Assembly (NCBI GenBank): GCA_002070105.1
Contig: MWCQ01000019.1
Coordinates: forward strand, 1 to 45,603
Length of the DNA: 45,603 nt
Reading direction: 5' to 3'
Origin: Firmicutes bacterium ADurb.Bin193
GTDB lineage: Bacteria > Bacillota > Clostridia > Monoglobales > Firm-18
Below are positions 1-45,603 of this stretch, piece after piece. How positions within the stretch are numbered: position 1 is the first letter of the stretch; every line of letters starts with the position of its first letter. Under the pieces are notes generated by a model. The model did not search any database, was not told the origin of the DNA, and saw only the letters and a list, made by a program, of their open reading frames with translations. The translations under genes and the position numbers were made by a program.

Positions 1-75
1 TTCAGTGTTCAAAATGAACGTTTCCGTAATGAGCGGAAGTAAATGCTCCTCTCCGGCCTCAATGCGTTTCAGGGC
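1..75. repeat. Terminal direct repeat, left copy
   Basis: These 75 bases are identical to 45529-45603. They lie in the middle of a coding sequence that reads without interruption across the junction, so the repeat is best read as the overlap of a circularised assembly rather than a biological terminal repeat. Unique genome length is therefore 45,528. Confidence 0.95.
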
Positions 76-567
76 CGCAGCCATAGCTTCGTCAGTAATG
101 GGCTTTAAAGCCGGTTTAAACACGTCTACCTTTTTCCGGTTAATATCCCTGCCGAATACCTTTCCAAGCGTTTGTGCGGCAGATTTGAGGGCTTCCGCGC
201 CAAGTTTTGGGAACGCAAGGTCGAGCGCGTTCTTTTTCTTGGTCATGTTGAACTCCGCAACCAGCGCATCTTTGTCCTGCGTGATTACAACGGACGCCCA
301 CCCGGTGCGCTTTATCGGCTGGCCGGTGACCGGATGCCAAACGGTTAGTTGGACGGTCGCCACAACCTCGTTAAAAATCTGCTGATAGGCCGGTTCGGAA
401 CTTTCCCACAACCCTAAAAAAATCTCGTCCAGCGTCATTTGAACAAATGAGATTGGTAGCGTTCTGGCTTTTCCGTCAGGCGTTGGCTCAAACTCCCTGG
501 CATCCGGTTCCGCGTTTAGTTTGCGCTGAAACTCCTGCAATAATACTTTCTGGTCTTGTGTCTTCAT
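1..567 (-). CDS. Rad52-like single-strand annealing protein (N-terminal 189 codons)
   Basis: Leftward gene starting at ATG 567 and running off the window start. It continues on the circular map at 45528 and stops at 45480-45478, giving 205 residues in all. Two features recall Rad52/Sak-type annealing proteins: a compact beta-rich region with WHPVTGQPIKRTGWASVVI at about residues 83-101, then a helical stretch ALKSAAQTLGKVFGRDINR (about 136-154) like the 'K-A..LG..FG..LNR' end of the Rad52 core. The exonuclease gene two genes downstream supports the role: such proteins pair with YqaJ/lambda-exo nucleases to recombine phage DNA. The start overlaps the stop of the upstream HTH gene (ATGA). The family call is by motif only; the recombination role is inferred largely from context. 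Confidence 0.6.
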   Translation of the reverse strand, partial: MKTQDQKVLLQEFQRKLNAEPDAREFEPTPDGKARTLPISFVQMTLDEIFLGLWESSEPAYQQIFNEVVATVQLTVWHPVTGQPIKRTGWASVVITQDKDALVAEFNMTKKKNALDLAFPKLGAEALKSAAQTLGKVFGRDINRKKVDVFKPALKPITDEAMAAALKRIEAGEEHLLPLITETFILNTE

Positions 568-812
568 TTTATAAATCGTTCTACAAATTTTGGTACTCGG
601 TTAGTGTCAATCTGGTAGCGTGTTGTATCTCCCGGATAATGTATGCGCTTCACAAAGAAACCCACATCGTCCATGAGGTAAATCCACCGGTACGCTGTTC
701 GTTCGCTGCAACACAGCACGGAGGCCACCTGCTCAATGCTTTTCGGGCCTTTGGTTAACTCGTCTATGAGTTTGAAGGCGCGCTGCATTTTATGGCCGAA
801 GTCTGTTTCCAT
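564..812 (-). CDS. Small helix-turn-helix protein
   Basis: 82 residues. The stretch KSIEQVASVLCCSERTAYRW (about 24-43) is a classical helix-turn-helix of the HTH_11/DeoR kind, followed by a short wing-like tail. It probably binds DNA as a regulator or recombination accessory, but no partner domain is present. The stop overlaps the annealing-protein start by four bases (ATGA), so the two are co-translated. The leader contains AAACCCTTTAAA, also found before the nuclease gene at 1378. Confidence 0.7.
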   Translation of the reverse strand: METDFGHKMQRAFKLIDELTKGPKSIEQVASVLCCSERTAYRWIYLMDDVGFFVKRIHYPGDTTRYQIDTNRVPKFVERFIK

Positions 813-832
813 ATTGAGATTTAAAGGGTTTC

Positions 833-1378
833 TTACATTCTTGATTGAATAACTCGAACTACTCGGGCGTACTTGTCATAGATAGATTTCATAACAGGCA
901 CTACACCAGGAATCCAAAAGTCTCTTATCTTACCGGTCTCCCTGCTTTCATAAATAACTAATGCCTTGCCTTCTCCACCGTAAGTGAGATAGGCCTGCAT
1001 TTGCATAAAAACTTTTCTTGGAAGTCTTCCTGATTCTGGAAGATGCTCGTCTAAAGGCACTGATTTACAGTCTGCCGGGAATCCGTTAAATCTGAAATCT
1101 GGATGCCCCTGAACCAAACCATCGTAAACAGAAATTTCTCCACCACTTGAAAACTCACTGACAAATGTTGCCTTTATCCTTTCCAACAAATCCGCTTCCA
1201 TTTGATAGCCTTTGTAACAGCGTAGCCTCACATCGTGACCATCTTTGAATCCGTTAAAGAATTGCTCTATCAGAACAGACTCGTCAAGCGCAGCATTTGA
1301 TAGCGAAACATATTTCCTTGAAGTGTCGAACTTGCTTATGCTTGCTGTATAGCTTTCCAGCTTATTTGATATTTCCAT
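833..1378 (-). CDS. PD-(D/E)XK (Cas4/RecB-like) nuclease
   Basis: 181 residues from ATG 1378. An in-frame ATG at 1552 exists, but it would overlap the well-formed upstream gene by 160 bases, and the added residues look non-coding. E61, GHPD (91-94), DCK (103-105) and a QMQAY box (126-130) follow the order of a PD-(D/E)XK nuclease with a RecB/Cas4-type QxxxY motif. The usual ExK is DxK here. There is no cysteine cluster for an Fe-S centre, so it is closer to simple phage RecB-like nucleases than to full Cas4. It lies upstream of the HTH and annealing protein genes and probably takes part in end processing or recombination. Confidence 0.65.
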   Translation of the reverse strand: MEISNKLESYTASISKFDTSRKYVSLSNAALDESVLIEQFFNGFKDGHDVRLRCYKGYQMEADLLERIKATFVSEFSSGGEISVYDGLVQGHPDFRFNGFPADCKSVPLDEHLPESGRLPRKVFMQMQAYLTYGGEGKALVIYESRETGKIRDFWIPGVVPVMKSIYDKYARVVRVIQSRM

Positions 1379-1388
1379 AATCTTTTGT

Positions 1389-1694
1389 TTAAAGGGTTTC
1401 TGGTATGCCCTTGAGGGCTGAATTGATTTCGTTTTCCCATTGCTGTACTTCTTCCGGGAAGGCAAACCTGCGCTGGTGATACCAATAAATATCTTCTTCG
1501 GACTCTGCTCCGCACGTGCATACAGCGATATAATTACTACCGTCATGACCAATATCTACGGTAATTATCCCGCAACACTTCTCCCGTCTGGTGTTTAGGA
1601 TTTTGTACTTTTTGCCTTCGGTCAAATCATACGTTCCACCTGAATCAACACATTCGGCAATATCCCCCGGTACAAATCTTGGCTGCTCTTTCAT
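1389..1694 (-). CDS. Small beta-rich phage protein, unknown function
   Basis: 101 residues. The N-terminal half (VPGDIAECVDSGGTYDLTEGKKYKI, about 8-32, quoted as two blocks: VPGDIAECVDSGG and TYDLTEGKKYKI) resembles a small SH3-like barrel common in phage accessory proteins ('GD.V.C.D.......LT.GK.Y.V'). Four cysteines (two CC/CxC groups) might bind metal. It lies ten bases upstream of the PD-(D/E)XK nuclease start. No specific function can be given. Confidence 0.7.
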   Translation of the reverse strand: MKEQPRFVPGDIAECVDSGGTYDLTEGKKYKILNTRREKCCGIITVDIGHDGSNYIAVCTCGAESEEDIYWYHQRRFAFPEEVQQWENEINSALKGIPETL

Positions 1695-1696
1695 AA

Positions 1697-1888
1697 CTAA
1701 ACTTTAGGCAATCCCAGTTGTACTTTAATCTCCTCAATCAATCGTTTCACTTCATCTAAGAAGTCCGCGCCTGATGTGGTTAAAGAGCGCGTATCGGTTT
1801 CGTCGATGTATTCGACCAGGGTTTGAAGCCTTACCAGTTGGCGGGTCTTTTGGTAGAGTTGTTCAGGTGTAAGCGTTGGTAGTGTCAT
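1697..1888 (-). CDS. Small helical protein, unknown
   Basis: 63 residues, predicted almost wholly helical (LTPEQLYQKTRQLVRLQTLV... and FLDEVKRLIEEIKVQLGL). It ends two bases before the next start, so it is tightly packed in the operon. The leader has AAACCCTCAA nine bases before the ATG, a motif shared with neighbouring genes. Confidence 0.65.
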   Translation of the reverse strand: MTLPTLTPEQLYQKTRQLVRLQTLVEYIDETDTRSLTTSGADFLDEVKRLIEEIKVQLGLPKV

Positions 1889-1902
1889 AGTCTTTTGAGG
1901 GT

Positions 1903-2100
1903 TTAACTGAGCACGTAATCGGTAACAAAGAATCTTTTGTAATCAGGCTTGTGCTTTAATATGTTGAAAGGGTCAAACACCACAGACTTTATTCTGATCT
2001 CCGAATCGTTCCAAACTAAAACTGTTTTACGGAGCGATGTTTTCAATTTCTTTCTCGTCTTGCGTGGCAAATCCGAGTACTTAATTTTTTGTCTTTGCAT
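1903..2100 (-). CDS. Small basic protein, unknown
   Basis: 65 residues from ATG 2100. An ATG at 2124 would add eight residues and overlap the upstream stop. I chose 2100 because the AAACCCTCAA leader seen before gene 1888 recurs just upstream. The N-terminus is strongly basic (MQRQKIKYSDLPRKTRKKLK), suggesting nucleic-acid contact, but nothing more can be said. Confidence 0.6.
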   Translation of the reverse strand: MQRQKIKYSDLPRKTRKKLKTSLRKTVLVWNDSEIRIKSVVFDPFNILKHKPDYKRFFVTDYVLS

Positions 2101-2113
2101 AACAGTTGAGGGT

Positions 2114-2290
2114 TTATAAATCAATAATCAAATACCCTAATCCTTTGTAGAATGCTTTCCTTTCTTCGAGTGTAAAAACATTACCTGATGGGCTTACATA
2201 CCTGTCCCCGCGTTTCTTAGCGTGGATAGTGTACGGCTCGGATGTTTCCGTGCGCTGTATTTTAAATAGGGGTACGAGTGTTTCGGTCAT
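2114..2290 (-). CDS. Small protein, unknown (58 aa)
   Basis: Open frame of 58 codons from ATG 2290 to TAA 2114-2116: MTETLVPLFKIQRTETSEPY ... ERKAFYKGLGYLIIDL. The start overlaps the upstream stop as ATGA and it fills what would otherwise be the only gap in this operon, so I take it as real. No recognised domain. Confidence 0.65.
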   Translation of the reverse strand: MTETLVPLFKIQRTETSEPYTIHAKKRGDRYVSPSGNVFTLEERKAFYKGLGYLIIDL

Positions 2291-2475
2291 GGCTTTATTA
2301 CATTGTAGTTACTAACCATTGTCGAGGCCACATTTAAAGGCGTGTGACAAACCTGCATACTTTTCTCTTTTGCGTATGCGTAGAAGTCTGCAAGCGTTTC
2401 AAAATCCTTCGCCATCACAGCATTACCTTTGAAGTCGTGCGCGTAGTACAGTTGTTTGTTATACTTCTTTTCCAT
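2287..2475 (-). CDS. Small protein, unknown (62 aa)
   Basis: 62 residues beginning MEKKYNKQLYYAHDFKGNAV. The short aromatic-rich fold is unrecognised. Its stop overlaps the next start (ATGA), indicating translational coupling. Confidence 0.65.
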   Translation of the reverse strand: MEKKYNKQLYYAHDFKGNAVMAKDFETLADFYAYAKEKSMQVCHTPLNVASTMVSNYNVIKP

Positions 2476-2489
2476 TGGGGAATGAGGTT

Positions 2490-2756
2490 TTAGTTATTAA
2501 CTACTACTGTATAAGTTTCTGTCTTTACAAAGTCGCGGATGAACTCTGTAGCAATGTCGTCCACGTGGCGTTCGCTGTAGCCAATCCACCGGCCGTTGTT
2601 ATCGTAAGCATTTTTCTCGCAGTACTCCCGTGCCTGATCTTTGCACTTTTCAAAACCCTTGTCGTAAACAAGGTCTTGCGCTTCACTTTGGAGGATTATA
2701 GAGCCGTCCTGAATAAGGAGGTCGTAGGTTTTGCCGTTAACTGTGTACTCGTTCAT
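2490..2756 (-). CDS. First gene of the leftward operon, unknown (88 aa)
   Basis: 88 residues: MNEYTVNGKTYDLLIQDGSI ... RDFVKTETYTVVVNN. It looks like a small alpha/beta protein with no recognised motif. It is the promoter-proximal gene of the leftward operon, so it would be the earliest leftward product. That position often holds host-takeover proteins in phages, but this is inference only. Confidence 0.65.
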   Translation of the reverse strand: MNEYTVNGKTYDLLIQDGSIILQSEAQDLVYDKGFEKCKDQAREYCEKNAYDNNGRWIGYSERHVDDIATEFIRDFVKTETYTVVVNN

Positions 2757-2903
2757 GGTGCTTTTGTTCTGTTTGGTGATGTAAACCTACAACCTTTTAC
2801 GTTATGCGCAAAGAAATGTTAGAAAATATTTTGCATTTTTTTATTTAAGGTAGCGTAGGAAAATAGAAACAAATTGTTATATCTTTGCGTAAACACTTAA
2901 ACG
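2757..2903. promoter_or_regulatory. Divergent promoter region
   Basis: A 147-base AT-rich gap separates divergent genes. On the plus strand TATCTTTG at 2880-2887 is a perfect Bacteroidota -7 box (TAnnTTTG), about 17 bases before the RHH gene start; no clear TTTG -33 box is seen. On the minus strand TAGGTTTA and TTTCTTTG are near matches that could drive the leftward operon. The RHH protein encoded just downstream is a natural candidate to bind here. Confidence 0.5.
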
Positions 2904-3071
2904 ATGGCAAAAACGAATAAAATAGGGCGTCCAGCGGGTTCAGAAAAAGAGCCTATGAACGTATTTGTTACCAAAGATAGGGCTAAAAAGCTCCGCGAGT
3001 TGGCCAAAAAAGAACAGCGTACTATTTCAATCCTGGTGGAAAACGCGCTTAATTCAGCGTATGGCATTTAG
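2904..3071 (+). CDS. Ribbon-helix-helix DNA-binding protein
   Basis: 55 residues from ATG 2904 to TAG 3069-3071. The C-terminal 40 residues fit an Arc/CopG-type ribbon-helix-helix: strand MNVFVTKDRA, helix AKKLRELAKKEQ, turn, then helix TISILVENALNSAYG. The N-terminus has KIGRPAGSEKE, a basic arm like the 'GRP' extension of such repressors. It is the first rightward gene beside the divergent promoter, so it is probably a local transcription regulator. It overlaps the GIY-YIG start by 11 bases. Confidence 0.75.
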   Translation: MAKTNKIGRPAGSEKEPMNVFVTKDRAKKLRELAKKEQRTISILVENALNSAYGI

Positions 3072-3399
3072 GAAAGGATATATCTACTTTTTGTTCCGAA
3101 AACGCGAGCTGCTTTACATAGGGCAAACACGAAACTTGAATGCCAGAATAATGCAGCACAGGTATTTCGACATTGATGAAGTCAGGATTATACCTTGCAA
3201 GGTTTCAATGCTTGAATACTATGAGCGCAGATTAATAGCTTACTTTAAGCCTCGCTGTAATAAGCAACACAACCCAATATACTCTAAGTCAATTGTTTAC
3301 GATGAAGCCAGATTGCCAATAAGAAAGCGAAAGTACGGAAGTTTTAAGTATACGTTGTCTTACGAAGGCAAAAAGAAAATTTTTATAAAAGCTGTTTAG
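3061..3399 (+). CDS. GIY-YIG nuclease
   Basis: 112 residues from ATG 3061. Residues 6-33 hold the family signature: GYIYF (6-10), LYIGQTRNLNAR (18-29) with the two catalytic tyrosines and R24/R29, and H33. Further on E55-RRLIAYFKPRCN67 gives the metal-binding Glu and the conserved P..N. It is a single-domain enzyme without a DNA-binding tail, so it may be a freestanding homing-type nuclease or a repair/anti-host nuclease. Confidence 0.85.
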   Translation: MAFRKGYIYFLFRKRELLYIGQTRNLNARIMQHRYFDIDEVRIIPCKVSMLEYYERRLIAYFKPRCNKQHNPIYSKSIVYDEARLPIRKRKYGSFKYTLSYEGKKKIFIKAV

Positions 3400-3420
3400 C
3401 CTAACTAAAAGAGAAACCAC

Positions 3421-3696
3421 ATGAAGAAGTACTTTAAAAACTTATGGAGAGCTTTGATTGGTAAGCCTTTTGTAATAGGCGCATCCTATCACGATGTTAC
3501 AGTTGTTGTTAATGGTAAAAAAATGAGGCTTTTCGATTCTGGTTACAACCTAATTTTAACTTGTACTCGATCCTCCGGCTGGGAGCTTTGGAGCATGGAA
3601 GGAAGCCCATCAAAAGAATGGCGTCTGATTGGAGGGGAGTATGATAACGCAAAGTTTCATATTGAAGTTGATGGCAAAATTATTTGCTTTAACTGA
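3421..3696 (+). CDS. Small protein, unknown (91 aa)
   Basis: 91 residues, beta-rich after a short basic amphipathic N-terminus (MKKYFKNLWRALIGKPFVIG). Repeated hydrophobic strands (DVTVVVNGKKMRLF, YNLILTC) suggest a small barrel. It starts 21 bases after the GIY-YIG gene. No family recognised. Confidence 0.6.
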   Translation: MKKYFKNLWRALIGKPFVIGASYHDVTVVVNGKKMRLFDSGYNLILTCTRSSGWELWSMEGSPSKEWRLIGGEYDNAKFHIEVDGKIICFN

Positions 3697-3837
3697 TTTA
3701 GTAGTTATTTGACATTACAGGTATTTGCTGTGCATACAGAACTAAACGGGACAAATGCTGAAAAGTAATCCGTGTGGCAATAATCTGTAAAATTGAAATA
3801 GTAGGCGAGAAAGACGGTTGCGGCCCGGTTGATCGCC

Positions 3838-3890
3838 GGAAAGGCTGAGACGTTAAAAGGTGGACAGGTTCGAATCCTGCCTCCTTCCCT
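3838..3890 (+). pseudogene. tRNA-like remnant: T arm plus acceptor 3' strand
   Basis: 3867-3877 is a perfect tRNA T-arm box (GGTTCGAATCC), with a T stem formed by 3864-3868 and 3876-3880 (four pairs and one A-C mismatch). The following 3882-3888 (TCCTTCC) can pair with GGAAAGG at 3838-3844 (six of seven, one mismatch) as an acceptor stem, but only about 19 bases lie between acceptor and T stem, too few for D and anticodon arms. Longer folds starting near 3805 gave no consistent cloverleaf. CCA is not encoded. It is most likely a decayed or internally deleted tRNA; an att-type remnant is the alternative. Confidence 0.45.
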
Positions 3891-3916
3891 ATTTTAAAAC
3901 AGAAAATGAAAAGCGT

Positions 3917-4258
3917 ATGACAAAAGTAATTGAAGTTAATGACGGTTTGAAGTTTGATAATGGTATGTCGCTTTCACATGACCATCAGCAGGATTGTTGC
4001 GAGAGTCACATTTTGGACTTTAGTAATCTGTCAATGCAGGACTTTGAAGGCCTTGAGTTTGACCTCTCAAACGATTCATTTTTTGAGCGCGTGGATGATT
4101 TTGGAATTAGGTTACTACCTACCAACGGCCACCCTGTGAGCGTTCCGGGATATGGCTACAACAATGGGTTCTACTCGTCAAATCTTACACTGATCCTTTC
4201 CGGTGAAGGAAGCGAACGAAGGTACGATATATCAAGTTGCCAAGACATAAAAGATTGA
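3917..4258 (+). CDS. Conserved Bacteroidota phage protein with QDCCE motif
   Basis: 113 residues from ATG 3917; a start at 3860 would run through the tRNA-like element and is rejected. The sequence has a hallmark HQQDCCESH at about 23-31, GLEFDLSN, and a GYGYNNGFYSSNLTLILS block (about 79-96). I recognise this as a conserved hypothetical type in Bacteroidota phages. The Cys-Cys and His residues could bind metal. No activity is known to me. Confidence 0.7.
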   Translation: MTKVIEVNDGLKFDNGMSLSHDHQQDCCESHILDFSNLSMQDFEGLEFDLSNDSFFERVDDFGIRLLPTNGHPVSVPGYGYNNGFYSSNLTLILSGEGSERRYDISSCQDIKD

Positions 4259-4262
4259 CCAT

Positions 4263-4454
4263 ATGACCAAATCCACCCGCTTATGCAGCGACTTAAAGGA
4301 GGGAGAAAAGTTCGAAATTGCTGGGATTCAAATGGAATTTTCGTACTTTGTAGGTAACAGACACCCGCTATTCACACATGAGATCAACGGACAGACGTAT
4401 GGCTATTACAGAACATCCTGGAATAAATCGACACCGGTAAACCAAATAAAATAA
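4263..4454 (+). CDS. Small protein, unknown (63 aa)
   Basis: 63 residues, MTKSTRLCSDLKEGEKFEIA... LFTHEINGQTYGYYRTSW. 'L..GE.F...G' at the start is typical of small SH3-like or barrel phage proteins. Four bases separate it from the upstream gene. Confidence 0.6.
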   Translation: MTKSTRLCSDLKEGEKFEIAGIQMEFSYFVGNRHPLFTHEINGQTYGYYRTSWNKSTPVNQIK

Positions 4455-4456
4455 CT

Positions 4457-4756
4457 ATGGAACTATTAGGATGGATTATTTACGGCTCCGCAATGATTGG
4501 GCTTATGTACCTTCTTATGTTCAGGAAGCCATCTAACAAACTTACTGAAAAGGAGGAGGTGGCAATGTTCTTAACAGCAGAGTTGACAAACGCAGTCTGG
4601 CTCATGACCAAAGAGCAATACCATGACCAGCTTTTAAAATGGTCAGACGCTTACGGAAGCCAAACTGAATTGGGTGATGCGCTTGTAAAAGAGGCTTTCG
4701 AAATGACCGATTGCTTCTACAAAGAACTGGAAAGAAGGCGCAATTTGAAACCTTAA
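4457..4756 (+). CDS. Small membrane-anchored protein, unknown
   Basis: 99 residues. A single N-terminal membrane helix (ELLGWIIYGSAMIGLMYLLMF, about 2-22, written here in part: LGWIIYGSAMIGLMYLLMF) is followed by a soluble helical, acidic domain with several Trp and Tyr residues. It could be an inner-membrane anchor facing the cytoplasm; function unknown. Confidence 0.6.
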   Translation: MELLGWIIYGSAMIGLMYLLMFRKPSNKLTEKEEVAMFLTAELTNAVWLMTKEQYHDQLLKWSDAYGSQTELGDALVKEAFEMTDCFYKELERRRNLKP

Positions 4757-4772
4757 AAGAACTGTTTGCAAG

Positions 4773-4859
4773 ATGAGTATAGCAATAGCAATCATAATTG
4801 CCGCAATAGTATTCAGCATTATTCTTTGGAATTGTGATGCAGATTATCAGGATAGATGA
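4773..4859 (+). CDS. Tiny membrane peptide (28 aa)
   Basis: 28 codons: MSIAIAIIIAAIVFSIILWN followed by CDADYQDR. Almost all of it is one hydrophobic helix. The stop overlaps the next start (ATGA), which supports translation, but so short a frame could be chance. Confidence 0.4.
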   Translation: MSIAIAIIIAAIVFSIILWNCDADYQDR

Positions 4860-5359
4860 TGGGATGTAGTGACACTGTAATAAGATTTTGCCTTTACTGC
4901 GGGTGTGGGAAAATGGCCGAAGGGACAACGTCCTATTGCGCAACTCATAATTACCTTCGCAGGAGGGAAGAAAAGAAGGCCAGAAAAGACGCTGAGAGGT
5001 TAGCAAAAAGATTAGCCGCGCCTAAGAAAATCTACTCCCCACCCAAGAAGGTGAGCCAAAAGCAGAAGGAAAAGAATGCCGAATACAGCGCAGAACGTAA
5101 AGAATGGCTTATCGGCAAAAAGTGTGTAGTGTTTCCGGAAAAGGATGCTACAACAGTCCACCACGGAAAAGGCAGAATCGGCTACGCTGACGACTGGGCG
5201 CGGCAAAAAGGAATAACGCTACTCATGGACAAACGCTATTGGATCCCGGCCTCAATGGAAGGGCACGAATACATTGAGAGAAACCCAGACACCGCAAAGC
5301 GCGAAGGATGGAGCTGGAGCCGACTTGAAAACTTAGACCAGGAAAAGGAAACTATATGA
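4856..5359 (+). CDS. HNH-like (NinG/Rap-type) nuclease with N-terminal zinc finger
   Basis: 167 residues. The N-terminus carries a zinc-binding CLYCGCGK...YCATH motif (about 12-31), then a basic coiled stretch (about 35-85). The C-terminal part reads TVHHGKGRIGYADDW, then LLMDKRYWIPASMEGHEYIE, the His-His / 'YW.P.S..GH.YI..NP' pattern of phage HNH-like proteins related to NinG recombination nucleases. It probably cuts structured or damaged DNA. The start overlaps the tiny membrane peptide and the stop overlaps the next gene by four bases. Confidence 0.65.
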   Translation: MMGCSDTVIRFCLYCGCGKMAEGTTSYCATHNYLRRREEKKARKDAERLAKRLAAPKKIYSPPKKVSQKQKEKNAEYSAERKEWLIGKKCVVFPEKDATTVHHGKGRIGYADDWARQKGITLLMDKRYWIPASMEGHEYIERNPDTAKREGWSWSRLENLDQEKETI

Positions 5360-5724
5360 TACGCGCAACAGAATTAAGGATCGGAAACATAGTTGATCTT
5401 CACATTGAAATATTCGACAGGTGGGTGAATGGACGAGTTCTATCTTCAAACGACATTCAGTGTATTGAAAGTGGGGCGACTTGTAATCCTATCCCCCTCA
5501 CCGAAGAATGGCTGGTGAAGTTTGGGTTTGAATATCGTTCTGGATGGGAGGACTCATGGCATAAGTATCCTATTGGTTTGTATTTCAATCCTTACAAATC
5601 TGGAGTTTGCTTAGAGCAAATTTGGGAGAAATTGGTAGAGAATGATTTGGTAAATATCCAATACGTCCATCAGTTACAGAACTTATTTTTCGCTTTAACC
5701 GGTAACGAACTTGAACTGAAATGA
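5356..5724 (+). CDS. Conserved Bacteroidota phage protein (LRIGN...PLTEEWL type)
   Basis: 122 residues. ELRIGNIVDL at the N-terminus, IPLTEEWLVKFGFE in the middle and YVHQLQNLFFALTGNEL at the C-terminus are a pattern I recognise from many Bacteroidota phages and prophages, where it is annotated as hypothetical. It is the last gene before the late promoter; function unknown. Confidence 0.75.
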   Translation: MIRATELRIGNIVDLHIEIFDRWVNGRVLSSNDIQCIESGATCNPIPLTEEWLVKFGFEYRSGWEDSWHKYPIGLYFNPYKSGVCLEQIWEKLVENDLVNIQYVHQLQNLFFALTGNELELK

Positions 5725-5729
5725 GCCGT

Positions 5730-5761
5730 TTTGCAAGATTGAAGGCAAAAGCCTAAATTTG
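5730..5761 (+). promoter_or_regulatory. Late promoter (TTTG-N20-TAAATTTG)
   Basis: TTTG at 5730-5733 and TAAATTTG at 5754-5761 are 20 bases apart, matching the Bacteroidota sigma consensus TTTG / TAnnTTTG. Transcription would begin near 5768, about 20 bases before the GTG of the small terminase gene. A short AGGC/GCCT hairpin lies inside the spacer. Confidence 0.75.
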
Positions 5762-5790
5762 GCTATCAACTGAGCTAAAAAGCTAAACGA

Positions 5791-6348
5791 GTGGCAAAGA
5801 GAAATCCACAAGATCTTACAGAAAGCCAAAAGGCGTTTTGTAGAGAATATATTTACGACTGGAATGGGACAAGGGCATACTTAGCAGCATATCCAAATTC
5901 CAGTTATGAAGCAGCCATGTCAAGCGCTTCCGAACTACTAAGAAATCCTAAGATTGAGGCTTATTTGACCGAAATACAGGAAGACCTCGAAAAAATGGCC
6001 GGTATTTCGCGTTTAAAGGTGCTACAGGAGCATCAAAAGCTGGCCTTTAGCTCCATAGCCCACCTTCACAATACGTGGGTTACACGCAAGGAATTTGAAT
6101 CCCTGACTGACGACCAAAAATCCGCCATAGAGGAAATATCCACGCAAATTAAGACTTCACGAAACACAGACGGTACACTTGAGGAAAACGAATACGTCAA
6201 AATCAAACTTTACTCAAAGCAAAAGTCTTTGGATGCCATAAACCGAATGCTCGGGTATGACGCAGCACAAAAAGTTGAAGTGAAAGGCACTGTAAAATCT
6301 TACAACATTGTCCCTGCAAGCCAGCGAAAAGGAAATAGCGGTAAATGA
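5791..6348 (+). CDS. terS: Terminase small subunit
   Basis: 185 residues from GTG 5791. The N-terminus LTESQKAFCREYIYDWNGTR AYLAAYP (shown in two pieces) and SASELLRNPKIEAYL are the helix-turn-helix and second helix of the Terminase_2 family. It recognises phage DNA and loads the large subunit. It overlaps the large-subunit gene by 41 bases and is first in the late operon. Confidence 0.9.
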   Translation: MAKRNPQDLTESQKAFCREYIYDWNGTRAYLAAYPNSSYEAAMSSASELLRNPKIEAYLTEIQEDLEKMAGISRLKVLQEHQKLAFSSIAHLHNTWVTRKEFESLTDDQKSAIEEISTQIKTSRNTDGTLEENEYVKIKLYSKQKSLDAINRMLGYDAAQKVEVKGTVKSYNIVPASQRKGNSGK

Positions 6349-7594
6349 CGTATACATCCCGCTCATTGAGTGCAGAAGCCGAAAACTTGTGCTTTATGGC
6401 GGGTCTGGTAGCGGCAAATCAGTTTTCGCTGCCCATAAAATAGTTTTAAGAACTGTAACCGAACAAGGTCATACTTTCCTGTGCCTCCGCAAGGTGGCCG
6501 AAACAGTCAAAGAATCAATTTTTGCCGAATTAAAGGCGATGATTGAGGAAATGGGCTGTTTTGATGAGTTTAAAATAAACCTCACAGAGAAAACATTCTT
6601 ACACATCCCAACCGGAAACAGAATAATATGTAAGGGTCTTGATGAACCGGAAAAGATAAAGTCCATCAAAGGCATTACCGGGATGTGGATTGAGGAAGCC
6701 ACCGAATTTACAGAAGACGATCTGTTTCAGCTTGATTTGCGTATACGTGGGGAAAAACCTCACTATGTTCAGTACATCTACAGTTTCAATCCAATCTCAG
6801 AGGATAACACAACCGTAAAAAGGTTTATAATCAACAAGGATAAGGAGATTGATTGCACGGTAGTCCATACCACCCACCTCGACAATTACTTTTTATCCGA
6901 TGCTGACCGGAAAATACTTCTAGATTTAAAGGACAAAAACCCTATTTTTTATGACGTTTACTGCCTCGGAATCCCTGGCGTTGTAGACAAATCAAACAAG
7001 TTTCTTTATTCGTTTAATGCAGAAAAGCAGGTAAAAAAAGTAATCTTAGACCGGAATCTTCCTATATGGATAACGTTCGATTTTAACATAGATCCAATGA
7101 CCGTTACCATAGGTCAAAGGCCGCATCTTACAAAACTGATTTGCAAGCAATGTATACAGCTTGACAACTCCGACATATATGCAATGTGCGACAGGATAAG
7201 GGCTGATTACCCGGACTGGAATCTTATCGTTACGGGTGACGCATCAGGACATAACCGAACCGGGGCGGTAAGGGGAAAAACATCTTACTGGCAGGTAATA
7301 AAGTACGAATTGTCGCTAAAAGACCTGCAAATGAAGGTTAGGGGTAACAATATCGGCCTTATCGAATCGCGGGTTTTGTGTAATGCAGTAAATCAGGCCG
7401 TTGAAATTGAATTTGACGAGGAGGGATGCAAACCACTCATAAACGAATGCAAATTCGCACAGGTAGATGATCACGGGGTTTTGATTAAAGACCGGAAAAA
7501 GCAGAAAAACGATTTCTTGGACGGATTCCGGTATCTGGTTGATGCAAACTTCTATGACTTCTTAGGTAAGCAGCATAAGTATGTCAAGGGCTAA
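6308..7594 (+). CDS. terL: Terminase large subunit (Terminase_3/PBSX type)
   Basis: 428 residues from TTG 6308; no ATG exists before the ATPase core, so a rare start is needed. Walker A is GGSGSGKS (31-38), Walker B MWIEE (126-130), and coupling motif SFNP (159-162). The RNase-H-like nuclease has FDFNID (D258), GDASG (D311) and FLDGFRYL (D405), so both motor and nuclease look intact. It packages DNA into the procapsid and cuts the concatemer. Its 3' end overlaps the first glycan gene by 14 bases. Confidence 0.93.
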   Translation: MSLQASEKEIAVNDVYIPLIECRSRKLVLYGGSGSGKSVFAAHKIVLRTVTEQGHTFLCLRKVAETVKESIFAELKAMIEEMGCFDEFKINLTEKTFLHIPTGNRIICKGLDEPEKIKSIKGITGMWIEEATEFTEDDLFQLDLRIRGEKPHYVQYIYSFNPISEDNTTVKRFIINKDKEIDCTVVHTTHLDNYFLSDADRKILLDLKDKNPIFYDVYCLGIPGVVDKSNKFLYSFNAEKQVKKVILDRNLPIWITFDFNIDPMTVTIGQRPHLTKLICKQCIQLDNSDIYAMCDRIRADYPDWNLIVTGDASGHNRTGAVRGKTSYWQVIKYELSLKDLQMKVRGNNIGLIESRVLCNAVNQAVEIEFDEEGCKPLINECKFAQVDDHGVLIKDRKKQKNDFLDGFRYLVDANFYDFLGKQHKYVKG

Positions 7595-8099
7595 TATCAT
7601 AGGCTGCGGCCCCACAGGATCGCTTTGGGACGGACTTGGGTTCAGCGTAGGGGTAAACGACTGCCTTAAGTTTGGAAGGCCTGTAAACGCCCTGGTTTGC
7701 GTTAACGTATTCAGCAAGGAACCGGATAGGCAGCGCATTGTAAATGAAACAAAGACCACGCACGGCTTTTGGTCACACTCCAGGCAATGGCAGCACCGAG
7801 AGGATTTCAAAAAGCTGGATATGCAGCAATGGTCAGGCCGGTATATTCAAGGCCGGGTTTATTGGTCGCATACCTCCACCTTCATCGCAATTACACTTGC
7901 CGTGAAACTTGGCTATACGGAGATAGTCCTGTACGGGTGCGATTTAACCGACCATAAGCACGTAAAAAATAAGGTTCTTGCTGACGAGATAAAAAATACA
8001 TTGGAACTTTCGCGGGAGTTGGAAAAGATTGGGGTGAAATTGTATATTTACAAGGCATACGGGGCTTTTAAGGATCACTTACCGTCAATAACCGAATGA
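7581..8099 (+). CDS. DUF115/sialyltransferase-like (GT-B-type fold) protein
   Basis: 172 residues. ANIIGCGPTGSLWDG near the N-terminus, VGVNDCLKF, and later STFIAITLAVKLGYTEIVLY GCDL (two pieces) match the layout of DUF115 and GT42 sialyltransferase-like proteins: nucleotide-sugar loop, 'N' strand, then '..A...A..LGY.EI.L.G.D'. It is shorter than cellular members. It overlaps terL and is coupled to the next gene (ATGA). It opens the glycan block, so a sugar-transfer or nucleotide-sugar role is likely; the exact reaction is unknown. Confidence 0.6.
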   Translation: MSRANIIGCGPTGSLWDGLGFSVGVNDCLKFGRPVNALVCVNVFSKEPDRQRIVNETKTTHGFWSHSRQWQHREDFKKLDMQQWSGRYIQGRVYWSHTSTFIAITLAVKLGYTEIVLYGCDLTDHKHVKNKVLADEIKNTLELSRELEKIGVKLYIYKAYGAFKDHLPSITE

Positions 8100-8716
8100 A
8101 ATTTACTACAATTACCCCTACACGGGCAGACAGACCAGAGCTTTTAGAGTTCTGCAAATATCAGTTGTCGCGTATGGAGGTAAAGCCAGAACTTTCGTTT
8201 TTTATTGACTTTAAGCCTAAAGATGGAAACATCGACATTGTTTGGCGTGTGTGGGAAGGGCTGCAAAGAGCGTCTGAGGCTGGAATAGACCTTGTTTTCA
8301 TAATTGAGGACGATGATTACTACGACCGAACATACTTCAACCACATACCGGATGCCGACTTCATTGGAGAATCCAATTCGATCTACTACAATCTCCGCAA
8401 CAAGACCTATCAGAATTTTAATCATCTGGGACGATCCAGCCTATTCACTACTGGCTTCAAAATATCCGCACTGAAAGGATTCAGGCCGAAAGAAAACGAC
8501 CGCTTTTTAGACATCAGCCTTTGGAAGTACGCTTTCGATGCGAGTAAAACGGTTGCATTCCGGGAAACCGGGGCGATCGGGATAAAGCACGGTATTGGAT
8601 TGTGTGGCGGTAAAGGTCACAAACTTGTGATGAAGCACAAAGACAGCAATTTAGAGTGGCTATCCGAACAGGTAGATTCGGAGGCTTTTGAATTTTATAA
8701 AAACCTGAAATTATGA
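8096..8716 (+). CDS. GT-A type glycosyltransferase (family 2-like)
   Basis: 206 residues. Starts MKFTTITPTRADRPELLEFC, the 'ITPT.NR...L..C' start of GT2 enzymes, and has FIIEDDDYYD with the DXD metal and nucleotide-sugar motif at 71-74. The rest is a shortened GT-A domain without a membrane segment, so it would be cytoplasmic. It couples by ATGA to both neighbours. Confidence 0.7.
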   Translation: MKFTTITPTRADRPELLEFCKYQLSRMEVKPELSFFIDFKPKDGNIDIVWRVWEGLQRASEAGIDLVFIIEDDDYYDRTYFNHIPDADFIGESNSIYYNLRNKTYQNFNHLGRSSLFTTGFKISALKGFRPKENDRFLDISLWKYAFDASKTVAFRETGAIGIKHGIGLCGGKGHKLVMKHKDSNLEWLSEQVDSEAFEFYKNLKL

Positions 8717-9126
8717 ACACCGACAACCAACTTAACGCACAATTGCAGCAACCTAAAGAGACCGAAAAGATATCTCCTGAGAAACCAATTTCCAGACAGC
8801 AAAGACGCTACCAAGAGCGCGTAAAAGAAGACGCTGTAAACACATTGAATCGCCTTGTAGCGAAGTTCTATGAGGTTTTCATGGAAAATGACCCGGAAGC
8901 CCCGGAAGTAGCCGCCAAAAAGAAAGAAGTGGTTGCTAAATGGAAAATGTACTGCAATCAAAAGCAGCTTTTACCGGCTGCGCTTACACTTTGCGAGGAA
9001 AACTGTGATGCGATCATCAAAAAGTATCAGGAGCAGTTGACGGGAGTAGAGGAGGGTAGCGAGAAATGGCATGAGCAAAAGATTGCCGCTGAAAGAACTG
9101 CCGCAGGAGAAGAATCTGAAGCATGA
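8713..9126 (+). CDS. Helical protein inside the glycan block, unknown
   Basis: 137 residues, mostly helical with charged coiled-coil-like segments (ISRQQRRYQERVKEDAVNTL near 31-50; VAAKKKEVVAKWKMY). No GT motif. Because it is coupled on both sides to glycosyltransferase genes it might be a scaffold, or the protein that receives the glycan, but nothing in the sequence proves this. Confidence 0.65.
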   Translation: MNTDNQLNAQLQQPKETEKISPEKPISRQQRRYQERVKEDAVNTLNRLVAKFYEVFMENDPEAPEVAAKKKEVVAKWKMYCNQKQLLPAALTLCEENCDAIIKKYQEQLTGVEEGSEKWHEQKIAAERTAAGEESEA

Positions 9127-10067
9127 AAATAGCCTTCATCGGTAACTTCGAGGCTGAATTTAGTAGTGAAAACTACTACCTAAAGACCTTTTTAAGCCTA
9201 GGGCATGAGGTTATTAAATTGCAGGAAAGCAAAGCCAGAATAGCCGAAATATGGGCTGTAGCTAAGCATTCAGATATGCTGTTTTGGGTTCATACACACG
9301 GCTGGGAAATTGGCAGGAATCAGGAAATAACCAGAATGCTGAAAGACTTGAAAATGTCGGGCATTCCAACGGTAGGCTTTCATTTGGATTTATGGCTCGG
9401 CCTACAGCGCGAGCGCGACCTAAAATCCGATCCTTATTGGAACATTGAACATTTCTTCACGGTGGACAAGTTAATGGCCGATTACCTAAACAATGAAACC
9501 ACTACAAAAGGCCATTTCCTTCCCGCTGGCGTACCGGAATCTGAGTGCTTTATAGGAACTCCCAACCTTAAAAAATACCCTCATGAAATCATCTTCACAG
9601 GCTCCAAGAATTACCATCCAGAACACAAGTACCGGGGTCAGCTCATTGATTGGCTTCACCGAACTTACGGGGACAGATTTGCGCACTATGGAGGCGGTGG
9701 AAAAGAAACGATCCGGGGAAAAGAACTCAACGACCTTTATGCGAGCGCGAAGATCGTGGTAGGCGATACGCTTTGCAAAAACTTCACCTATCCGTACTAC
9801 GTCAGCGATCGGTTTTTTGAAGTGCCTGGCCGTGGCGGATTTATGATTTTCCCGTACATTACAGGTACAGACCAATGGCTTGAGCCAAACGAAGAAGTTG
9901 TTTTCTATGAATTTGGCGACTTTATAGACCTGAAAAACAAAATCGATCATTACCTGAACGACCACAAGAACCGGGAAGAAATCAGGCTAAAAGGATTTGA
10001 ACGGTGCAAGGCGGAACATACTTACCGGCACAGGATTGAACACGTTTTTAAAACAATATTCGGATGA
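9123..10067 (+). CDS. GT-B glycosyltransferase (CgeB/GT4-like)
   Basis: 314 residues. The N-terminal Rossmann half begins MKIAFIGNFEAEFSSENYY with SLGHEV. The C-terminal half has IIFTGSKNYHPE, then LYASAKIVVGDTL and DRFFEVPGRGGFMIFPYITG (about 229-248), the 'R.FE..G.G.F.I.......' acceptor of CgeB/Glyco_trans_1_2 enzymes. Both Rossmann halves are present, so it should be active on a nucleotide-sugar donor. The acceptor is unknown. Confidence 0.8.
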   Translation: MKIAFIGNFEAEFSSENYYLKTFLSLGHEVIKLQESKARIAEIWAVAKHSDMLFWVHTHGWEIGRNQEITRMLKDLKMSGIPTVGFHLDLWLGLQRERDLKSDPYWNIEHFFTVDKLMADYLNNETTTKGHFLPAGVPESECFIGTPNLKKYPHEIIFTGSKNYHPEHKYRGQLIDWLHRTYGDRFAHYGGGGKETIRGKELNDLYASAKIVVGDTLCKNFTYPYYVSDRFFEVPGRGGFMIFPYITGTDQWLEPNEEVVFYEFGDFIDLKNKIDHYLNDHKNREEIRLKGFERCKAEHTYRHRIEHVFKTIFG

Positions 10068-10888
10068 TAGACGTAATTTGGTATCGTAACTGTCGCGGAA
10101 ATTGGGATCACGGGCTATTGATGTCAATCTTTGAACGTCACCCTGATAAATTCGACCAGTACAACGAATCCGAAATAGTAAATGCTGACATGGCAATCAT
10201 TATCGTTGCCGGAAACCCTGATTATGCGCATTTACGCGACTATCTGAGCGACTTTAAATCCGGCATTGTCATTTTCACCTCAGACGAAGAAGCCCGGTGG
10301 GATATTCCGGCCATAGTACCTCCTCATTTGGAAGTCTGGAGCCAATACTACAAGCCCGGCATGAACGTAAAGGAGCGTTTATTGATGGGCTACCCGAGCA
10401 GATTAAAGGATTACAAAATCAATCTCACTCAGGATAAAAAATACTTATGGTCATTCGTTGGGCAGGTGCAAAATCCGTTCCGGCAGCAGTGCGTTGATAC
10501 GTTGAAGAAGATGCCGGACGGGTTTTTGAGAACGACCGACCTATTTGGCGGGGTGTGTGAAAAGGCGATTGAATACCAGGAGTACCTCGACATTTGCGCA
10601 CAATCAAAGTATGTCATTTGCCCATCCGGCAGTTTCACGGCTGAATCCTTCCGGCTTTACGAGGCTATGGAGTGCGGAGCGATACCTATTGTTGACGCTC
10701 GCAGCCCGGTAAACAGCAAGGATTTCAACTACTGGAATGAAGTCTACCTAAAACACAAACTAATCACCGTGAACTATTGGGATGAAAAGGCATTGAGCGC
10801 AATACTGAACATTCCAAACGATAACAACTGGTGGAATCAATACAAAAAGGAACTTGAGGAAAAACTAATCGCTGTAGCAAATGGCTGA
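10064..10888 (+). CDS. Exostosin-like glycosyltransferase (GT47 type)
   Basis: 274 residues. WSFVGQVQNPFRQQCVD (129-145) and SKYVICPSGSFTAESFRLYE (181-200) followed by AMECGAIPIV (201-210) are the exostosin donor-site signature ('F.G.....R' and '..S.F.LCP.G....S.R..EA...G.IPV'). It has no membrane anchor, unlike eukaryotic exostosins. It overlaps both neighbours. Confidence 0.8.
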   Translation: MIDVIWYRNCRGNWDHGLLMSIFERHPDKFDQYNESEIVNADMAIIIVAGNPDYAHLRDYLSDFKSGIVIFTSDEEARWDIPAIVPPHLEVWSQYYKPGMNVKERLLMGYPSRLKDYKINLTQDKKYLWSFVGQVQNPFRQQCVDTLKKMPDGFLRTTDLFGGVCEKAIEYQEYLDICAQSKYVICPSGSFTAESFRLYEAMECGAIPIVDARSPVNSKDFNYWNEVYLKHKLITVNYWDEKALSAILNIPNDNNWWNQYKKELEEKLIAVANG

Positions 10889-11591
10889 AATGGTAAAATG
10901 CCGCGTTAACGGGCAATACGATATAATTCTACCCAAACACCGGGCCAATCGACCCGAATGGTACACCGAAAAAGGATGGGAAAAGGAGCGGATGCAGAAT
11001 ATGCGCGGGCGCATCGACAAAGGAGATGTTGTCCTGTACGTAGGAAATGAGGAAGGAGACCTATCCGCAATTATAGCCTCTTGGGGTGCTAAAATGATCT
11101 TGGCCGAACCAAATCCAAAAGTTTGGCCGAACACAAAGGTTATTTGGGAGGCGAATAACCTGGAAAACCCGCTTGCTTGCTTTGTTGGCTTCATTTCAAG
11201 CCAATCAACCTACTACAAGAACGATGAATTTGTTCAAAACGGATTCCCAGCATGCGCGGACGGCCCGGTCATTGGCGATCATGGATTCATGGAGCTACGC
11301 AATCACAACGCGCCAGAAATTACTGTTGATGATCTTGTGAAAGAAATCGGACAGGTTCCTGATCACATTTCGATTGACGTAGAAGGATCGGAAGGCTGCG
11401 TTTTGAGGGGTGCTGAAAAGACAATTATTAAGCATAAACCAATAATCTGGCTTTCCGGGCATCCTGAATTTTGTTTTTCCCAGTATGGAGAGTATCTAAC
11501 AGATATAAGAAACTGGATAAAAGACCGGGGCTACAGCGAGACGCTTTTAGACTACTCCCATGAGTGCCATTTTATGTACCTGCCGAAATGA
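10881..11591 (+). CDS. FkbM-type SAM-dependent methyltransferase
   Basis: 236 residues. A SAM-binding loop DVVLYVGNEEGD (49-60) is followed by the acidic EP pair at 76-77, and HISIDVEGSEGCVLRGAE (162-179) is the FkbM hallmark ('.ID.EG.E..VL.G'). FkbM enzymes O-methylate sugars or polyketides. Within a run of glycosyltransferases it most likely caps or decorates the glycan. It overlaps the next start (ATGA at 11588). Confidence 0.8.
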   Translation: MAEMVKCRVNGQYDIILPKHRANRPEWYTEKGWEKERMQNMRGRIDKGDVVLYVGNEEGDLSAIIASWGAKMILAEPNPKVWPNTKVIWEANNLENPLACFVGFISSQSTYYKNDEFVQNGFPACADGPVIGDHGFMELRNHNAPEITVDDLVKEIGQVPDHISIDVEGSEGCVLRGAEKTIIKHKPIIWLSGHPEFCFSQYGEYLTDIRNWIKDRGYSETLLDYSHECHFMYLPK

Positions 11592-12295
11592 TCACGACTT
11601 TAATCCCCACCAGCCCAATCCCATCGCATCCAAGCACAGCAATTTTGGATGAAACAATTTCCAACATCAGGCGGTATACGGACGACCTGATTATCATCAT
11701 GGCTGACGGTGTGCATCCAAGCCTGAAACACCGCAAAGAGGCATACACGGAATACCTGAACCAACTTCCGGACAGGTACAAAAATACCGCAGTTTGGCAA
11801 TTTGGAGGCCATCAGCACCAGGCGCGAATGACCCGCGCTGTGCTGGAAACGATCACGGATGATATTATCATGTTCTGCGAGCATGACGCGAGTCCTATAG
11901 GTGACATTCCTTTTCAGGAAATATGCGACCTCGTGCGGGATAGTGAAGAAATCAATTACGTTCGGTTTAATATCTTCGAACAGATCCCAAAAGAACACGG
12001 GTATTTGATGCTCGGAGCAGAAACCCACAATGAAATACCATTGCAGCGCACAATACAGTGGTCACAACGCCCGCACATCGCTAAAAAGGCCTGGTATCAG
12101 GATATTCTGAATATGCACTTCGGCAAAGAGGACAGAACAATGATTGAGGACGTAATGCACTCGGTTGTGCAGGTGGAGTACGACAAAAAAGGACGGGACA
12201 CGTTTGGACTGGCTATTTACACCCCGGAAGGCAACCAATTACGCAGCTTTCACTCAGATGGCAGGGGTAAGGATGAAAAAATAATCACAGGATGA
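11588..12295 (+). CDS. GT-A type glycosyltransferase-like protein
   Basis: 235 residues from ATG 11588; a frame start at 11564 is rejected because the ATGA overlap fits the pattern of the block. MITTLIPTSPIPSHP is a GT2-like start, DDLIIIMADG gives the second strand, and DIIMFCEHDASPI (92-104) holds an EHD in the DXD position. The remainder resembles GT-A domains that lack membrane segments. Confidence 0.65.
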   Translation: MITTLIPTSPIPSHPSTAILDETISNIRRYTDDLIIIMADGVHPSLKHRKEAYTEYLNQLPDRYKNTAVWQFGGHQHQARMTRAVLETITDDIIMFCEHDASPIGDIPFQEICDLVRDSEEINYVRFNIFEQIPKEHGYLMLGAETHNEIPLQRTIQWSQRPHIAKKAWYQDILNMHFGKEDRTMIEDVMHSVVQVEYDKKGRDTFGLAIYTPEGNQLRSFHSDGRGKDEKIITG

Positions 12296-13314
12296 GAATA
12301 GGGCTGATAGCGCGAATGGACAATACAGGCCTCGGCATACAGTCGAAGGAGTTCTTTGATCACATCCCATGTAAAGTTCTGGCTATCGATTCAATCGCAT
12401 TAGGAAACTCCCCGGTTTTGAATTGCTACCCCGACCGCTTCCCCGGGGCGACCATTCACAAGCTGCGGAAAGGCGAACATATACCCGAAAGCCTGATTCA
12501 GTCGTTCATCAAAGATATTGACGTACTTTTCTGCATGGAAACGCCTTACAATTACCGGTTTTTCAGTGCATGCCGGGAGAAACGAAAGAAAACAATACTG
12601 CAATTCAACTACGAGTTTTTAGAATACCCAAACAACGTACTTCCGACACCGGATTTGTTTGCCGCTCCAAGCAAATGGCATTATGACGATGTTCCGCGTA
12701 ACAAAGTATTTCTACCCGTTCCGGTAAATACCCACAAATTCAATCCAAAGCAGGAATTACGGACTTTTGTTCATGTAGCAGGCCGACCAGCTATACACGA
12801 CAGGAACGGCACTCAGACGCTTTTAAATGCCCTACAGCACGTTACTGAGAAAGTGACTGTAATCATCCGGGCTACACAAAGAATGAGCGTCAGAAGCCCA
12901 AGAAGCAACGTTAAACTGGTCGTTGACGACAGCTACCGGCACAACTATTGGGAAGCCTACACTGGCGGGGTGTTGCCCGTGATCATGCCGCGCAAGTATG
13001 GCGGTCTGTGCCTGCCGATAAACGAGGCGTTAGGCGCTGAAATGCCAGTGATTGCCCCGGATATTTCACCTAATAACCTGTGGTTGCCTAAAGAATGGCT
13101 TACCCCGGCCAAAGAATCAATCAAACTACAGGCGCGGAAGACGGTTGACGTTTACGAACCGGATGCCCGATCGCTGGCCGCTAAGATTGACCAGTTTTGC
13201 GATGAAGGATTTTACCTGAATGCCGTTGATAAGGCCAGGGGATTGAAGGAATCAATTTCATGGGATAGTTTATTGCCGTTGTACCACCAAACATTTGAAA
13301 AACTATGCTCGTAG
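12292..13314 (+). CDS. GT4-family glycosyltransferase
   Basis: 340 residues. The GT-B fold begins MRIGLIARMDNTGLGIQSKE (open receptor loop 'TGLG.Q'). The C-terminal domain has FVHVAGRPAIHDRNG (159-173) and GGLCLPINEALGAEMPVIAP (237-256), the E-x7-E-like donor signature of GT4 ('G.G....EA...G.PV'). It is the largest enzyme of the block and very likely active. Confidence 0.85.
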   Translation: MRIGLIARMDNTGLGIQSKEFFDHIPCKVLAIDSIALGNSPVLNCYPDRFPGATIHKLRKGEHIPESLIQSFIKDIDVLFCMETPYNYRFFSACREKRKKTILQFNYEFLEYPNNVLPTPDLFAAPSKWHYDDVPRNKVFLPVPVNTHKFNPKQELRTFVHVAGRPAIHDRNGTQTLLNALQHVTEKVTVIIRATQRMSVRSPRSNVKLVVDDSYRHNYWEAYTGGVLPVIMPRKYGGLCLPINEALGAEMPVIAPDISPNNLWLPKEWLTPAKESIKLQARKTVDVYEPDARSLAAKIDQFCDEGFYLNAVDKARGLKESISWDSLLPLYHQTFEKLCS

Positions 13315-14042
13315 CCATTTATAACGCCTGGGATCATGAGCTTTTACGTCAGTCTGTGGATAACATCCTGAAAGCTGTGGATAAAGTGATCATTGTTTAT
13401 TCGAACCACTCCAACAAAGGCGAAAAATTACGGTTTCCAGTGGAACAGTTTGCTGATTGCTCACTCATCCAGCATGAACCGGATTTAGGATTGATCCCGC
13501 ACAAGAACGAGCAGAACAAAAGAAATGCCGGGCTAAGATTCGCGCAGGAAATAGGGGCTAATTACTTCATTATGCTCGATGGTGATGAATTTTATCAGCC
13601 CGAAGATGTTAGATTCTGGTATGAATACTTGCGGCACAGCAGCCTATCAGGACTTGTATGCAGGTCGCACGTTTATTTTGGCAAGCCTACCCTGACCATC
13701 GGAGAGGACACCACCTACGTGCCATTCATTCATAAAATTGTACCGGGATTGAAGTTTGTTTTCACTCAGGACTATCCCTACACAAGGCACGAAGGAAAAT
13801 TGAGGATTGACCCTACCCGGAGGCTGAACATTACGGCCAACGTTCGCCTGATAGGCTGCATAATGCACCATTATAGCTACTTGCGGAAAGACATTGACCA
13901 AAAGATTAACAACAGTTCGGCAGAAAGCCTGAAAAAGGTGGCCGATGTAATCAAAAACGACCTTAAAAATGCCGAAAAAGGCTATTTTTGCCAGTACTAC
14001 GGTAAAGAATTGATCGAAGCACCAAACCTGTTTAACTTATGA
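13305..14042 (+). CDS. GT2-type glycosyltransferase
   Basis: 245 residues. The start MLVAIYNAWDHELLRQSVDN ILK (two pieces) is a typical GT2 opening, then NKRNAGLRFAQEIGANYFIM and LDGDEFYQP with the DXD at 92-94. It overlaps the previous gene by 10 bases and the following membrane-protein gene by four. It is the last clear enzyme of the glycan block. Confidence 0.8.
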   Translation: MLVAIYNAWDHELLRQSVDNILKAVDKVIIVYSNHSNKGEKLRFPVEQFADCSLIQHEPDLGLIPHKNEQNKRNAGLRFAQEIGANYFIMLDGDEFYQPEDVRFWYEYLRHSSLSGLVCRSHVYFGKPTLTIGEDTTYVPFIHKIVPGLKFVFTQDYPYTRHEGKLRIDPTRRLNITANVRLIGCIMHHYSYLRKDIDQKINNSSAESLKKVADVIKNDLKNAEKGYFCQYYGKELIEAPNLFNL

Positions 14043-14329
14043 CATACGCGCTTATTGTTACCCTGTTTGCATCGTTCTGGTGCTACGGTATTGCCACACT
14101 TTTCAAAGAGGAAATGATACTCGAAAAGGTCGGTATCTGGATGGATGAGAATTTGAATGAGTACCTGAATAAGCCGCTTTGGAAATGCCCGCTTTGCATG
14201 GCATCCATTCACGGCACGGCCATTTACGCAATCTTCATGATGCCACTGTACGGTATTTTGTTTTGGGTTCCGTTCTGCGTGTGCCTGTGCGGATTGAATT
14301 ACATTTTAATGCAGTTATTCAATGACTAG
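14039..14329 (+). CDS. Small membrane protein with CPLC motif
   Basis: 96 residues with an N-terminal membrane helix (TYALIVTLFASFWCYGIATL) and a hydrophobic C-terminal hairpin (AIYAIFMMPLYGILFWVPFC then VCLCGLNYILM). Between them is KPLWKCPLCMASIHG, a CxxC motif that I recall from small phage membrane proteins. It links the glycan block to the tail genes and could be a membrane anchor for the enzymes; this is inference. Confidence 0.6.
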   Translation: MTYALIVTLFASFWCYGIATLFKEEMILEKVGIWMDENLNEYLNKPLWKCPLCMASIHGTAIYAIFMMPLYGILFWVPFCVCLCGLNYILMQLFND

Positions 14330-14900
14330 GAAAGTAAAAAGCGACAAGGTGCGCAATATGTACCACCCGGATTATGTGGGTAAGACTGAATTTGCATTTG
14401 AGGCCAACGGCAAGAAGTACTACAACTTCCGGAAAGATACCGATATGCGCTATGGCCGGTATGTAGTGATGCAGACGTTCCTACAGGAATACTACCTCAG
14501 AATCGACCTTGCGACACTGAAAGGCGACATTCAAAAGCTTAAAAACTGGCTTAATCCACCGGCAAAAGAGGGCAGAATTGAATTAGGTAAGTCCCTGGAA
14601 TTGCTTTCGATAATGGAACAGCGTTCAAACATTGCCTTTGAGCCTGATACCGTTTACCGGCTTGCCTCATCCCTGTATTTTGATGATCAGGAGATACTCA
14701 CGGATTATGATCAAAAACACAACGAAAAGAAAATCGCTGCTTGGAAGGAGGCCAAGACTACGGATTTTTTTTTCAACAAACTATTTCAAGATGTAACGGG
14801 CTTGATGGTTACATCCAAAGACGCTTTGATAAGTTATTTGGAAAAGGCTCCGGAGTTAACAAAAGGCTGGCGTACCATGAGCGACATCCTAACGCGGTAA
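14322..14900 (+). CDS. Probable tail assembly chaperone, large partner
   Basis: 192 residues, mostly alpha/beta with a helical C-terminus (FNKLFQDVTGLMVTSKDALI). Position is the main evidence: it lies just before the tape measure gene and is followed by a short frame overlapping at TAATG, the layout of gpG/gpGT-type chaperones that hold the tape measure during tail assembly. A run of nine T at 14765-14773 lies inside it. No sequence-level family match is claimed. Confidence 0.55.
   Translation: MTRKVKSDKVRNMYHPDYVGKTEFAFEANGKKYYNFRKDTDMRYGRYVVMQTFLQEYYLRIDLATLKGDIQKLKNWLNPPAKEGRIELGKSLELLSIMEQRSNIAFEPDTVYRLASSLYFDDQEILTDYDQKHNEKKIAAWKEAKTTDFFFNKLFQDVTGLMVTSKDALISYLEKAPELTKGWRTMSDILTR
14765..14773 (+). 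other. T9 run, possible -1 frameshift site
   Basis: The zero frame reads GAT TTT TTT TTC, so 14765-14771 is a perfect T TTT TTT slippery heptamer. A -1 slip enters the frame that stays open to 15049, the end of the next small gene. The zero frame downstream of the slip looks like real protein and the -1 frame between here and 14900 does not, so reinitiation at 14900 is the simpler model. Confidence 0.35.
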
Positions 14901-15049
14901 TGCAGGATTTTCTTGATAGCCGGTACGAAGAAGTGAAAATATTGGCTAACTTTGATATTGAGAAGGAAAAAGCCTTCTACGAGATGTCTGTTTACGACTT
15001 CTACTTTCACCTATGGGTAAAGTCAAACAATCGTGGCGAAAATCATTAA
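14900..15049 (+). CDS. Small partner of the tail chaperone
   Basis: 49 residues from ATG 14900, which shares its first base with the upstream stop (TAATG). Sequence MQDFLDSRYEEVKILANF then AFYEMSVYDFYFHLWVKSNN. A short helical protein with 'MS.YDFY..L' just before the tape measure is what one expects for the T-domain partner of tail chaperones. It overlaps the tape measure start by 17 bases. It may instead be made only as a -1 frameshift extension of the upstream gene. Confidence 0.55.
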   Translation: MQDFLDSRYEEVKILANFDIEKEKAFYEMSVYDFYFHLWVKSNNRGENH

Positions 15050-17165
15050 GGTTGTTTATGATGTAGACAGTACAGAGTTAACAGCTGCCAAGAAAGAGGT
15101 TCAAAGCCTCGAAAAAGAAACCAAAAAGTCAGAGACGGCATTCAAAAAGATGGGCGACACCGGAGGCGGTGCGCTTAATTCTATTCGTTCAATTGCCGCC
15201 ACTATTGGGCTTGCTGTAATCGCCAAACAGATATTTGATGTTACGGCAGAGTTCCAGAAACTTGCTGCCGTACTGACCAACACGCTCGGGTCACGCAGTT
15301 TAGCGCAGGCCGCATTAAATGACATTAAAACCTTTGCTTCACAAACGCCTTTCAGCGTACAGGAATTAACGGCCTCATTTGTAAAACTCGCTAACCAGGG
15401 GTTCAAGCCTACACTGGTTGAGCTTCGTAAACTCGGAGATATAGCATCCTCACAAGGTAAGTCGTTCGATCAGCTTACAGAGGCATTGATTGACGCACAA
15501 ACCGGTGAATTTGAGCGATTGAAAGAGTTCGGAATCCGGGCGGCAAAAGAAGGAAACAATGTTTTATTCACATTCAAGGGCGTTAAGACTCAGGTGGACT
15601 TCACCAATGAGTCAATAAGAAATTACGTTTTATCATTGGGTGAGGCAGAGGGCGTTTCGGGTTCAATGGCTGCTATCAGCCAGACTTTGGGCGGACAGGT
15701 ATCTAACTTGGGCGACTCGTTTGACAGTCTTTTTAACGGACTAGGTCAAGTGTCAACTGGAATCCTCGCTTATGTGATGGAGCAACTTAATCAGGCTGTG
15801 CAGTGGATTGCTCAGATTATTGATGATGCCAACAAACTTGAGGATCCATTCTCAGACCGCAGAGCCGCAAACATCAAAAAGGAATTTGATGCGTTTCAGC
15901 AGCTTACAAAACCTGAACAAGCACAAGCCGTCAATAGAATGGCGCAGGAAGTTCAGGAATGGAGAAACAGGTTAGATCAGTTAACGCGAGCATTTGCCGT
16001 AAACCAGGAGGAAGGTTTAACCGCAAACCAAAAACTTGAGAAGGCATCTAAAATACTTGGTCTTTCAGTTGAGGATACGCTTGAACTGTTTAAAAACCAG
16101 AACATTGAGCTAAAGATCACAAAAAGCAACGTTCTTGAGACCGAAGAACTTTTCAAACTTTTCAACAAGCAGTACACCGAAGGAACAAAGGCGATCGACA
16201 AGAATACCAATGCGATCGACAAAAACAATAAAAAGCGCAAAGAGACCCCGAGAGTAATTGACGTAAAGCCTGACGACACGGCCTCTAAAATTGAAAAAGC
16301 ATTTGATCAGGCTTGGGATGCAACCACTGGGAAACAGAAAAAATCACTTGACATTCTGAATGCCGGGTTGGATAAGCATGTAAAGAAATTTGAAGATGCG
16401 GAAAAGGCAAAAACAGAAGCCGCTAAAAAGGCCGCAGATGAACGTGAAGAATACGAAAAGAGAAAACAGGAGGCAATCGTTAACACGGCCATTGATGCCG
16501 CTCAACAGATTCTGTATGCAAGTTTTTTAACAAGAGAAGAAGATTTCTCCTCGCGTGAAGCCTATTACCAGAAAGAAATTGAACTTGCCGGGGATAATGA
16601 AAACGCCAGAAAGAACATTGAGCAGCGCCGGGAGATTGAAGAAAAACAGTTCCGCGACCGCCAATTAGCAGCCGAGAAATCGAACAGCATCAAAAAGATA
16701 CTTATTGACACGGCCGCAAACGTTGTCAGGTCTATCTACAATAACGGAGGTATTCCGCTTGGTTTGCCTTTCGGGTATTTAGCGGCAGCATTGGGAGCCG
16801 TTCAGGTTGCTACCGTTCGTAAATACAAGGACGGTGAGGTTAACATTGACGGCCCCGGCACAAGCACATCGGATTCAATCAGCGCGAGATTATCAAAAGG
16901 GGAATCTGTGATCAATGCAAAAGCTACAGCAGCATCCAGAAACCTATTAGAGGCTATTAACGATCGTAAAATTGACGACCGGATATTACAGGTGGCAGCA
17001 AGTAACGGAGGCCGTCAGGTCAGCGTATTTGACGACAGTAAGATCATCCGGGAACTAAGGGAAAACCGTGTGCAGTTTGAAAATCATGGCTATACGCTCA
17101 TGAAACACGCCAAAACGGCCTCAAACTTTAAATCAATCATGCGCTCTAAAATTCAGGGGTACTAA
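15033..17165 (+). CDS. Tape measure protein
   Basis: 710 residues from GTG 15033. A coiled-coil N-terminus (about 15-45) is followed by a region typical of tape measure proteins (LAAVLTNTLGSRSLAQAALN, QTPFSVQELTASFVKLANQG, FDQLTEALIDAQTGEFERLK), a long charged helical part (about 290-560), a hydrophobic segment ILIDTAANVVRSIYNNGGIP LGLPFGYLAAALGAVQVAT (two pieces), and the KGESVINAKAT block common near the C-terminus. It sets tail length. At roughly 1.5 angstrom per residue the tail would be near 100 nm, an inference that suits a siphovirus. Confidence 0.9.
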   Translation: MAKIIKVVYDVDSTELTAAKKEVQSLEKETKKSETAFKKMGDTGGGALNSIRSIAATIGLAVIAKQIFDVTAEFQKLAAVLTNTLGSRSLAQAALNDIKTFASQTPFSVQELTASFVKLANQGFKPTLVELRKLGDIASSQGKSFDQLTEALIDAQTGEFERLKEFGIRAAKEGNNVLFTFKGVKTQVDFTNESIRNYVLSLGEAEGVSGSMAAISQTLGGQVSNLGDSFDSLFNGLGQVSTGILAYVMEQLNQAVQWIAQIIDDANKLEDPFSDRRAANIKKEFDAFQQLTKPEQAQAVNRMAQEVQEWRNRLDQLTRAFAVNQEEGLTANQKLEKASKILGLSVEDTLELFKNQNIELKITKSNVLETEELFKLFNKQYTEGTKAIDKNTNAIDKNNKKRKETPRVIDVKPDDTASKIEKAFDQAWDATTGKQKKSLDILNAGLDKHVKKFEDAEKAKTEAAKKAADEREEYEKRKQEAIVNTAIDAAQQILYASFLTREEDFSSREAYYQKEIELAGDNENARKNIEQRREIEEKQFRDRQLAAEKSNSIKKILIDTAANVVRSIYNNGGIPLGLPFGYLAAALGAVQVATVRKYKDGEVNIDGPGTSTSDSISARLSKGESVINAKATAASRNLLEAINDRKIDDRILQVAASNGGRQVSVFDDSKIIRELRENRVQFENHGYTLMKHAKTASNFKSIMRSKIQGY

Positions 17166-19318
17166 TGAGCTTTCCACTGTTCAAATTCACGCTTTCAAAC
17201 GCCATAGAAGGCTCTTTGCAGATTAAGGAGCCGGAAGGGTGGGACGATGGCATTTTGACGCTGGACAGAAACAAGGAATATCACTCACTGGTAGAGATGT
17301 ACGACCAGCCAATGACCTACGATGATGCCGAGGCAACCGATTTGTTTTCAGGAGACATTCTTCCTGGTGGGATGTCCTACATCAAGAACGTAGAATATAC
17401 GCAAGGTGTAGGGGCTGTGATTACGCAGACAATCGAAATAAGCGAGGATGAAGGCGAAACGTGGGAAACAATTTTTGTCGGGGTTATTGACCTTGAAACA
17501 GTAAAAGAAATTGATTTTTACAAGGTTCAGTATGGCGTAAACCGCGATGATTTTTGGGCCAAGCTCATCAACAGGAAAAGCACCCCGGTAAATCTTGGTG
17601 ATTCCGTTGATTTGGATGGTAATTCACGCACTGTGATAAACCCAATCACGGTAAACATGCAAAGTCAAATGCTTCGGGAGCGTTACGTTAGGAATACGAA
17701 CTACAACAACGACAAAGAAGGATTATTTCAGACGTTTACAGCAGCAGTAGACACGCAAACATACCTTCTTTTTGATACTTCTCACTTTGATGTTGACGAG
17801 ATTGAAGAAAGGTTTGAATATGGCACTCAGATTTCTGATGAAAATCCAACAGCTTCAGAAAAATACCTGATAAGGGCGAAATTTGGAGGTACGTATAACG
17901 TTCAGGCGACTATGCGGTATACGATAATTTTCAACGCATCGGTAAACGCTGATATAAGTTGGTATTACGCTGTTCGAAAATCAGGAGTACTTACTACTAC
18001 GCAATTCGGCACAACTTCAAGCGGGGCTGGGATTACGCAGATATTCGACAACGGAACTGAAACGATGAACCAGACATTCGACCTACAGCCCGGGGATGAG
18101 CTATATATCTATGGCCGCATGAACTTGAACGTTTCACCAACCGCCACTTACTTCGCGGATTACGACAGTGATTCAGGCCCTGGATTTACCCCTGTTTACA
18201 CAAATTTGGTAATTACGGCAGACACGTTCTACAAAGAAACAACCACGCAGGCCTACAAGATAAAGGACGCGTTTGAGAGCGTTGTATCAAAAATCACAGG
18301 AAATGACAACACGATTTCATCAACTTACCTGACAAGCGGATGTGGGGCAAATTTTGCCATCACAAGAGGTAAGAATATCAGGGGATTATCATTTGTTGAA
18401 AAATTATTCTCTCAGTCGCTGGATGATCTTTGGGCTGGAATAAACCCAACTCACAATCTCGGATTATCGTACCTTTACAACCAGAACAAAATTGAGATAC
18501 TTCCGAAATCAGAACTGTATAACCGGACAGTATCGATCAACCTGGATTTTGTAAACAACATTGAGCGTTCGTATGACCGCGACTACATTTTCAAGTCAAT
18601 TGAAATAGGTTACGAGAAGCCGACAGAAATTAACCCTGACGATCCATTTGGCCGGCACAGATACGCAACCAGAATACCGATCGGGGGTAAGGAAGAAAGG
18701 CAACTTTCAAAGTTCATAGCAGCATCTATAACGCTTGAAGAAACCAGGAGGGAGGAAATAAAAGAAGGCAGTGACTGGAGATATGACGATGATACGTTCG
18801 TTTTAAGCATCTATCAGGATGGTGGCTCTTGGATTCCTCGCTTTTCACGCGATTTTAACGGAATTACAGGGCTTTTAAACGAAGATGAGCGCATGAATCT
18901 TGAGCTTACGGTAGCAAGAAACATGAATCGTTGGCTGAATTACGTATCTGGATGCCTTCAAATACCATCCGGCCAAGAGATTGTTTTCATTGATGGAACC
19001 GGGAACTATGATGCCACAACCCAGCTAAACCCGGATGCTTGCGAGGCCACAGACGAAACACCCGAGCCGGTTTTAAGTGAAAGTCAGGATTTTGATGCCT
19101 CAGGTGATTTCTTATTCCTTCCAATTTTATATACTTTTGATCATCCTTTGACATTTGAGGAGTACAAGACAATAAGGGACAACAGAAAAAATGCCATCGG
19201 AGTGAGTAGGACTGACGAAAATCACGTTGCATGCTTTATTAAAAGTTTGCAGTACAGACCTACCCGAAAGCTGGCAACTTTTGAGGTTTGGTTAGGCCAA
19301 AATACACCAATTCAATGA
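17165..19318 (+). CDS. Distal tail / baseplate protein
   Basis: 717 residues, beta-rich, starting at the base after the tape measure stop (TAATG). No enzyme motif is visible. The N-terminal 150 residues have short beta blocks (ITQTIEISEDEGETWETIFV GVIDLET, two pieces) like distal tail hub domains, and a long middle region looks like a galectin or jelly-roll insertion. Position right after the tape measure supports a tail-tip role; specific fold is unproven. Confidence 0.65.
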   Translation: MSFPLFKFTLSNAIEGSLQIKEPEGWDDGILTLDRNKEYHSLVEMYDQPMTYDDAEATDLFSGDILPGGMSYIKNVEYTQGVGAVITQTIEISEDEGETWETIFVGVIDLETVKEIDFYKVQYGVNRDDFWAKLINRKSTPVNLGDSVDLDGNSRTVINPITVNMQSQMLRERYVRNTNYNNDKEGLFQTFTAAVDTQTYLLFDTSHFDVDEIEERFEYGTQISDENPTASEKYLIRAKFGGTYNVQATMRYTIIFNASVNADISWYYAVRKSGVLTTTQFGTTSSGAGITQIFDNGTETMNQTFDLQPGDELYIYGRMNLNVSPTATYFADYDSDSGPGFTPVYTNLVITADTFYKETTTQAYKIKDAFESVVSKITGNDNTISSTYLTSGCGANFAITRGKNIRGLSFVEKLFSQSLDDLWAGINPTHNLGLSYLYNQNKIEILPKSELYNRTVSINLDFVNNIERSYDRDYIFKSIEIGYEKPTEINPDDPFGRHRYATRIPIGGKEERQLSKFIAASITLEETRREEIKEGSDWRYDDDTFVLSIYQDGGSWIPRFSRDFNGITGLLNEDERMNLELTVARNMNRWLNYVSGCLQIPSGQEIVFIDGTGNYDATTQLNPDACEATDETPEPVLSESQDFDASGDFLFLPILYTFDHPLTFEEYKTIRDNRKNAIGVSRTDENHVACFIKSLQYRPTRKLATFEVWLGQNTPIQ

Positions 19319-19321
19319 AAA

Positions 19322-20671
19322 ATGAGATACACGTATCTACTGCTGTTTCTTCTCGCATGCGCAGAAGATTCAGGGCTTCAAAAGCAAGATTGCGAGCTTA
19401 TGATAATTAGCGATTCACTCCCTTTTAAGTTCTGGCAGGAGGGTAAATCCTTTAATACACGCCAAATTTGCGGGGTAAATCCGCAATGCTACTGCGCACC
19501 CTGGATTTGTGATCGGGAAATAAGATTGCAGGTAAAAGACACAATTGACGGACAAGATGTAAATCTATTGATCGTTGACGAGTCAGAAACTGTATTAAAA
19601 ACATTGCCATTTTCACAGACTGAGGTTACCGGCCAGATAAGCCCGGCTTTACAGTTTTCTAATACTGATTTCCCTGGCAATATCACCGGATGGAATAGTT
19701 TCAACGGAAGTGACAGGTCGCTTGGGTCGCAAAATGGCTCTTGGTCTTACGCTGCCGGAGATGCAGTGACAAACAACTCAAGCTACAGAACAAAATACTT
19801 TGCCACTCAAAATCCCGATAACGTTTTGGGATGGCCTGCCGGGGAGTATTCAGTAAGTATCCGGATGATAGGATTTTCACAAAATGGCCCATTTACAGCA
19901 AAGGTTTTTGGGATGCCAAATTCATCTTCACAAACTGAAATTTCAAGTTCCGTAACAGGCACAATTTCTGTTAACGGAGTTGATGAGGTTCAAATTTCAA
20001 TATCGTTCACCACTACGCAATACTGGTCTTACCTTGCCTTTACATTTGATAGCGTTCTTGACGTTGGAGATGTGAGTGTTACGTTGAAAGAGATTTCAAT
20101 ACAGTCAACGCTTGTCTACAAAAGAACCATCTACGATTTAGCATTTACGCCATCCGAAATCAGCCCTGAAATATGCAACAAAAAGGTATATTTCAAGATT
20201 GTTGGCGATACGGAAGAATACCTGACAGACTGCATCGATATTCGCGACAGCTTCCCGGAAAAGTGTTTGAAGGAAATAATCTACTCAAATTCAAAGGACT
20301 TCGACAATATCAGTTACGAGGACATTTCCCCCGATCCGCAATTCCGCAAGATCGTAGAGGCTCAATTCTGGAAAGAGGATAACCCACAGGAGCAGGAAGA
20401 TTCAGTATTGTCTAACGGCGTAATCGTTACCAGACGGTCCGAAATACAGGAAAAAACGCTTTTTGAGACCGGATTCCTGCCAAACCATGAGCATAAAAAC
20501 CTGCAAAAAATCTTCATGCACAATTACGTGGTGATTGAGGATGTGACCGGTGAAGAAATACAATGGAAGAAACGGGATGCCTACGAAACTGAGAATCTAA
20601 ACCGATACCCATTAAAACGAGCGCAGGTATGGCTAACAAAATATAACTCAGTTGAAAAGAATACTATTTAA
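19322..20671 (+). CDS. Tail-region protein with predicted surface-lipoprotein signal
   Basis: 449 residues. The first 13, MRYTYLLLFLLAC, form a short lipoprotein signal with lipobox LLAC; the Cys is followed by AEDSG, and acidic residues just after the Cys are the Bacteroidota surface-export signal. An alternative start at residue 27 would remove this but leave an 80-base gap in a compact operon. A Cys-rich segment (QICGVNPQCYCAPWICD, about 48-64) precedes a jelly-roll-like domain (about 95-265) rich in Ser, Asn and aromatic residues, probably carbohydrate-binding. The C-terminal third is a structural-protein-like region. The last 42 codons are duplicated at 21001-21127. Confidence 0.6.
   Translation: MRYTYLLLFLLACAEDSGLQKQDCELMIISDSLPFKFWQEGKSFNTRQICGVNPQCYCAPWICDREIRLQVKDTIDGQDVNLLIVDESETVLKTLPFSQTEVTGQISPALQFSNTDFPGNITGWNSFNGSDRSLGSQNGSWSYAAGDAVTNNSSYRTKYFATQNPDNVLGWPAGEYSVSIRMIGFSQNGPFTAKVFGMPNSSSQTEISSSVTGTISVNGVDEVQISISFTTTQYWSYLAFTFDSVLDVGDVSVTLKEISIQSTLVYKRTIYDLAFTPSEISPEICNKKVYFKIVGDTEEYLTDCIDIRDSFPEKCLKEIIYSNSKDFDNISYEDISPDPQFRKIVEAQFWKEDNPQEQEDSVLSNGVIVTRRSEIQEKTLFETGFLPNHEHKNLQKIFMHNYVVIEDVTGEEIQWKKRDAYETENLNRYPLKRAQVWLTKYNSVEKNTI
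20545..20671 (+). repeat. 127-bp gene-end repeat, copy A (in the intact gene)
   Basis: The 3' end of the lipoprotein-like tail gene, from codons T-G-E-E to the stop. It aligns without gaps to 21001-21127 with nine differences, of which eight are synonymous and one is Val to Ile. Two copies that differ this way evolved as coding sequence in separate genomes before coming together. Confidence 0.9.
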
Positions 20672-20712
20672 CTTCAACTGGCCACGGTAGGGACGATAAA
20701 AGTAAATGGAGC

Positions 20713-20919
20713 CTATTCCTTAACGTTGAATTGCAACCTATTCAAGTGCGCATTTTCAACAGTCAAGAGATTGTAACCTCTTTCTTTTATAATGCCCTGT
20801 TCAACGAGATGCTTAAATTCGTGGCTAGCCGCCTCAAAGGCCTTAATCTTTGGATCGTCTTTAAATTTCTGAGATTCACTCTTAATCGTATCGATCAACT
20901 TTTTTTCAATGGTTGGCAT
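20713..20919 (-). CDS. Antisense accessory gene between the repeats (68 aa)
   Basis: 68 residues, MPTIEKKLIDTIKSESQKFK ... HLVEQGIIKERGYNLLTVEN. Predicted helical, charged and soluble; I do not recognise a family. The sequence looks coding (balanced charges, no runs) and it has its own promoter box 29 bases upstream. It is opposite to the late operon and flanked by the duplicated gene end, so it is a moron-type or mobile-element cargo gene. Confidence 0.65.
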   Translation of the reverse strand: MPTIEKKLIDTIKSESQKFKDDPKIKAFEAASHEFKHLVEQGIIKERGYNLLTVENAHLNRLQFNVKE

Positions 20920-20947
20920 AGAACTTATACGAATTTTCGTGTCTGGA

Positions 20948-20955
20948 CAAAAATA
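20948..20955 (-). promoter_or_regulatory. Promoter box for the antisense gene
   Basis: TATTTTTG on the minus strand is a perfect TAnnTTTG -7 box, 29 bases before the ATG at 20919. No convincing TTTG -33 box is seen. It would let the gene be expressed apart from the late operon. Confidence 0.5.
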
Positions 20956-21000
20956 GGAAATTTGTTCTTCATTACATAATCGGCTAAAAGCTCATAATAA

Positions 21001-21127
21001 GACCGGGGAAGAAATCCAATGGAAGAAAAGGGATGCCTACGAAACTGAGAATCTGAACCGATACCCATTGAAACGGGCGCAGATATGGTTAACAAAATAC
21101 AACTCAGTTGAAAAGAATACTATTTAA
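21001..21127 (+). repeat. 127-bp gene-end repeat, copy B (displaced gene fragment)
   Basis: Second copy of the last 42 codons of the gene ending at 20671, including the stop. It has no start and follows noncoding sequence, so it is a gene fragment. About 93 percent identical to copy A. Together the two copies bracket the antisense gene 20713-20919. Confidence 0.9.
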
Positions 21128-21131
21128 TTTT

Positions 21132-21139
21132 TATATTTG
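21132..21139 (+). promoter_or_regulatory. Promoter for the probable tail-tube gene
   Basis: TATATTTG is a perfect -7 box, with TTG at 21108-21110 about 21 bases upstream. Transcription would start near 21146 and leave a 5' leader of about 90 bases before ATG 21236. Part of the upstream element lies within repeat copy B. Confidence 0.6.
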
Positions 21140-21235
21140 TATAGCTAAAAAAGAAGCGATTTACGCGCTTACCCATTTGAGTCGCAAGACTACCTTTTAG
21201 TGCAAAAGCCCTGTATTCAACAGGCAGTTTTAAAA

Positions 21236-21790
21236 ATGGCAGATATTTTTTGTTCGCAGGATCAGGATGAATACACCCAGGTCGATTGCGGTATAGATCA
21301 GGCCGGTATCGTTGCAACGGGTTACGTTGACCCTTCTTCGGTAAACTTCTCCAACCTCACACGGGCGCAAATTAAGGAGCAACTGGAAAGCGTTTCTTTC
21401 TGGAACAACCTTTTGAATGCCTCCCCGGCAGGTGCGTTTATCGCTACCAAAACACGCGGAGAATACCCCGGAGGCACACCAACGGAAGAAGATGGCTTTG
21501 GCCGTGAGTCTACGCAGGTAACCGGAGCAAACCACGAAGCAAACACTGAATTTGAGGGAATCTACGAAAATCAGGACTTTGTTGAGGGCTTGAACCGGAG
21601 AAAGTGGTATGCTGCATTTGTGACCAACGGAAACAAGGGTATTTTCGTACAAAACCCTGTAACCGTTTACGGTAAATTGAACATCCCGCGCGGAATCACC
21701 ACCAGCGCGTTCTGGATGATCAACCACAAATGGCAGGAGTATTCGAATCCGATTGTTTTCAACATTCCGGCTGGAATTTTTGACGAATAA
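21236..21790 (+). CDS. Probable major tail (tube) protein
   Basis: 184 residues from ATG 21236 (a GTG at 21200 is rejected: AAAAATGG is the better start and the leader shows no coding signal). Starts MADIFCSQDQDEYTQVDCGI; mixed alpha/beta with no enzyme motif. Evidence for a major virion protein is its own strong promoter, long leader and dedicated terminator, the pattern of a gene needing many copies. Lying between the tail-tip genes and the portal, a tube protein fits best; a head-decoration role is possible. Confidence 0.5.
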   Translation: MADIFCSQDQDEYTQVDCGIDQAGIVATGYVDPSSVNFSNLTRAQIKEQLESVSFWNNLLNASPAGAFIATKTRGEYPGGTPTEEDGFGRESTQVTGANHEANTEFEGIYENQDFVEGLNRRKWYAAFVTNGNKGIFVQNPVTVYGKLNIPRGITTSAFWMINHKWQEYSNPIVFNIPAGIFDE

Positions 21791-21813
21791 GGGGTTAGGA
21801 TTCTAATCCCTTA
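21788..21813 (+). terminator. Intrinsic terminator after the tail-tube gene
   Basis: The stem 21788-21798 pairs with 21803-21813 over eleven positions (one G-T wobble) with a four-base loop, followed by CTTTCTGTCTT. The stop codon forms the base of the stem. It would end or thin transcription ahead of the portal gene. Confidence 0.7.
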
Positions 21814-21824
21814 CTTTCTGTCTT

Positions 21825-23603
21825 ATGGAAGAAGAATACTTTGATGAAGCGTTCCTGAAAAGGCTGAAGCAGCTTATTTCAGATGACAAAAACGAAGAAA
21901 AGCATCCTTATTACAAGGCTGCTACCGAGCATTACGAAGAAATGTCATGGCACGTCTACGGCACAAAGCCGGAGAGGTTGCTGGAGCGCGTTCGTCCGAG
22001 GGAAGATGAAGCCATAAAACAGTACCGGCTCGATTCTTATGAGCCAATCACTAAATCGGTGTGCAAAAAGGCTCTGTCCATTGCACACAAGATATTCAAT
22101 TCAAAACTGTACTCTATCCGGTTCGATGAAAATGAGAAATCACAACTTCTCAAAAAGTACTCGCTGGAGGATTACCCAAGGTTCAATTCGGTAGTTAACT
22201 ACCTGGCCAATTTCAGCCTTAAAAAGAACATCGCAGATCCTAACGGGGTTTTTCTGGTTCAGCCGAATGATTACATGATCCGGGAAAGCCAGCGCGTAGA
22301 ACCAATTGTAACATGCTACGGCTCTAAGGACATTTGGGACATTGGGAAAGGCGAAAATGAGTACTTCCTGTTCTTTGACGAAGGGGGAGATAAACAATGG
22401 TACTTTACTCACGTTGATAAACTATCGATCAATAAACTACTGGTAACAAAAGGCAGGCAGGGTGAGGTATTGGTAGAAATACTGGCTACTTACAATCATG
22501 CTTTTGGAGAAATTCCGGTATGGTATCTTGGTGGCGAGTATTCAGACAAGAACTACGGCTTGTACGAATCATTTTTTTCGCCCGCCATACCGTTTTGGAA
22601 CGAAGCCATCAACGACCATTCAGACGTTACCGGAGCTTACCGCATGCACATCTGGCCTCAAAAATGGGAGGTTGCTGATGAGTGCGATTATGTGGAGGAC
22701 AACAAATACCCATGTAGCGGAGGATGGATTTATCACGCAGAATCGGGAGAGAAGCACAAATGCCCATCCTGTAAAGGGGCTGGCAGAAAGACGATTAAAA
22801 GCCCGTACGAATCATATCTTGTCAACCGTGACAAGTTCACCGGCACGGACGGAACTGCGACTGTAGACGTTCCTTTTGGCTATGTGGCCGTCCCTGTTGA
22901 CGCTACCAAGATGCTGGAGGACAAGGCGAACAGAAACCTTGAAATGGGACTGAATGCGCTTGCTATGGACGTAGTGAATAAAATCGGTGAAAATCAATCC
23001 GGGATAAGCAAAGAAATTGACCGTACCGAATTGCACGACTTCTTGCAGAAACTGGCTGATCAATTCTTCGATGTCCACCTGACCAATATTTACTACTACT
23101 TCACCAAATATATGTTTGGGGTAACAGACCCGAAAAACATTGAAAGTATTCAGCCTGAAATCAGCAAGCCGACACAGTTTAACGTATATTCGTTTACTGA
23201 ATTGACAGGACAATTTGCGGCAGCAAAGGATGCTGGGCTAAGCGCATCGTATTTGAGCGTAAAACAGGCAGAGATTCAAGGCAAGGAGTTCCAAACCCAT
23301 CCGCATTTATTGACGGTGCTGGATATGGAGCTTGTTTTAGACCCGCTTTCCGGGGCATCGCGCGATGATGTGGCATTGATGCTGCAAAACGGCACTGTGA
23401 CAAAAGAAACAGTTATCATACACGATAACATCAAGATATTCGTACGCAGAGCATTGGAGGAAACAAAGAACTTTGAAAACCTTACGCTGACCGAGAAGAT
23501 GGCCGTTTTAGAAGGCTATGCAGCCGAGGTTTTAGAAAAAACAAAGGTGCAAATTGACATGAGTGCTTTTGCGCCACAGAATCAGCAAGAACCGGTAATT
23601 TAA
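21825..23603 (+). CDS. Portal protein with inserted zinc ribbon
   Basis: 592 residues, usual size for a portal. The central part (KSVCKKALSIAHKIFNSKLY, then MLEDKANRNLEMGLNALAMD) fits phage portal proteins: N-terminal helices, wing, stem and C-terminal crown helices. Unusually, C287, C297, C313 and C316 (the last two in CPSCKGAGR) form a likely zinc ribbon in the middle. It would form the dodecameric channel for packaging. Follows the tail-tube terminator by about 12 bases. Confidence 0.75.
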   Translation: MEEEYFDEAFLKRLKQLISDDKNEEKHPYYKAATEHYEEMSWHVYGTKPERLLERVRPREDEAIKQYRLDSYEPITKSVCKKALSIAHKIFNSKLYSIRFDENEKSQLLKKYSLEDYPRFNSVVNYLANFSLKKNIADPNGVFLVQPNDYMIRESQRVEPIVTCYGSKDIWDIGKGENEYFLFFDEGGDKQWYFTHVDKLSINKLLVTKGRQGEVLVEILATYNHAFGEIPVWYLGGEYSDKNYGLYESFFSPAIPFWNEAINDHSDVTGAYRMHIWPQKWEVADECDYVEDNKYPCSGGWIYHAESGEKHKCPSCKGAGRKTIKSPYESYLVNRDKFTGTDGTATVDVPFGYVAVPVDATKMLEDKANRNLEMGLNALAMDVVNKIGENQSGISKEIDRTELHDFLQKLADQFFDVHLTNIYYYFTKYMFGVTDPKNIESIQPEISKPTQFNVYSFTELTGQFAAAKDAGLSASYLSVKQAEIQGKEFQTHPHLLTVLDMELVLDPLSGASRDDVALMLQNGTVTKETVIIHDNIKIFVRRALEETKNFENLTLTEKMAVLEGYAAEVLEKTKVQIDMSAFAPQNQQEPVI

Positions 23604-23607
23604 AAAT

Positions 23608-24066
23608 ATGGCAGCAGGAAAATGGAAGTTTTACGATTCAGCCAAGCTGAAAATACTTCAAGGACTTATCGACTTTGACAACCACGCGTTTAAAGTCGCG
23701 CTTTTTACTTCATCGAGCAACGCAAACACATTAACCGGTAGCGATGAATTAGCCGACCTCACAAACCAGGTTGCCGGGGCTAACGGCTACACAACAGGCG
23801 GCCAGGCTGTGACTGTAACGATTGACAGTTCAACGCCTTCCGCGCCATTTGTTGACGTGAGCAACCCGGTGTGGACTGCCTCCGGAGGATCGATTACAGC
23901 GCGTTTTGCGGTGCTGTACGATGATACGGTTGCGGGCGATCCGTTGATTGCAGTTTCATTGCTTGACACCGCACCGGCAGACGTGACTGCTACAGACGGA
24001 AACACGTTTACGCTTGCCATTGCGGCAGGTGGTATTTTCAACTTATCCGGGGCTACTTCCGATTAA
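23608..24066 (+). CDS. Structural protein, probably head decoration or minor virion protein
   Basis: 152 residues, beta-rich. GKWKFYDSAKLKILQGLIDF then FKVALFTSSSNANT and AGANGYTTGG is a pattern I know from phage virion proteins annotated as structural. No membrane segment or enzyme motif. It is four bases after the portal gene. Confidence 0.65.
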   Translation: MAAGKWKFYDSAKLKILQGLIDFDNHAFKVALFTSSSNANTLTGSDELADLTNQVAGANGYTTGGQAVTVTIDSSTPSAPFVDVSNPVWTASGGSITARFAVLYDDTVAGDPLIAVSLLDTAPADVTATDGNTFTLAIAAGGIFNLSGATSD

Positions 24067-24068
24067 TT

Positions 24069-24842
24069 ATGGCTATCACAACACTTGACGGGGCATTAGC
24101 CGGAATGCAATGGCCTCGCTACATTGCTAAGAACGTAACCGGCACAATGGTGGGCGGAAGGCCTTGGAGTTTGTGGGCTTTAGGCGGGAATCCTGGGGCT
24201 GGATCATTTGATAACACGCTTGCGGGTGTTGCCTTAACCGCACCGGTAAACGGCCAGATACCATTTACAAACCCGGTTTCTGGTAACACATACCTTGCGA
24301 GGCTTCAGGCTGCCGCATCGCAGGCCGGAACGCTTTTGCTTTGCGATCGTCTTTGGCATAATGGTGGTTTTACAATCACATCAAACACCGCTCAAACTGT
24401 AAACTCCGCAACATGGCCCGCAAGGGATGCTGATGGCGCAACGGATGGTAACGGTGTTATTTTAGGCCTTGAAATATCTGCTTCCGCAGGTGCGGCAGCT
24501 CCAACAATTACCGTTTCCTATACAAATCAGGGCGGAACAGCATCAAGAACTGCAACTGTAGTATCTGAAAACGTAACGGTATTCCCACAGGCCGGTAATC
24601 TGACGTTAACAGGGGTTGCTCCTGCTTTTGAGCAGAGCGTTTTGGTAACCCCTGAAACCACATCGCTGATACTTTCCGGGAATAGACCAGACCCTATTGG
24701 TGTTGGGTATTATCGTGACAATATTGTAAACGCAACTGTTTCGCTAGTCGGGGAGTATGACGTTTCAGAAACACTAACAAGATCCTCTGAGTACATTGTA
24801 TCTTCAACCATTGTAAGGCCTACTGAAAACATCATACAATGA
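24069..24842 (+). CDS. Structural virion protein
   Basis: 257 residues, rich in Gly, Ala, Thr and Val; ITTLDGALAGMQWPRYIAKN then GTMVGGRPWSLWALGGNPGA resembles phage virion proteins with the 'GL.AGM.PP...G..V.GRP.SL' start. It is two bases after the previous gene and overlaps the Mu-F-like gene by four bases. Confidence 0.65.
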   Translation: MAITTLDGALAGMQWPRYIAKNVTGTMVGGRPWSLWALGGNPGAGSFDNTLAGVALTAPVNGQIPFTNPVSGNTYLARLQAAASQAGTLLLCDRLWHNGGFTITSNTAQTVNSATWPARDADGATDGNGVILGLEISASAGAAAPTITVSYTNQGGTASRTATVVSENVTVFPQAGNLTLTGVAPAFEQSVLVTPETTSLILSGNRPDPIGVGYYRDNIVNATVSLVGEYDVSETLTRSSEYIVSSTIVRPTENIIQ

Positions 24843-25699
24843 CGACAGACCAGCTTTCCGGTAAAATAGAATCCCTTATTTCAGGGTTTGAAGATGCTTT
24901 TGGAAAGCAGGTAAACAGTACACAGAAGGCACTTTTCGAGCAAATGCAGGTGCTTTTAAACAAGCTGGAATTATCGGCTGACGGGCTTATTTTGCAGAAC
25001 CAGGGAAACCGGAAGATATTGGCTCAGTTCGATGAATACTTTAACAAGGCATTTAATCAATCCGGGTATTACGCAACACTGGACAAATCTGCCGGAACGG
25101 TGTCAGGGATCACTACAGCCAACGGGCAATACTTCGCGGATATTGTAGATGGGTTTACCGTAGACGCTCAGTACATCAAAAACCTGCAACGGGAAACAAT
25201 AAGCCAATTTGAAAGCCTTTTAGCCAACGAAGGGTTAGAGGCCATGATGAAAAAGCCGCTTATTGACATCCTGAATCAAAACATTAACACCGGGGCATCG
25301 TACAGCGATTTATTAAAACAGGTTCGCGAGTTCGCAATAGGAAATGATGAGCTTGCTGGGCAATTACAACGCTATTCCGGCCAGTTAACGACCGATACGC
25401 TGTTCAACTTCAACCGGGCAATGCAGGAGGCTGTAAGTCAAAATTCCGGGCTTGATTGGTATCTGTATTCAGGCTCGAACGATGCCGATAGCCGGGAGTT
25501 CTGCAAACAAAGGGCGGGCAAGTACTTCCACCGTACGGAAATTGAAAAATGGGCTAATCTTGATTGGGCAGGGAAAAGGCGCGGCACGACAAAATCATCA
25601 ATTTACGTTTATCTCGGTGGGTATAGATGCCGCCATAAACTAATAGCTGTTTCTGAGGCTGTAGTCCCAAAAACTGCATTAAATCGGATTAAAAAATGA
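24839..25699 (+). CDS. Mu F-like minor head protein
   Basis: 286 residues. The C-terminal region YLYSGSNDADSREFCKQRAG (about 209-228) followed by ..YVYLGGYRCRHKL is the Mu protein F / SPP1 gp7-like head morphogenesis signature ('D..TR..C....G....W......R.G..CRC'). The N-terminal two thirds is helical. It probably sits at the portal vertex and may be ejected with the DNA. Confidence 0.8.
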   Translation: MTTDQLSGKIESLISGFEDAFGKQVNSTQKALFEQMQVLLNKLELSADGLILQNQGNRKILAQFDEYFNKAFNQSGYYATLDKSAGTVSGITTANGQYFADIVDGFTVDAQYIKNLQRETISQFESLLANEGLEAMMKKPLIDILNQNINTGASYSDLLKQVREFAIGNDELAGQLQRYSGQLTTDTLFNFNRAMQEAVSQNSGLDWYLYSGSNDADSREFCKQRAGKYFHRTEIEKWANLDWAGKRRGTTKSSIYVYLGGYRCRHKLIAVSEAVVPKTALNRIKK

Positions 25700-25700
25700 T

Positions 25701-25753
25701 GCCCCGGAGGACTTTAAACCTTCTTTCCCATTCCTTGATGGATTTGCCGGGGC
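25701..25753 (+). other. Long-loop hairpin after the Mu F-like gene
   Basis: GCCCCGG at 25701-25707 pairs perfectly with CCGGGGC at 25747-25753 across a 39-base loop. No T run follows, so it is not a normal terminator. It could be a structured RNA boundary before the antisense island. Confidence 0.35.
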
Positions 25754-25781
25754 TACCTGACTAGTATTTTGACATTTGATT

Positions 25782-25871
25782 ATGGCTATTCCAAACATGA
25801 TCATTTATCTGGTATACCAGAATGCCGAAAATTCTGTACTCTACACGAAGGCAATAACCCGAATCCTTTGA
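25782..25871 (+). CDS. Tiny ORF (29 aa), doubtful
   Basis: ATG 25782 to TGA 25869-25871 encodes MAIPNMIIYLVYQNAENSVL YTKAITRIL. The hydrophobic middle is not long enough for a clear membrane helix. No overlap or coupling supports it. It lies in the 209-base gap before the antisense island; the remaining 37 bases to 25908 hold nothing I recognise. Confidence 0.25.
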   Translation: MAIPNMIIYLVYQNAENSVLYTKAITRIL

Positions 25872-25908
25872 TTTAAGGTAATAGTGGTAAATTTTTTTGC
25901 TTATCATA

Positions 25909-26196
25909 TCAGTTCAACATTTTTGCGATTTTGTTTTTTGGAGCAAGGATAATTTGACCCTCCGTAATTCCGAGGGACGGAACCGCGATTTGCGCACCCA
26001 TTTCGTTTGCGTAAAGCTGCTGTCCGATTATGGCAATCTTTTTTCCGGCAAGATTGGCCAATTCCTTTGATTTCTGACACTGACGGGTAAACAGCTTGTT
26101 ATCCAGCTGGATTGATTCGTCAGAAAGAGCGCGGATTTGCTCGTCCAAAATTGCTTCAAGTTCGTGTGATTCAAGAGCTTGATTTTTGTTTTTCAT
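25909..26196 (-). CDS. Early-type phage protein in antisense island (95 aa)
   Basis: 95 residues, helical. The pattern DEQIRALSDESIQLDNKLF then SKELANLAGKKIAIIGQQLY is one I recall from small proteins in the regulatory or replication regions of Bacteroidota prophages. Function unknown. It overlaps the zinc-finger gene upstream by 26 bases. Confidence 0.65.
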   Translation of the reverse strand: MKNKNQALESHELEAILDEQIRALSDESIQLDNKLFTRQCQKSKELANLAGKKIAIIGQQLYANEMGAQIAVPSLGITEGQIILAPKNKIAKMLN

Positions 26197-26563
26197 ATGA
26201 TAGTCGTTTTAGTTGTAATTGCTTTCTTTTAAGTTGTATAAGTTCGGGGGTTGGTGTTTTTACACCCTGCGTCTCAAGTAGTTTTATTATATACTTGTCA
26301 CTGTTTTTAAATTTTGCTTGACTCTTTGCTAGTATTTGTGGGTTGTTAATGCTATAATAACGCTTTTTAGAAGATATTAAATCATGGTTTTTTTCTCTCC
26401 ACTTTAAAAGTGTTTCTCTTTTTACAGTATATTTTTTCCTCATTAGATTGCCGCAATCTTTACAGTATGAACTGTAGTAATGATTATTCCTTCGTTTTAT
26501 GAAGGATAAATGAAAATTATCACAAGTCTTCTCTACTCCGCACTTTCTACAAGTCCTCAGCAT
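26171..26563 (-). CDS. Zinc-finger protein (HNH-associated type, no HNH core)
   Basis: 130 residues. The N-terminus CRKCGVEKTCDNFHL ... YCKDCG (about 5-37) is the CxxC...CxxC finger usually found in front of HNH endonuclease domains. The HNH core itself is missing. The C-terminal PELIQLKRKQLQLKR is a helix seen in Bacteroidota phage proteins. It probably binds DNA; whether it is a truncated nuclease or a separate family cannot be told. Low GC compared with the flanking head genes suggests later arrival. Confidence 0.65.
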   Translation of the reverse strand: MLRTCRKCGVEKTCDNFHLSFIKRRNNHYYSSYCKDCGNLMRKKYTVKRETLLKWREKNHDLISSKKRYYSINNPQILAKSQAKFKNSDKYIIKLLETQGVKTPTPELIQLKRKQLQLKRLSYEKQKSSS

Positions 26564-26618
26564 CTTTATATATTTTCCAAAGCATGTATGTGATGAGGAT
26601 TATAAATGTCACACTCAT
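26547..26618 (-). CDS. Tiny membrane peptide (23 aa)
   Basis: MSVTFIILITYMLWKIYKDA followed by EDL. One hydrophobic helix. Its ATG overlaps the upstream stop (ATGA) and its end overlaps the zinc-finger start by 17 bases, so it fills the only gap in this antisense island. Real translation is plausible but not certain. Confidence 0.4.
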   Translation of the reverse strand: MSVTFIILITYMLWKIYKDAEDL

Positions 26619-26800
26619 TGCTTTCTCTTTTTCTGGCTTCTCGCGCTCATAAAACTACTAAAGTCCTTGTACGGCTTAAATCCGTACTTGTTGAGATATT
26701 CATCGTTTGCCTGATCGAATATTTCCGAACGGCTTTTGATTCCTGATAGCAGGCGTTCATAAATTGAATTGAACGCATCGAATACCTTTGGTCTTTCCAC
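26615..26800 (-). CDS. Small helical protein heading the antisense island
   Basis: 61 residues from GTG 26800: MERPKVFDAFNSIYERLLSG ... FSSFMSARSQKKRKQ. Helical, with a basic tail. TAAGTTTG, a perfect -7 box on the minus strand, lies just upstream, so the transcript would start at or near the start codon. No family recognised. Confidence 0.6.
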   Translation of the reverse strand: MERPKVFDAFNSIYERLLSGIKSRSEIFDQANDEYLNKYGFKPYKDFSSFMSARSQKKRKQ

Positions 26801-26874
26801 GCCAACAAACTTAATAAAATTAAGCCGTAATTAATACTATGCCGGGTACTTTGTAAAAACAAATTTTTAACGAA

Positions 26875-27204
26875 ATGGCAGAAACAGAGTATGTACGGGT
26901 GGAGCTGATAAGCAATCCTTCCGTAAAGCGAACAATGAGCAAGAACTCGCTCAGGGTTAATTCAAACAAATGGCGTGAGGTTGGCGCGGAACAGGTAGAA
27001 AAGAAAGATCTACCAAAAAACGTGGTTGCCGAAGTTGCGGGCGAAAATCCTACTGAGCCAGTAAAAACACAGGTTCAGCAAGTTGATCCTGAATTGGCTG
27101 CACTTCGGACAGAATACGAGGCAAAAACCGGTAAACCGGCAGACAAGAGAATGAAAGCGGACAAACTTAAAGCCAAATTAGATGAAATTAACGGAGTGGC
27201 TTAA
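26875..27204 (+). CDS. Small head-region protein with SAP/HeH-like C-terminus
   Basis: 109 residues. The C-terminal part LAALRTEYEAKTGKPADKRM KADKLKAKLDE (two pieces) resembles the small helix-extended-helix or SAP-like domain often found in short phage head proteins. It overlaps the scaffold gene by 23 bases and is the first rightward gene after the antisense island. Possibly a head fibre or assembly factor. Confidence 0.55.
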   Translation: MAETEYVRVELISNPSVKRTMSKNSLRVNSNKWREVGAEQVEKKDLPKNVVAEVAGENPTEPVKTQVQQVDPELAALRTEYEAKTGKPADKRMKADKLKAKLDEINGVA

Positions 27205-28051
27205 AACAATCCTGGTTTCCGTAGTTGAGAAGCCAGAGGATGCAGATTTGTTCCTTTCAGCAAGCGACCTGAAAGCTGTAGAAGTGCCTGACGACATTCA
27301 GAAAGCGTTCAATGAGCGTTACCTGACCCGCGACCGGGCAATGTCGGATGAAAAGATTATCCGGGAACTTGACAAGAAGGCCAAAGGCCAGATTTTGGAC
27401 ATGGTTGACGCAAGGGTGAAGAAGATTGTTCCGCTACTTTCAGAGGAAGATCAGAAATTGCTCGCGCTGGAATCCAGTTCTTTGAATAAGTTGGAAATTT
27501 TGGCAAATGCCATACCCAACCTGAGCAAAAACGATGATGTAAAGAAAGCATCTGAGGTTTTCCGGAAGAAGGAAGCCGACCTTCATGAAAAAATTTCATT
27601 GCTGGAAGATCAAATCAAGAAAAAAGATGCTAATTTTGATAAGCAAATCAAGGACGTAAAACTTGATTATGTGTTGCGTACAAAGGTGGCTGGATTTGAT
27701 TTAGCTCCTGAGTTCAGCGATGAAGAACACAGAAATTTTTTAGCTGACAGTACAATACATTTTTTGAAGTCAAACTACAAAGTAGAGTTTGACGATAAAG
27801 ATGAACGAGTTCTGCACCTTCGCAAGGAGGTAGACGGAGCTATCACAGATGTTTACGAGGGTAACAATATCAAAGTAACCCTAGACGATGTCCTGAAAAA
27901 AAGGTATGAGAAGTTCCTGAAAAAGAGTTCAGGCAGCGGATCAGAGCAGGGCAAACCCAATCCGGAACCACGTAAAAGACAGGAATTACCGACAGACAAG
28001 CCTCTTACATTGAGAGAAAGAATGGCTGCCGCGCAATCTGCTAAAGCGTAA
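27182..28051 (+). CDS. Probable capsid scaffolding protein
   Basis: 289 residues, highly charged. A coiled coil at about 120-160 (VFRKKEADLHEKISLLEDQI) and a disordered Pro/Lys/Ser-rich tail ending LTLRERMAAAQSAKA are typical of scaffolding proteins. It is directly upstream of the major capsid gene, the usual position. No protease motif is seen. Confidence 0.65.
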   Translation: MKLTEWLKTILVSVVEKPEDADLFLSASDLKAVEVPDDIQKAFNERYLTRDRAMSDEKIIRELDKKAKGQILDMVDARVKKIVPLLSEEDQKLLALESSSLNKLEILANAIPNLSKNDDVKKASEVFRKKEADLHEKISLLEDQIKKKDANFDKQIKDVKLDYVLRTKVAGFDLAPEFSDEEHRNFLADSTIHFLKSNYKVEFDDKDERVLHLRKEVDGAITDVYEGNNIKVTLDDVLKKRYEKFLKKSSGSGSEQGKPNPEPRKRQELPTDKPLTLRERMAAAQSAKA

Positions 28052-28070
28052 CCGGAAACACGCTTTTTTA
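28043..28070 (+). terminator. Intrinsic terminator or attenuator before the capsid gene
   Basis: AAAGCGT at 28043-28049 pairs with ACGCTTT at 28060-28066 around a ten-base loop and is followed by more T. It straddles the scaffold stop codon. It may lower read-through or protect the 3' end of the scaffold mRNA. Confidence 0.5.
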
Positions 28071-28084
28071 TCATTTAAATTTTA

Positions 28085-29170
28085 ATGGCAACACCTTATA
28101 TTGACTTACCAGGAGCTTGTGAGAAGATCCTGCGTAACATGCAAGACATCGCAAAAGGCAACTATCCATTTGCAATGGGCCGGGCAACCGGTATGCTGGA
28201 TGCGCTTTTAGACCCTAGCAACGGATCAATCAATCTCGTTGGCGCGCAGGGCGGTAAGAAATTCGTTAAAGGCCGCGTGGCGTACAAAGTGCGCGCAAAG
28301 TCTTGCGAGATTCTTGAAGATGGCGCAGTACCAAGCGTCTGTAACGATGGCACGGAGCCGCTTCCTTTGGAAGTAGAGGTAACACTCGACAAGCACATTT
28401 CAACTCCTACGCTGACATTCACCAATGACAACATGGTGAACATTTGCCAGGATACACAGGCTTTCGTGAACGAATACCTGCTTTCATATCAGAAAGCACT
28501 TCGCGAGCGTCTGGATGAAATCATGCTTGCAAAAGCTGACGACAAAATCGGCGTGACCCGTCACCAGGACGGCAGCGCAGATACCGCAATTGGCGGCTAC
28601 AAGGACAAGCAACTTTTGGCAACAAACTCAGGCGTTACGACTCCTTTGTTTGCGAATTTCTCTGACATTAAGTTGGACTACCAGTACAATCAATTGTCAG
28701 GAATCCCGCGCATGGTGGGAAATGGAACGCTTCAAAAGTTCATGGAATTGGCCGGTTACTCATGCTGCAACGCGTCAGGCGTAGCGTATGACAGCGCGAT
28801 CGCAACAACCGGGGCGGCTTTCTACGTGGATGATGCCGCAAGCACCATTCTTGGAGCAAACCGTTTCCTTGTGTTCGCACCAAACCTGCTGCACCTGTTG
28901 AGCTGGAACAAAAATGCAAACATCGCAATCAACACTGAATTGCGCAGACGCATTGTAATTCCTGATGCTGTTTACCCTGGCCTGAACTGGGATTTGGATT
29001 TTGAATTTACCTGCGATGATACCTGGAATTTCAAACTTTCAGGATGGTTCGGGTTGTTCAGCGCAATACAAGCCGATTCTTTCGGAAACGAGGATAACAC
29101 CTCACCGGTTTGCGAGGATGAACTGGTAGGATTTACCGGTGTAATGGGTTACAGAGCAACATCTGCTTAA
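28085..29170 (+). CDS. Major capsid protein
   Basis: 361 residues. Identified by position after the scaffold, size, and composition: mixed alpha/beta, long E-loop-like N-terminal segment (GAQGGKKFVKGRVAYKVRAK), and a C-terminal region with balanced strands (LNWDLDFEFTCDDTWNFKLS). No protease cleavage site could be judged. Likely an HK97-fold protein; fold is inferred, not shown. Confidence 0.7.
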   Translation: MATPYIDLPGACEKILRNMQDIAKGNYPFAMGRATGMLDALLDPSNGSINLVGAQGGKKFVKGRVAYKVRAKSCEILEDGAVPSVCNDGTEPLPLEVEVTLDKHISTPTLTFTNDNMVNICQDTQAFVNEYLLSYQKALRERLDEIMLAKADDKIGVTRHQDGSADTAIGGYKDKQLLATNSGVTTPLFANFSDIKLDYQYNQLSGIPRMVGNGTLQKFMELAGYSCCNASGVAYDSAIATTGAAFYVDDAASTILGANRFLVFAPNLLHLLSWNKNANIAINTELRRRIVIPDAVYPGLNWDLDFEFTCDDTWNFKLSGWFGLFSAIQADSFGNEDNTSPVCEDELVGFTGVMGYRATSA

Positions 29171-29173
29171 CAG

Positions 29174-30118
29174 GTGTCCTGTTTCACAAACTATATCACA
29201 ACTGACGATAGTGTAGTCAGCAAGTCGGGGCTATATTTCACCGATTTGTCTGGCTGCACTATTGATTTACTTGATGATATAGTAAAAGAAGGCCAAAGTA
29301 ATTACTCCGAAACGTTTGAATACCTTTACAAAAAGGCAATTTTAAACCTTCGCATTGACACGCAGCGAAAACTTGCCGAGCGTTTCCACATCGATAAGAA
29401 GCTGATCACCCGCGAAACATCTGAATACCTTTCAGAATACAACCAAAACACAGGGCTTGCTGGCGTTAAAATCAAAGTAACACTGCCAAAATACGCACGG
29501 CTTCAAATTCTAAGCATTGGCGTAAATGCTCAGGGCGTAACACCAGACCCGACCGGGGTATTCCGGATTTACGACACTGACGAAGACGGGGAGGTTTTAG
29601 CGACAATTTCCGGGCAACTTGCGGACGGTAAAAACCTCCTTCAAGTGTATCAGGATTTTGAAGCTGAGCAACTATTCATTTCCTACGACCCGGAACAATT
29701 AAGCCTAAAACAAACCAAGAACAAGTACTACGATACAGACGTTTGGTACGATGATTTTAGTTGTGACTTCCCTTGCGGATATGGTGAAGGAACCGTAACC
29801 CAGGTAAATGGCGGAGGTTTGAATGTGAAATTCATTCTATACTGCTCGATTGAAAAGTTCATCTGTGAGAACCTTCCTTTATTTCAGGGTGCATTGTTGT
29901 ACAGGTTGGGGGTTGATACGATGAAGGAGAGAATTACCACTCAGCGCGTAAATAAAACGTCTGTTTTGACCGTTGAAAGAGCCACTGAATTAATGGCTAT
30001 CCATAACGAGGACTATCAGGCCGCGCTAGATGCAGCTACAGCGAATATAAAAATCACAGAGGATCCGATTTGTTTCTTCTGCAAGTCAACAATCACTTCA
30101 AAAAACAATTTACCATGA
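29174..30118 (+). CDS. Head-tail connector or head structural protein
   Basis: 314 residues from GTG 29174, three bases after the capsid stop. The N-terminal half is helical then beta-rich (IKVTLPKYARLQILSIGVNA), with a cysteine pair in DFPCGYGEG. The C-terminal CFFCKSTI adds a CxxC. No family is recognised; the place between capsid and neck genes suggests an adaptor. Confidence 0.55.
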   Translation: MSCFTNYITTDDSVVSKSGLYFTDLSGCTIDLLDDIVKEGQSNYSETFEYLYKKAILNLRIDTQRKLAERFHIDKKLITRETSEYLSEYNQNTGLAGVKIKVTLPKYARLQILSIGVNAQGVTPDPTGVFRIYDTDEDGEVLATISGQLADGKNLLQVYQDFEAEQLFISYDPEQLSLKQTKNKYYDTDVWYDDFSCDFPCGYGEGTVTQVNGGGLNVKFILYCSIEKFICENLPLFQGALLYRLGVDTMKERITTQRVNKTSVLTVERATELMAIHNEDYQAALDAATANIKITEDPICFFCKSTITSKNNLP

Positions 30119-30165
30119 AAAAGCAGACACGAAAAGGCTGTAAATCCTGCGGAGGTAAGCGTTAA
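30115..30165 (+). CDS. 16-residue Cys/Lys peptide
   Basis: MKKQTRKGCKSCGGKR. The start overlaps the upstream stop (ATGA) and it ends two bases before the next start, so it exactly fills the gap. A CxxC in a basic peptide suggests metal or nucleic-acid contact. I recall similar tiny 'KGC.SCG.K' peptides in Bacteroidota phage head regions. Confidence 0.5.
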   Translation: MKKQTRKGCKSCGGKR

Positions 30166-30167
30166 TT

Positions 30168-30650
30168 ATGGCTAAAGGCTACGATAAACTGATCCTCCAG
30201 CTAAACAAAATGATTGTTTCTGACAGGGCAGGAATCGCTGCCGTGAATAGCGTATTGGCCGAACAAAAGAAGCGCATCTTCCAACAAGGAAAGGCATCAA
30301 GCGGGGGCAAGATTGGATCATACTCAACAGAGCCAATAAGCATTTCAAAAAAGAACCAAGCCCGGCAGACCGGTAAAACCTATTTTAAAGGCGGTTACAG
30401 GCAGTACAAAAGTTTGATAGGGAAAGGAGCCAATACTGTAAATCTCCGCAATACAGACCAAATGATGATGGACTTAGGTACAACGGTGGTCGGTAAAGGA
30501 AAGTACGGGATAGGGTTCACAAACCAGTTCAATGCCGATAAGGCCGAATGGAACGAGGAGCGATACGACAAGAAAATTTTTGACACCACAGCAAAAGAGG
30601 ACAACACATTTGCCAGGGTTTACGAATTTGAGATAAGAAAGATTGAATGA
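30168..30650 (+). CDS. Neck / virion morphogenesis protein
   Basis: 160 residues. An N-terminal helix is followed by a basic region and VNLRNTDQMMMDLGTTVVGK, KYGIGFTNQFNADKAEWNEE, which recalls phage tail-completion or virion morphogenesis proteins ('L..T..L..S......G...G....Y....N.G'). It is coupled to the next gene by four bases. Confidence 0.6.
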   Translation: MAKGYDKLILQLNKMIVSDRAGIAAVNSVLAEQKKRIFQQGKASSGGKIGSYSTEPISISKKNQARQTGKTYFKGGYRQYKSLIGKGANTVNLRNTDQMMMDLGTTVVGKGKYGIGFTNQFNADKAEWNEERYDKKIFDTTAKEDNTFARVYEFEIRKIE

Positions 30651-31165
30651 AGGAAATTATCGACTATATCAACCAAGAAATCGAAAACTGTATAGACGAT
30701 GTGAATCTGTACGGCCTTTGCCATTTACTGGAGGATGATAGCGAAGAAGTCTATCCGTCAATCATCGGAAGCGAAGGAAACCGAGTGACACCGGACGATC
30801 GGCACAACGTAACAATCTACCATCGCCTGTTAGATGGCGACACGGCACCAAAAGACGAAACGCCATTCGGGAGGAAGTCCGTTAAAAAAACAACTCAGCG
30901 CGTCCGGACTGTTATTTTCATCAAAATGACCGTTGACGAAACGGAAGATTTGATTAATGACATCATCAACGCATTGCCCGAATCATTTACCCTGATAGAT
31001 TACCCGTTAGCGTACGTTTCAAATGAAATTTCACTGATCCGTGATCGTTCCGCAATTTGGGATGATGAATACGGAACAGCATACAAAGATAAATACCAGA
31101 AGCGTTTCAATGTTTACGCTTTAGAATACGATTGCCAGTACATTAAATGCCCTGTTTGCGCGTAA
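30647..31165 (+). CDS. Probable tail terminator / neck protein
   Basis: 172 residues. Starts with an amphipathic helix (MKEIIDYINQEIENCIDDVN) and ends in a beta region with FNVYALEYDCQYIKCPVCA. Size, fold pattern and place just after the neck gene fit a tail terminator, but there is no diagnostic motif. The final CPVC resembles a metal site. Confidence 0.5.
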   Translation: MKEIIDYINQEIENCIDDVNLYGLCHLLEDDSEEVYPSIIGSEGNRVTPDDRHNVTIYHRLLDGDTAPKDETPFGRKSVKKTTQRVRTVIFIKMTVDETEDLINDIINALPESFTLIDYPLAYVSNEISLIRDRSAIWDDEYGTAYKDKYQKRFNVYALEYDCQYIKCPVCA

Positions 31166-31169
31166 AATT

Positions 31170-34100
31170 ATGGCTAAAGGATGTTCACCAAATAAACCAT
31201 GCCTTTATCCCGCTTCAATGTGGGGAAGGCAAATGATGTACCCTGGCTATAATGGCGGAGTCACTCCTACTTCGAACGCCATTACCTTTGCTGATTCGGT
31301 AACAGAACACACTACGCCTGATTGGGAGATACAAGACCGGGTACAGTGTAACAACCTTGAAGCAAACGTGGTTTATGACGCTGTAACTGGCCGTCAGTAT
31401 AATTCAGGTTATTGTAAGCCATACAGTCCTAAATACCAGGGTATGGGCGGGATGTACTACTACCATCCTGAACAGGGTTTTTACGATGCTATAATTGATG
31501 ATACTGAAAGAGGGGGCGAGCCAGACTACCACGTAAGCCGCCAGAAACCCTACGTTGACGAAGATGGTATCATGTACACAATGCAGGAGAACATGCATGC
31601 GCAGGACAACCATATCTGGCGTTCAAATTCTGACCTGAACGACTTTCAAAAGATATTCACGCAGGCAGATCCCGACACGGCCCGCGGGATGCCTTACCGT
31701 ACCACATCAATCACTCCAGGAACCAATACACATATCTGGATCATCCAAAAACAGGTTGCGCCTGGTGATGTTTCCACGCTAGCCATGCTCAAATGGAACG
31801 GCACAACATACGAATCAGTTGTCGATATTGTTTTAAAGGGTGCTGCCGGACACAGGGTTTACGGATTCAAGCCTTTTGGCAATCTCGGGCCGGATGAAAA
31901 CGGTAAGTTTTGGATTTTCTTTACTGACTCAAGTTCAGAGGCAAACTATGAACTTTTTGAAATGTATACCACTGATTGGGTAACTTTCAGAAACAGGCTC
32001 AACACGCACAGCTTCACTGCCGGAGCGGGTACGTTCACAATCACCACAGCACGAGATAATGGATATAAAGTAGCCGGGGAAGAAAGTTCGATATACAACC
32101 TTGGTGATCATTGCGAATATGTCGAAGCAGATGGTACGCCTCATATCATGTACATGGAGGACTACCATAATGAGCTTTACTACATCAAGCACAACGGCAC
32201 AGCGTGGGAAAAAATACTCCTTAACTCAGGTGGGCTTTTTGCAGGATATCCAATCAGTTCGTACACAGATAAGGATAACCCATACGAGATTACTTCCACT
32301 CCTGATTCGGCCACTATTCCAACATCAAATCCAACAACGGTAACAGTAACGGTTGAAACAGGCGTTGATCGTCTCACCGAGCTTATAAACGTGGGCGGCA
32401 AGCGCGTTCAGCTCGTCAAAGGAAGCAACCGTATTGTAATGAACCTGACGAGTTATGACCCTGTAACTGGCGTAATGGAAGGGGATAGTACGGGGCTACA
32501 GGAAGGTTCTGGAACATTCTCAGGGTGGTCGGTTCGCACCGCAGGCGTTGTTGACGGGGTTACAAACCAGTTCGTGTTCGTTCGAAATAACAAGCTATAC
32601 GTATGCGTTCGGGTGATTTTGCCCGACACATACCGCAGACTGTACCTTTTTGAGTCGTCAGATTTCAGAACTGCATCAATAGGAAACCCGCCTACGTTCA
32701 CATTCGTTAAGGACTTAACCCCTGGCATTACAAACGTTGACGTTCACAAGTCCAAATTGCCGGAGAATATCAACGAGTTCCCGGACAATGAAAACTTTGT
32801 TATCTGGTCTTGTAAGGCAGTTTATGATTCACTTTATCAGCGCACCGGCACTAACTGGTGTCTCGAATGTTCATTCGGAACTATCACGGCAACAGAAAGA
32901 ACATTTGACGCGACAGCATACGCTAACAGGGCGGCTGAGCTGGCTGATATTTCATGGAGACAGGGTTACAGTGTTGATGATGTAGTTGAGTCAGGCGGAT
33001 CAATCACACAAGTTACAGACATCACTGGAAACGGTAAACATATCACCCCAAACAACGCTGCGGTATACAAGCAGGACGGGGCAATTAAGACATACGGAAG
33101 CGGGCATTTACCGCTACCAAATCCTACCGACTTCCGGCCAGATACTGCATTCTCTCTTATGTGCGTAGTGCGTAAGATTGGAAACTCTTACCTTATTTCA
33201 GGTGGTCACCCGTCCGATGTTCAGCAATACATGGGCCTCAAAACAAAAGTCGGTGGATCTGTTAAATACAATCACCGGACTACAGCCGGGGCGATGGATG
33301 AAGTAGATGGGTATATTCGTCTTATTGGTGACGAATACGCAATTATCGCAGTTACTTCAAACGGAAAGCATTTAAGGTTTTATATCAACGGAGTTGAGTC
33401 TAACAAGTCATTCAGCGATAATGCGCCAAAATCGCTTGTAAGGTGGTTCAACTACCTGAACACAAACCTGAACAACGTACTGATTGGTGCGAGGATTTCA
33501 GGAACAACCAACGAATATACCCCTGTGGATTTGAAAGAGTGGCGTTACAAGGGTAGCTTAATTACATACGATCAGCGCACAAAACTTGAAAAGACGTGGG
33601 CTGCACAGTACGGTATTACGTTGGGTTCATTCGGAACATTACAGACTTACGAGCCAGAAGTACACACGACAGTAGCCCGTATGAACGTTGCTCCTTCATC
33701 TTCTGATTTGACGATGTACGATGATTGGGTTAAAGGATGGAAAACGGCTCACGGCTTGCCGCACGGTGAACATTGTTTATCAGAGGTGGCAAGTATGCTG
33801 CACTTTACTTCTGCGCACGACTCACAGGCATCGCTTTTGAACTTTGCCAGACCGTTCCCGGATGCTTCTGTTGTTGGTTCACCTACGTTTACACAGTACA
33901 GGGGCTGGAAGTCTGCCGCATCGGGGTACATCAATACCAATTTCTATCCCGCAATACACAGTCGGGCAGTAGGAGCTTCTGGTTTTGTAGGCATTTGGAC
34001 AATAGAAGATGTAACAAGGGGCACAAAGACAGCGATGGGTCTTAGCGTTGGAACAAACATTAACGTAAGACTTCAGCCGCGATTAAGTACGGATGTTGCA

Positions 34101-34415
34101 ACGTTGATCTTTGCGGCCACTACCGGATTATCCGCTACAAGTGTTACGGACATGCGCGCAGCGTTGTACTCATGGCGTTCATCCACATCGAGAACAGGGC
34201 AAAGAAATACCACAGAATTTACCGCTACATCGGCAGTTTCAGCATTACTTAATGCTGCTGTGTACTTGCTTTGCGAGAATGATGACGGGGTGGCCTCAAA
34301 CTTCCTTGATGCTACCGTGACATTCCCTAAATGGGGTAACAATACAATAGACGAAGATGCGATTTATACGCTTGAGCGGAATATTTTAGTAGGGTTAGGA
34401 GTAACAGGAATTTAA
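31170..34415 (+). CDS. Large receptor-binding / tail fibre protein
   Basis: 1081 residues. The first ~550 look like a BNR-type beta propeller (repeated blades: DNHIWRSNSDLNDFQKIF, GKFWIFFTDSSSEANYELFE, HIMYMEDYHNELYYIKHNGT). Residues about 640-830 fit a LamG/concanavalin-like lectin (FSLMCVVRKIGNSYLISGG, KHLRFYINGVESNKSFSD, VLIGARISGT). The C-terminal 200 form another beta domain. It probably binds host surface glycans. The N-terminal start MAKGCSPNKPCLYPASMWGR is Cys-rich and may attach to the tail. Confidence 0.7.
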   Translation: MAKGCSPNKPCLYPASMWGRQMMYPGYNGGVTPTSNAITFADSVTEHTTPDWEIQDRVQCNNLEANVVYDAVTGRQYNSGYCKPYSPKYQGMGGMYYYHPEQGFYDAIIDDTERGGEPDYHVSRQKPYVDEDGIMYTMQENMHAQDNHIWRSNSDLNDFQKIFTQADPDTARGMPYRTTSITPGTNTHIWIIQKQVAPGDVSTLAMLKWNGTTYESVVDIVLKGAAGHRVYGFKPFGNLGPDENGKFWIFFTDSSSEANYELFEMYTTDWVTFRNRLNTHSFTAGAGTFTITTARDNGYKVAGEESSIYNLGDHCEYVEADGTPHIMYMEDYHNELYYIKHNGTAWEKILLNSGGLFAGYPISSYTDKDNPYEITSTPDSATIPTSNPTTVTVTVETGVDRLTELINVGGKRVQLVKGSNRIVMNLTSYDPVTGVMEGDSTGLQEGSGTFSGWSVRTAGVVDGVTNQFVFVRNNKLYVCVRVILPDTYRRLYLFESSDFRTASIGNPPTFTFVKDLTPGITNVDVHKSKLPENINEFPDNENFVIWSCKAVYDSLYQRTGTNWCLECSFGTITATERTFDATAYANRAAELADISWRQGYSVDDVVESGGSITQVTDITGNGKHITPNNAAVYKQDGAIKTYGSGHLPLPNPTDFRPDTAFSLMCVVRKIGNSYLISGGHPSDVQQYMGLKTKVGGSVKYNHRTTAGAMDEVDGYIRLIGDEYAIIAVTSNGKHLRFYINGVESNKSFSDNAPKSLVRWFNYLNTNLNNVLIGARISGTTNEYTPVDLKEWRYKGSLITYDQRTKLEKTWAAQYGITLGSFGTLQTYEPEVHTTVARMNVAPSSSDLTMYDDWVKGWKTAHGLPHGEHCLSEVASMLHFTSAHDSQASLLNFARPFPDASVVGSPTFTQYRGWKSAASGYINTNFYPAIHSRAVGASGFVGIWTIEDVTRGTKTAMGLSVGTNINVRLQPRLSTDVATLIFAATTGLSATSVTDMRAALYSWRSSTSRTGQRNTTEFTATSAVSALLNAAVYLLCENDDGVASNFLDATVTFPKWGNNTIDEDAIYTLERNILVGLGVTGI

Positions 34416-34420
34416 ACAAT

Positions 34421-34633
34421 GTGGAAACAAGACCTGATGAGCTGGTAAACGTAGTGGTTATCGCGGTTATTTCGGTAGCCGCGTTAATCATCGTTTTGCT
34501 GTGCATCATGGTTTACGAACAATGGAAGAAGTGTAAACTGATAAAATATGTCAAAGAGCAAAAAGAAAGACTCGAAAAAGAAGCTACCGAAGAAACCAAA
34601 GAAGGGCGGAGCTTCAACTCAGGAAAGTGGTGA
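34421..34633 (+). CDS. Small membrane protein, possible inner-membrane spanin
   Basis: 70 residues from GTG 34421. One membrane helix (VVVIAVISVAALIIVLLCIM) followed by a charged helical tail. This N-in, single-helix, coiled-tail layout is that of small i-spanins or holin-like proteins. Its last 86 bases overlap a proline-rich frame (34548-34682) in the +1 frame, an Rz/Rz1-like arrangement. Confidence 0.55.
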   Translation: METRPDELVNVVVIAVISVAALIIVLLCIMVYEQWKKCKLIKYVKEQKERLEKEATEETKEGRSFNSGKW

Positions 34634-34682
34634 GCCTTCAGGCAATCCACCAACACCACCACCAAACCCACCAAAGCCGTGA
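34548..34682 (+). CDS. Overlapping Lys/Pro-rich small protein
   Basis: 44 residues from ATG 34548, TGA 34680-34682: a lysine-rich start (MSKSKKKDSKKKLPKKPKKG) and a proline-rich end (GNPPTPPPNPPKP). It is in the +1 frame of the gene it overlaps and its stop overlaps the next start (GTGA at 34679). Proline richness recalls Rz1, but there is no signal peptide or lipobox, so a true o-spanin is unlikely. Confidence 0.45.
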   Translation: MSKSKKKDSKKKLPKKPKKGGASTQESGEPSGNPPTPPPNPPKP

Positions 34683-35053
34683 GTAAAGTAGTATTGCTTG
34701 CGTTAACGATGGTTCTGGCAATCCTGTATTTAGCGTTGCCATACTCGGAAGAAATGTATTCTTTCTTCCCGTTATCGGATCAGGAATTGACCCTGCAAAT
34801 GCACGTATGGTTTATCCTGAACAAGTTAACGCTGGCTATACTTGCTTACATAATTTGGATTGAATCAACCAGCTACAGGCTATCAACAAAGGTATTTTTT
34901 TGGGTCACATTTGGTAAGCTGATTGATTACCTGATTTGTTACAATGAGGTTTGGTTTAGATTAGGATTTGTTCCCATAACATCTACCAGCCTTGGTTTGT
35001 TAATTTTTGGTTTAGTAATCGCATTTGAATACTCATGGAAGGATCGACAATAG
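34679..35053 (+). CDS. Multi-pass membrane protein in the lysis region
   Basis: 124 residues from GTG 34679 with about four hydrophobic segments: VVLLALTMVLAILYLALPY, VWFILNKLTLAILAYIIWI, VFFWVTFGKLIDYLICY and LGLLIFGLVIAFEYSW. It could be a holin or holin-associated protein given the neighbours, but no family is recognised. Confidence 0.55.
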   Translation: MSKVVLLALTMVLAILYLALPYSEEMYSFFPLSDQELTLQMHVWFILNKLTLAILAYIIWIESTSYRLSTKVFFWVTFGKLIDYLICYNEVWFRLGFVPITSTSLGLLIFGLVIAFEYSWKDRQ

Positions 35054-35355
35054 ACGTAGCGACAATCATCATCGGGGCGGAGGGTGCTTTTATCTCCCTG
35101 CTCATTGGAATCGTTGGGTACTTTCACGTAGTCAACACCAAGAACCAGAACAATCGGATGAACAAGCATGAGCGCGATATGTCCGAAATGAGCAAGTTCA
35201 TCATGGCGCAGCAGGAACAAATAAAGCTGCTTGCTCAAAAGATTGAAGACACGATAAACTTGGTTGACAACAACCAAAAGAACGATCAGGAGCGCATGAA
35301 GTTTATGCAGGATTTGATACTTAAAGACATGACCGTTAAAAGAGTTATCGCATGA
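35035..35355 (+). CDS. Holin-like protein with coiled coil (XhlA-like in layout)
   Basis: 106 residues. One N-terminal membrane helix (TIIIGAEGAFISLLIGIVGY) followed by a long coiled coil (about 45-95). Such single-helix plus coiled-coil proteins lie in many phage lysis cassettes. It overlaps both neighbours (18 and 4 bases). Confidence 0.5.
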   Translation: MEGSTIDVATIIIGAEGAFISLLIGIVGYFHVVNTKNQNNRMNKHERDMSEMSKFIMAQQEQIKLLAQKIEDTINLVDNNQKNDQERMKFMQDLILKDMTVKRVIA

Positions 35356-35612
35356 CAAACAGGGCTATACGTTGGTGGCAAAGACAATCATTCTGGAACA
35401 AGTTGGCGGCTACGTTCGCCAGCCTCGGTATTGGTACTGAGGTAACGCTGTATTTTTCAGGATCAGAACACTACTGGAAGTACATTGCAGGAGGCGCGAC
35501 CATTGCGGCTATGCTTGTGACCAAGTGGTTTGAAGATAAGAACAACAATGGAATATCGGACTGCTTCGATCAGGACGAAAAAGAGAAGCCGGAGGATCAG
35601 TCCGGCTCTTGA
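35352..35612 (+). CDS. Holin-like protein with EF-hand-like tail
   Basis: 86 residues with two short membrane segments (LAATFASLGIGTEVTLYF, YWKYIAGGATIAAMLVTKWF) and a C-terminal DKNNNGISD (62-70), which matches an EF-hand or dockerin calcium loop (D-x-N-x-N-G-I-x-D). Holin-like topology and place before the lytic enzyme gene support a lysis role. The calcium motif is unusual. Confidence 0.55.
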   Translation: MTNRAIRWWQRQSFWNKLAATFASLGIGTEVTLYFSGSEHYWKYIAGGATIAAMLVTKWFEDKNNNGISDCFDQDEKEKPEDQSGS

Positions 35613-35618
35613 ATGCTT

Positions 35619-35652
35619 GCCTATACGTTACCACGCCAACGGTAGGGCTTTT
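35619..35652 (+). terminator. Likely intrinsic terminator after the holin-like gene
   Basis: GCC-TA-CGTT at the 5' side pairs with AACG-TA-GGC at the 3' side around an eight-base loop, with small bulges, and ends in TTTT. A second hairpin (35587-35593 with 35601-35607) sits over the stop codon of the holin-like gene. Confidence 0.4.
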
Positions 35653-35703
35653 CATGGTTGAACAAAAATAGTAAAAAACTTGCCAAACTAAAAATTTAGT
35701 TGT

Positions 35704-36180
35704 ATGAACCTGATTCTGCAAAGATTCTCCGATAACGGTAAAAGCACATTAGGGCTACTGTTTCACAAAGAGGGAAAGAAGTTCCTGAATTATACCTTGG
35801 AAGATGAGTTCCGCGAGGTAAAGGTTAAAGGCGAAACGAGGATTCCGGCAGGTTACTATGAACTCAAAATACGAAAAGAGGACACCCCGCTGACCGTCAA
35901 ACACCGGGAAAGCTACGGAGCATGGTTCAAATACCACATCGAGGTAACTAACGTGCCGAACTTTCAGGGTATCTACATCCATGCAGGTAACACAGACGCG
36001 CATACAGACGGATGCCTTTTGGTAGGGAACTCACAGAACAACCACATGACCACGCAGGGCAACCCACTTGTAAGTTCTATTGACGGTACGCGAAGAGTTT
36101 ACGAACTGGTTTACCCACATCTTGAGGCAGGTAAAAAAGCATGGATTGAAATCAGGGATGAGGTTAAGATTTACCAGTAA
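35704..36180 (+). CDS. DUF5675-like lysis enzyme
   Basis: 158 residues. The core YIHAGNTDAHTDGCLLVG (91-108), with H93, H100 and C104, resembles the 'HG...T.GC..VG' active site of DUF5675 and L,D-transpeptidase-like proteins, seen in phage lysis positions. It lacks a signal peptide, so it would need the holin-like proteins for release. It converges with the antisense gene at 36164, overlapping by 17 bases. The AT-rich palindrome CTAAAAATTTAG lies just before its start. Confidence 0.65.
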   Translation: MNLILQRFSDNGKSTLGLLFHKEGKKFLNYTLEDEFREVKVKGETRIPAGYYELKIRKEDTPLTVKHRESYGAWFKYHIEVTNVPNFQGIYIHAGNTDAHTDGCLLVGNSQNNHMTTQGNPLVSSIDGTRRVYELVYPHLEAGKKAWIEIRDEVKIYQ

Positions 36181-36313
36181 GTTTTTTAACAGCCTCGACT
36201 TTTGAAACAGGTATACGCATTACCTTAGTCGGCTCTTTTTTGTTCTTTCTCTCCCGCTTGCCTCCCCATGTTCCTTTACGATTAACCACGTGTGCGGGTT
36301 TATTGCTGGTCAT
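36164..36313 (-). CDS. Small basic antisense protein (49 aa)
   Basis: 49 residues from ATG 36313; a longer frame from 36346 is rejected because the start here overlaps the upstream gene as in the rest of this unit. KKEPTKVMRIPVSKVEAVKK near the C-terminus resembles short 'R.P......V' DNA-binding-like segments. It is very basic. Function unknown. Confidence 0.5.
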   Translation of the reverse strand: MTSNKPAHVVNRKGTWGGKRERKNKKEPTKVMRIPVSKVEAVKKLTGKS

Positions 36314-36458
36314 AATCTGATATTTCAGGTTCAGGAAATGTGACAATATAAAAAGAATTTAAGACCTCTTCATAGGTCAAATTACAAATATCCATTACAA
36401 TATCAATTGGAGTAAGTCCGTCCGGATCGTCTCCAAATCCTCTAACAAATTCGTCCAT
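36300..36458 (-). CDS. Small acidic antisense protein (52 aa)
   Basis: 52 residues from ATG 36458 to TAA 36300-36302: MDEFVRGFGDDPDGLTPIDI ... EPEISDYDQQ. Strongly acidic, in contrast to the basic partner it overlaps by 14 bases; the two might bind each other. No family is recognised. Confidence 0.55.
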   Translation of the reverse strand: MDEFVRGFGDDPDGLTPIDIVMDICNLTYEEVLNSFYIVTFPEPEISDYDQQ

Positions 36459-36490
36459 AATCTTTTCGGTTTGGTGATGGCTCCAAAATT

Positions 36491-36904
36491 TTATAGTGAG
36501 TAAGTAAACCCACCCTTGATTAAGATTCCAGATTCGATATGATTTAAGGCCTTTTTAAAGCAATCTTCAATAATACATTTGGCAACAATCAATTCGCCAT
36601 TTGAGTCTTTTCCGAATTTAACGAGAGCCTTATAAGTCATAATGTGTGCTGACTTGATACGATCATCATATTTTCTAACAGCTTTTGATATTTCTTTTTT
36701 AGATTCTTTCATTGCATCTAAGGTATCGTATTTGTCAGCCTTAACAGCGCAAGTCGCTCCGAAGTGTAATACAACACCTGAATTAGTATCTAAAATTTCA
36801 ATAGTCTTAGAAAGATCAGATTTTCCACAGCACTCACAAGTTGTAAAGTCTCTTGTTACACCTAAAACTTGTATTTTTTTGAGAGAGTAGGCTACTGTTG
36901 TCAT
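36491..36904 (-). CDS. Small zinc-ribbon protein
   Basis: 137 residues. TTCECCGKSDLS (about 21-32) and VLHFGATCAVKA (45-56) together form the 'C.CC.K.L......FG..C' metal site known from small phage and plasmid proteins of unknown role. The rest is helical and basic. It starts the third antisense unit, transcribed away from the gene at 37022. Confidence 0.65.
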   Translation of the reverse strand: MTTVAYSLKKIQVLGVTRDFTTCECCGKSDLSKTIEILDTNSGVVLHFGATCAVKADKYDTLDAMKESKKEISKAVRKYDDRIKSAHIMTYKALVKFGKDSNGELIVAKCIIEDCFKKALNHIESGILIKGGFTYSL

Positions 36905-37021
36905 GGCGGTGTTTGTTTTAATTGTTATGTAAATATACGGCTAAATCTTGAACTTGTTACACTTTCAAGATAAATATTTTCACTTTTTTTTAAATCCGCG
37001 AAATTGGGCTAAATTTAGGGT
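36905..37021. promoter_or_regulatory. Divergent promoter region of the lysis/antisense units
   Basis: An AT-rich 117-base gap between divergent genes. TATATTTA (minus) and TAAATTTA (plus, just before ATG 37022 in CTAAATTTAG) are one base from the TAnnTTTG box. The CTAAATTTAG palindrome recalls the late promoter at 5753 (CCTAAATTTGG). Exact starts are not clear. Confidence 0.35.
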
Positions 37022-37366
37022 ATGAAGTCTTATTACAAGTGGCTATTTGCCGGGCTTATTGTGTACGCGATACTGATAACGTGGACGGCAGTGGATAAGA
37101 ACGAGTACGCGGAGGCCAAAGAAATAGAACTCAGGCAGGAAAAAAGACGGCAACGCAAGACTCAGGACAGCTTACAGGCGGTCATAAATCGCAAGGACGA
37201 CCAGATCCTGAGATCCATGCGGATGGCCGCGGAAAAGGACTTAATCGCTCAGGAGGCAGAAAAGAAGGCAAAACGATTGATAAATGAAGCTAAAGGCATT
37301 AAGCGTATTACTACTCACAGTGATGCTCAGCGGGATTCACTGCTACGGGTCGTCCTCGGAAACTGA
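37022..37366 (+). CDS. i-spanin (Rz-like)
   Basis: 114 residues. A short N-terminal membrane helix (WLFAGLIVYAILITWTAV) is followed by a charged coiled coil (about 30-100) that would lie in the periplasm, the layout of an inner-membrane spanin. Its 3' end overlaps the next gene by 83 bases in the +1 frame, the classical Rz/Rz1 arrangement. The pair would fuse inner and outer membranes at lysis. Confidence 0.55.
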   Translation: MKSYYKWLFAGLIVYAILITWTAVDKNEYAEAKEIELRQEKRRQRKTQDSLQAVINRKDDQILRSMRMAAEKDLIAQEAEKKAKRLINEAKGIKRITTHSDAQRDSLLRVVLGN

Positions 37367-37694
37367 TAGCACCTACCTGATTAAAACCAGGGACTTTGAC
37401 CAGTTGATATTTATGGCCCGTAAAGGCAAGATGCTGGACTCAGTCACAAATGCCTCCCTCGCTGCATTACAGGCTCTGAGAGCCACGATCTCCGAAAATG
37501 CGAGGACTATATCATTACAGGGTGAACAGCTTCAAAACTACCGTATTTTGACCGAGGCGCTAAAGGCCACAATTTCCAACGACCGGGAGCAGGGTATTTT
37601 GGAACGGTCTAAGCTGAAAGCCAAGCTAAAAAAAAGAGGGCGAATCATCGCCCTCGAAACCGGTGTTATTGTGGTTTTAGTTTTGCTGCTCTAA
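37284..37694 (+). CDS. Overlapping spanin partner: signal peptide, coiled coil, C-terminal membrane helix
   Basis: 136 residues. A signal peptide (MKLKALSVLLLTVMLSGIHC) has Cys at residue 20, but G-I-H before it is a poor lipobox, so lipidation is doubtful. A long coiled coil follows, then a C-terminal membrane helix (IIALETGVIVVLVLLL). Both ends contacting membranes recalls a unimolecular spanin. It ends convergent to the leftward operon and its 3' part holds that operon's terminator on the other strand. Confidence 0.5.
   Translation: MKLKALSVLLLTVMLSGIHCYGSSSETDSTYLIKTRDFDQLIFMARKGKMLDSVTNASLAALQALRATISENARTISLQGEQLQNYRILTEALKATISNDREQGILERSKLKAKLKKRGRIIALETGVIVVLVLLL
37628..37655 (-). terminator. 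Intrinsic terminator of the leftward operon
   Basis: GAGGGCGA (37636-37643) pairs perfectly with TCGCCCTC (37648-37655), eight pairs with a four-base loop; eight A at 37628-37635 become a U run on the minus strand. It follows the last leftward gene (stop 37666). It lies inside the coding part of the rightward gene 37284-37694. Confidence 0.8.
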
Positions 37695-37788
37695 CGTCAA
37701 CCAAGGGGTTAGGCAATTTCTCAAGTTCGGCCTTCCTTTCGGGAGTTAAGCGTTCCCTGATTTTATCTAAGGCTGGGTGTTTCTTCAT
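37666..37788 (-). CDS. Last gene of the leftward operon (40 aa)
   Basis: 40 residues from ATG 37788: MKKHPALDKIRERLTPERKA ELEKLPNPLVDVRAAKLKPQ. Helical and charged with no strange composition. Its stop sits eleven bases before the leftward terminator, which supports it as a real gene. No family is recognised. Confidence 0.55.
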   Translation of the reverse strand: MKKHPALDKIRERLTPERKAELEKLPNPLVDVRAAKLKPQ

Positions 37789-37809
37789 AGTGGTGCTGGT
37801 TCTGTTGCT

Positions 37810-38100
37810 TTAATAAATCTGTGTTTTACCTTCGTATGTTCGCGTTCTCGTCTTTTCAGCCATATCTCGGTAGCTAATTTCAATCGCTACATGCTTAATT
37901 GCTAACTCTCGCTTGGCCATTGCAATGTCGAAATGTTCCCGAGGGGAGTCGAATGACTGAATCCACTTTCTCTGGACACCTATTTTATCAACCATCGCCA
38001 ACAACTCCTCGCGGGTATCGGCAATCAGGTGGCTCATTTTCATCCTGCCATATTGCCCGATTGGATGCTTATAAATATCATCAACGTACACCGCCATCAC
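37810..38100 (-). CDS. DUF4031 family protein
   Basis: 96 residues. VYVDDIYKHPIGQYGRMKMS HLIAD (two pieces), EELLAMVDKIGVQRKWIQ and HFDIAMAKRELAIKHVAIE match DUF4031, a small family found widely in phage and bacterial genomes with a conserved D/H pattern of unknown activity. It overlaps the upstream gene by four bases (ATGA-type coupling). Confidence 0.8.
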   Translation of the reverse strand: MMAVYVDDIYKHPIGQYGRMKMSHLIADTREELLAMVDKIGVQRKWIQSFDSPREHFDIAMAKRELAIKHVAIEISYRDMAEKTRTRTYEGKTQIY

Positions 38101-39056
38101 TGTTTGTTTTTAAGCTGCCGGATTTCCTCCTGAAGTGCTGCGATCTTCAATTCAAGTTTTGTTATGTATCTGTCTTTTTGCTCAACAAAATCTTTTGAAA
38201 AATGAGGTTCGCTTGACTCTTTCTGCATCTTTTCAAAATCGGGCTTCTCTTTACTGGCAGGGGTGTATTTATTCAACATTTCTTCTTTTGCCTTTTCGTA
38301 CATAACCTTACCGTCTTCGTCCTCTGAGAAGAACCATTTTGTGTATCTCATACCATCAGGTGTAGAGAGCCATTTTTTAAATTCTTCTGCGTTGTAATGG
38401 ATATTCTCTTTACTGGCAGGGGTTTCGTATCGATTGTTCCAGATTCCAATTGTTTTATCCCTTCTGTCCTCTCTGATCATACAGTGGCAGTTTGGGCAAC
38501 GAAGCGCATAATGTCCGTCACTGATAGCCTCACCATACCATTCCGGCTGAGTTCCGCAAAATGGACACGGCTTAATATTGCTTTGGGTTTCCCCTTTACT
38601 GGCAGGGGTTTCCTCTTTTTTTCCACCGAGCGCAGCAAAGTATTCCTCTACAGTCGGGCCGCTAATTCCACTTTCTTCAACTTGCTTCACCATCTTGTCC
38701 AATTCTTCATCTGGCATTGAATCAAGAAACTTTTGAAACCTGTCTACTTGTTCTTTTACCCAATCTTTATTGGTTTCCTCTTTGGGGGATGCGAACGATA
38801 GGATGGCGACAAACTCATGTTCAGTAGCCTTCCATCCTTTGTGAAGATTTCTTCTAACCTTTTCAGCAATCGCAATCATGCGGGCTTTAAACTGCATAGC
38901 CTTACTTGGATCGCTTGTTAATTCTCCGGATTCCATAAGCCACAGTTGTGTTTCTTCCTGTTCAATAAACCAAACATACCCTTCACGACCGCAAAAGTCC
39001 TTATTCATGTGATCAAGTGAATCACTATCTTCTCTGCTGTAATATGCTGTTTCCAT
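38097..39056 (-). CDS. Lar-like restriction-alleviation domain fused in a modular early protein
   Basis: 319 residues in modules joined by repeated PASK linkers (151-154, 213-216, 266-269). Module 1 (about 25-65) resembles the protein at 39439-39696. Between the first two linkers lies a Lar-type zinc ribbon: KPCPFCGTQPEWYG (162-175) and LRCPNCHCMI (185-194), then GIWNNR (204-209), the usual end of this family. Lar of prophage Rac alleviates type I restriction. The C-terminal 50 residues form a coiled coil. The other modules are unrecognised. Confidence 0.7.
   Translation of the reverse strand: METAYYSREDSDSLDHMNKDFCGREGYVWFIEQEETQLWLMESGELTSDPSKAMQFKARMIAIAEKVRRNLHKGWKATEHEFVAILSFASPKEETNKDWVKEQVDRFQKFLDSMPDEELDKMVKQVEESGISGPTVEEYFAALGGKKEETPASKGETQSNIKPCPFCGTQPEWYGEAISDGHYALRCPNCHCMIREDRRDKTIGIWNNRYETPASKENIHYNAEEFKKWLSTPDGMRYTKWFFSEDEDGKVMYEKAKEEMLNKYTPASKEKPDFEKMQKESSEPHFSKDFVEQKDRYITKLELKIAALQEEIRQLKNKQ
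38249..38264 (-). repeat. PASK linker repeat, copy 1
   Basis: One of three copies of a 16-base sequence (CTTTACTGGCAGGGGT, plus strand) inside the modular gene 38097-39056. Each encodes the linker TPASK, which separates domains. The others are at 38408-38423 and 38594-38609. Confidence 0.75.
38408..38423 (-). repeat. PASK linker repeat, copy 2
   Basis: Second exact copy of the 16-base linker sequence. It lies at the end of the Lar zinc-ribbon module. Confidence 0.75.
38594..38609 (-). repeat. PASK linker repeat, copy 3
   Basis: Third exact copy of the 16-base linker sequence. It lies just before the Lar zinc-ribbon module, so copies 2 and 3 bracket that domain exactly. Confidence 0.75.
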
Positions 39057-39058
39057 AA

Positions 39059-39178
39059 TCAGTATCTCGTTGGTATATGTGGTGTCATTTTCTTTAGACG
39101 TGGATAATGATAAAGAACAATCCAGTATTCTTCGCCAAAGTATCCCTTAACTTTTCTGTATTCTATTCTCACTTCCAT
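39059..39178 (-). CDS. Small protein, unknown (39 aa)
   Basis: 39 residues from ATG 39178: MEVRIEYRKVKGYFGEEYWI VLYHYPRLKKMTPHIPTRY. Its leader and first codons (ACGTATGGAAGT) are the same as those of gene 39696. It ends two bases before the next start. Aromatic and basic; no family recognised. Confidence 0.6.
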   Translation of the reverse strand: MEVRIEYRKVKGYFGEEYWIVLYHYPRLKKMTPHIPTRY

Positions 39179-39193
39179 ACGTTGTTAGGTAGT

Positions 39194-39427
39194 TTAGGAC
39201 TTACGTTTTTCTTTCAGTTCTTGAATCAGTAACTCAGCCTTGTAGAGCCGCTTACCTTTCCGGAGATTTTCTTTTTGTACTGCACCGTGAAGAAACTTCC
39301 AATTTCGAACCTCAAGTTTAAAATCATCAACTTGACGATTGAGTATTTGCAGCTTAGTCCGGAAGTAACTGTACCCCGCGAACAGTCCGGCTGAAAATCC
39401 AATTAACATTCCTATTGCGTATAACAT
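39194..39427 (-). CDS. Small membrane-anchored coiled-coil protein
   Basis: 77 residues: N-terminal membrane helix (MLYAIGMLIGFSAGLFAGYS) then a basic coiled coil (KLQILNRQVDDFKLEVRNWK). It is in the early operon, so a role at the inner membrane during takeover is possible; nothing specific is known. Confidence 0.6.
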   Translation of the reverse strand: MLYAIGMLIGFSAGLFAGYSYFRTKLQILNRQVDDFKLEVRNWKFLHGAVQKENLRKGKRLYKAELLIQELKEKRKS

Positions 39428-39438
39428 AAACTGTATTT

Positions 39439-39696
39439 TTAAAAGTCAAAAAGATGTTCTGTTATTTCGCACTCTGGAAATGGCGATTCTTTGTACCAAA
39501 GTTCTTCATCGCGTTCAGACCACAAGTCAGGATTAGTCTCTTGTTCTATATGTTTTTGAGCCAACTCTTTTGATTTAAAGAATTTTGCTTTCAACGGATC
39601 ATTTGTCCATTTCCCTGAGCCTGCGTACCATTGCCGTGTATCAATCCTTTCAATGAAGTACAAAAGACCATCACGATTGTTTACTGCTACTTCCAT
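39439..39696 (-). CDS. Small early protein sharing a module with the Lar-like protein
   Basis: 85 residues. LLYFIERIDTRQWYAGSGKW TNDPLKAKFFKS (two pieces, about 11-42) aligns with residues 28-57 of the 319-aa neighbour (VWFIEQEETQLWLMESGELT SDPSKAMQFK): a shared '.FIE...T..W...SG..T.DP.KA..F' pattern. The two genes are therefore paralogous in this part. Role unknown. Confidence 0.65.
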   Translation of the reverse strand: MEVAVNNRDGLLYFIERIDTRQWYAGSGKWTNDPLKAKFFKSKELAQKHIEQETNPDLWSERDEELWYKESPFPECEITEHLFDF

Positions 39697-39881
39697 ACGT
39701 CTGATTTTATTTTAGGTGAAACATTCTTAGGCGGTTCAGGAACAGGCTCCGGCACAGGCTTAGAGCTTACACAGGAGAAAAGGAATAGGGTGAGAAAAAT
39801 CACAATGATTACGATGTAACCGGTGATTGATGTTCCGTACTTAAATTCCAAGTAATCAGTCAACTGCTTTTCTGTTTTCAT
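39687..39881 (-). CDS. Small predicted lipoprotein with Pro-Glu repeat
   Basis: 64 residues. After a 20-residue polar start comes a hydrophobic stretch (YIVIIVIFLTLFLFSC) ending in a lipobox-like LFSC, then VSSKPVPEPVPEPPKN. The long N-terminal region is unusual for a signal peptide, so it may also be a simple membrane protein. Proline richness near a lipid anchor recalls Rz1-type proteins, but it is in the early operon. Confidence 0.5.
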   Translation of the reverse strand: MKTEKQLTDYLEFKYGTSITGYIVIIVIFLTLFLFSCVSSKPVPEPVPEPPKNVSPKIKSDVWK

Positions 39882-39893
39882 TTTCTGCGGCTT

Positions 39894-40541
39894 TTAGCGT
39901 TTACCAACTTGTGTTTCATAAATGTTCCGGGCTTCTTCTTCTGTCTTTGCCCATATTTCAAATCCATCGAATACAAACTTCTGGTTGCCGGTGGACCGTT
40001 CGATGTTCTCCCGGAGGCGTGTACCACTGCCTGTTCTTTCGGTTTGCTTTACGTCAAGGCTTCCGCCTAAAATCTGTTTTGAGTGAACATCGGCAAGTAT
40101 TTTAATGCCGTCCAAATCGTCAATAGGAGCCTGTCCATTCGCTACTCGCTGGTAATTCGCAATAGCAAACTCTTTCCTTTCGCCAGACGGATCCAGGTCA
40201 GTACGCTCCGACCAAAAGTCAATCATGGACTGGTACGCTGCGCGGAGGTCTACTTTTTCCTCACGCTGATTTTCTTTCGTAACACCGTGAACCTGGCAGT
40301 AGGTGTTTAAAACCTTCCTTACCCATTTTACATTCAGCCCGATAAAGTCCTGATCGGTCTGCATAGCGTCAAACAAAACCGATTTCAAAATATCCTCCTT
40401 TAAAGGAAAGGCCTCTGCTGCTTTTGCGCACTCATCCACAAGTTCGGCAAGCTGGCCGGCCTTTGCCTGTAGCCTCTCCATTTGCTTTATCCCGGTGAAG
40501 ATTTCCATCTTGTTCAGGAAGTGTAAAAAAAATTCGTTCAT
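39894..40541 (-). CDS. Replication-module helical protein
   Basis: 215 residues, mostly helical (MERLQAKAGQLAELVDECAK, VKWVRKVLNTYCQVHG). It overlaps the replication initiator by four bases and follows it, a position often held by helicase-loader-like or replisome-organiser partners. There is no Walker motif, so it is not a DnaC ATPase. Assignment rests on context. Confidence 0.55.
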   Translation of the reverse strand: MNEFFLHFLNKMEIFTGIKQMERLQAKAGQLAELVDECAKAAEAFPLKEDILKSVLFDAMQTDQDFIGLNVKWVRKVLNTYCQVHGVTKENQREEKVDLRAAYQSMIDFWSERTDLDPSGERKEFAIANYQRVANGQAPIDDLDGIKILADVHSKQILGGSLDVKQTERTGSGTRLRENIERSTGNQKFVFDGFEIWAKTEEEARNIYETQVGKR

Positions 40542-41257
40542 GATTTCTTGCCTTGTTTATAAAGTTCCTCTGCGGATAACTGCGTTGTATTGTTCTTGAA
40601 TTTACCTTCTTTTTTGCTCATGTAATAGCGTTTAAAGCTGTTCTTTAGATGCTGTCCATCACTAAATTCCTCGCCTATATGTTGGGCAAACCATTCAGGA
40701 ACAATCGGCCTCCATGCTATGTTATTGTTTTCCCTGACCATTCCGTTCAATTGCAAGAAGAATGTTTCAAGAACAGGCATCGGGTCTAAAATCTCCTCAT
40801 CCCCAACAATTACAAAAGCGCGGTTTTCTTTTTCCTTTTCTTTTCCTTTATCCTTATCCCTGTCTTTAACCTTGTCTTTGTCTTTAATGATTAAATAATC
40901 ATTACCTAATAATTGGTTAACTGTTTGGATTAGATTGTTTTGTTTTAACTCCTTAACCACTGCAAGTATTGCTGGCTTGTTTGAATTAAGGCCTTTTGGG
41001 TACTGAAACTGCAAAAATTTAGGTATAAAAAAATAGTTCCCCTTATCAACAACCCGGCCATTCAATGCCTTTACAAAATCAGATTCCGAAATATTGGTGT
41101 TGCAGTTGAAGTTAAGACCTCGAAAATCCTTCTTCCAAATTCCAGCGATTGAGCAACTATCAACTAAGTATAGCCAAATCATTCGGTAATCATTATTTAA
41201 TGATCCCCACCATTCGTCACGCCATTTTTCAGTATCTGTAAATCTTTTAGCCATCAA
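40538..41257 (-). CDS. Phage replication initiator (winged-helix, O/DnaD-like)
   Basis: 239 residues. The N-terminal part (KWRDEWWGSLNNDYRMIWLY, then GIWKKDFRGLNF and FIPKFLQFQYPKGLNSN) is the winged-helix replisome-organiser start common in phages. A highly charged linker of K, D, E and R at about 129-149 separates it from a helical C-terminal region (PVLETFFLQLNGMV...). It probably binds the origin and recruits host helicase. With no phage polymerase present, it would be the key replication gene. Confidence 0.7.
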   Translation of the reverse strand: MMAKRFTDTEKWRDEWWGSLNNDYRMIWLYLVDSCSIAGIWKKDFRGLNFNCNTNISESDFVKALNGRVVDKGNYFFIPKFLQFQYPKGLNSNKPAILAVVKELKQNNLIQTVNQLLGNDYLIIKDKDKVKDRDKDKGKEKEKENRAFVIVGDEEILDPMPVLETFFLQLNGMVRENNNIAWRPIVPEWFAQHIGEEFSDGQHLKNSFKRYYMSKKEGKFKNNTTQLSAEELYKQGKKS

Positions 41258-41571
41258 GGTTTCTGTTTAGCGAGTTCCTTCAATGCCCAAACAGATTGTT
41301 GTATTCTTGCACCAGCTTCAACAATCACATCGCCATGCTCAAGAACTGGTATTTTTAAATTCTCATGCTGCTTTGAGTGGCATTCTTGACACAATGTGAT
41401 AAGGTAAGCGTCTGCATAATCCCAAGCCATCCGGCCTTCAATGTAAACTTTATGGTGAACGTTCAGATTTTTAGAACTCATGCAGTGTTGGCAAATACCA
41501 AAATCACGCGAGATAATATGCTCTCGTTTCTCCTTCCACTGCCAGGTTTGTAACTGTTCTTCGTATGTCAT
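41254..41571 (-). CDS. HNH endonuclease
   Basis: 105 residues from ATG 41571. C-terminal half: ICQHCMSSKNLNVHHKVYIE, AYLITLCQECHSKQHE, the CxxC / HH / CxxCH pattern of HNH nucleases with structural zinc. A GTG at 41616 would add 15 residues reading through a terminator-like hairpin and is rejected. Overlaps the replication initiator by four bases, so it may be a freestanding homing enzyme or a phage-packaging/recombination nuclease. Confidence 0.8.
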   Translation of the reverse strand: MTYEEQLQTWQWKEKREHIISRDFGICQHCMSSKNLNVHHKVYIEGRMAWDYADAYLITLCQECHSKQHENLKIPVLEHGDVIVEAGARIQQSVWALKELAKQKP

Positions 41572-41625
41572 AAAAACAAAAACCTCCGGTTGGTTTCGCC
41601 CGACAGCTACTCCCACCCGAAGGTT
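41571..41625 (-). terminator. Terminator-like hairpin before the HNH gene
   Basis: On the minus strand AACCTTCGG (41625-41617) pairs with CCGGAGGTT (41589-41581), nine positions with one wobble, over a 27-base loop. It is followed by TTTGTTTTT right up to the ATG. It could attenuate transcription into the HNH and replication genes. The rest of 41626-41721 holds no gene I accept. Confidence 0.5.
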
Positions 41626-41721
41626 CTTTAATGTTTTTGATTCGCTGTGTCGGCAGCGTTAATCGTTTAGCAAACATAGCAAATTACCTGCTATCCTGCC
41701 ATACCTGGGAGAGAATTTTTT

Positions 41722-42417
41722 TCAAAAAAGTGTTGTCTGTGCTACGTGCTGTTTAATCCTTTTAACCGCAGCGTTGAAATAATCGCTATCTATTTCCGTC
41801 CCAACAAGCTCAAACTTGTAATCGTGGCAGGCAATGGCTATTGAGCCGCTTCCTAAATGCGTGTCGAGTATCTTGTCTCCTTCTTTGGCGTAGTTTTTTA
41901 GAAGCCATTTGTATAGCGCTACAGGCTTTTGAGTTGGATGAATACGTGCTTTTGCAGTTTTAGCTTGACGATCAGAGCTATTTCCGCCATTATTCCAAGA
42001 ACTTGAAAGCCTGAATATTTTACCTTTTAGTTCTGAGCTATTCCAAGCTAATTCATATTCTCCGTAATCGCATCCATCAGGTATAATCTTATCCCAGATA
42101 ATCCATCTATGCTTGTTTGGCAGTTGAAAATAATTACCGCCCCAAATTATTTGATTTTTACTAACCCTGAAAAGTTCATCAAAATATGAAAAATCGGGTG
42201 TTTTATCATCCCAATTCTTTTTATGATACTTTGTGAATCTAGTCTTAACACTCCCATATGATCCGAATTTACTTGCTCCTATCCCATAAGGCGGATCCAC
42301 GATTGCCAAATCAAAGTACTTATCCGGTACTGTACGCATGAAATCCATGTTATCCATGTTGTGCAGGGTAATGTTTCCGATCTTCTCGGTTCGTACTTCT
42401 GTTAAAACTTCTTTCAT
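41722..42417 (-). CDS. DNA adenine/N4-cytosine methyltransferase
   Basis: 231 residues. Catalytic motif DPPYG at 41-45, HPTQKP at 160-165 and SAM-binding DTHLGSGS at 185-192: catalytic motif before SAM motif is the beta-class order. No restriction enzyme gene is next to it, so it is an orphan methyltransferase, likely shielding phage DNA or altering regulation. Confidence 0.9.
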   Translation of the reverse strand: MKEVLTEVRTEKIGNITLHNMDNMDFMRTVPDKYFDLAIVDPPYGIGASKFGSYGSVKTRFTKYHKKNWDDKTPDFSYFDELFRVSKNQIIWGGNYFQLPNKHRWIIWDKIIPDGCDYGEYELAWNSSELKGKIFRLSSSWNNGGNSSDRQAKTAKARIHPTQKPVALYKWLLKNYAKEGDKILDTHLGSGSIAIACHDYKFELVGTEIDSDYFNAAVKRIKQHVAQTTLF

Positions 42418-42430
42418 TTAAAACCAGTTA

Positions 42431-42661
42431 TCAGTGTAGTATTGAATAGTTTGCTGGAAGCCAATCTTCCTCGGTAAGTCTACCAGAACCCAAGCATTCC
42501 GGGTGGACGGTGGTAGATGTAGCCCAATTGTCGAGAGAATAAAAAACCCGGTTCCATTGTATCCTACGCTGCGCGGCACAGTTACGGCAGTGGTTGTTGT
42601 ACTCCCATGAGTGCAGCTTCTTGCGTCTTTTCTGGAACTTGTATACCGGGGCTTGGATCAT
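42431..42661 (-). CDS. Small Cys/aromatic protein, unknown
   Basis: 76 residues. A basic start (VYKFQKRRKKLHSWEYNNHC) contains an HCRNC, then FYSLDNWATSTTVHPECLGS. The cysteines and histidines could bind zinc. Coupled to the upstream membrane gene by four bases and followed 13 bases later by the methyltransferase start. Confidence 0.5.
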   Translation of the reverse strand: MIQAPVYKFQKRRKKLHSWEYNNHCRNCAAQRRIQWNRVFYSLDNWATSTTVHPECLGSGRLTEEDWLPANYSILH

Positions 42662-42981
42662 GGCTTCCTGAACTGTTTACGTGCGCTACGAACGATTATC
42701 ACCCCGGCAACGCAGGCCAGCGTGAATATTGTCCAGAATCCCGTAAGGCCGTCCAAATCGGTCAGAAAATCGCTCACAAACTTTATCTGGCATATAAGAT
42801 ACAAAACAGCGGTCATGCCTACAATAGCCATGATAACGGATAAAATCACGGTCGTGACAGTCCATGCAGTAAGCCGCGGATCGTTCGGGTCGTGTTCATC
42901 GCGGAAGGCGCGTATCTGTTTGTCCTCAGATTTCCGATTGAAAGGGGCGTACTCAAAGTACGGGGGGATAGGTTTTTTCAT
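42658..42981 (-). CDS. Small two-helix membrane protein
   Basis: 107 residues. A polar N-terminus of about 40 residues, then VTTVILSVIMAIVGMTAVLY LIC and FWTIFTLACVAGVIIVRSA. Probably an inner-membrane protein; no family is recognised. Ends by overlapping the next start (ATGA). Confidence 0.6.
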   Translation of the reverse strand: MKKPIPPYFEYAPFNRKSEDKQIRAFRDEHDPNDPRLTAWTVTTVILSVIMAIVGMTAVLYLICQIKFVSDFLTDLDGLTGFWTIFTLACVAGVIIVRSARKQFRKP

Positions 42982-42990
42982 AATCTTTTT

Positions 42991-43188
42991 TTACAAAAAA
43001 TAATCTGTTGATGTTCCTGATTCTATTGTCACCGTGTGTCCTGTTTTTTTCACGTGGTAATAAACCTTGTTCCTTACCTGCTGTGGCGTTCGGCATTCCT
43101 TTGTATTCATACCAGCATCAAAACCACAATCTCGGCATTGAGCGTAGTAATGAATTTGCCCGTGTTTTCTACTGCTTACAGTTGCCAT
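42991..43188 (-). CDS. Small zinc-ribbon-like protein
   Basis: 65 residues from ATG 43188 (an ATG at 43197 adds three residues). QCRDCGFDAGMNTKE and HVKKTGHTV give C-x2-C and later His residues, a common small metal-binding or SPP1-like phage protein pattern. Overlaps the upstream small gene by 20 bases. Confidence 0.55.
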   Translation of the reverse strand: MATVSSRKHGQIHYYAQCRDCGFDAGMNTKECRTPQQVRNKVYYHVKKTGHTVTIESGTSTDYFL

Positions 43189-43336
43189 TTTTATCATTTA
43201 AGAATTTTTCAATCTCATGCCCAAGCTCTGCTGTTTCCGGAAATCGTGTTCCGTATGTCTTTGTACGCTGTATTTCGGTGCAAATTTGCAAAGCCCATTT
43301 TAATAAATCTTCGGCTTTCTGTTGTTCTGTTTTCAT
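43169..43336 (-). CDS. Small helical protein (55 aa)
   Basis: 55 residues from ATG 43336 to TAG 43169-43171: MKTEQQKAEDLLKWALQICT EIQRTKTYGTRFPET... It fills the gap between the zinc-ribbon gene and the HTH gene. Helical; unknown. Confidence 0.6.
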   Translation of the reverse strand: MKTEQQKAEDLLKWALQICTEIQRTKTYGTRFPETAELGHEIEKFLNDKNGNCKQ

Positions 43337-43338
43337 AA

Positions 43339-43542
43339 TCAAAAGGCAATGCCATATTTTATTACCCGCTTCCCCGTCTTAGTCTTTACCCATTCCTTCG
43401 TTATGGAATGAGTCTTGCTGATCTCCGAGATTCGCCCGGATAAGTTGACGCACCCGAAAAGTTTGTATGCGTCAAGCTGGGTCACAGTTTTGCCACGTAG
43501 CATGTGGTCTGTAATCGATTTGTTTTGGCTTTCTGTTGTCAT
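43339..43542 (-). CDS. Small HTH protein (HTH_39-like)
   Basis: 67 residues. SITDHMLRGKTVTQLDAYKL FGCVNLSGRISE (two pieces) then ITKEWVKTKTGKRVIKYGI is the helix-turn-helix plus wing of the small phage family related to HTH_39. Probably a DNA-binding regulator in the early operon. Confidence 0.75.
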   Translation of the reverse strand: MTTESQNKSITDHMLRGKTVTQLDAYKLFGCVNLSGRISEISKTHSITKEWVKTKTGKRVIKYGIAF

Positions 43543-43563
43543 AAGTGTTTAAGGTTTAAATGT

Positions 43564-44139
43564 TTATCCCCATTGTTCTGCCATTGCTTTTGCGATTCCT
43601 GGAAATGTCTTACTCCGCTCTTTTGCTCTGTCCGCGCTTGGAGCCATCTTCCAGATTCTTTGCTCACGGCCTTCTACAATGTTTGTCGGAACAAGCGGTT
43701 CAAGGTTCTTTAGCCATAAGCATGTTGCCTTTGTTTCACCATGTCCAAATTGCCACGGCTGAATTATTTGATCAGGCTTTCGGTAAAGCGTTGACATGAT
43801 ACCTACAGGATTTTCGATTGCTACAAATGGCGTTCTTAGCATTGTAAAAAACTCGAAGAACTGAATGCTTTTTTCCTGTGATCCGTTGGCTCTCTTTTCC
43901 GCAAACCATCTTGCGCCGCTAACAGCTAAATCTGTACATGGAGGAAAGGCAATAACCATATCGTAATCCGGTTTCGATCCATAGTCGTGGCGTAAAACGT
44001 TTCTTATATCGTCTTGTAAATGCCATTCAGGATGCCCACCTGAACACGGTAGTATATCGCACGAATAAGCCTCATGCCCACGCGCCCTAAACGCTTTGCA
44101 TACTTCTTGACTTTCTTCACAGGCTATCAGTATTTTCAT
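43564..44139 (-). CDS. C5-type DNA cytosine methyltransferase-like protein
   Basis: 191 residues. Motif I-like LIACEESQEVCKAFRARGHE at 4-23, catalytic-loop DMVIAFPPCTDLAVSG (60-75; PPCT in place of the PC of Dcm) and AIENPVG (107-113, motif VI ENV-like). It is much shorter than cellular Dcm enzymes and has no evident target-recognition domain, as in the compact phage family. No restriction partner is present. Confidence 0.75.
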   Translation of the reverse strand: MKILIACEESQEVCKAFRARGHEAYSCDILPCSGGHPEWHLQDDIRNVLRHDYGSKPDYDMVIAFPPCTDLAVSGARWFAEKRANGSQEKSIQFFEFFTMLRTPFVAIENPVGIMSTLYRKPDQIIQPWQFGHGETKATCLWLKNLEPLVPTNIVEGREQRIWKMAPSADRAKERSKTFPGIAKAMAEQWG

Positions 44140-44262
44140 AGGTTTAACAATTTACAAAATAATTGAAAGCGTGCGGGGATTAACGGTTTACTTGAAATTG
44201 AACAAAAAACACCCTCCCCCTTTATCCCTGCGCGGTTAGCCGTCTGCTTACCGGGCTTTCAA
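44140..44262 (-). other. Structured intergenic region between exonuclease and methyltransferase
   Basis: This 123-base gap is flanked by a nine-base inverted repeat, ATTGAAAGC (44162-44170) and GCTTTCAAT (44255-44263). Inside it GTGCGGGGA (44171-44179) can pair with TCCCTGCGC over nine positions with two wobbles. A C-rich tract (ACACCCTCCCCC, read as a purine run on the minus strand) lies in the loop. It may be a leader RNA, an attenuator or an origin; no known class is recognised. Confidence 0.45.
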
Positions 44263-44997
44263 TCATTTCAATAGGTTAAGAATATCCAGTTTTTCTTTGA
44301 TGGCAATACCGAGCTTTACGCCCATGTATTCGAAGTCTTCCGCTTTCGGAAATACTTCTATGTGAACAATCTTGTGCTTGTCATCTTTCATCCGGTGGTC
44401 ATACGTTACAAAATGGCAAACGTCCGATTTGGTGAACAAAAGATTTGCCTGGCACTGCCAATAGTATTCCGGGAAGTCGCGCTTCAAATCCCACTGATCT
44501 GTAAGCATCAAGTATTTAACCTGGTTCACGGAATTGTACGGGGCTTTGATTTCTACAATCTCGTTCTTTCCTTTTATCTTTCTGTCCGGGCTTCCGCCTG
44601 CATGATCCCCAAACGGCACGAATGAAAGTATATCGTACTCAATACCGCCCATGAACCTGGAAAACTCCTCTGCCGCAATAGGCTCCATGTCTTCCCCGTG
44701 CTGCGTTGCAAAGCTGAATACTTTCTGCTTAGCTATTCCGGTAAGTGTTTCCGCTACCTTTTCCTCAATGTAGGATTTGGTATCTTCATTCATGCACCTC
44801 GGGTCTTCTATCATTTTGGCTTTTGACCCCGGCCCTGATTTAGGGCGCATCTTCAATTCAGCCGGTGTCATAGGTCGCCTGCCGTCTTTCATGAGCCTGT
44901 AAAATTCGGATGCTGTAAACCTCCCGGCTCGGATGTCTATCCAATTCTGTGAACCCTGTTCTGATTGTTCGGCAAGCGCAATATCAAGTGCGTCCAT
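44263..44997 (-). CDS. YqaJ/lambda-Exo-type recombination exonuclease
   Basis: 244 residues. WIDIRAGRFTASEFYRLM (19-36), G101-E102, GSPDRK (135-140), EIVEIKAPYN (146-155) and YYWQCQANLLFT (178-189) are the motifs of the YqaJ viral recombinase family, with catalytic E102, D138, E149 and K151 and the QxxxY-like Q181/Q183. It would resect DNA ends and load the annealing protein encoded upstream. Its start overlaps the HNH gene by 14 bases. Confidence 0.9.
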   Translation of the reverse strand: MDALDIALAEQSEQGSQNWIDIRAGRFTASEFYRLMKDGRRPMTPAELKMRPKSGPGSKAKMIEDPRCMNEDTKSYIEEKVAETLTGIAKQKVFSFATQHGEDMEPIAAEEFSRFMGGIEYDILSFVPFGDHAGGSPDRKIKGKNEIVEIKAPYNSVNQVKYLMLTDQWDLKRDFPEYYWQCQANLLFTKSDVCHFVTYDHRMKDDKHKIVHIEVFPKAEDFEYMGVKLGIAIKEKLDILNLLK

Positions 44998-45478
44998 ATG
45001 TGGTATTATTTACAATTCTATGAATAGTACATACATGAACTTTGAAATATTCAGAAATGCTTTTTACACTAAATCCATGTATTCTTGTATCTCTTATTAC
45101 CTCAATTTGAATCGGATCAAATTTAGATGAATTGGCAAGTGAGCCATATTTAATTGGATTGAGCCCTGTAGCTGAGGCGTGTTTATTATTTTCTGAACGA
45201 GTAACCCACTCAAGATTTATTACCCTGTTATCGCTTTTTATCCCATTTTTATGGTTAACATCTGGTTTATTATCTTGATTTTCTATCCAAGTTAAAGCAA
45301 CAAGCCTATGAACCTTGAAGTGTTTTGTTTTATTCTTTCCGCGAAGCCAAATGCCTAAAGTAAGATAACCATTCTTGTGAGTATATGGCTTTAAAATTCT
45401 GCCTCTAACACCTTTAAATTCACCCAATTCATTTACTAATATGTCTGGATGGTATGGTATCGGCTTAAATATTTCCAT
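44984..45478 (-). CDS. NUMOD4-HNH homing endonuclease
   Basis: 164 residues. The N-terminal 35 residues (FKPIPYHPDILVNELGEFKG) resemble NUMOD4; the HNH core is KVHRLVALTWIE, DVNHKNGIKSDNRVINLEWV (73-92) with H57, H76, N84 and N88; the C-terminal FDPIQIEVIRDTRIHGFSVK SISEYF (two pieces) is a helix-turn-helix. This is a freestanding homing endonuclease lodged between the annealing protein and exonuclease genes, overlapping both. AT-rich compared with the neighbours, in keeping with recent arrival. Confidence 0.85.
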   Translation of the reverse strand: MEIFKPIPYHPDILVNELGEFKGVRGRILKPYTHKNGYLTLGIWLRGKNKTKHFKVHRLVALTWIENQDNKPDVNHKNGIKSDNRVINLEWVTRSENNKHASATGLNPIKYGSLANSSKFDPIQIEVIRDTRIHGFSVKSISEYFKVHVCTIHRIVNNTTYGRT

Positions 45479-45603
45479 CAGTTCAGGCGTTTTGTGGTTG
45501 GTAATGCACCTTCAAGGAGTGCTTTCTGTTCAGTGTTCAAAATGAACGTTTCCGTAATGAGCGGAAGTAAATGCTCCTCTCCGGCCTCAATGCGTTTCAG
45601 GGC
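45478..45603 (-). CDS. Rad52-like annealing protein, C-terminal end across the circular junction
   Basis: Same reading frame as the gene at 1-567, seen from the other side of the junction. It ends in ...LPTTKRLN with TGA at 45480-45478. The stop overlaps the ATG of the next gene by one base (TGATG), so translation of the HNH gene is probably coupled to it. Bases 45529-45603 duplicate 1-75. Confidence 0.6.
   Translation of the reverse strand, partial: ALKRIEAGEEHLLPLITETFILNTEQKALLEGALPTTKRLN
45529..45603. repeat. Terminal direct repeat, right copy
   Basis: Exact copy of positions 1-75. It closes the circle inside the single-strand annealing protein gene. Confidence 0.95.

Follow-up and report, generated by a model that had tools for sequence, protein, structure and literature searches.

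Phage virion glycosylation has been established for a few mycobacteriophages (PMC12363180, PMC11256854, PMC12619734), with Che8 gp108–110 and Corndog gp38 as the described systems (Freeman et al. 2023). Capsid glycosylation is reported to require Che8 gp110 and Corndog gp38 (PMC12363180, citing Freeman et al. 2023), and glycans were observed at the C-terminal ends of capsid and tail tube subunits (PMC12619734). We analyzed a stretch of 45,603 nucleotides (hereafter, the window), a contig that is a complete circular phage and that carries, between terL and the tail genes, a block (7581–14042) of nine genes, of which seven encode glycosyltransferases (GTs), one an FkbM methyltransferase and one a small helical protein (Table 1). 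We consider it likely that the phage uses this block, as an operon, to glycosylate its own virions, and that the enzymes would assemble the methylated glycan on one of the virion proteins in the cytoplasm. Soluble phage GTs, a short overlapping operon and a methyltransferase are common to the mycobacteriophage system and the window, with Che8 gp108 being a GT2-TylF fusion. However, the window encodes seven GTs and FkbM inside the structural operon, whereas Che8 encodes three GTs at the genome end, and there is no detectable homology between the two sets of GTs: profiles of the block proteins gave no significant match to Che8 gp108–110, so no homologue of these was found in the window's own block. 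The window also differs from Che8 in that its interior genes are exchangeable between fixed borders, and in that virion modification is putative here. Even so, the mycobacteriophages provide a more fitting parallel than the large algal viruses invoked in the initial annotation.

Table 1. Genes of the glycan block and its borders in the window
Feature	Coordinates	Strand	Evidence
Terminase large subunit, left neighbour	6308..7594	+	phrog_3717 E 1.1e-62; 72% identity to L003
DUF115/GT42-like, left slot border	7581..8099	+	weak PF01973 0.0058
GTA1, GT-A glycosyltransferase (predicted), left slot border	8096..8716	+	AlphaFold model, GT-A matches
137-aa charged helical protein	8713..9126	+	no Pfam/PHROG match of note
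CgeB-like GT-B (PF13524), first core-cassette gene	9123..10067	+	Pfam 6.6e-24
RXYLT1/exostosin-like glycosyltransferase	10064..10888	+	PF24785 4.8e-11
FkbM-type methyltransferase	10881..11591	+	PF05050 3.5e-13
GTA2, GT-A glycosyltransferase (predicted)	11588..12295 (ORF listed from GTG 11564)	+	AlphaFold model
Putative GT4-type GT-B glycosyltransferase, core-cassette hallmark	12292..13314	+	phrog_2170 3.3e-6
GT2 glycosyltransferase, last cassette gene	13305..14042	+	PF00535 1.2e-5
Small membrane protein, CPxCMASIHG motif, right border	14039..14329	+	KD19 2.12
Putative tail assembly chaperone, right border	14322..14900	+	57% identity in L003

All nine ORFs of the block are present as originally annotated, with the 4–14 base overlaps described there. 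From terL through gene 14322, successive overlaps are 14, 4, 4, 4, 4, 8, 4, 4, 10, 4 and 8 bases, assuming that the seventh gene starts at ATG 11588 and not at GTG 11564; the ATG is preferred because it matches the homologues in L011 and L141. Homologues of the block proteins are conserved in synteny elsewhere, so these are not chance ORFs. The block genes indeed encode no membrane segment (highest Kyte-Doolittle 19-mer, 1.46), whereas gene 14039, immediately after the block, encodes one (2.12). No terminator-like site was found on the + strand within the block. The late promoter under which the block had been placed could not be identified, as promoter-like matches were no commoner than in shuffles. 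On the right, the putative chaperone gene is overlapped by a -1 frame ORF (14741–15049), with both frames 57% identical in L003, and is followed by the tape measure gene at 15033.

Pfam gathering cut-offs are exceeded by the CgeB-like protein (Glyco_trans_1_2, PF13524; 84.9 bits against 25), the FkbM enzyme (PF05050; 50.5 against 22.7), the RXYLT1-like protein (RXYLT1_C, PF24785; 42.9 against 27) and the GT2 enzyme (PF00535; 25.8 against 23.3). The CgeB-like protein also matches a PHROG glycosyltransferase profile (2e-37) and is 47–60% identical to homologues in unrelated phages. Matches under the cut-off are those of the RXYLT1-like protein to Exostosin GT47 (PF03016; 26.9 bits, 3.7e-6, cut-off 33.4), of the first gene to DUF115/MptE-like PF01973 (16.9 bits over 43 residues only, cut-off 34.6), with a PHROG sialyltransferase match at 0.011, and of the GT4 protein to Glyco_trans_1_4 (13.7 bits, cut-off 27). 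The GT4 protein, which has 162 relatives in IMG/VR and a conserved LPxxEAL motif, does match a PHROG glycosyltransferase profile (phrog_2170), and its own profile matches a D-inositol-3-phosphate GT (3e-4). The initial annotation suggested that the 137-aa protein could serve as a scaffold or acceptor, a role for which we found no support; its sole homologue found is a distant one in L106 (E 2e-7).

Neither GTA1 nor GTA2 has a Pfam or PHROG match, and a PDB sequence search with GTA2 and the CgeB-like protein returned nothing significant. Structure prediction, one of the checks proposed in the initial annotation, matched both GTA1 and GTA2 to GT-A enzymes. The AlphaFold model of GTA1 (pLDDT 94) has exclusively GT-A enzymes as its best PDB matches (WrtF: Z 14.9, rmsd 2.7, 154 aligned), and E71, D73, D74, H165 and H175 are invariant among 36 sequences. 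The GTA2 model (pLDDT 84.5) matches B4GALNT1 (Z 15.6) and GalNAc-T2 (Z 14.0), as well as fold-related nucleotidyltransferases (Z about 13.5), and E106-x-D108 and H230 are conserved. According to these models and the conserved residues, both proteins are GT-A fold glycosyltransferases with a conserved acidic metal-binding motif.

The CgeB-like, FkbM, RXYLT1-like, GTA2 and GT4 genes comprise a five-gene operon that recurs across phage loci. We surveyed 81 loci carrying GT4, with a GC range of 31–69%. The CgeB-like gene lies upstream of GT4 in all 57 loci where it was found, 52 of 76 loci have an FkbM gene close to GT4, and the RXYLT1-like and GTA2 genes occur together in 55 loci, in 27 of these as a fusion. 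TerL lies downstream of the cassette, at 0.4–7.3 kb, in 25/25 loci where it was detected; that it was detected in only 25 of the 81 is partly due to short contigs and the diversity of TerL. In many relatives, the cassette is upstream of terS/terL, where its late expression is presumed. In the myophage L011, it immediately precedes the tail sheath gene (phrog_165, 2e-88), and in L141, it precedes terL and portal; homologues of the window's GT2 gene occupy the same place in both of these loci and in L071 and L082. The recurrence of cassette versions beside packaging and structural genes in many unrelated uncultured viruses makes decoration of their own particles the probable function, so that these viruses probably coat themselves with exchangeable sugars.

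An alternative is that the cassette makes a small glycoside or modifies a target outside the virion, such as a lipid or a protein of the host, and that it lies near terL because recombination is frequent there and not because of what it does. The promiscuity of the GT and FkbM families, the accumulation of gene cargo near phage terminase genes and the extra genes of some cassettes (radical SAM, Fic, MetK) would all fit this alternative. However, a single hot spot would not be expected to produce the strict gene order, the gene fusion or the repeated link to virion genes at varied positions in unrelated phages (before the sheath gene, following the tail tube gene, and on either side of terL), making this explanation improbable.

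The comparison strengthens the case for virion glycosylation. A homologue of Che8 gp110 is joined to the core cassette in 13 relatives, located just after GT4 in 12 of the 81 GT4 loci and in a Nocardia prophage (L046), and in two relatives a major tail protein gene lies upstream. The cassette of the Nocardia prophage comes immediately after the major tail protein gene (phrog_792, 8e-100) and is followed by a GT that is 42% identical to Che8 gp110 (2e-47); in L144, one of the 12 loci, the major tail protein gene is just upstream. The reading of the initial annotation is upheld with respect to a soluble multi-enzyme glycan operon with a methyltransferase within the structural operon, and modification of a virion protein is its predicted function.

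These associations also bear on the possibility that the block modifies the host surface, glycosylating and methylating an envelope polymer, such as teichoic acid, late in infection so that neither newly released virions nor competitors could adsorb to the cell as it lyses. The predicted GT-A folds of GTA1 and GTA2 also resemble the teichoic-acid GTs TarS, TarP and RmlT, which are soluble decorators of wall teichoic acid, and the 16S of the bin, read by eye, is Bacillota/Clostridia-like. We nevertheless regard this possibility as unlikely, given that the core cassette spans phages across the surveyed GC range, including the Nocardia prophage, with very different host envelopes, and is associated with genes for packaging and the virion as well as with the Che8 gp110 homologue. 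Furthermore, the block includes no membrane GT, flippase or lipid-linked initiating enzyme, and exclusion of superinfection by a long late operon would be costly.

In phages of the window's lineage, terL-DUF115-GTA1 on one side and the tail chaperone on the other enclose a slot that holds differing glycan cassettes. Both borders are kept around different interiors in L003, L071 and L082, where the right-border membrane protein is also conserved, and the left border alone is kept, again with different interiors, in L060, L061, L062 and L074. The DUF115/GT42-like homologue follows terL in all seven of these relatives. The chaperone search yielded no relative beyond the L003 contig. A phrog_2 search detected TerL in just 18 of 50 GTA1 records, often 9 kb off, which shows that a link to terL is not a property of GTA1 by itself; only the DUF115-GTA1 pair has this link, in the window's lineage.

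Bacterial capsule and O-antigen loci resemble this slot, by analogy only, in that their border genes are fixed while the GT and sugar-modifying genes between them are exchangeable. Unlike those loci, the window slot lies in a phage late operon and contains no polymerase, flippase or export gene, and its product is expected on protein rather than on lipid or the cell surface. It is conceivable, although we propose it tentatively, that many tailed phages possess a ‘glycotype’ locus, where glycan-assembly cassettes are swapped at a fixed position within or next to the late operon, such that related virions would bear different methylated sugar coats, similarly to capsule-locus serotypes. The CgeB-FkbM-RXYLT1-GTA2-GT4 cassette would be an example of these modules, transferred between siphophages and myophages whose hosts are unrelated.

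A partial likeness exists in the Streptomyces phages Dryad, Wentworth, PHTowN and their relatives, in which a GT and a hypothetical protein or nucleotidyltransferase follow the tail genes, with a methyltransferase in Dryad. The CgeB-like GT of this group is 26–28% identical to that of the window (profile E 1.7e-50), and its location beside tail genes, with a methyltransferase two genes on, is shared with the window. However, the Dryad group, like all cultured phage records searched, lacks a relative of the RXYLT1-like, GTA2 or GT4 proteins.

In the mechanism that we envisage, the soluble GTs would be made together with the terL and tail gene products and would use host nucleotide sugars in the cytoplasm for stepwise assembly of a short oligosaccharide. 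The acceptor would be an abundant virion protein, either the major capsid or the tail tube protein, and the window's candidate virion proteins are encoded at 24069–24842, 27182–28051 and 28085–29170; the RXYLT1-like and GTA2 enzymes probably catalyse consecutive steps, and the FkbM enzyme would O-methylate one sugar. We infer the sugars of the glycan and their linkage order, as well as the acceptor and late expression. The slot borders stay while the interior cassette is swapped between phages, and because of this exchange, related phages should bear different glycans. Such a coat might shield the particle from receptors, antibodies or particle-degrading enzymes, or alter adsorption.

Addition of sugars by these GTs to a modified base of the phage genome is highly improbable, in agreement with the initial annotation. 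The window does encode DNA methyltransferases, and DNA glucosylation by phage GTs is known (PMC12619734). However, among the larger early ORFs scanned, several of which lack a family match, none was recognized as encoding a hydroxymethylase or another enzyme of modified-base synthesis, and the block sits among structural, not replication, genes. Its GT families also appear to differ from the known DNA GTs.

The window shows no DNA-level similarity to cultured phages, and RXYLT1-like, GTA2 and GT4 have no detectable relative among 50,697 phage records. Searches of genome contigs gave no match for GT4 and a sole match for the CgeB-like protein, the Nocardia prophage. The CgeB-like protein is absent from 50 genomes of the bin's order, and in 398 phylum genomes, GTA2 was found in the window's own bin plus one marginal match (E 9.9e-4), indicating that the cassette is a phage property rather than a host gene set; GT4 gave only weak generic GT4 matches in the phylum genomes. 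The best reading of the block is a new, widespread and exchangeable version of virion glycosylation, putative for this phage. The Che8 gp110 family, the key enzymes of the established system, is now connected with a far larger operon that is conserved in at least 81 phage loci. The enzymes named here and their loci make it possible to test how phages assemble and vary a sugar coat, and open to study what the coat protects against and its relevance to antibodies, adsorption and phage stability. GTA1, outside current Pfam and PHROG models, represents a phage GT-A family with more than 400 relatives (414 in IMG/VR).

Nine ORFs, bounded on the left by terL and on the right by genes for a small membrane protein, putative tail chaperone and tape measure protein, make up a block in which every junction is an overlap of 4–14 bases, with the seventh gene started at ATG 11588. 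No terminator-like site was seen within the block on the plus strand, and a membrane segment was sought in all nine proteins and found in none (0/9), in keeping with the initial annotation. Pfam and PHROG matches back the CgeB-like, RXYLT1-like, FkbM, GT4 and GT2 assignments, whereas DUF115 is a weak match. GTA1 and GTA2 matched neither library and were folded by prediction (pLDDT 94 and 84.5, respectively); comparison of the predicted structures identifies both as GT-A enzymes, with acidic metal-binding motifs and C-terminal histidines retained. Because of these library matches and folds, seven glycosyltransferases (GTs) and one methyltransferase is a fair description of the block. GTA1 by itself is common and not invariably close to terL.

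The most economical reading of these genes is that the block would glycosylate and methylate a virion protein; we infer its late expression, acceptor, sugars and order of steps. Both GT-A enzymes resemble teichoic-acid GTs in fold, which makes modification of the host surface the main rival. Glucosylation of DNA, already considered less likely in the initial annotation, is still unlikely, given that the larger early ORFs yielded no modified-base gene, although several of them match nothing.

Coordinates of the features discussed (in the window unless a locus is named)
Feature	Position	Remark
Terminase to candidate capsid region	5791-29170	
terL	6308-7594	
Glycan block	7581-14042	
GTA1	8096-8716	GT-A family with >400 uncultured-phage relatives and neither a Pfam nor a PHROG model
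GTA2	11588-12295	
Small membrane protein	14039-14329	CPxCMASIHG motif, conserved beside the glycan slot in L003, L071, L082
Overlapping ORF pair	14322-14900; 14741-15049	frames differ by -1; each about 57% identical in L003
Portal	21825	downstream of tail genes
Candidate capsid genes	about 27182-29170	downstream of portal
Protein with Lar-like domain	38097-39056	
Shorter ORF	39439-39696	
Major tail protein, L046	8940-9869	309 aa
Major tail protein, L144	6753-7598	about 281 aa
Extra modification genes	L013 12044-13045; L020 11591-12220; L011 7806-8612; L141 3728-4486	S-adenosylmethionine synthetase, Fic-domain, radical SAM

Searching IMG/VR with GT4 returned 162 relatives, and CgeB as query nine; dropping repeated contigs left 81 GT4-carrying loci. 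These are fragments collected by sequence match with one or two genes of the cassette, so that the counts cover loci with a detectable GT4 and a missing TerL or CgeB on a short contig carries little weight. CgeB lay upstream of GT4 wherever it was found (57/57), the RXYLT1-like and GTA2 genes were both present in 55 loci (as a single fused protein in 27), among the 76 loci fetched anew 52 had an FkbM gene close to GT4, and TerL, where recognised, was downstream of GT4 (25/25; 0.4–7.3 kb). In the myophage L011 (tail sheath, phrog_165, 2e-88), the cassette immediately precedes the sheath gene in identical order; in L141, from another lineage, it precedes terL and portal (identities: CgeB 60%, RXYLT1-like 51%, FkbM 39%, GTA2 56%, GT4 49%, GT2 41%). 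The loci span 31 to 69% GC, and such spread argues against host-surface modification. Among 50,697 phage records, GT4, GTA2 and the RXYLT1-like protein had no detectable relatives, and CgeB had only distant matches, in Streptomyces phages; no paper in the literature searched, which takes in a minority of subscription papers, names CgeB, phage and glycosyltransferase together.

The terL-DUF115-GTA1 order is retained in seven related loci, L003 (TerL 72% identical to that of the window) and L060, L061, L062, L071, L074 and L082 (36–39% over the aligned part), and L003, L071 and L082 also keep the chaperone as the closing gene of the slot. The interior is the core cassette in the window, two GT-like genes and an RmlD-C-methyltransferase fusion in L003, a third type in L060, L061, L071, L074 and L082 (where the longer contigs show several GTs, an FkbM gene and a second methyltransferase-like gene), and a fourth in L062. 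The right border in L071 and L082 again holds the window's last GT2 and small membrane protein; L003 has its membrane protein left of the interior. Because unrelated phages have the same interior and related phages different ones, these gene orders together show cassette exchange.

In L046, a prophage of Nocardia sp. CDC159, a major tail protein gene (phrog_792, 8e-100) is followed by CgeB, an RXYLT1-GTA2 fusion, GT4 and a GT 42% identical (2e-47) to gp110 of mycobacteriophage Che8. Homologues of gp110 adjoin GT4 in 12 further loci, all 59–68% GC, including L144, where a major tail protein gene is again directly upstream. This partnership with virion genes and gp110 homologues also speaks against host-surface modification and for virion glycosylation. 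PMC12363180 describes Che8 gp110 and Corndog gp38 as being essential to glycosylation of the capsid, and PMC12619734 describes glycans at capsid and tail tube subunit C-termini, both citing Freeman et al. 2023. The L046 and L144 tail proteins end before the C-terminal part of phrog_792, while a further copy elsewhere in the Nocardia genome aligns almost to the profile end; in mycobacteriophages, glycans were reported at the C-terminus. The Che8 operon (gp108-110) comprises GT2-methyltransferase fusion, GT2-like and GT25-like genes with 4-base overlaps. Since profile comparison with gp108-110 found no gp110 homologue in the window, its tie to proven virion glycosylation runs through operon partnership in relatives. 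S-adenosylmethionine synthetase, Fic-domain and radical SAM genes in relatives' cassettes point to additional virion or glycan modifications.

The window spans a whole contig with an exact 75-base direct terminal repeat, and so probably represents a phage genome that is complete and circular (~45.5 kb). It was binned with a 2.63-Mb bacterial genome whose 16S, judged by eye, looks like a Bacillota/Clostridia sequence; the true host may be a different bacterium. Gene order is unusual, with terminase, glycan block, tail chaperone, tape measure and tail genes preceding portal and candidate capsid genes, and is the same in L003 (portal 53% identical). The overlapping ORF pair right of the block is probably a tail chaperone pair produced by -1 programmed frameshifting. 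Farther right, a 40-aa stretch is common to a protein with a Lar-like restriction alleviation domain and a shorter ORF.
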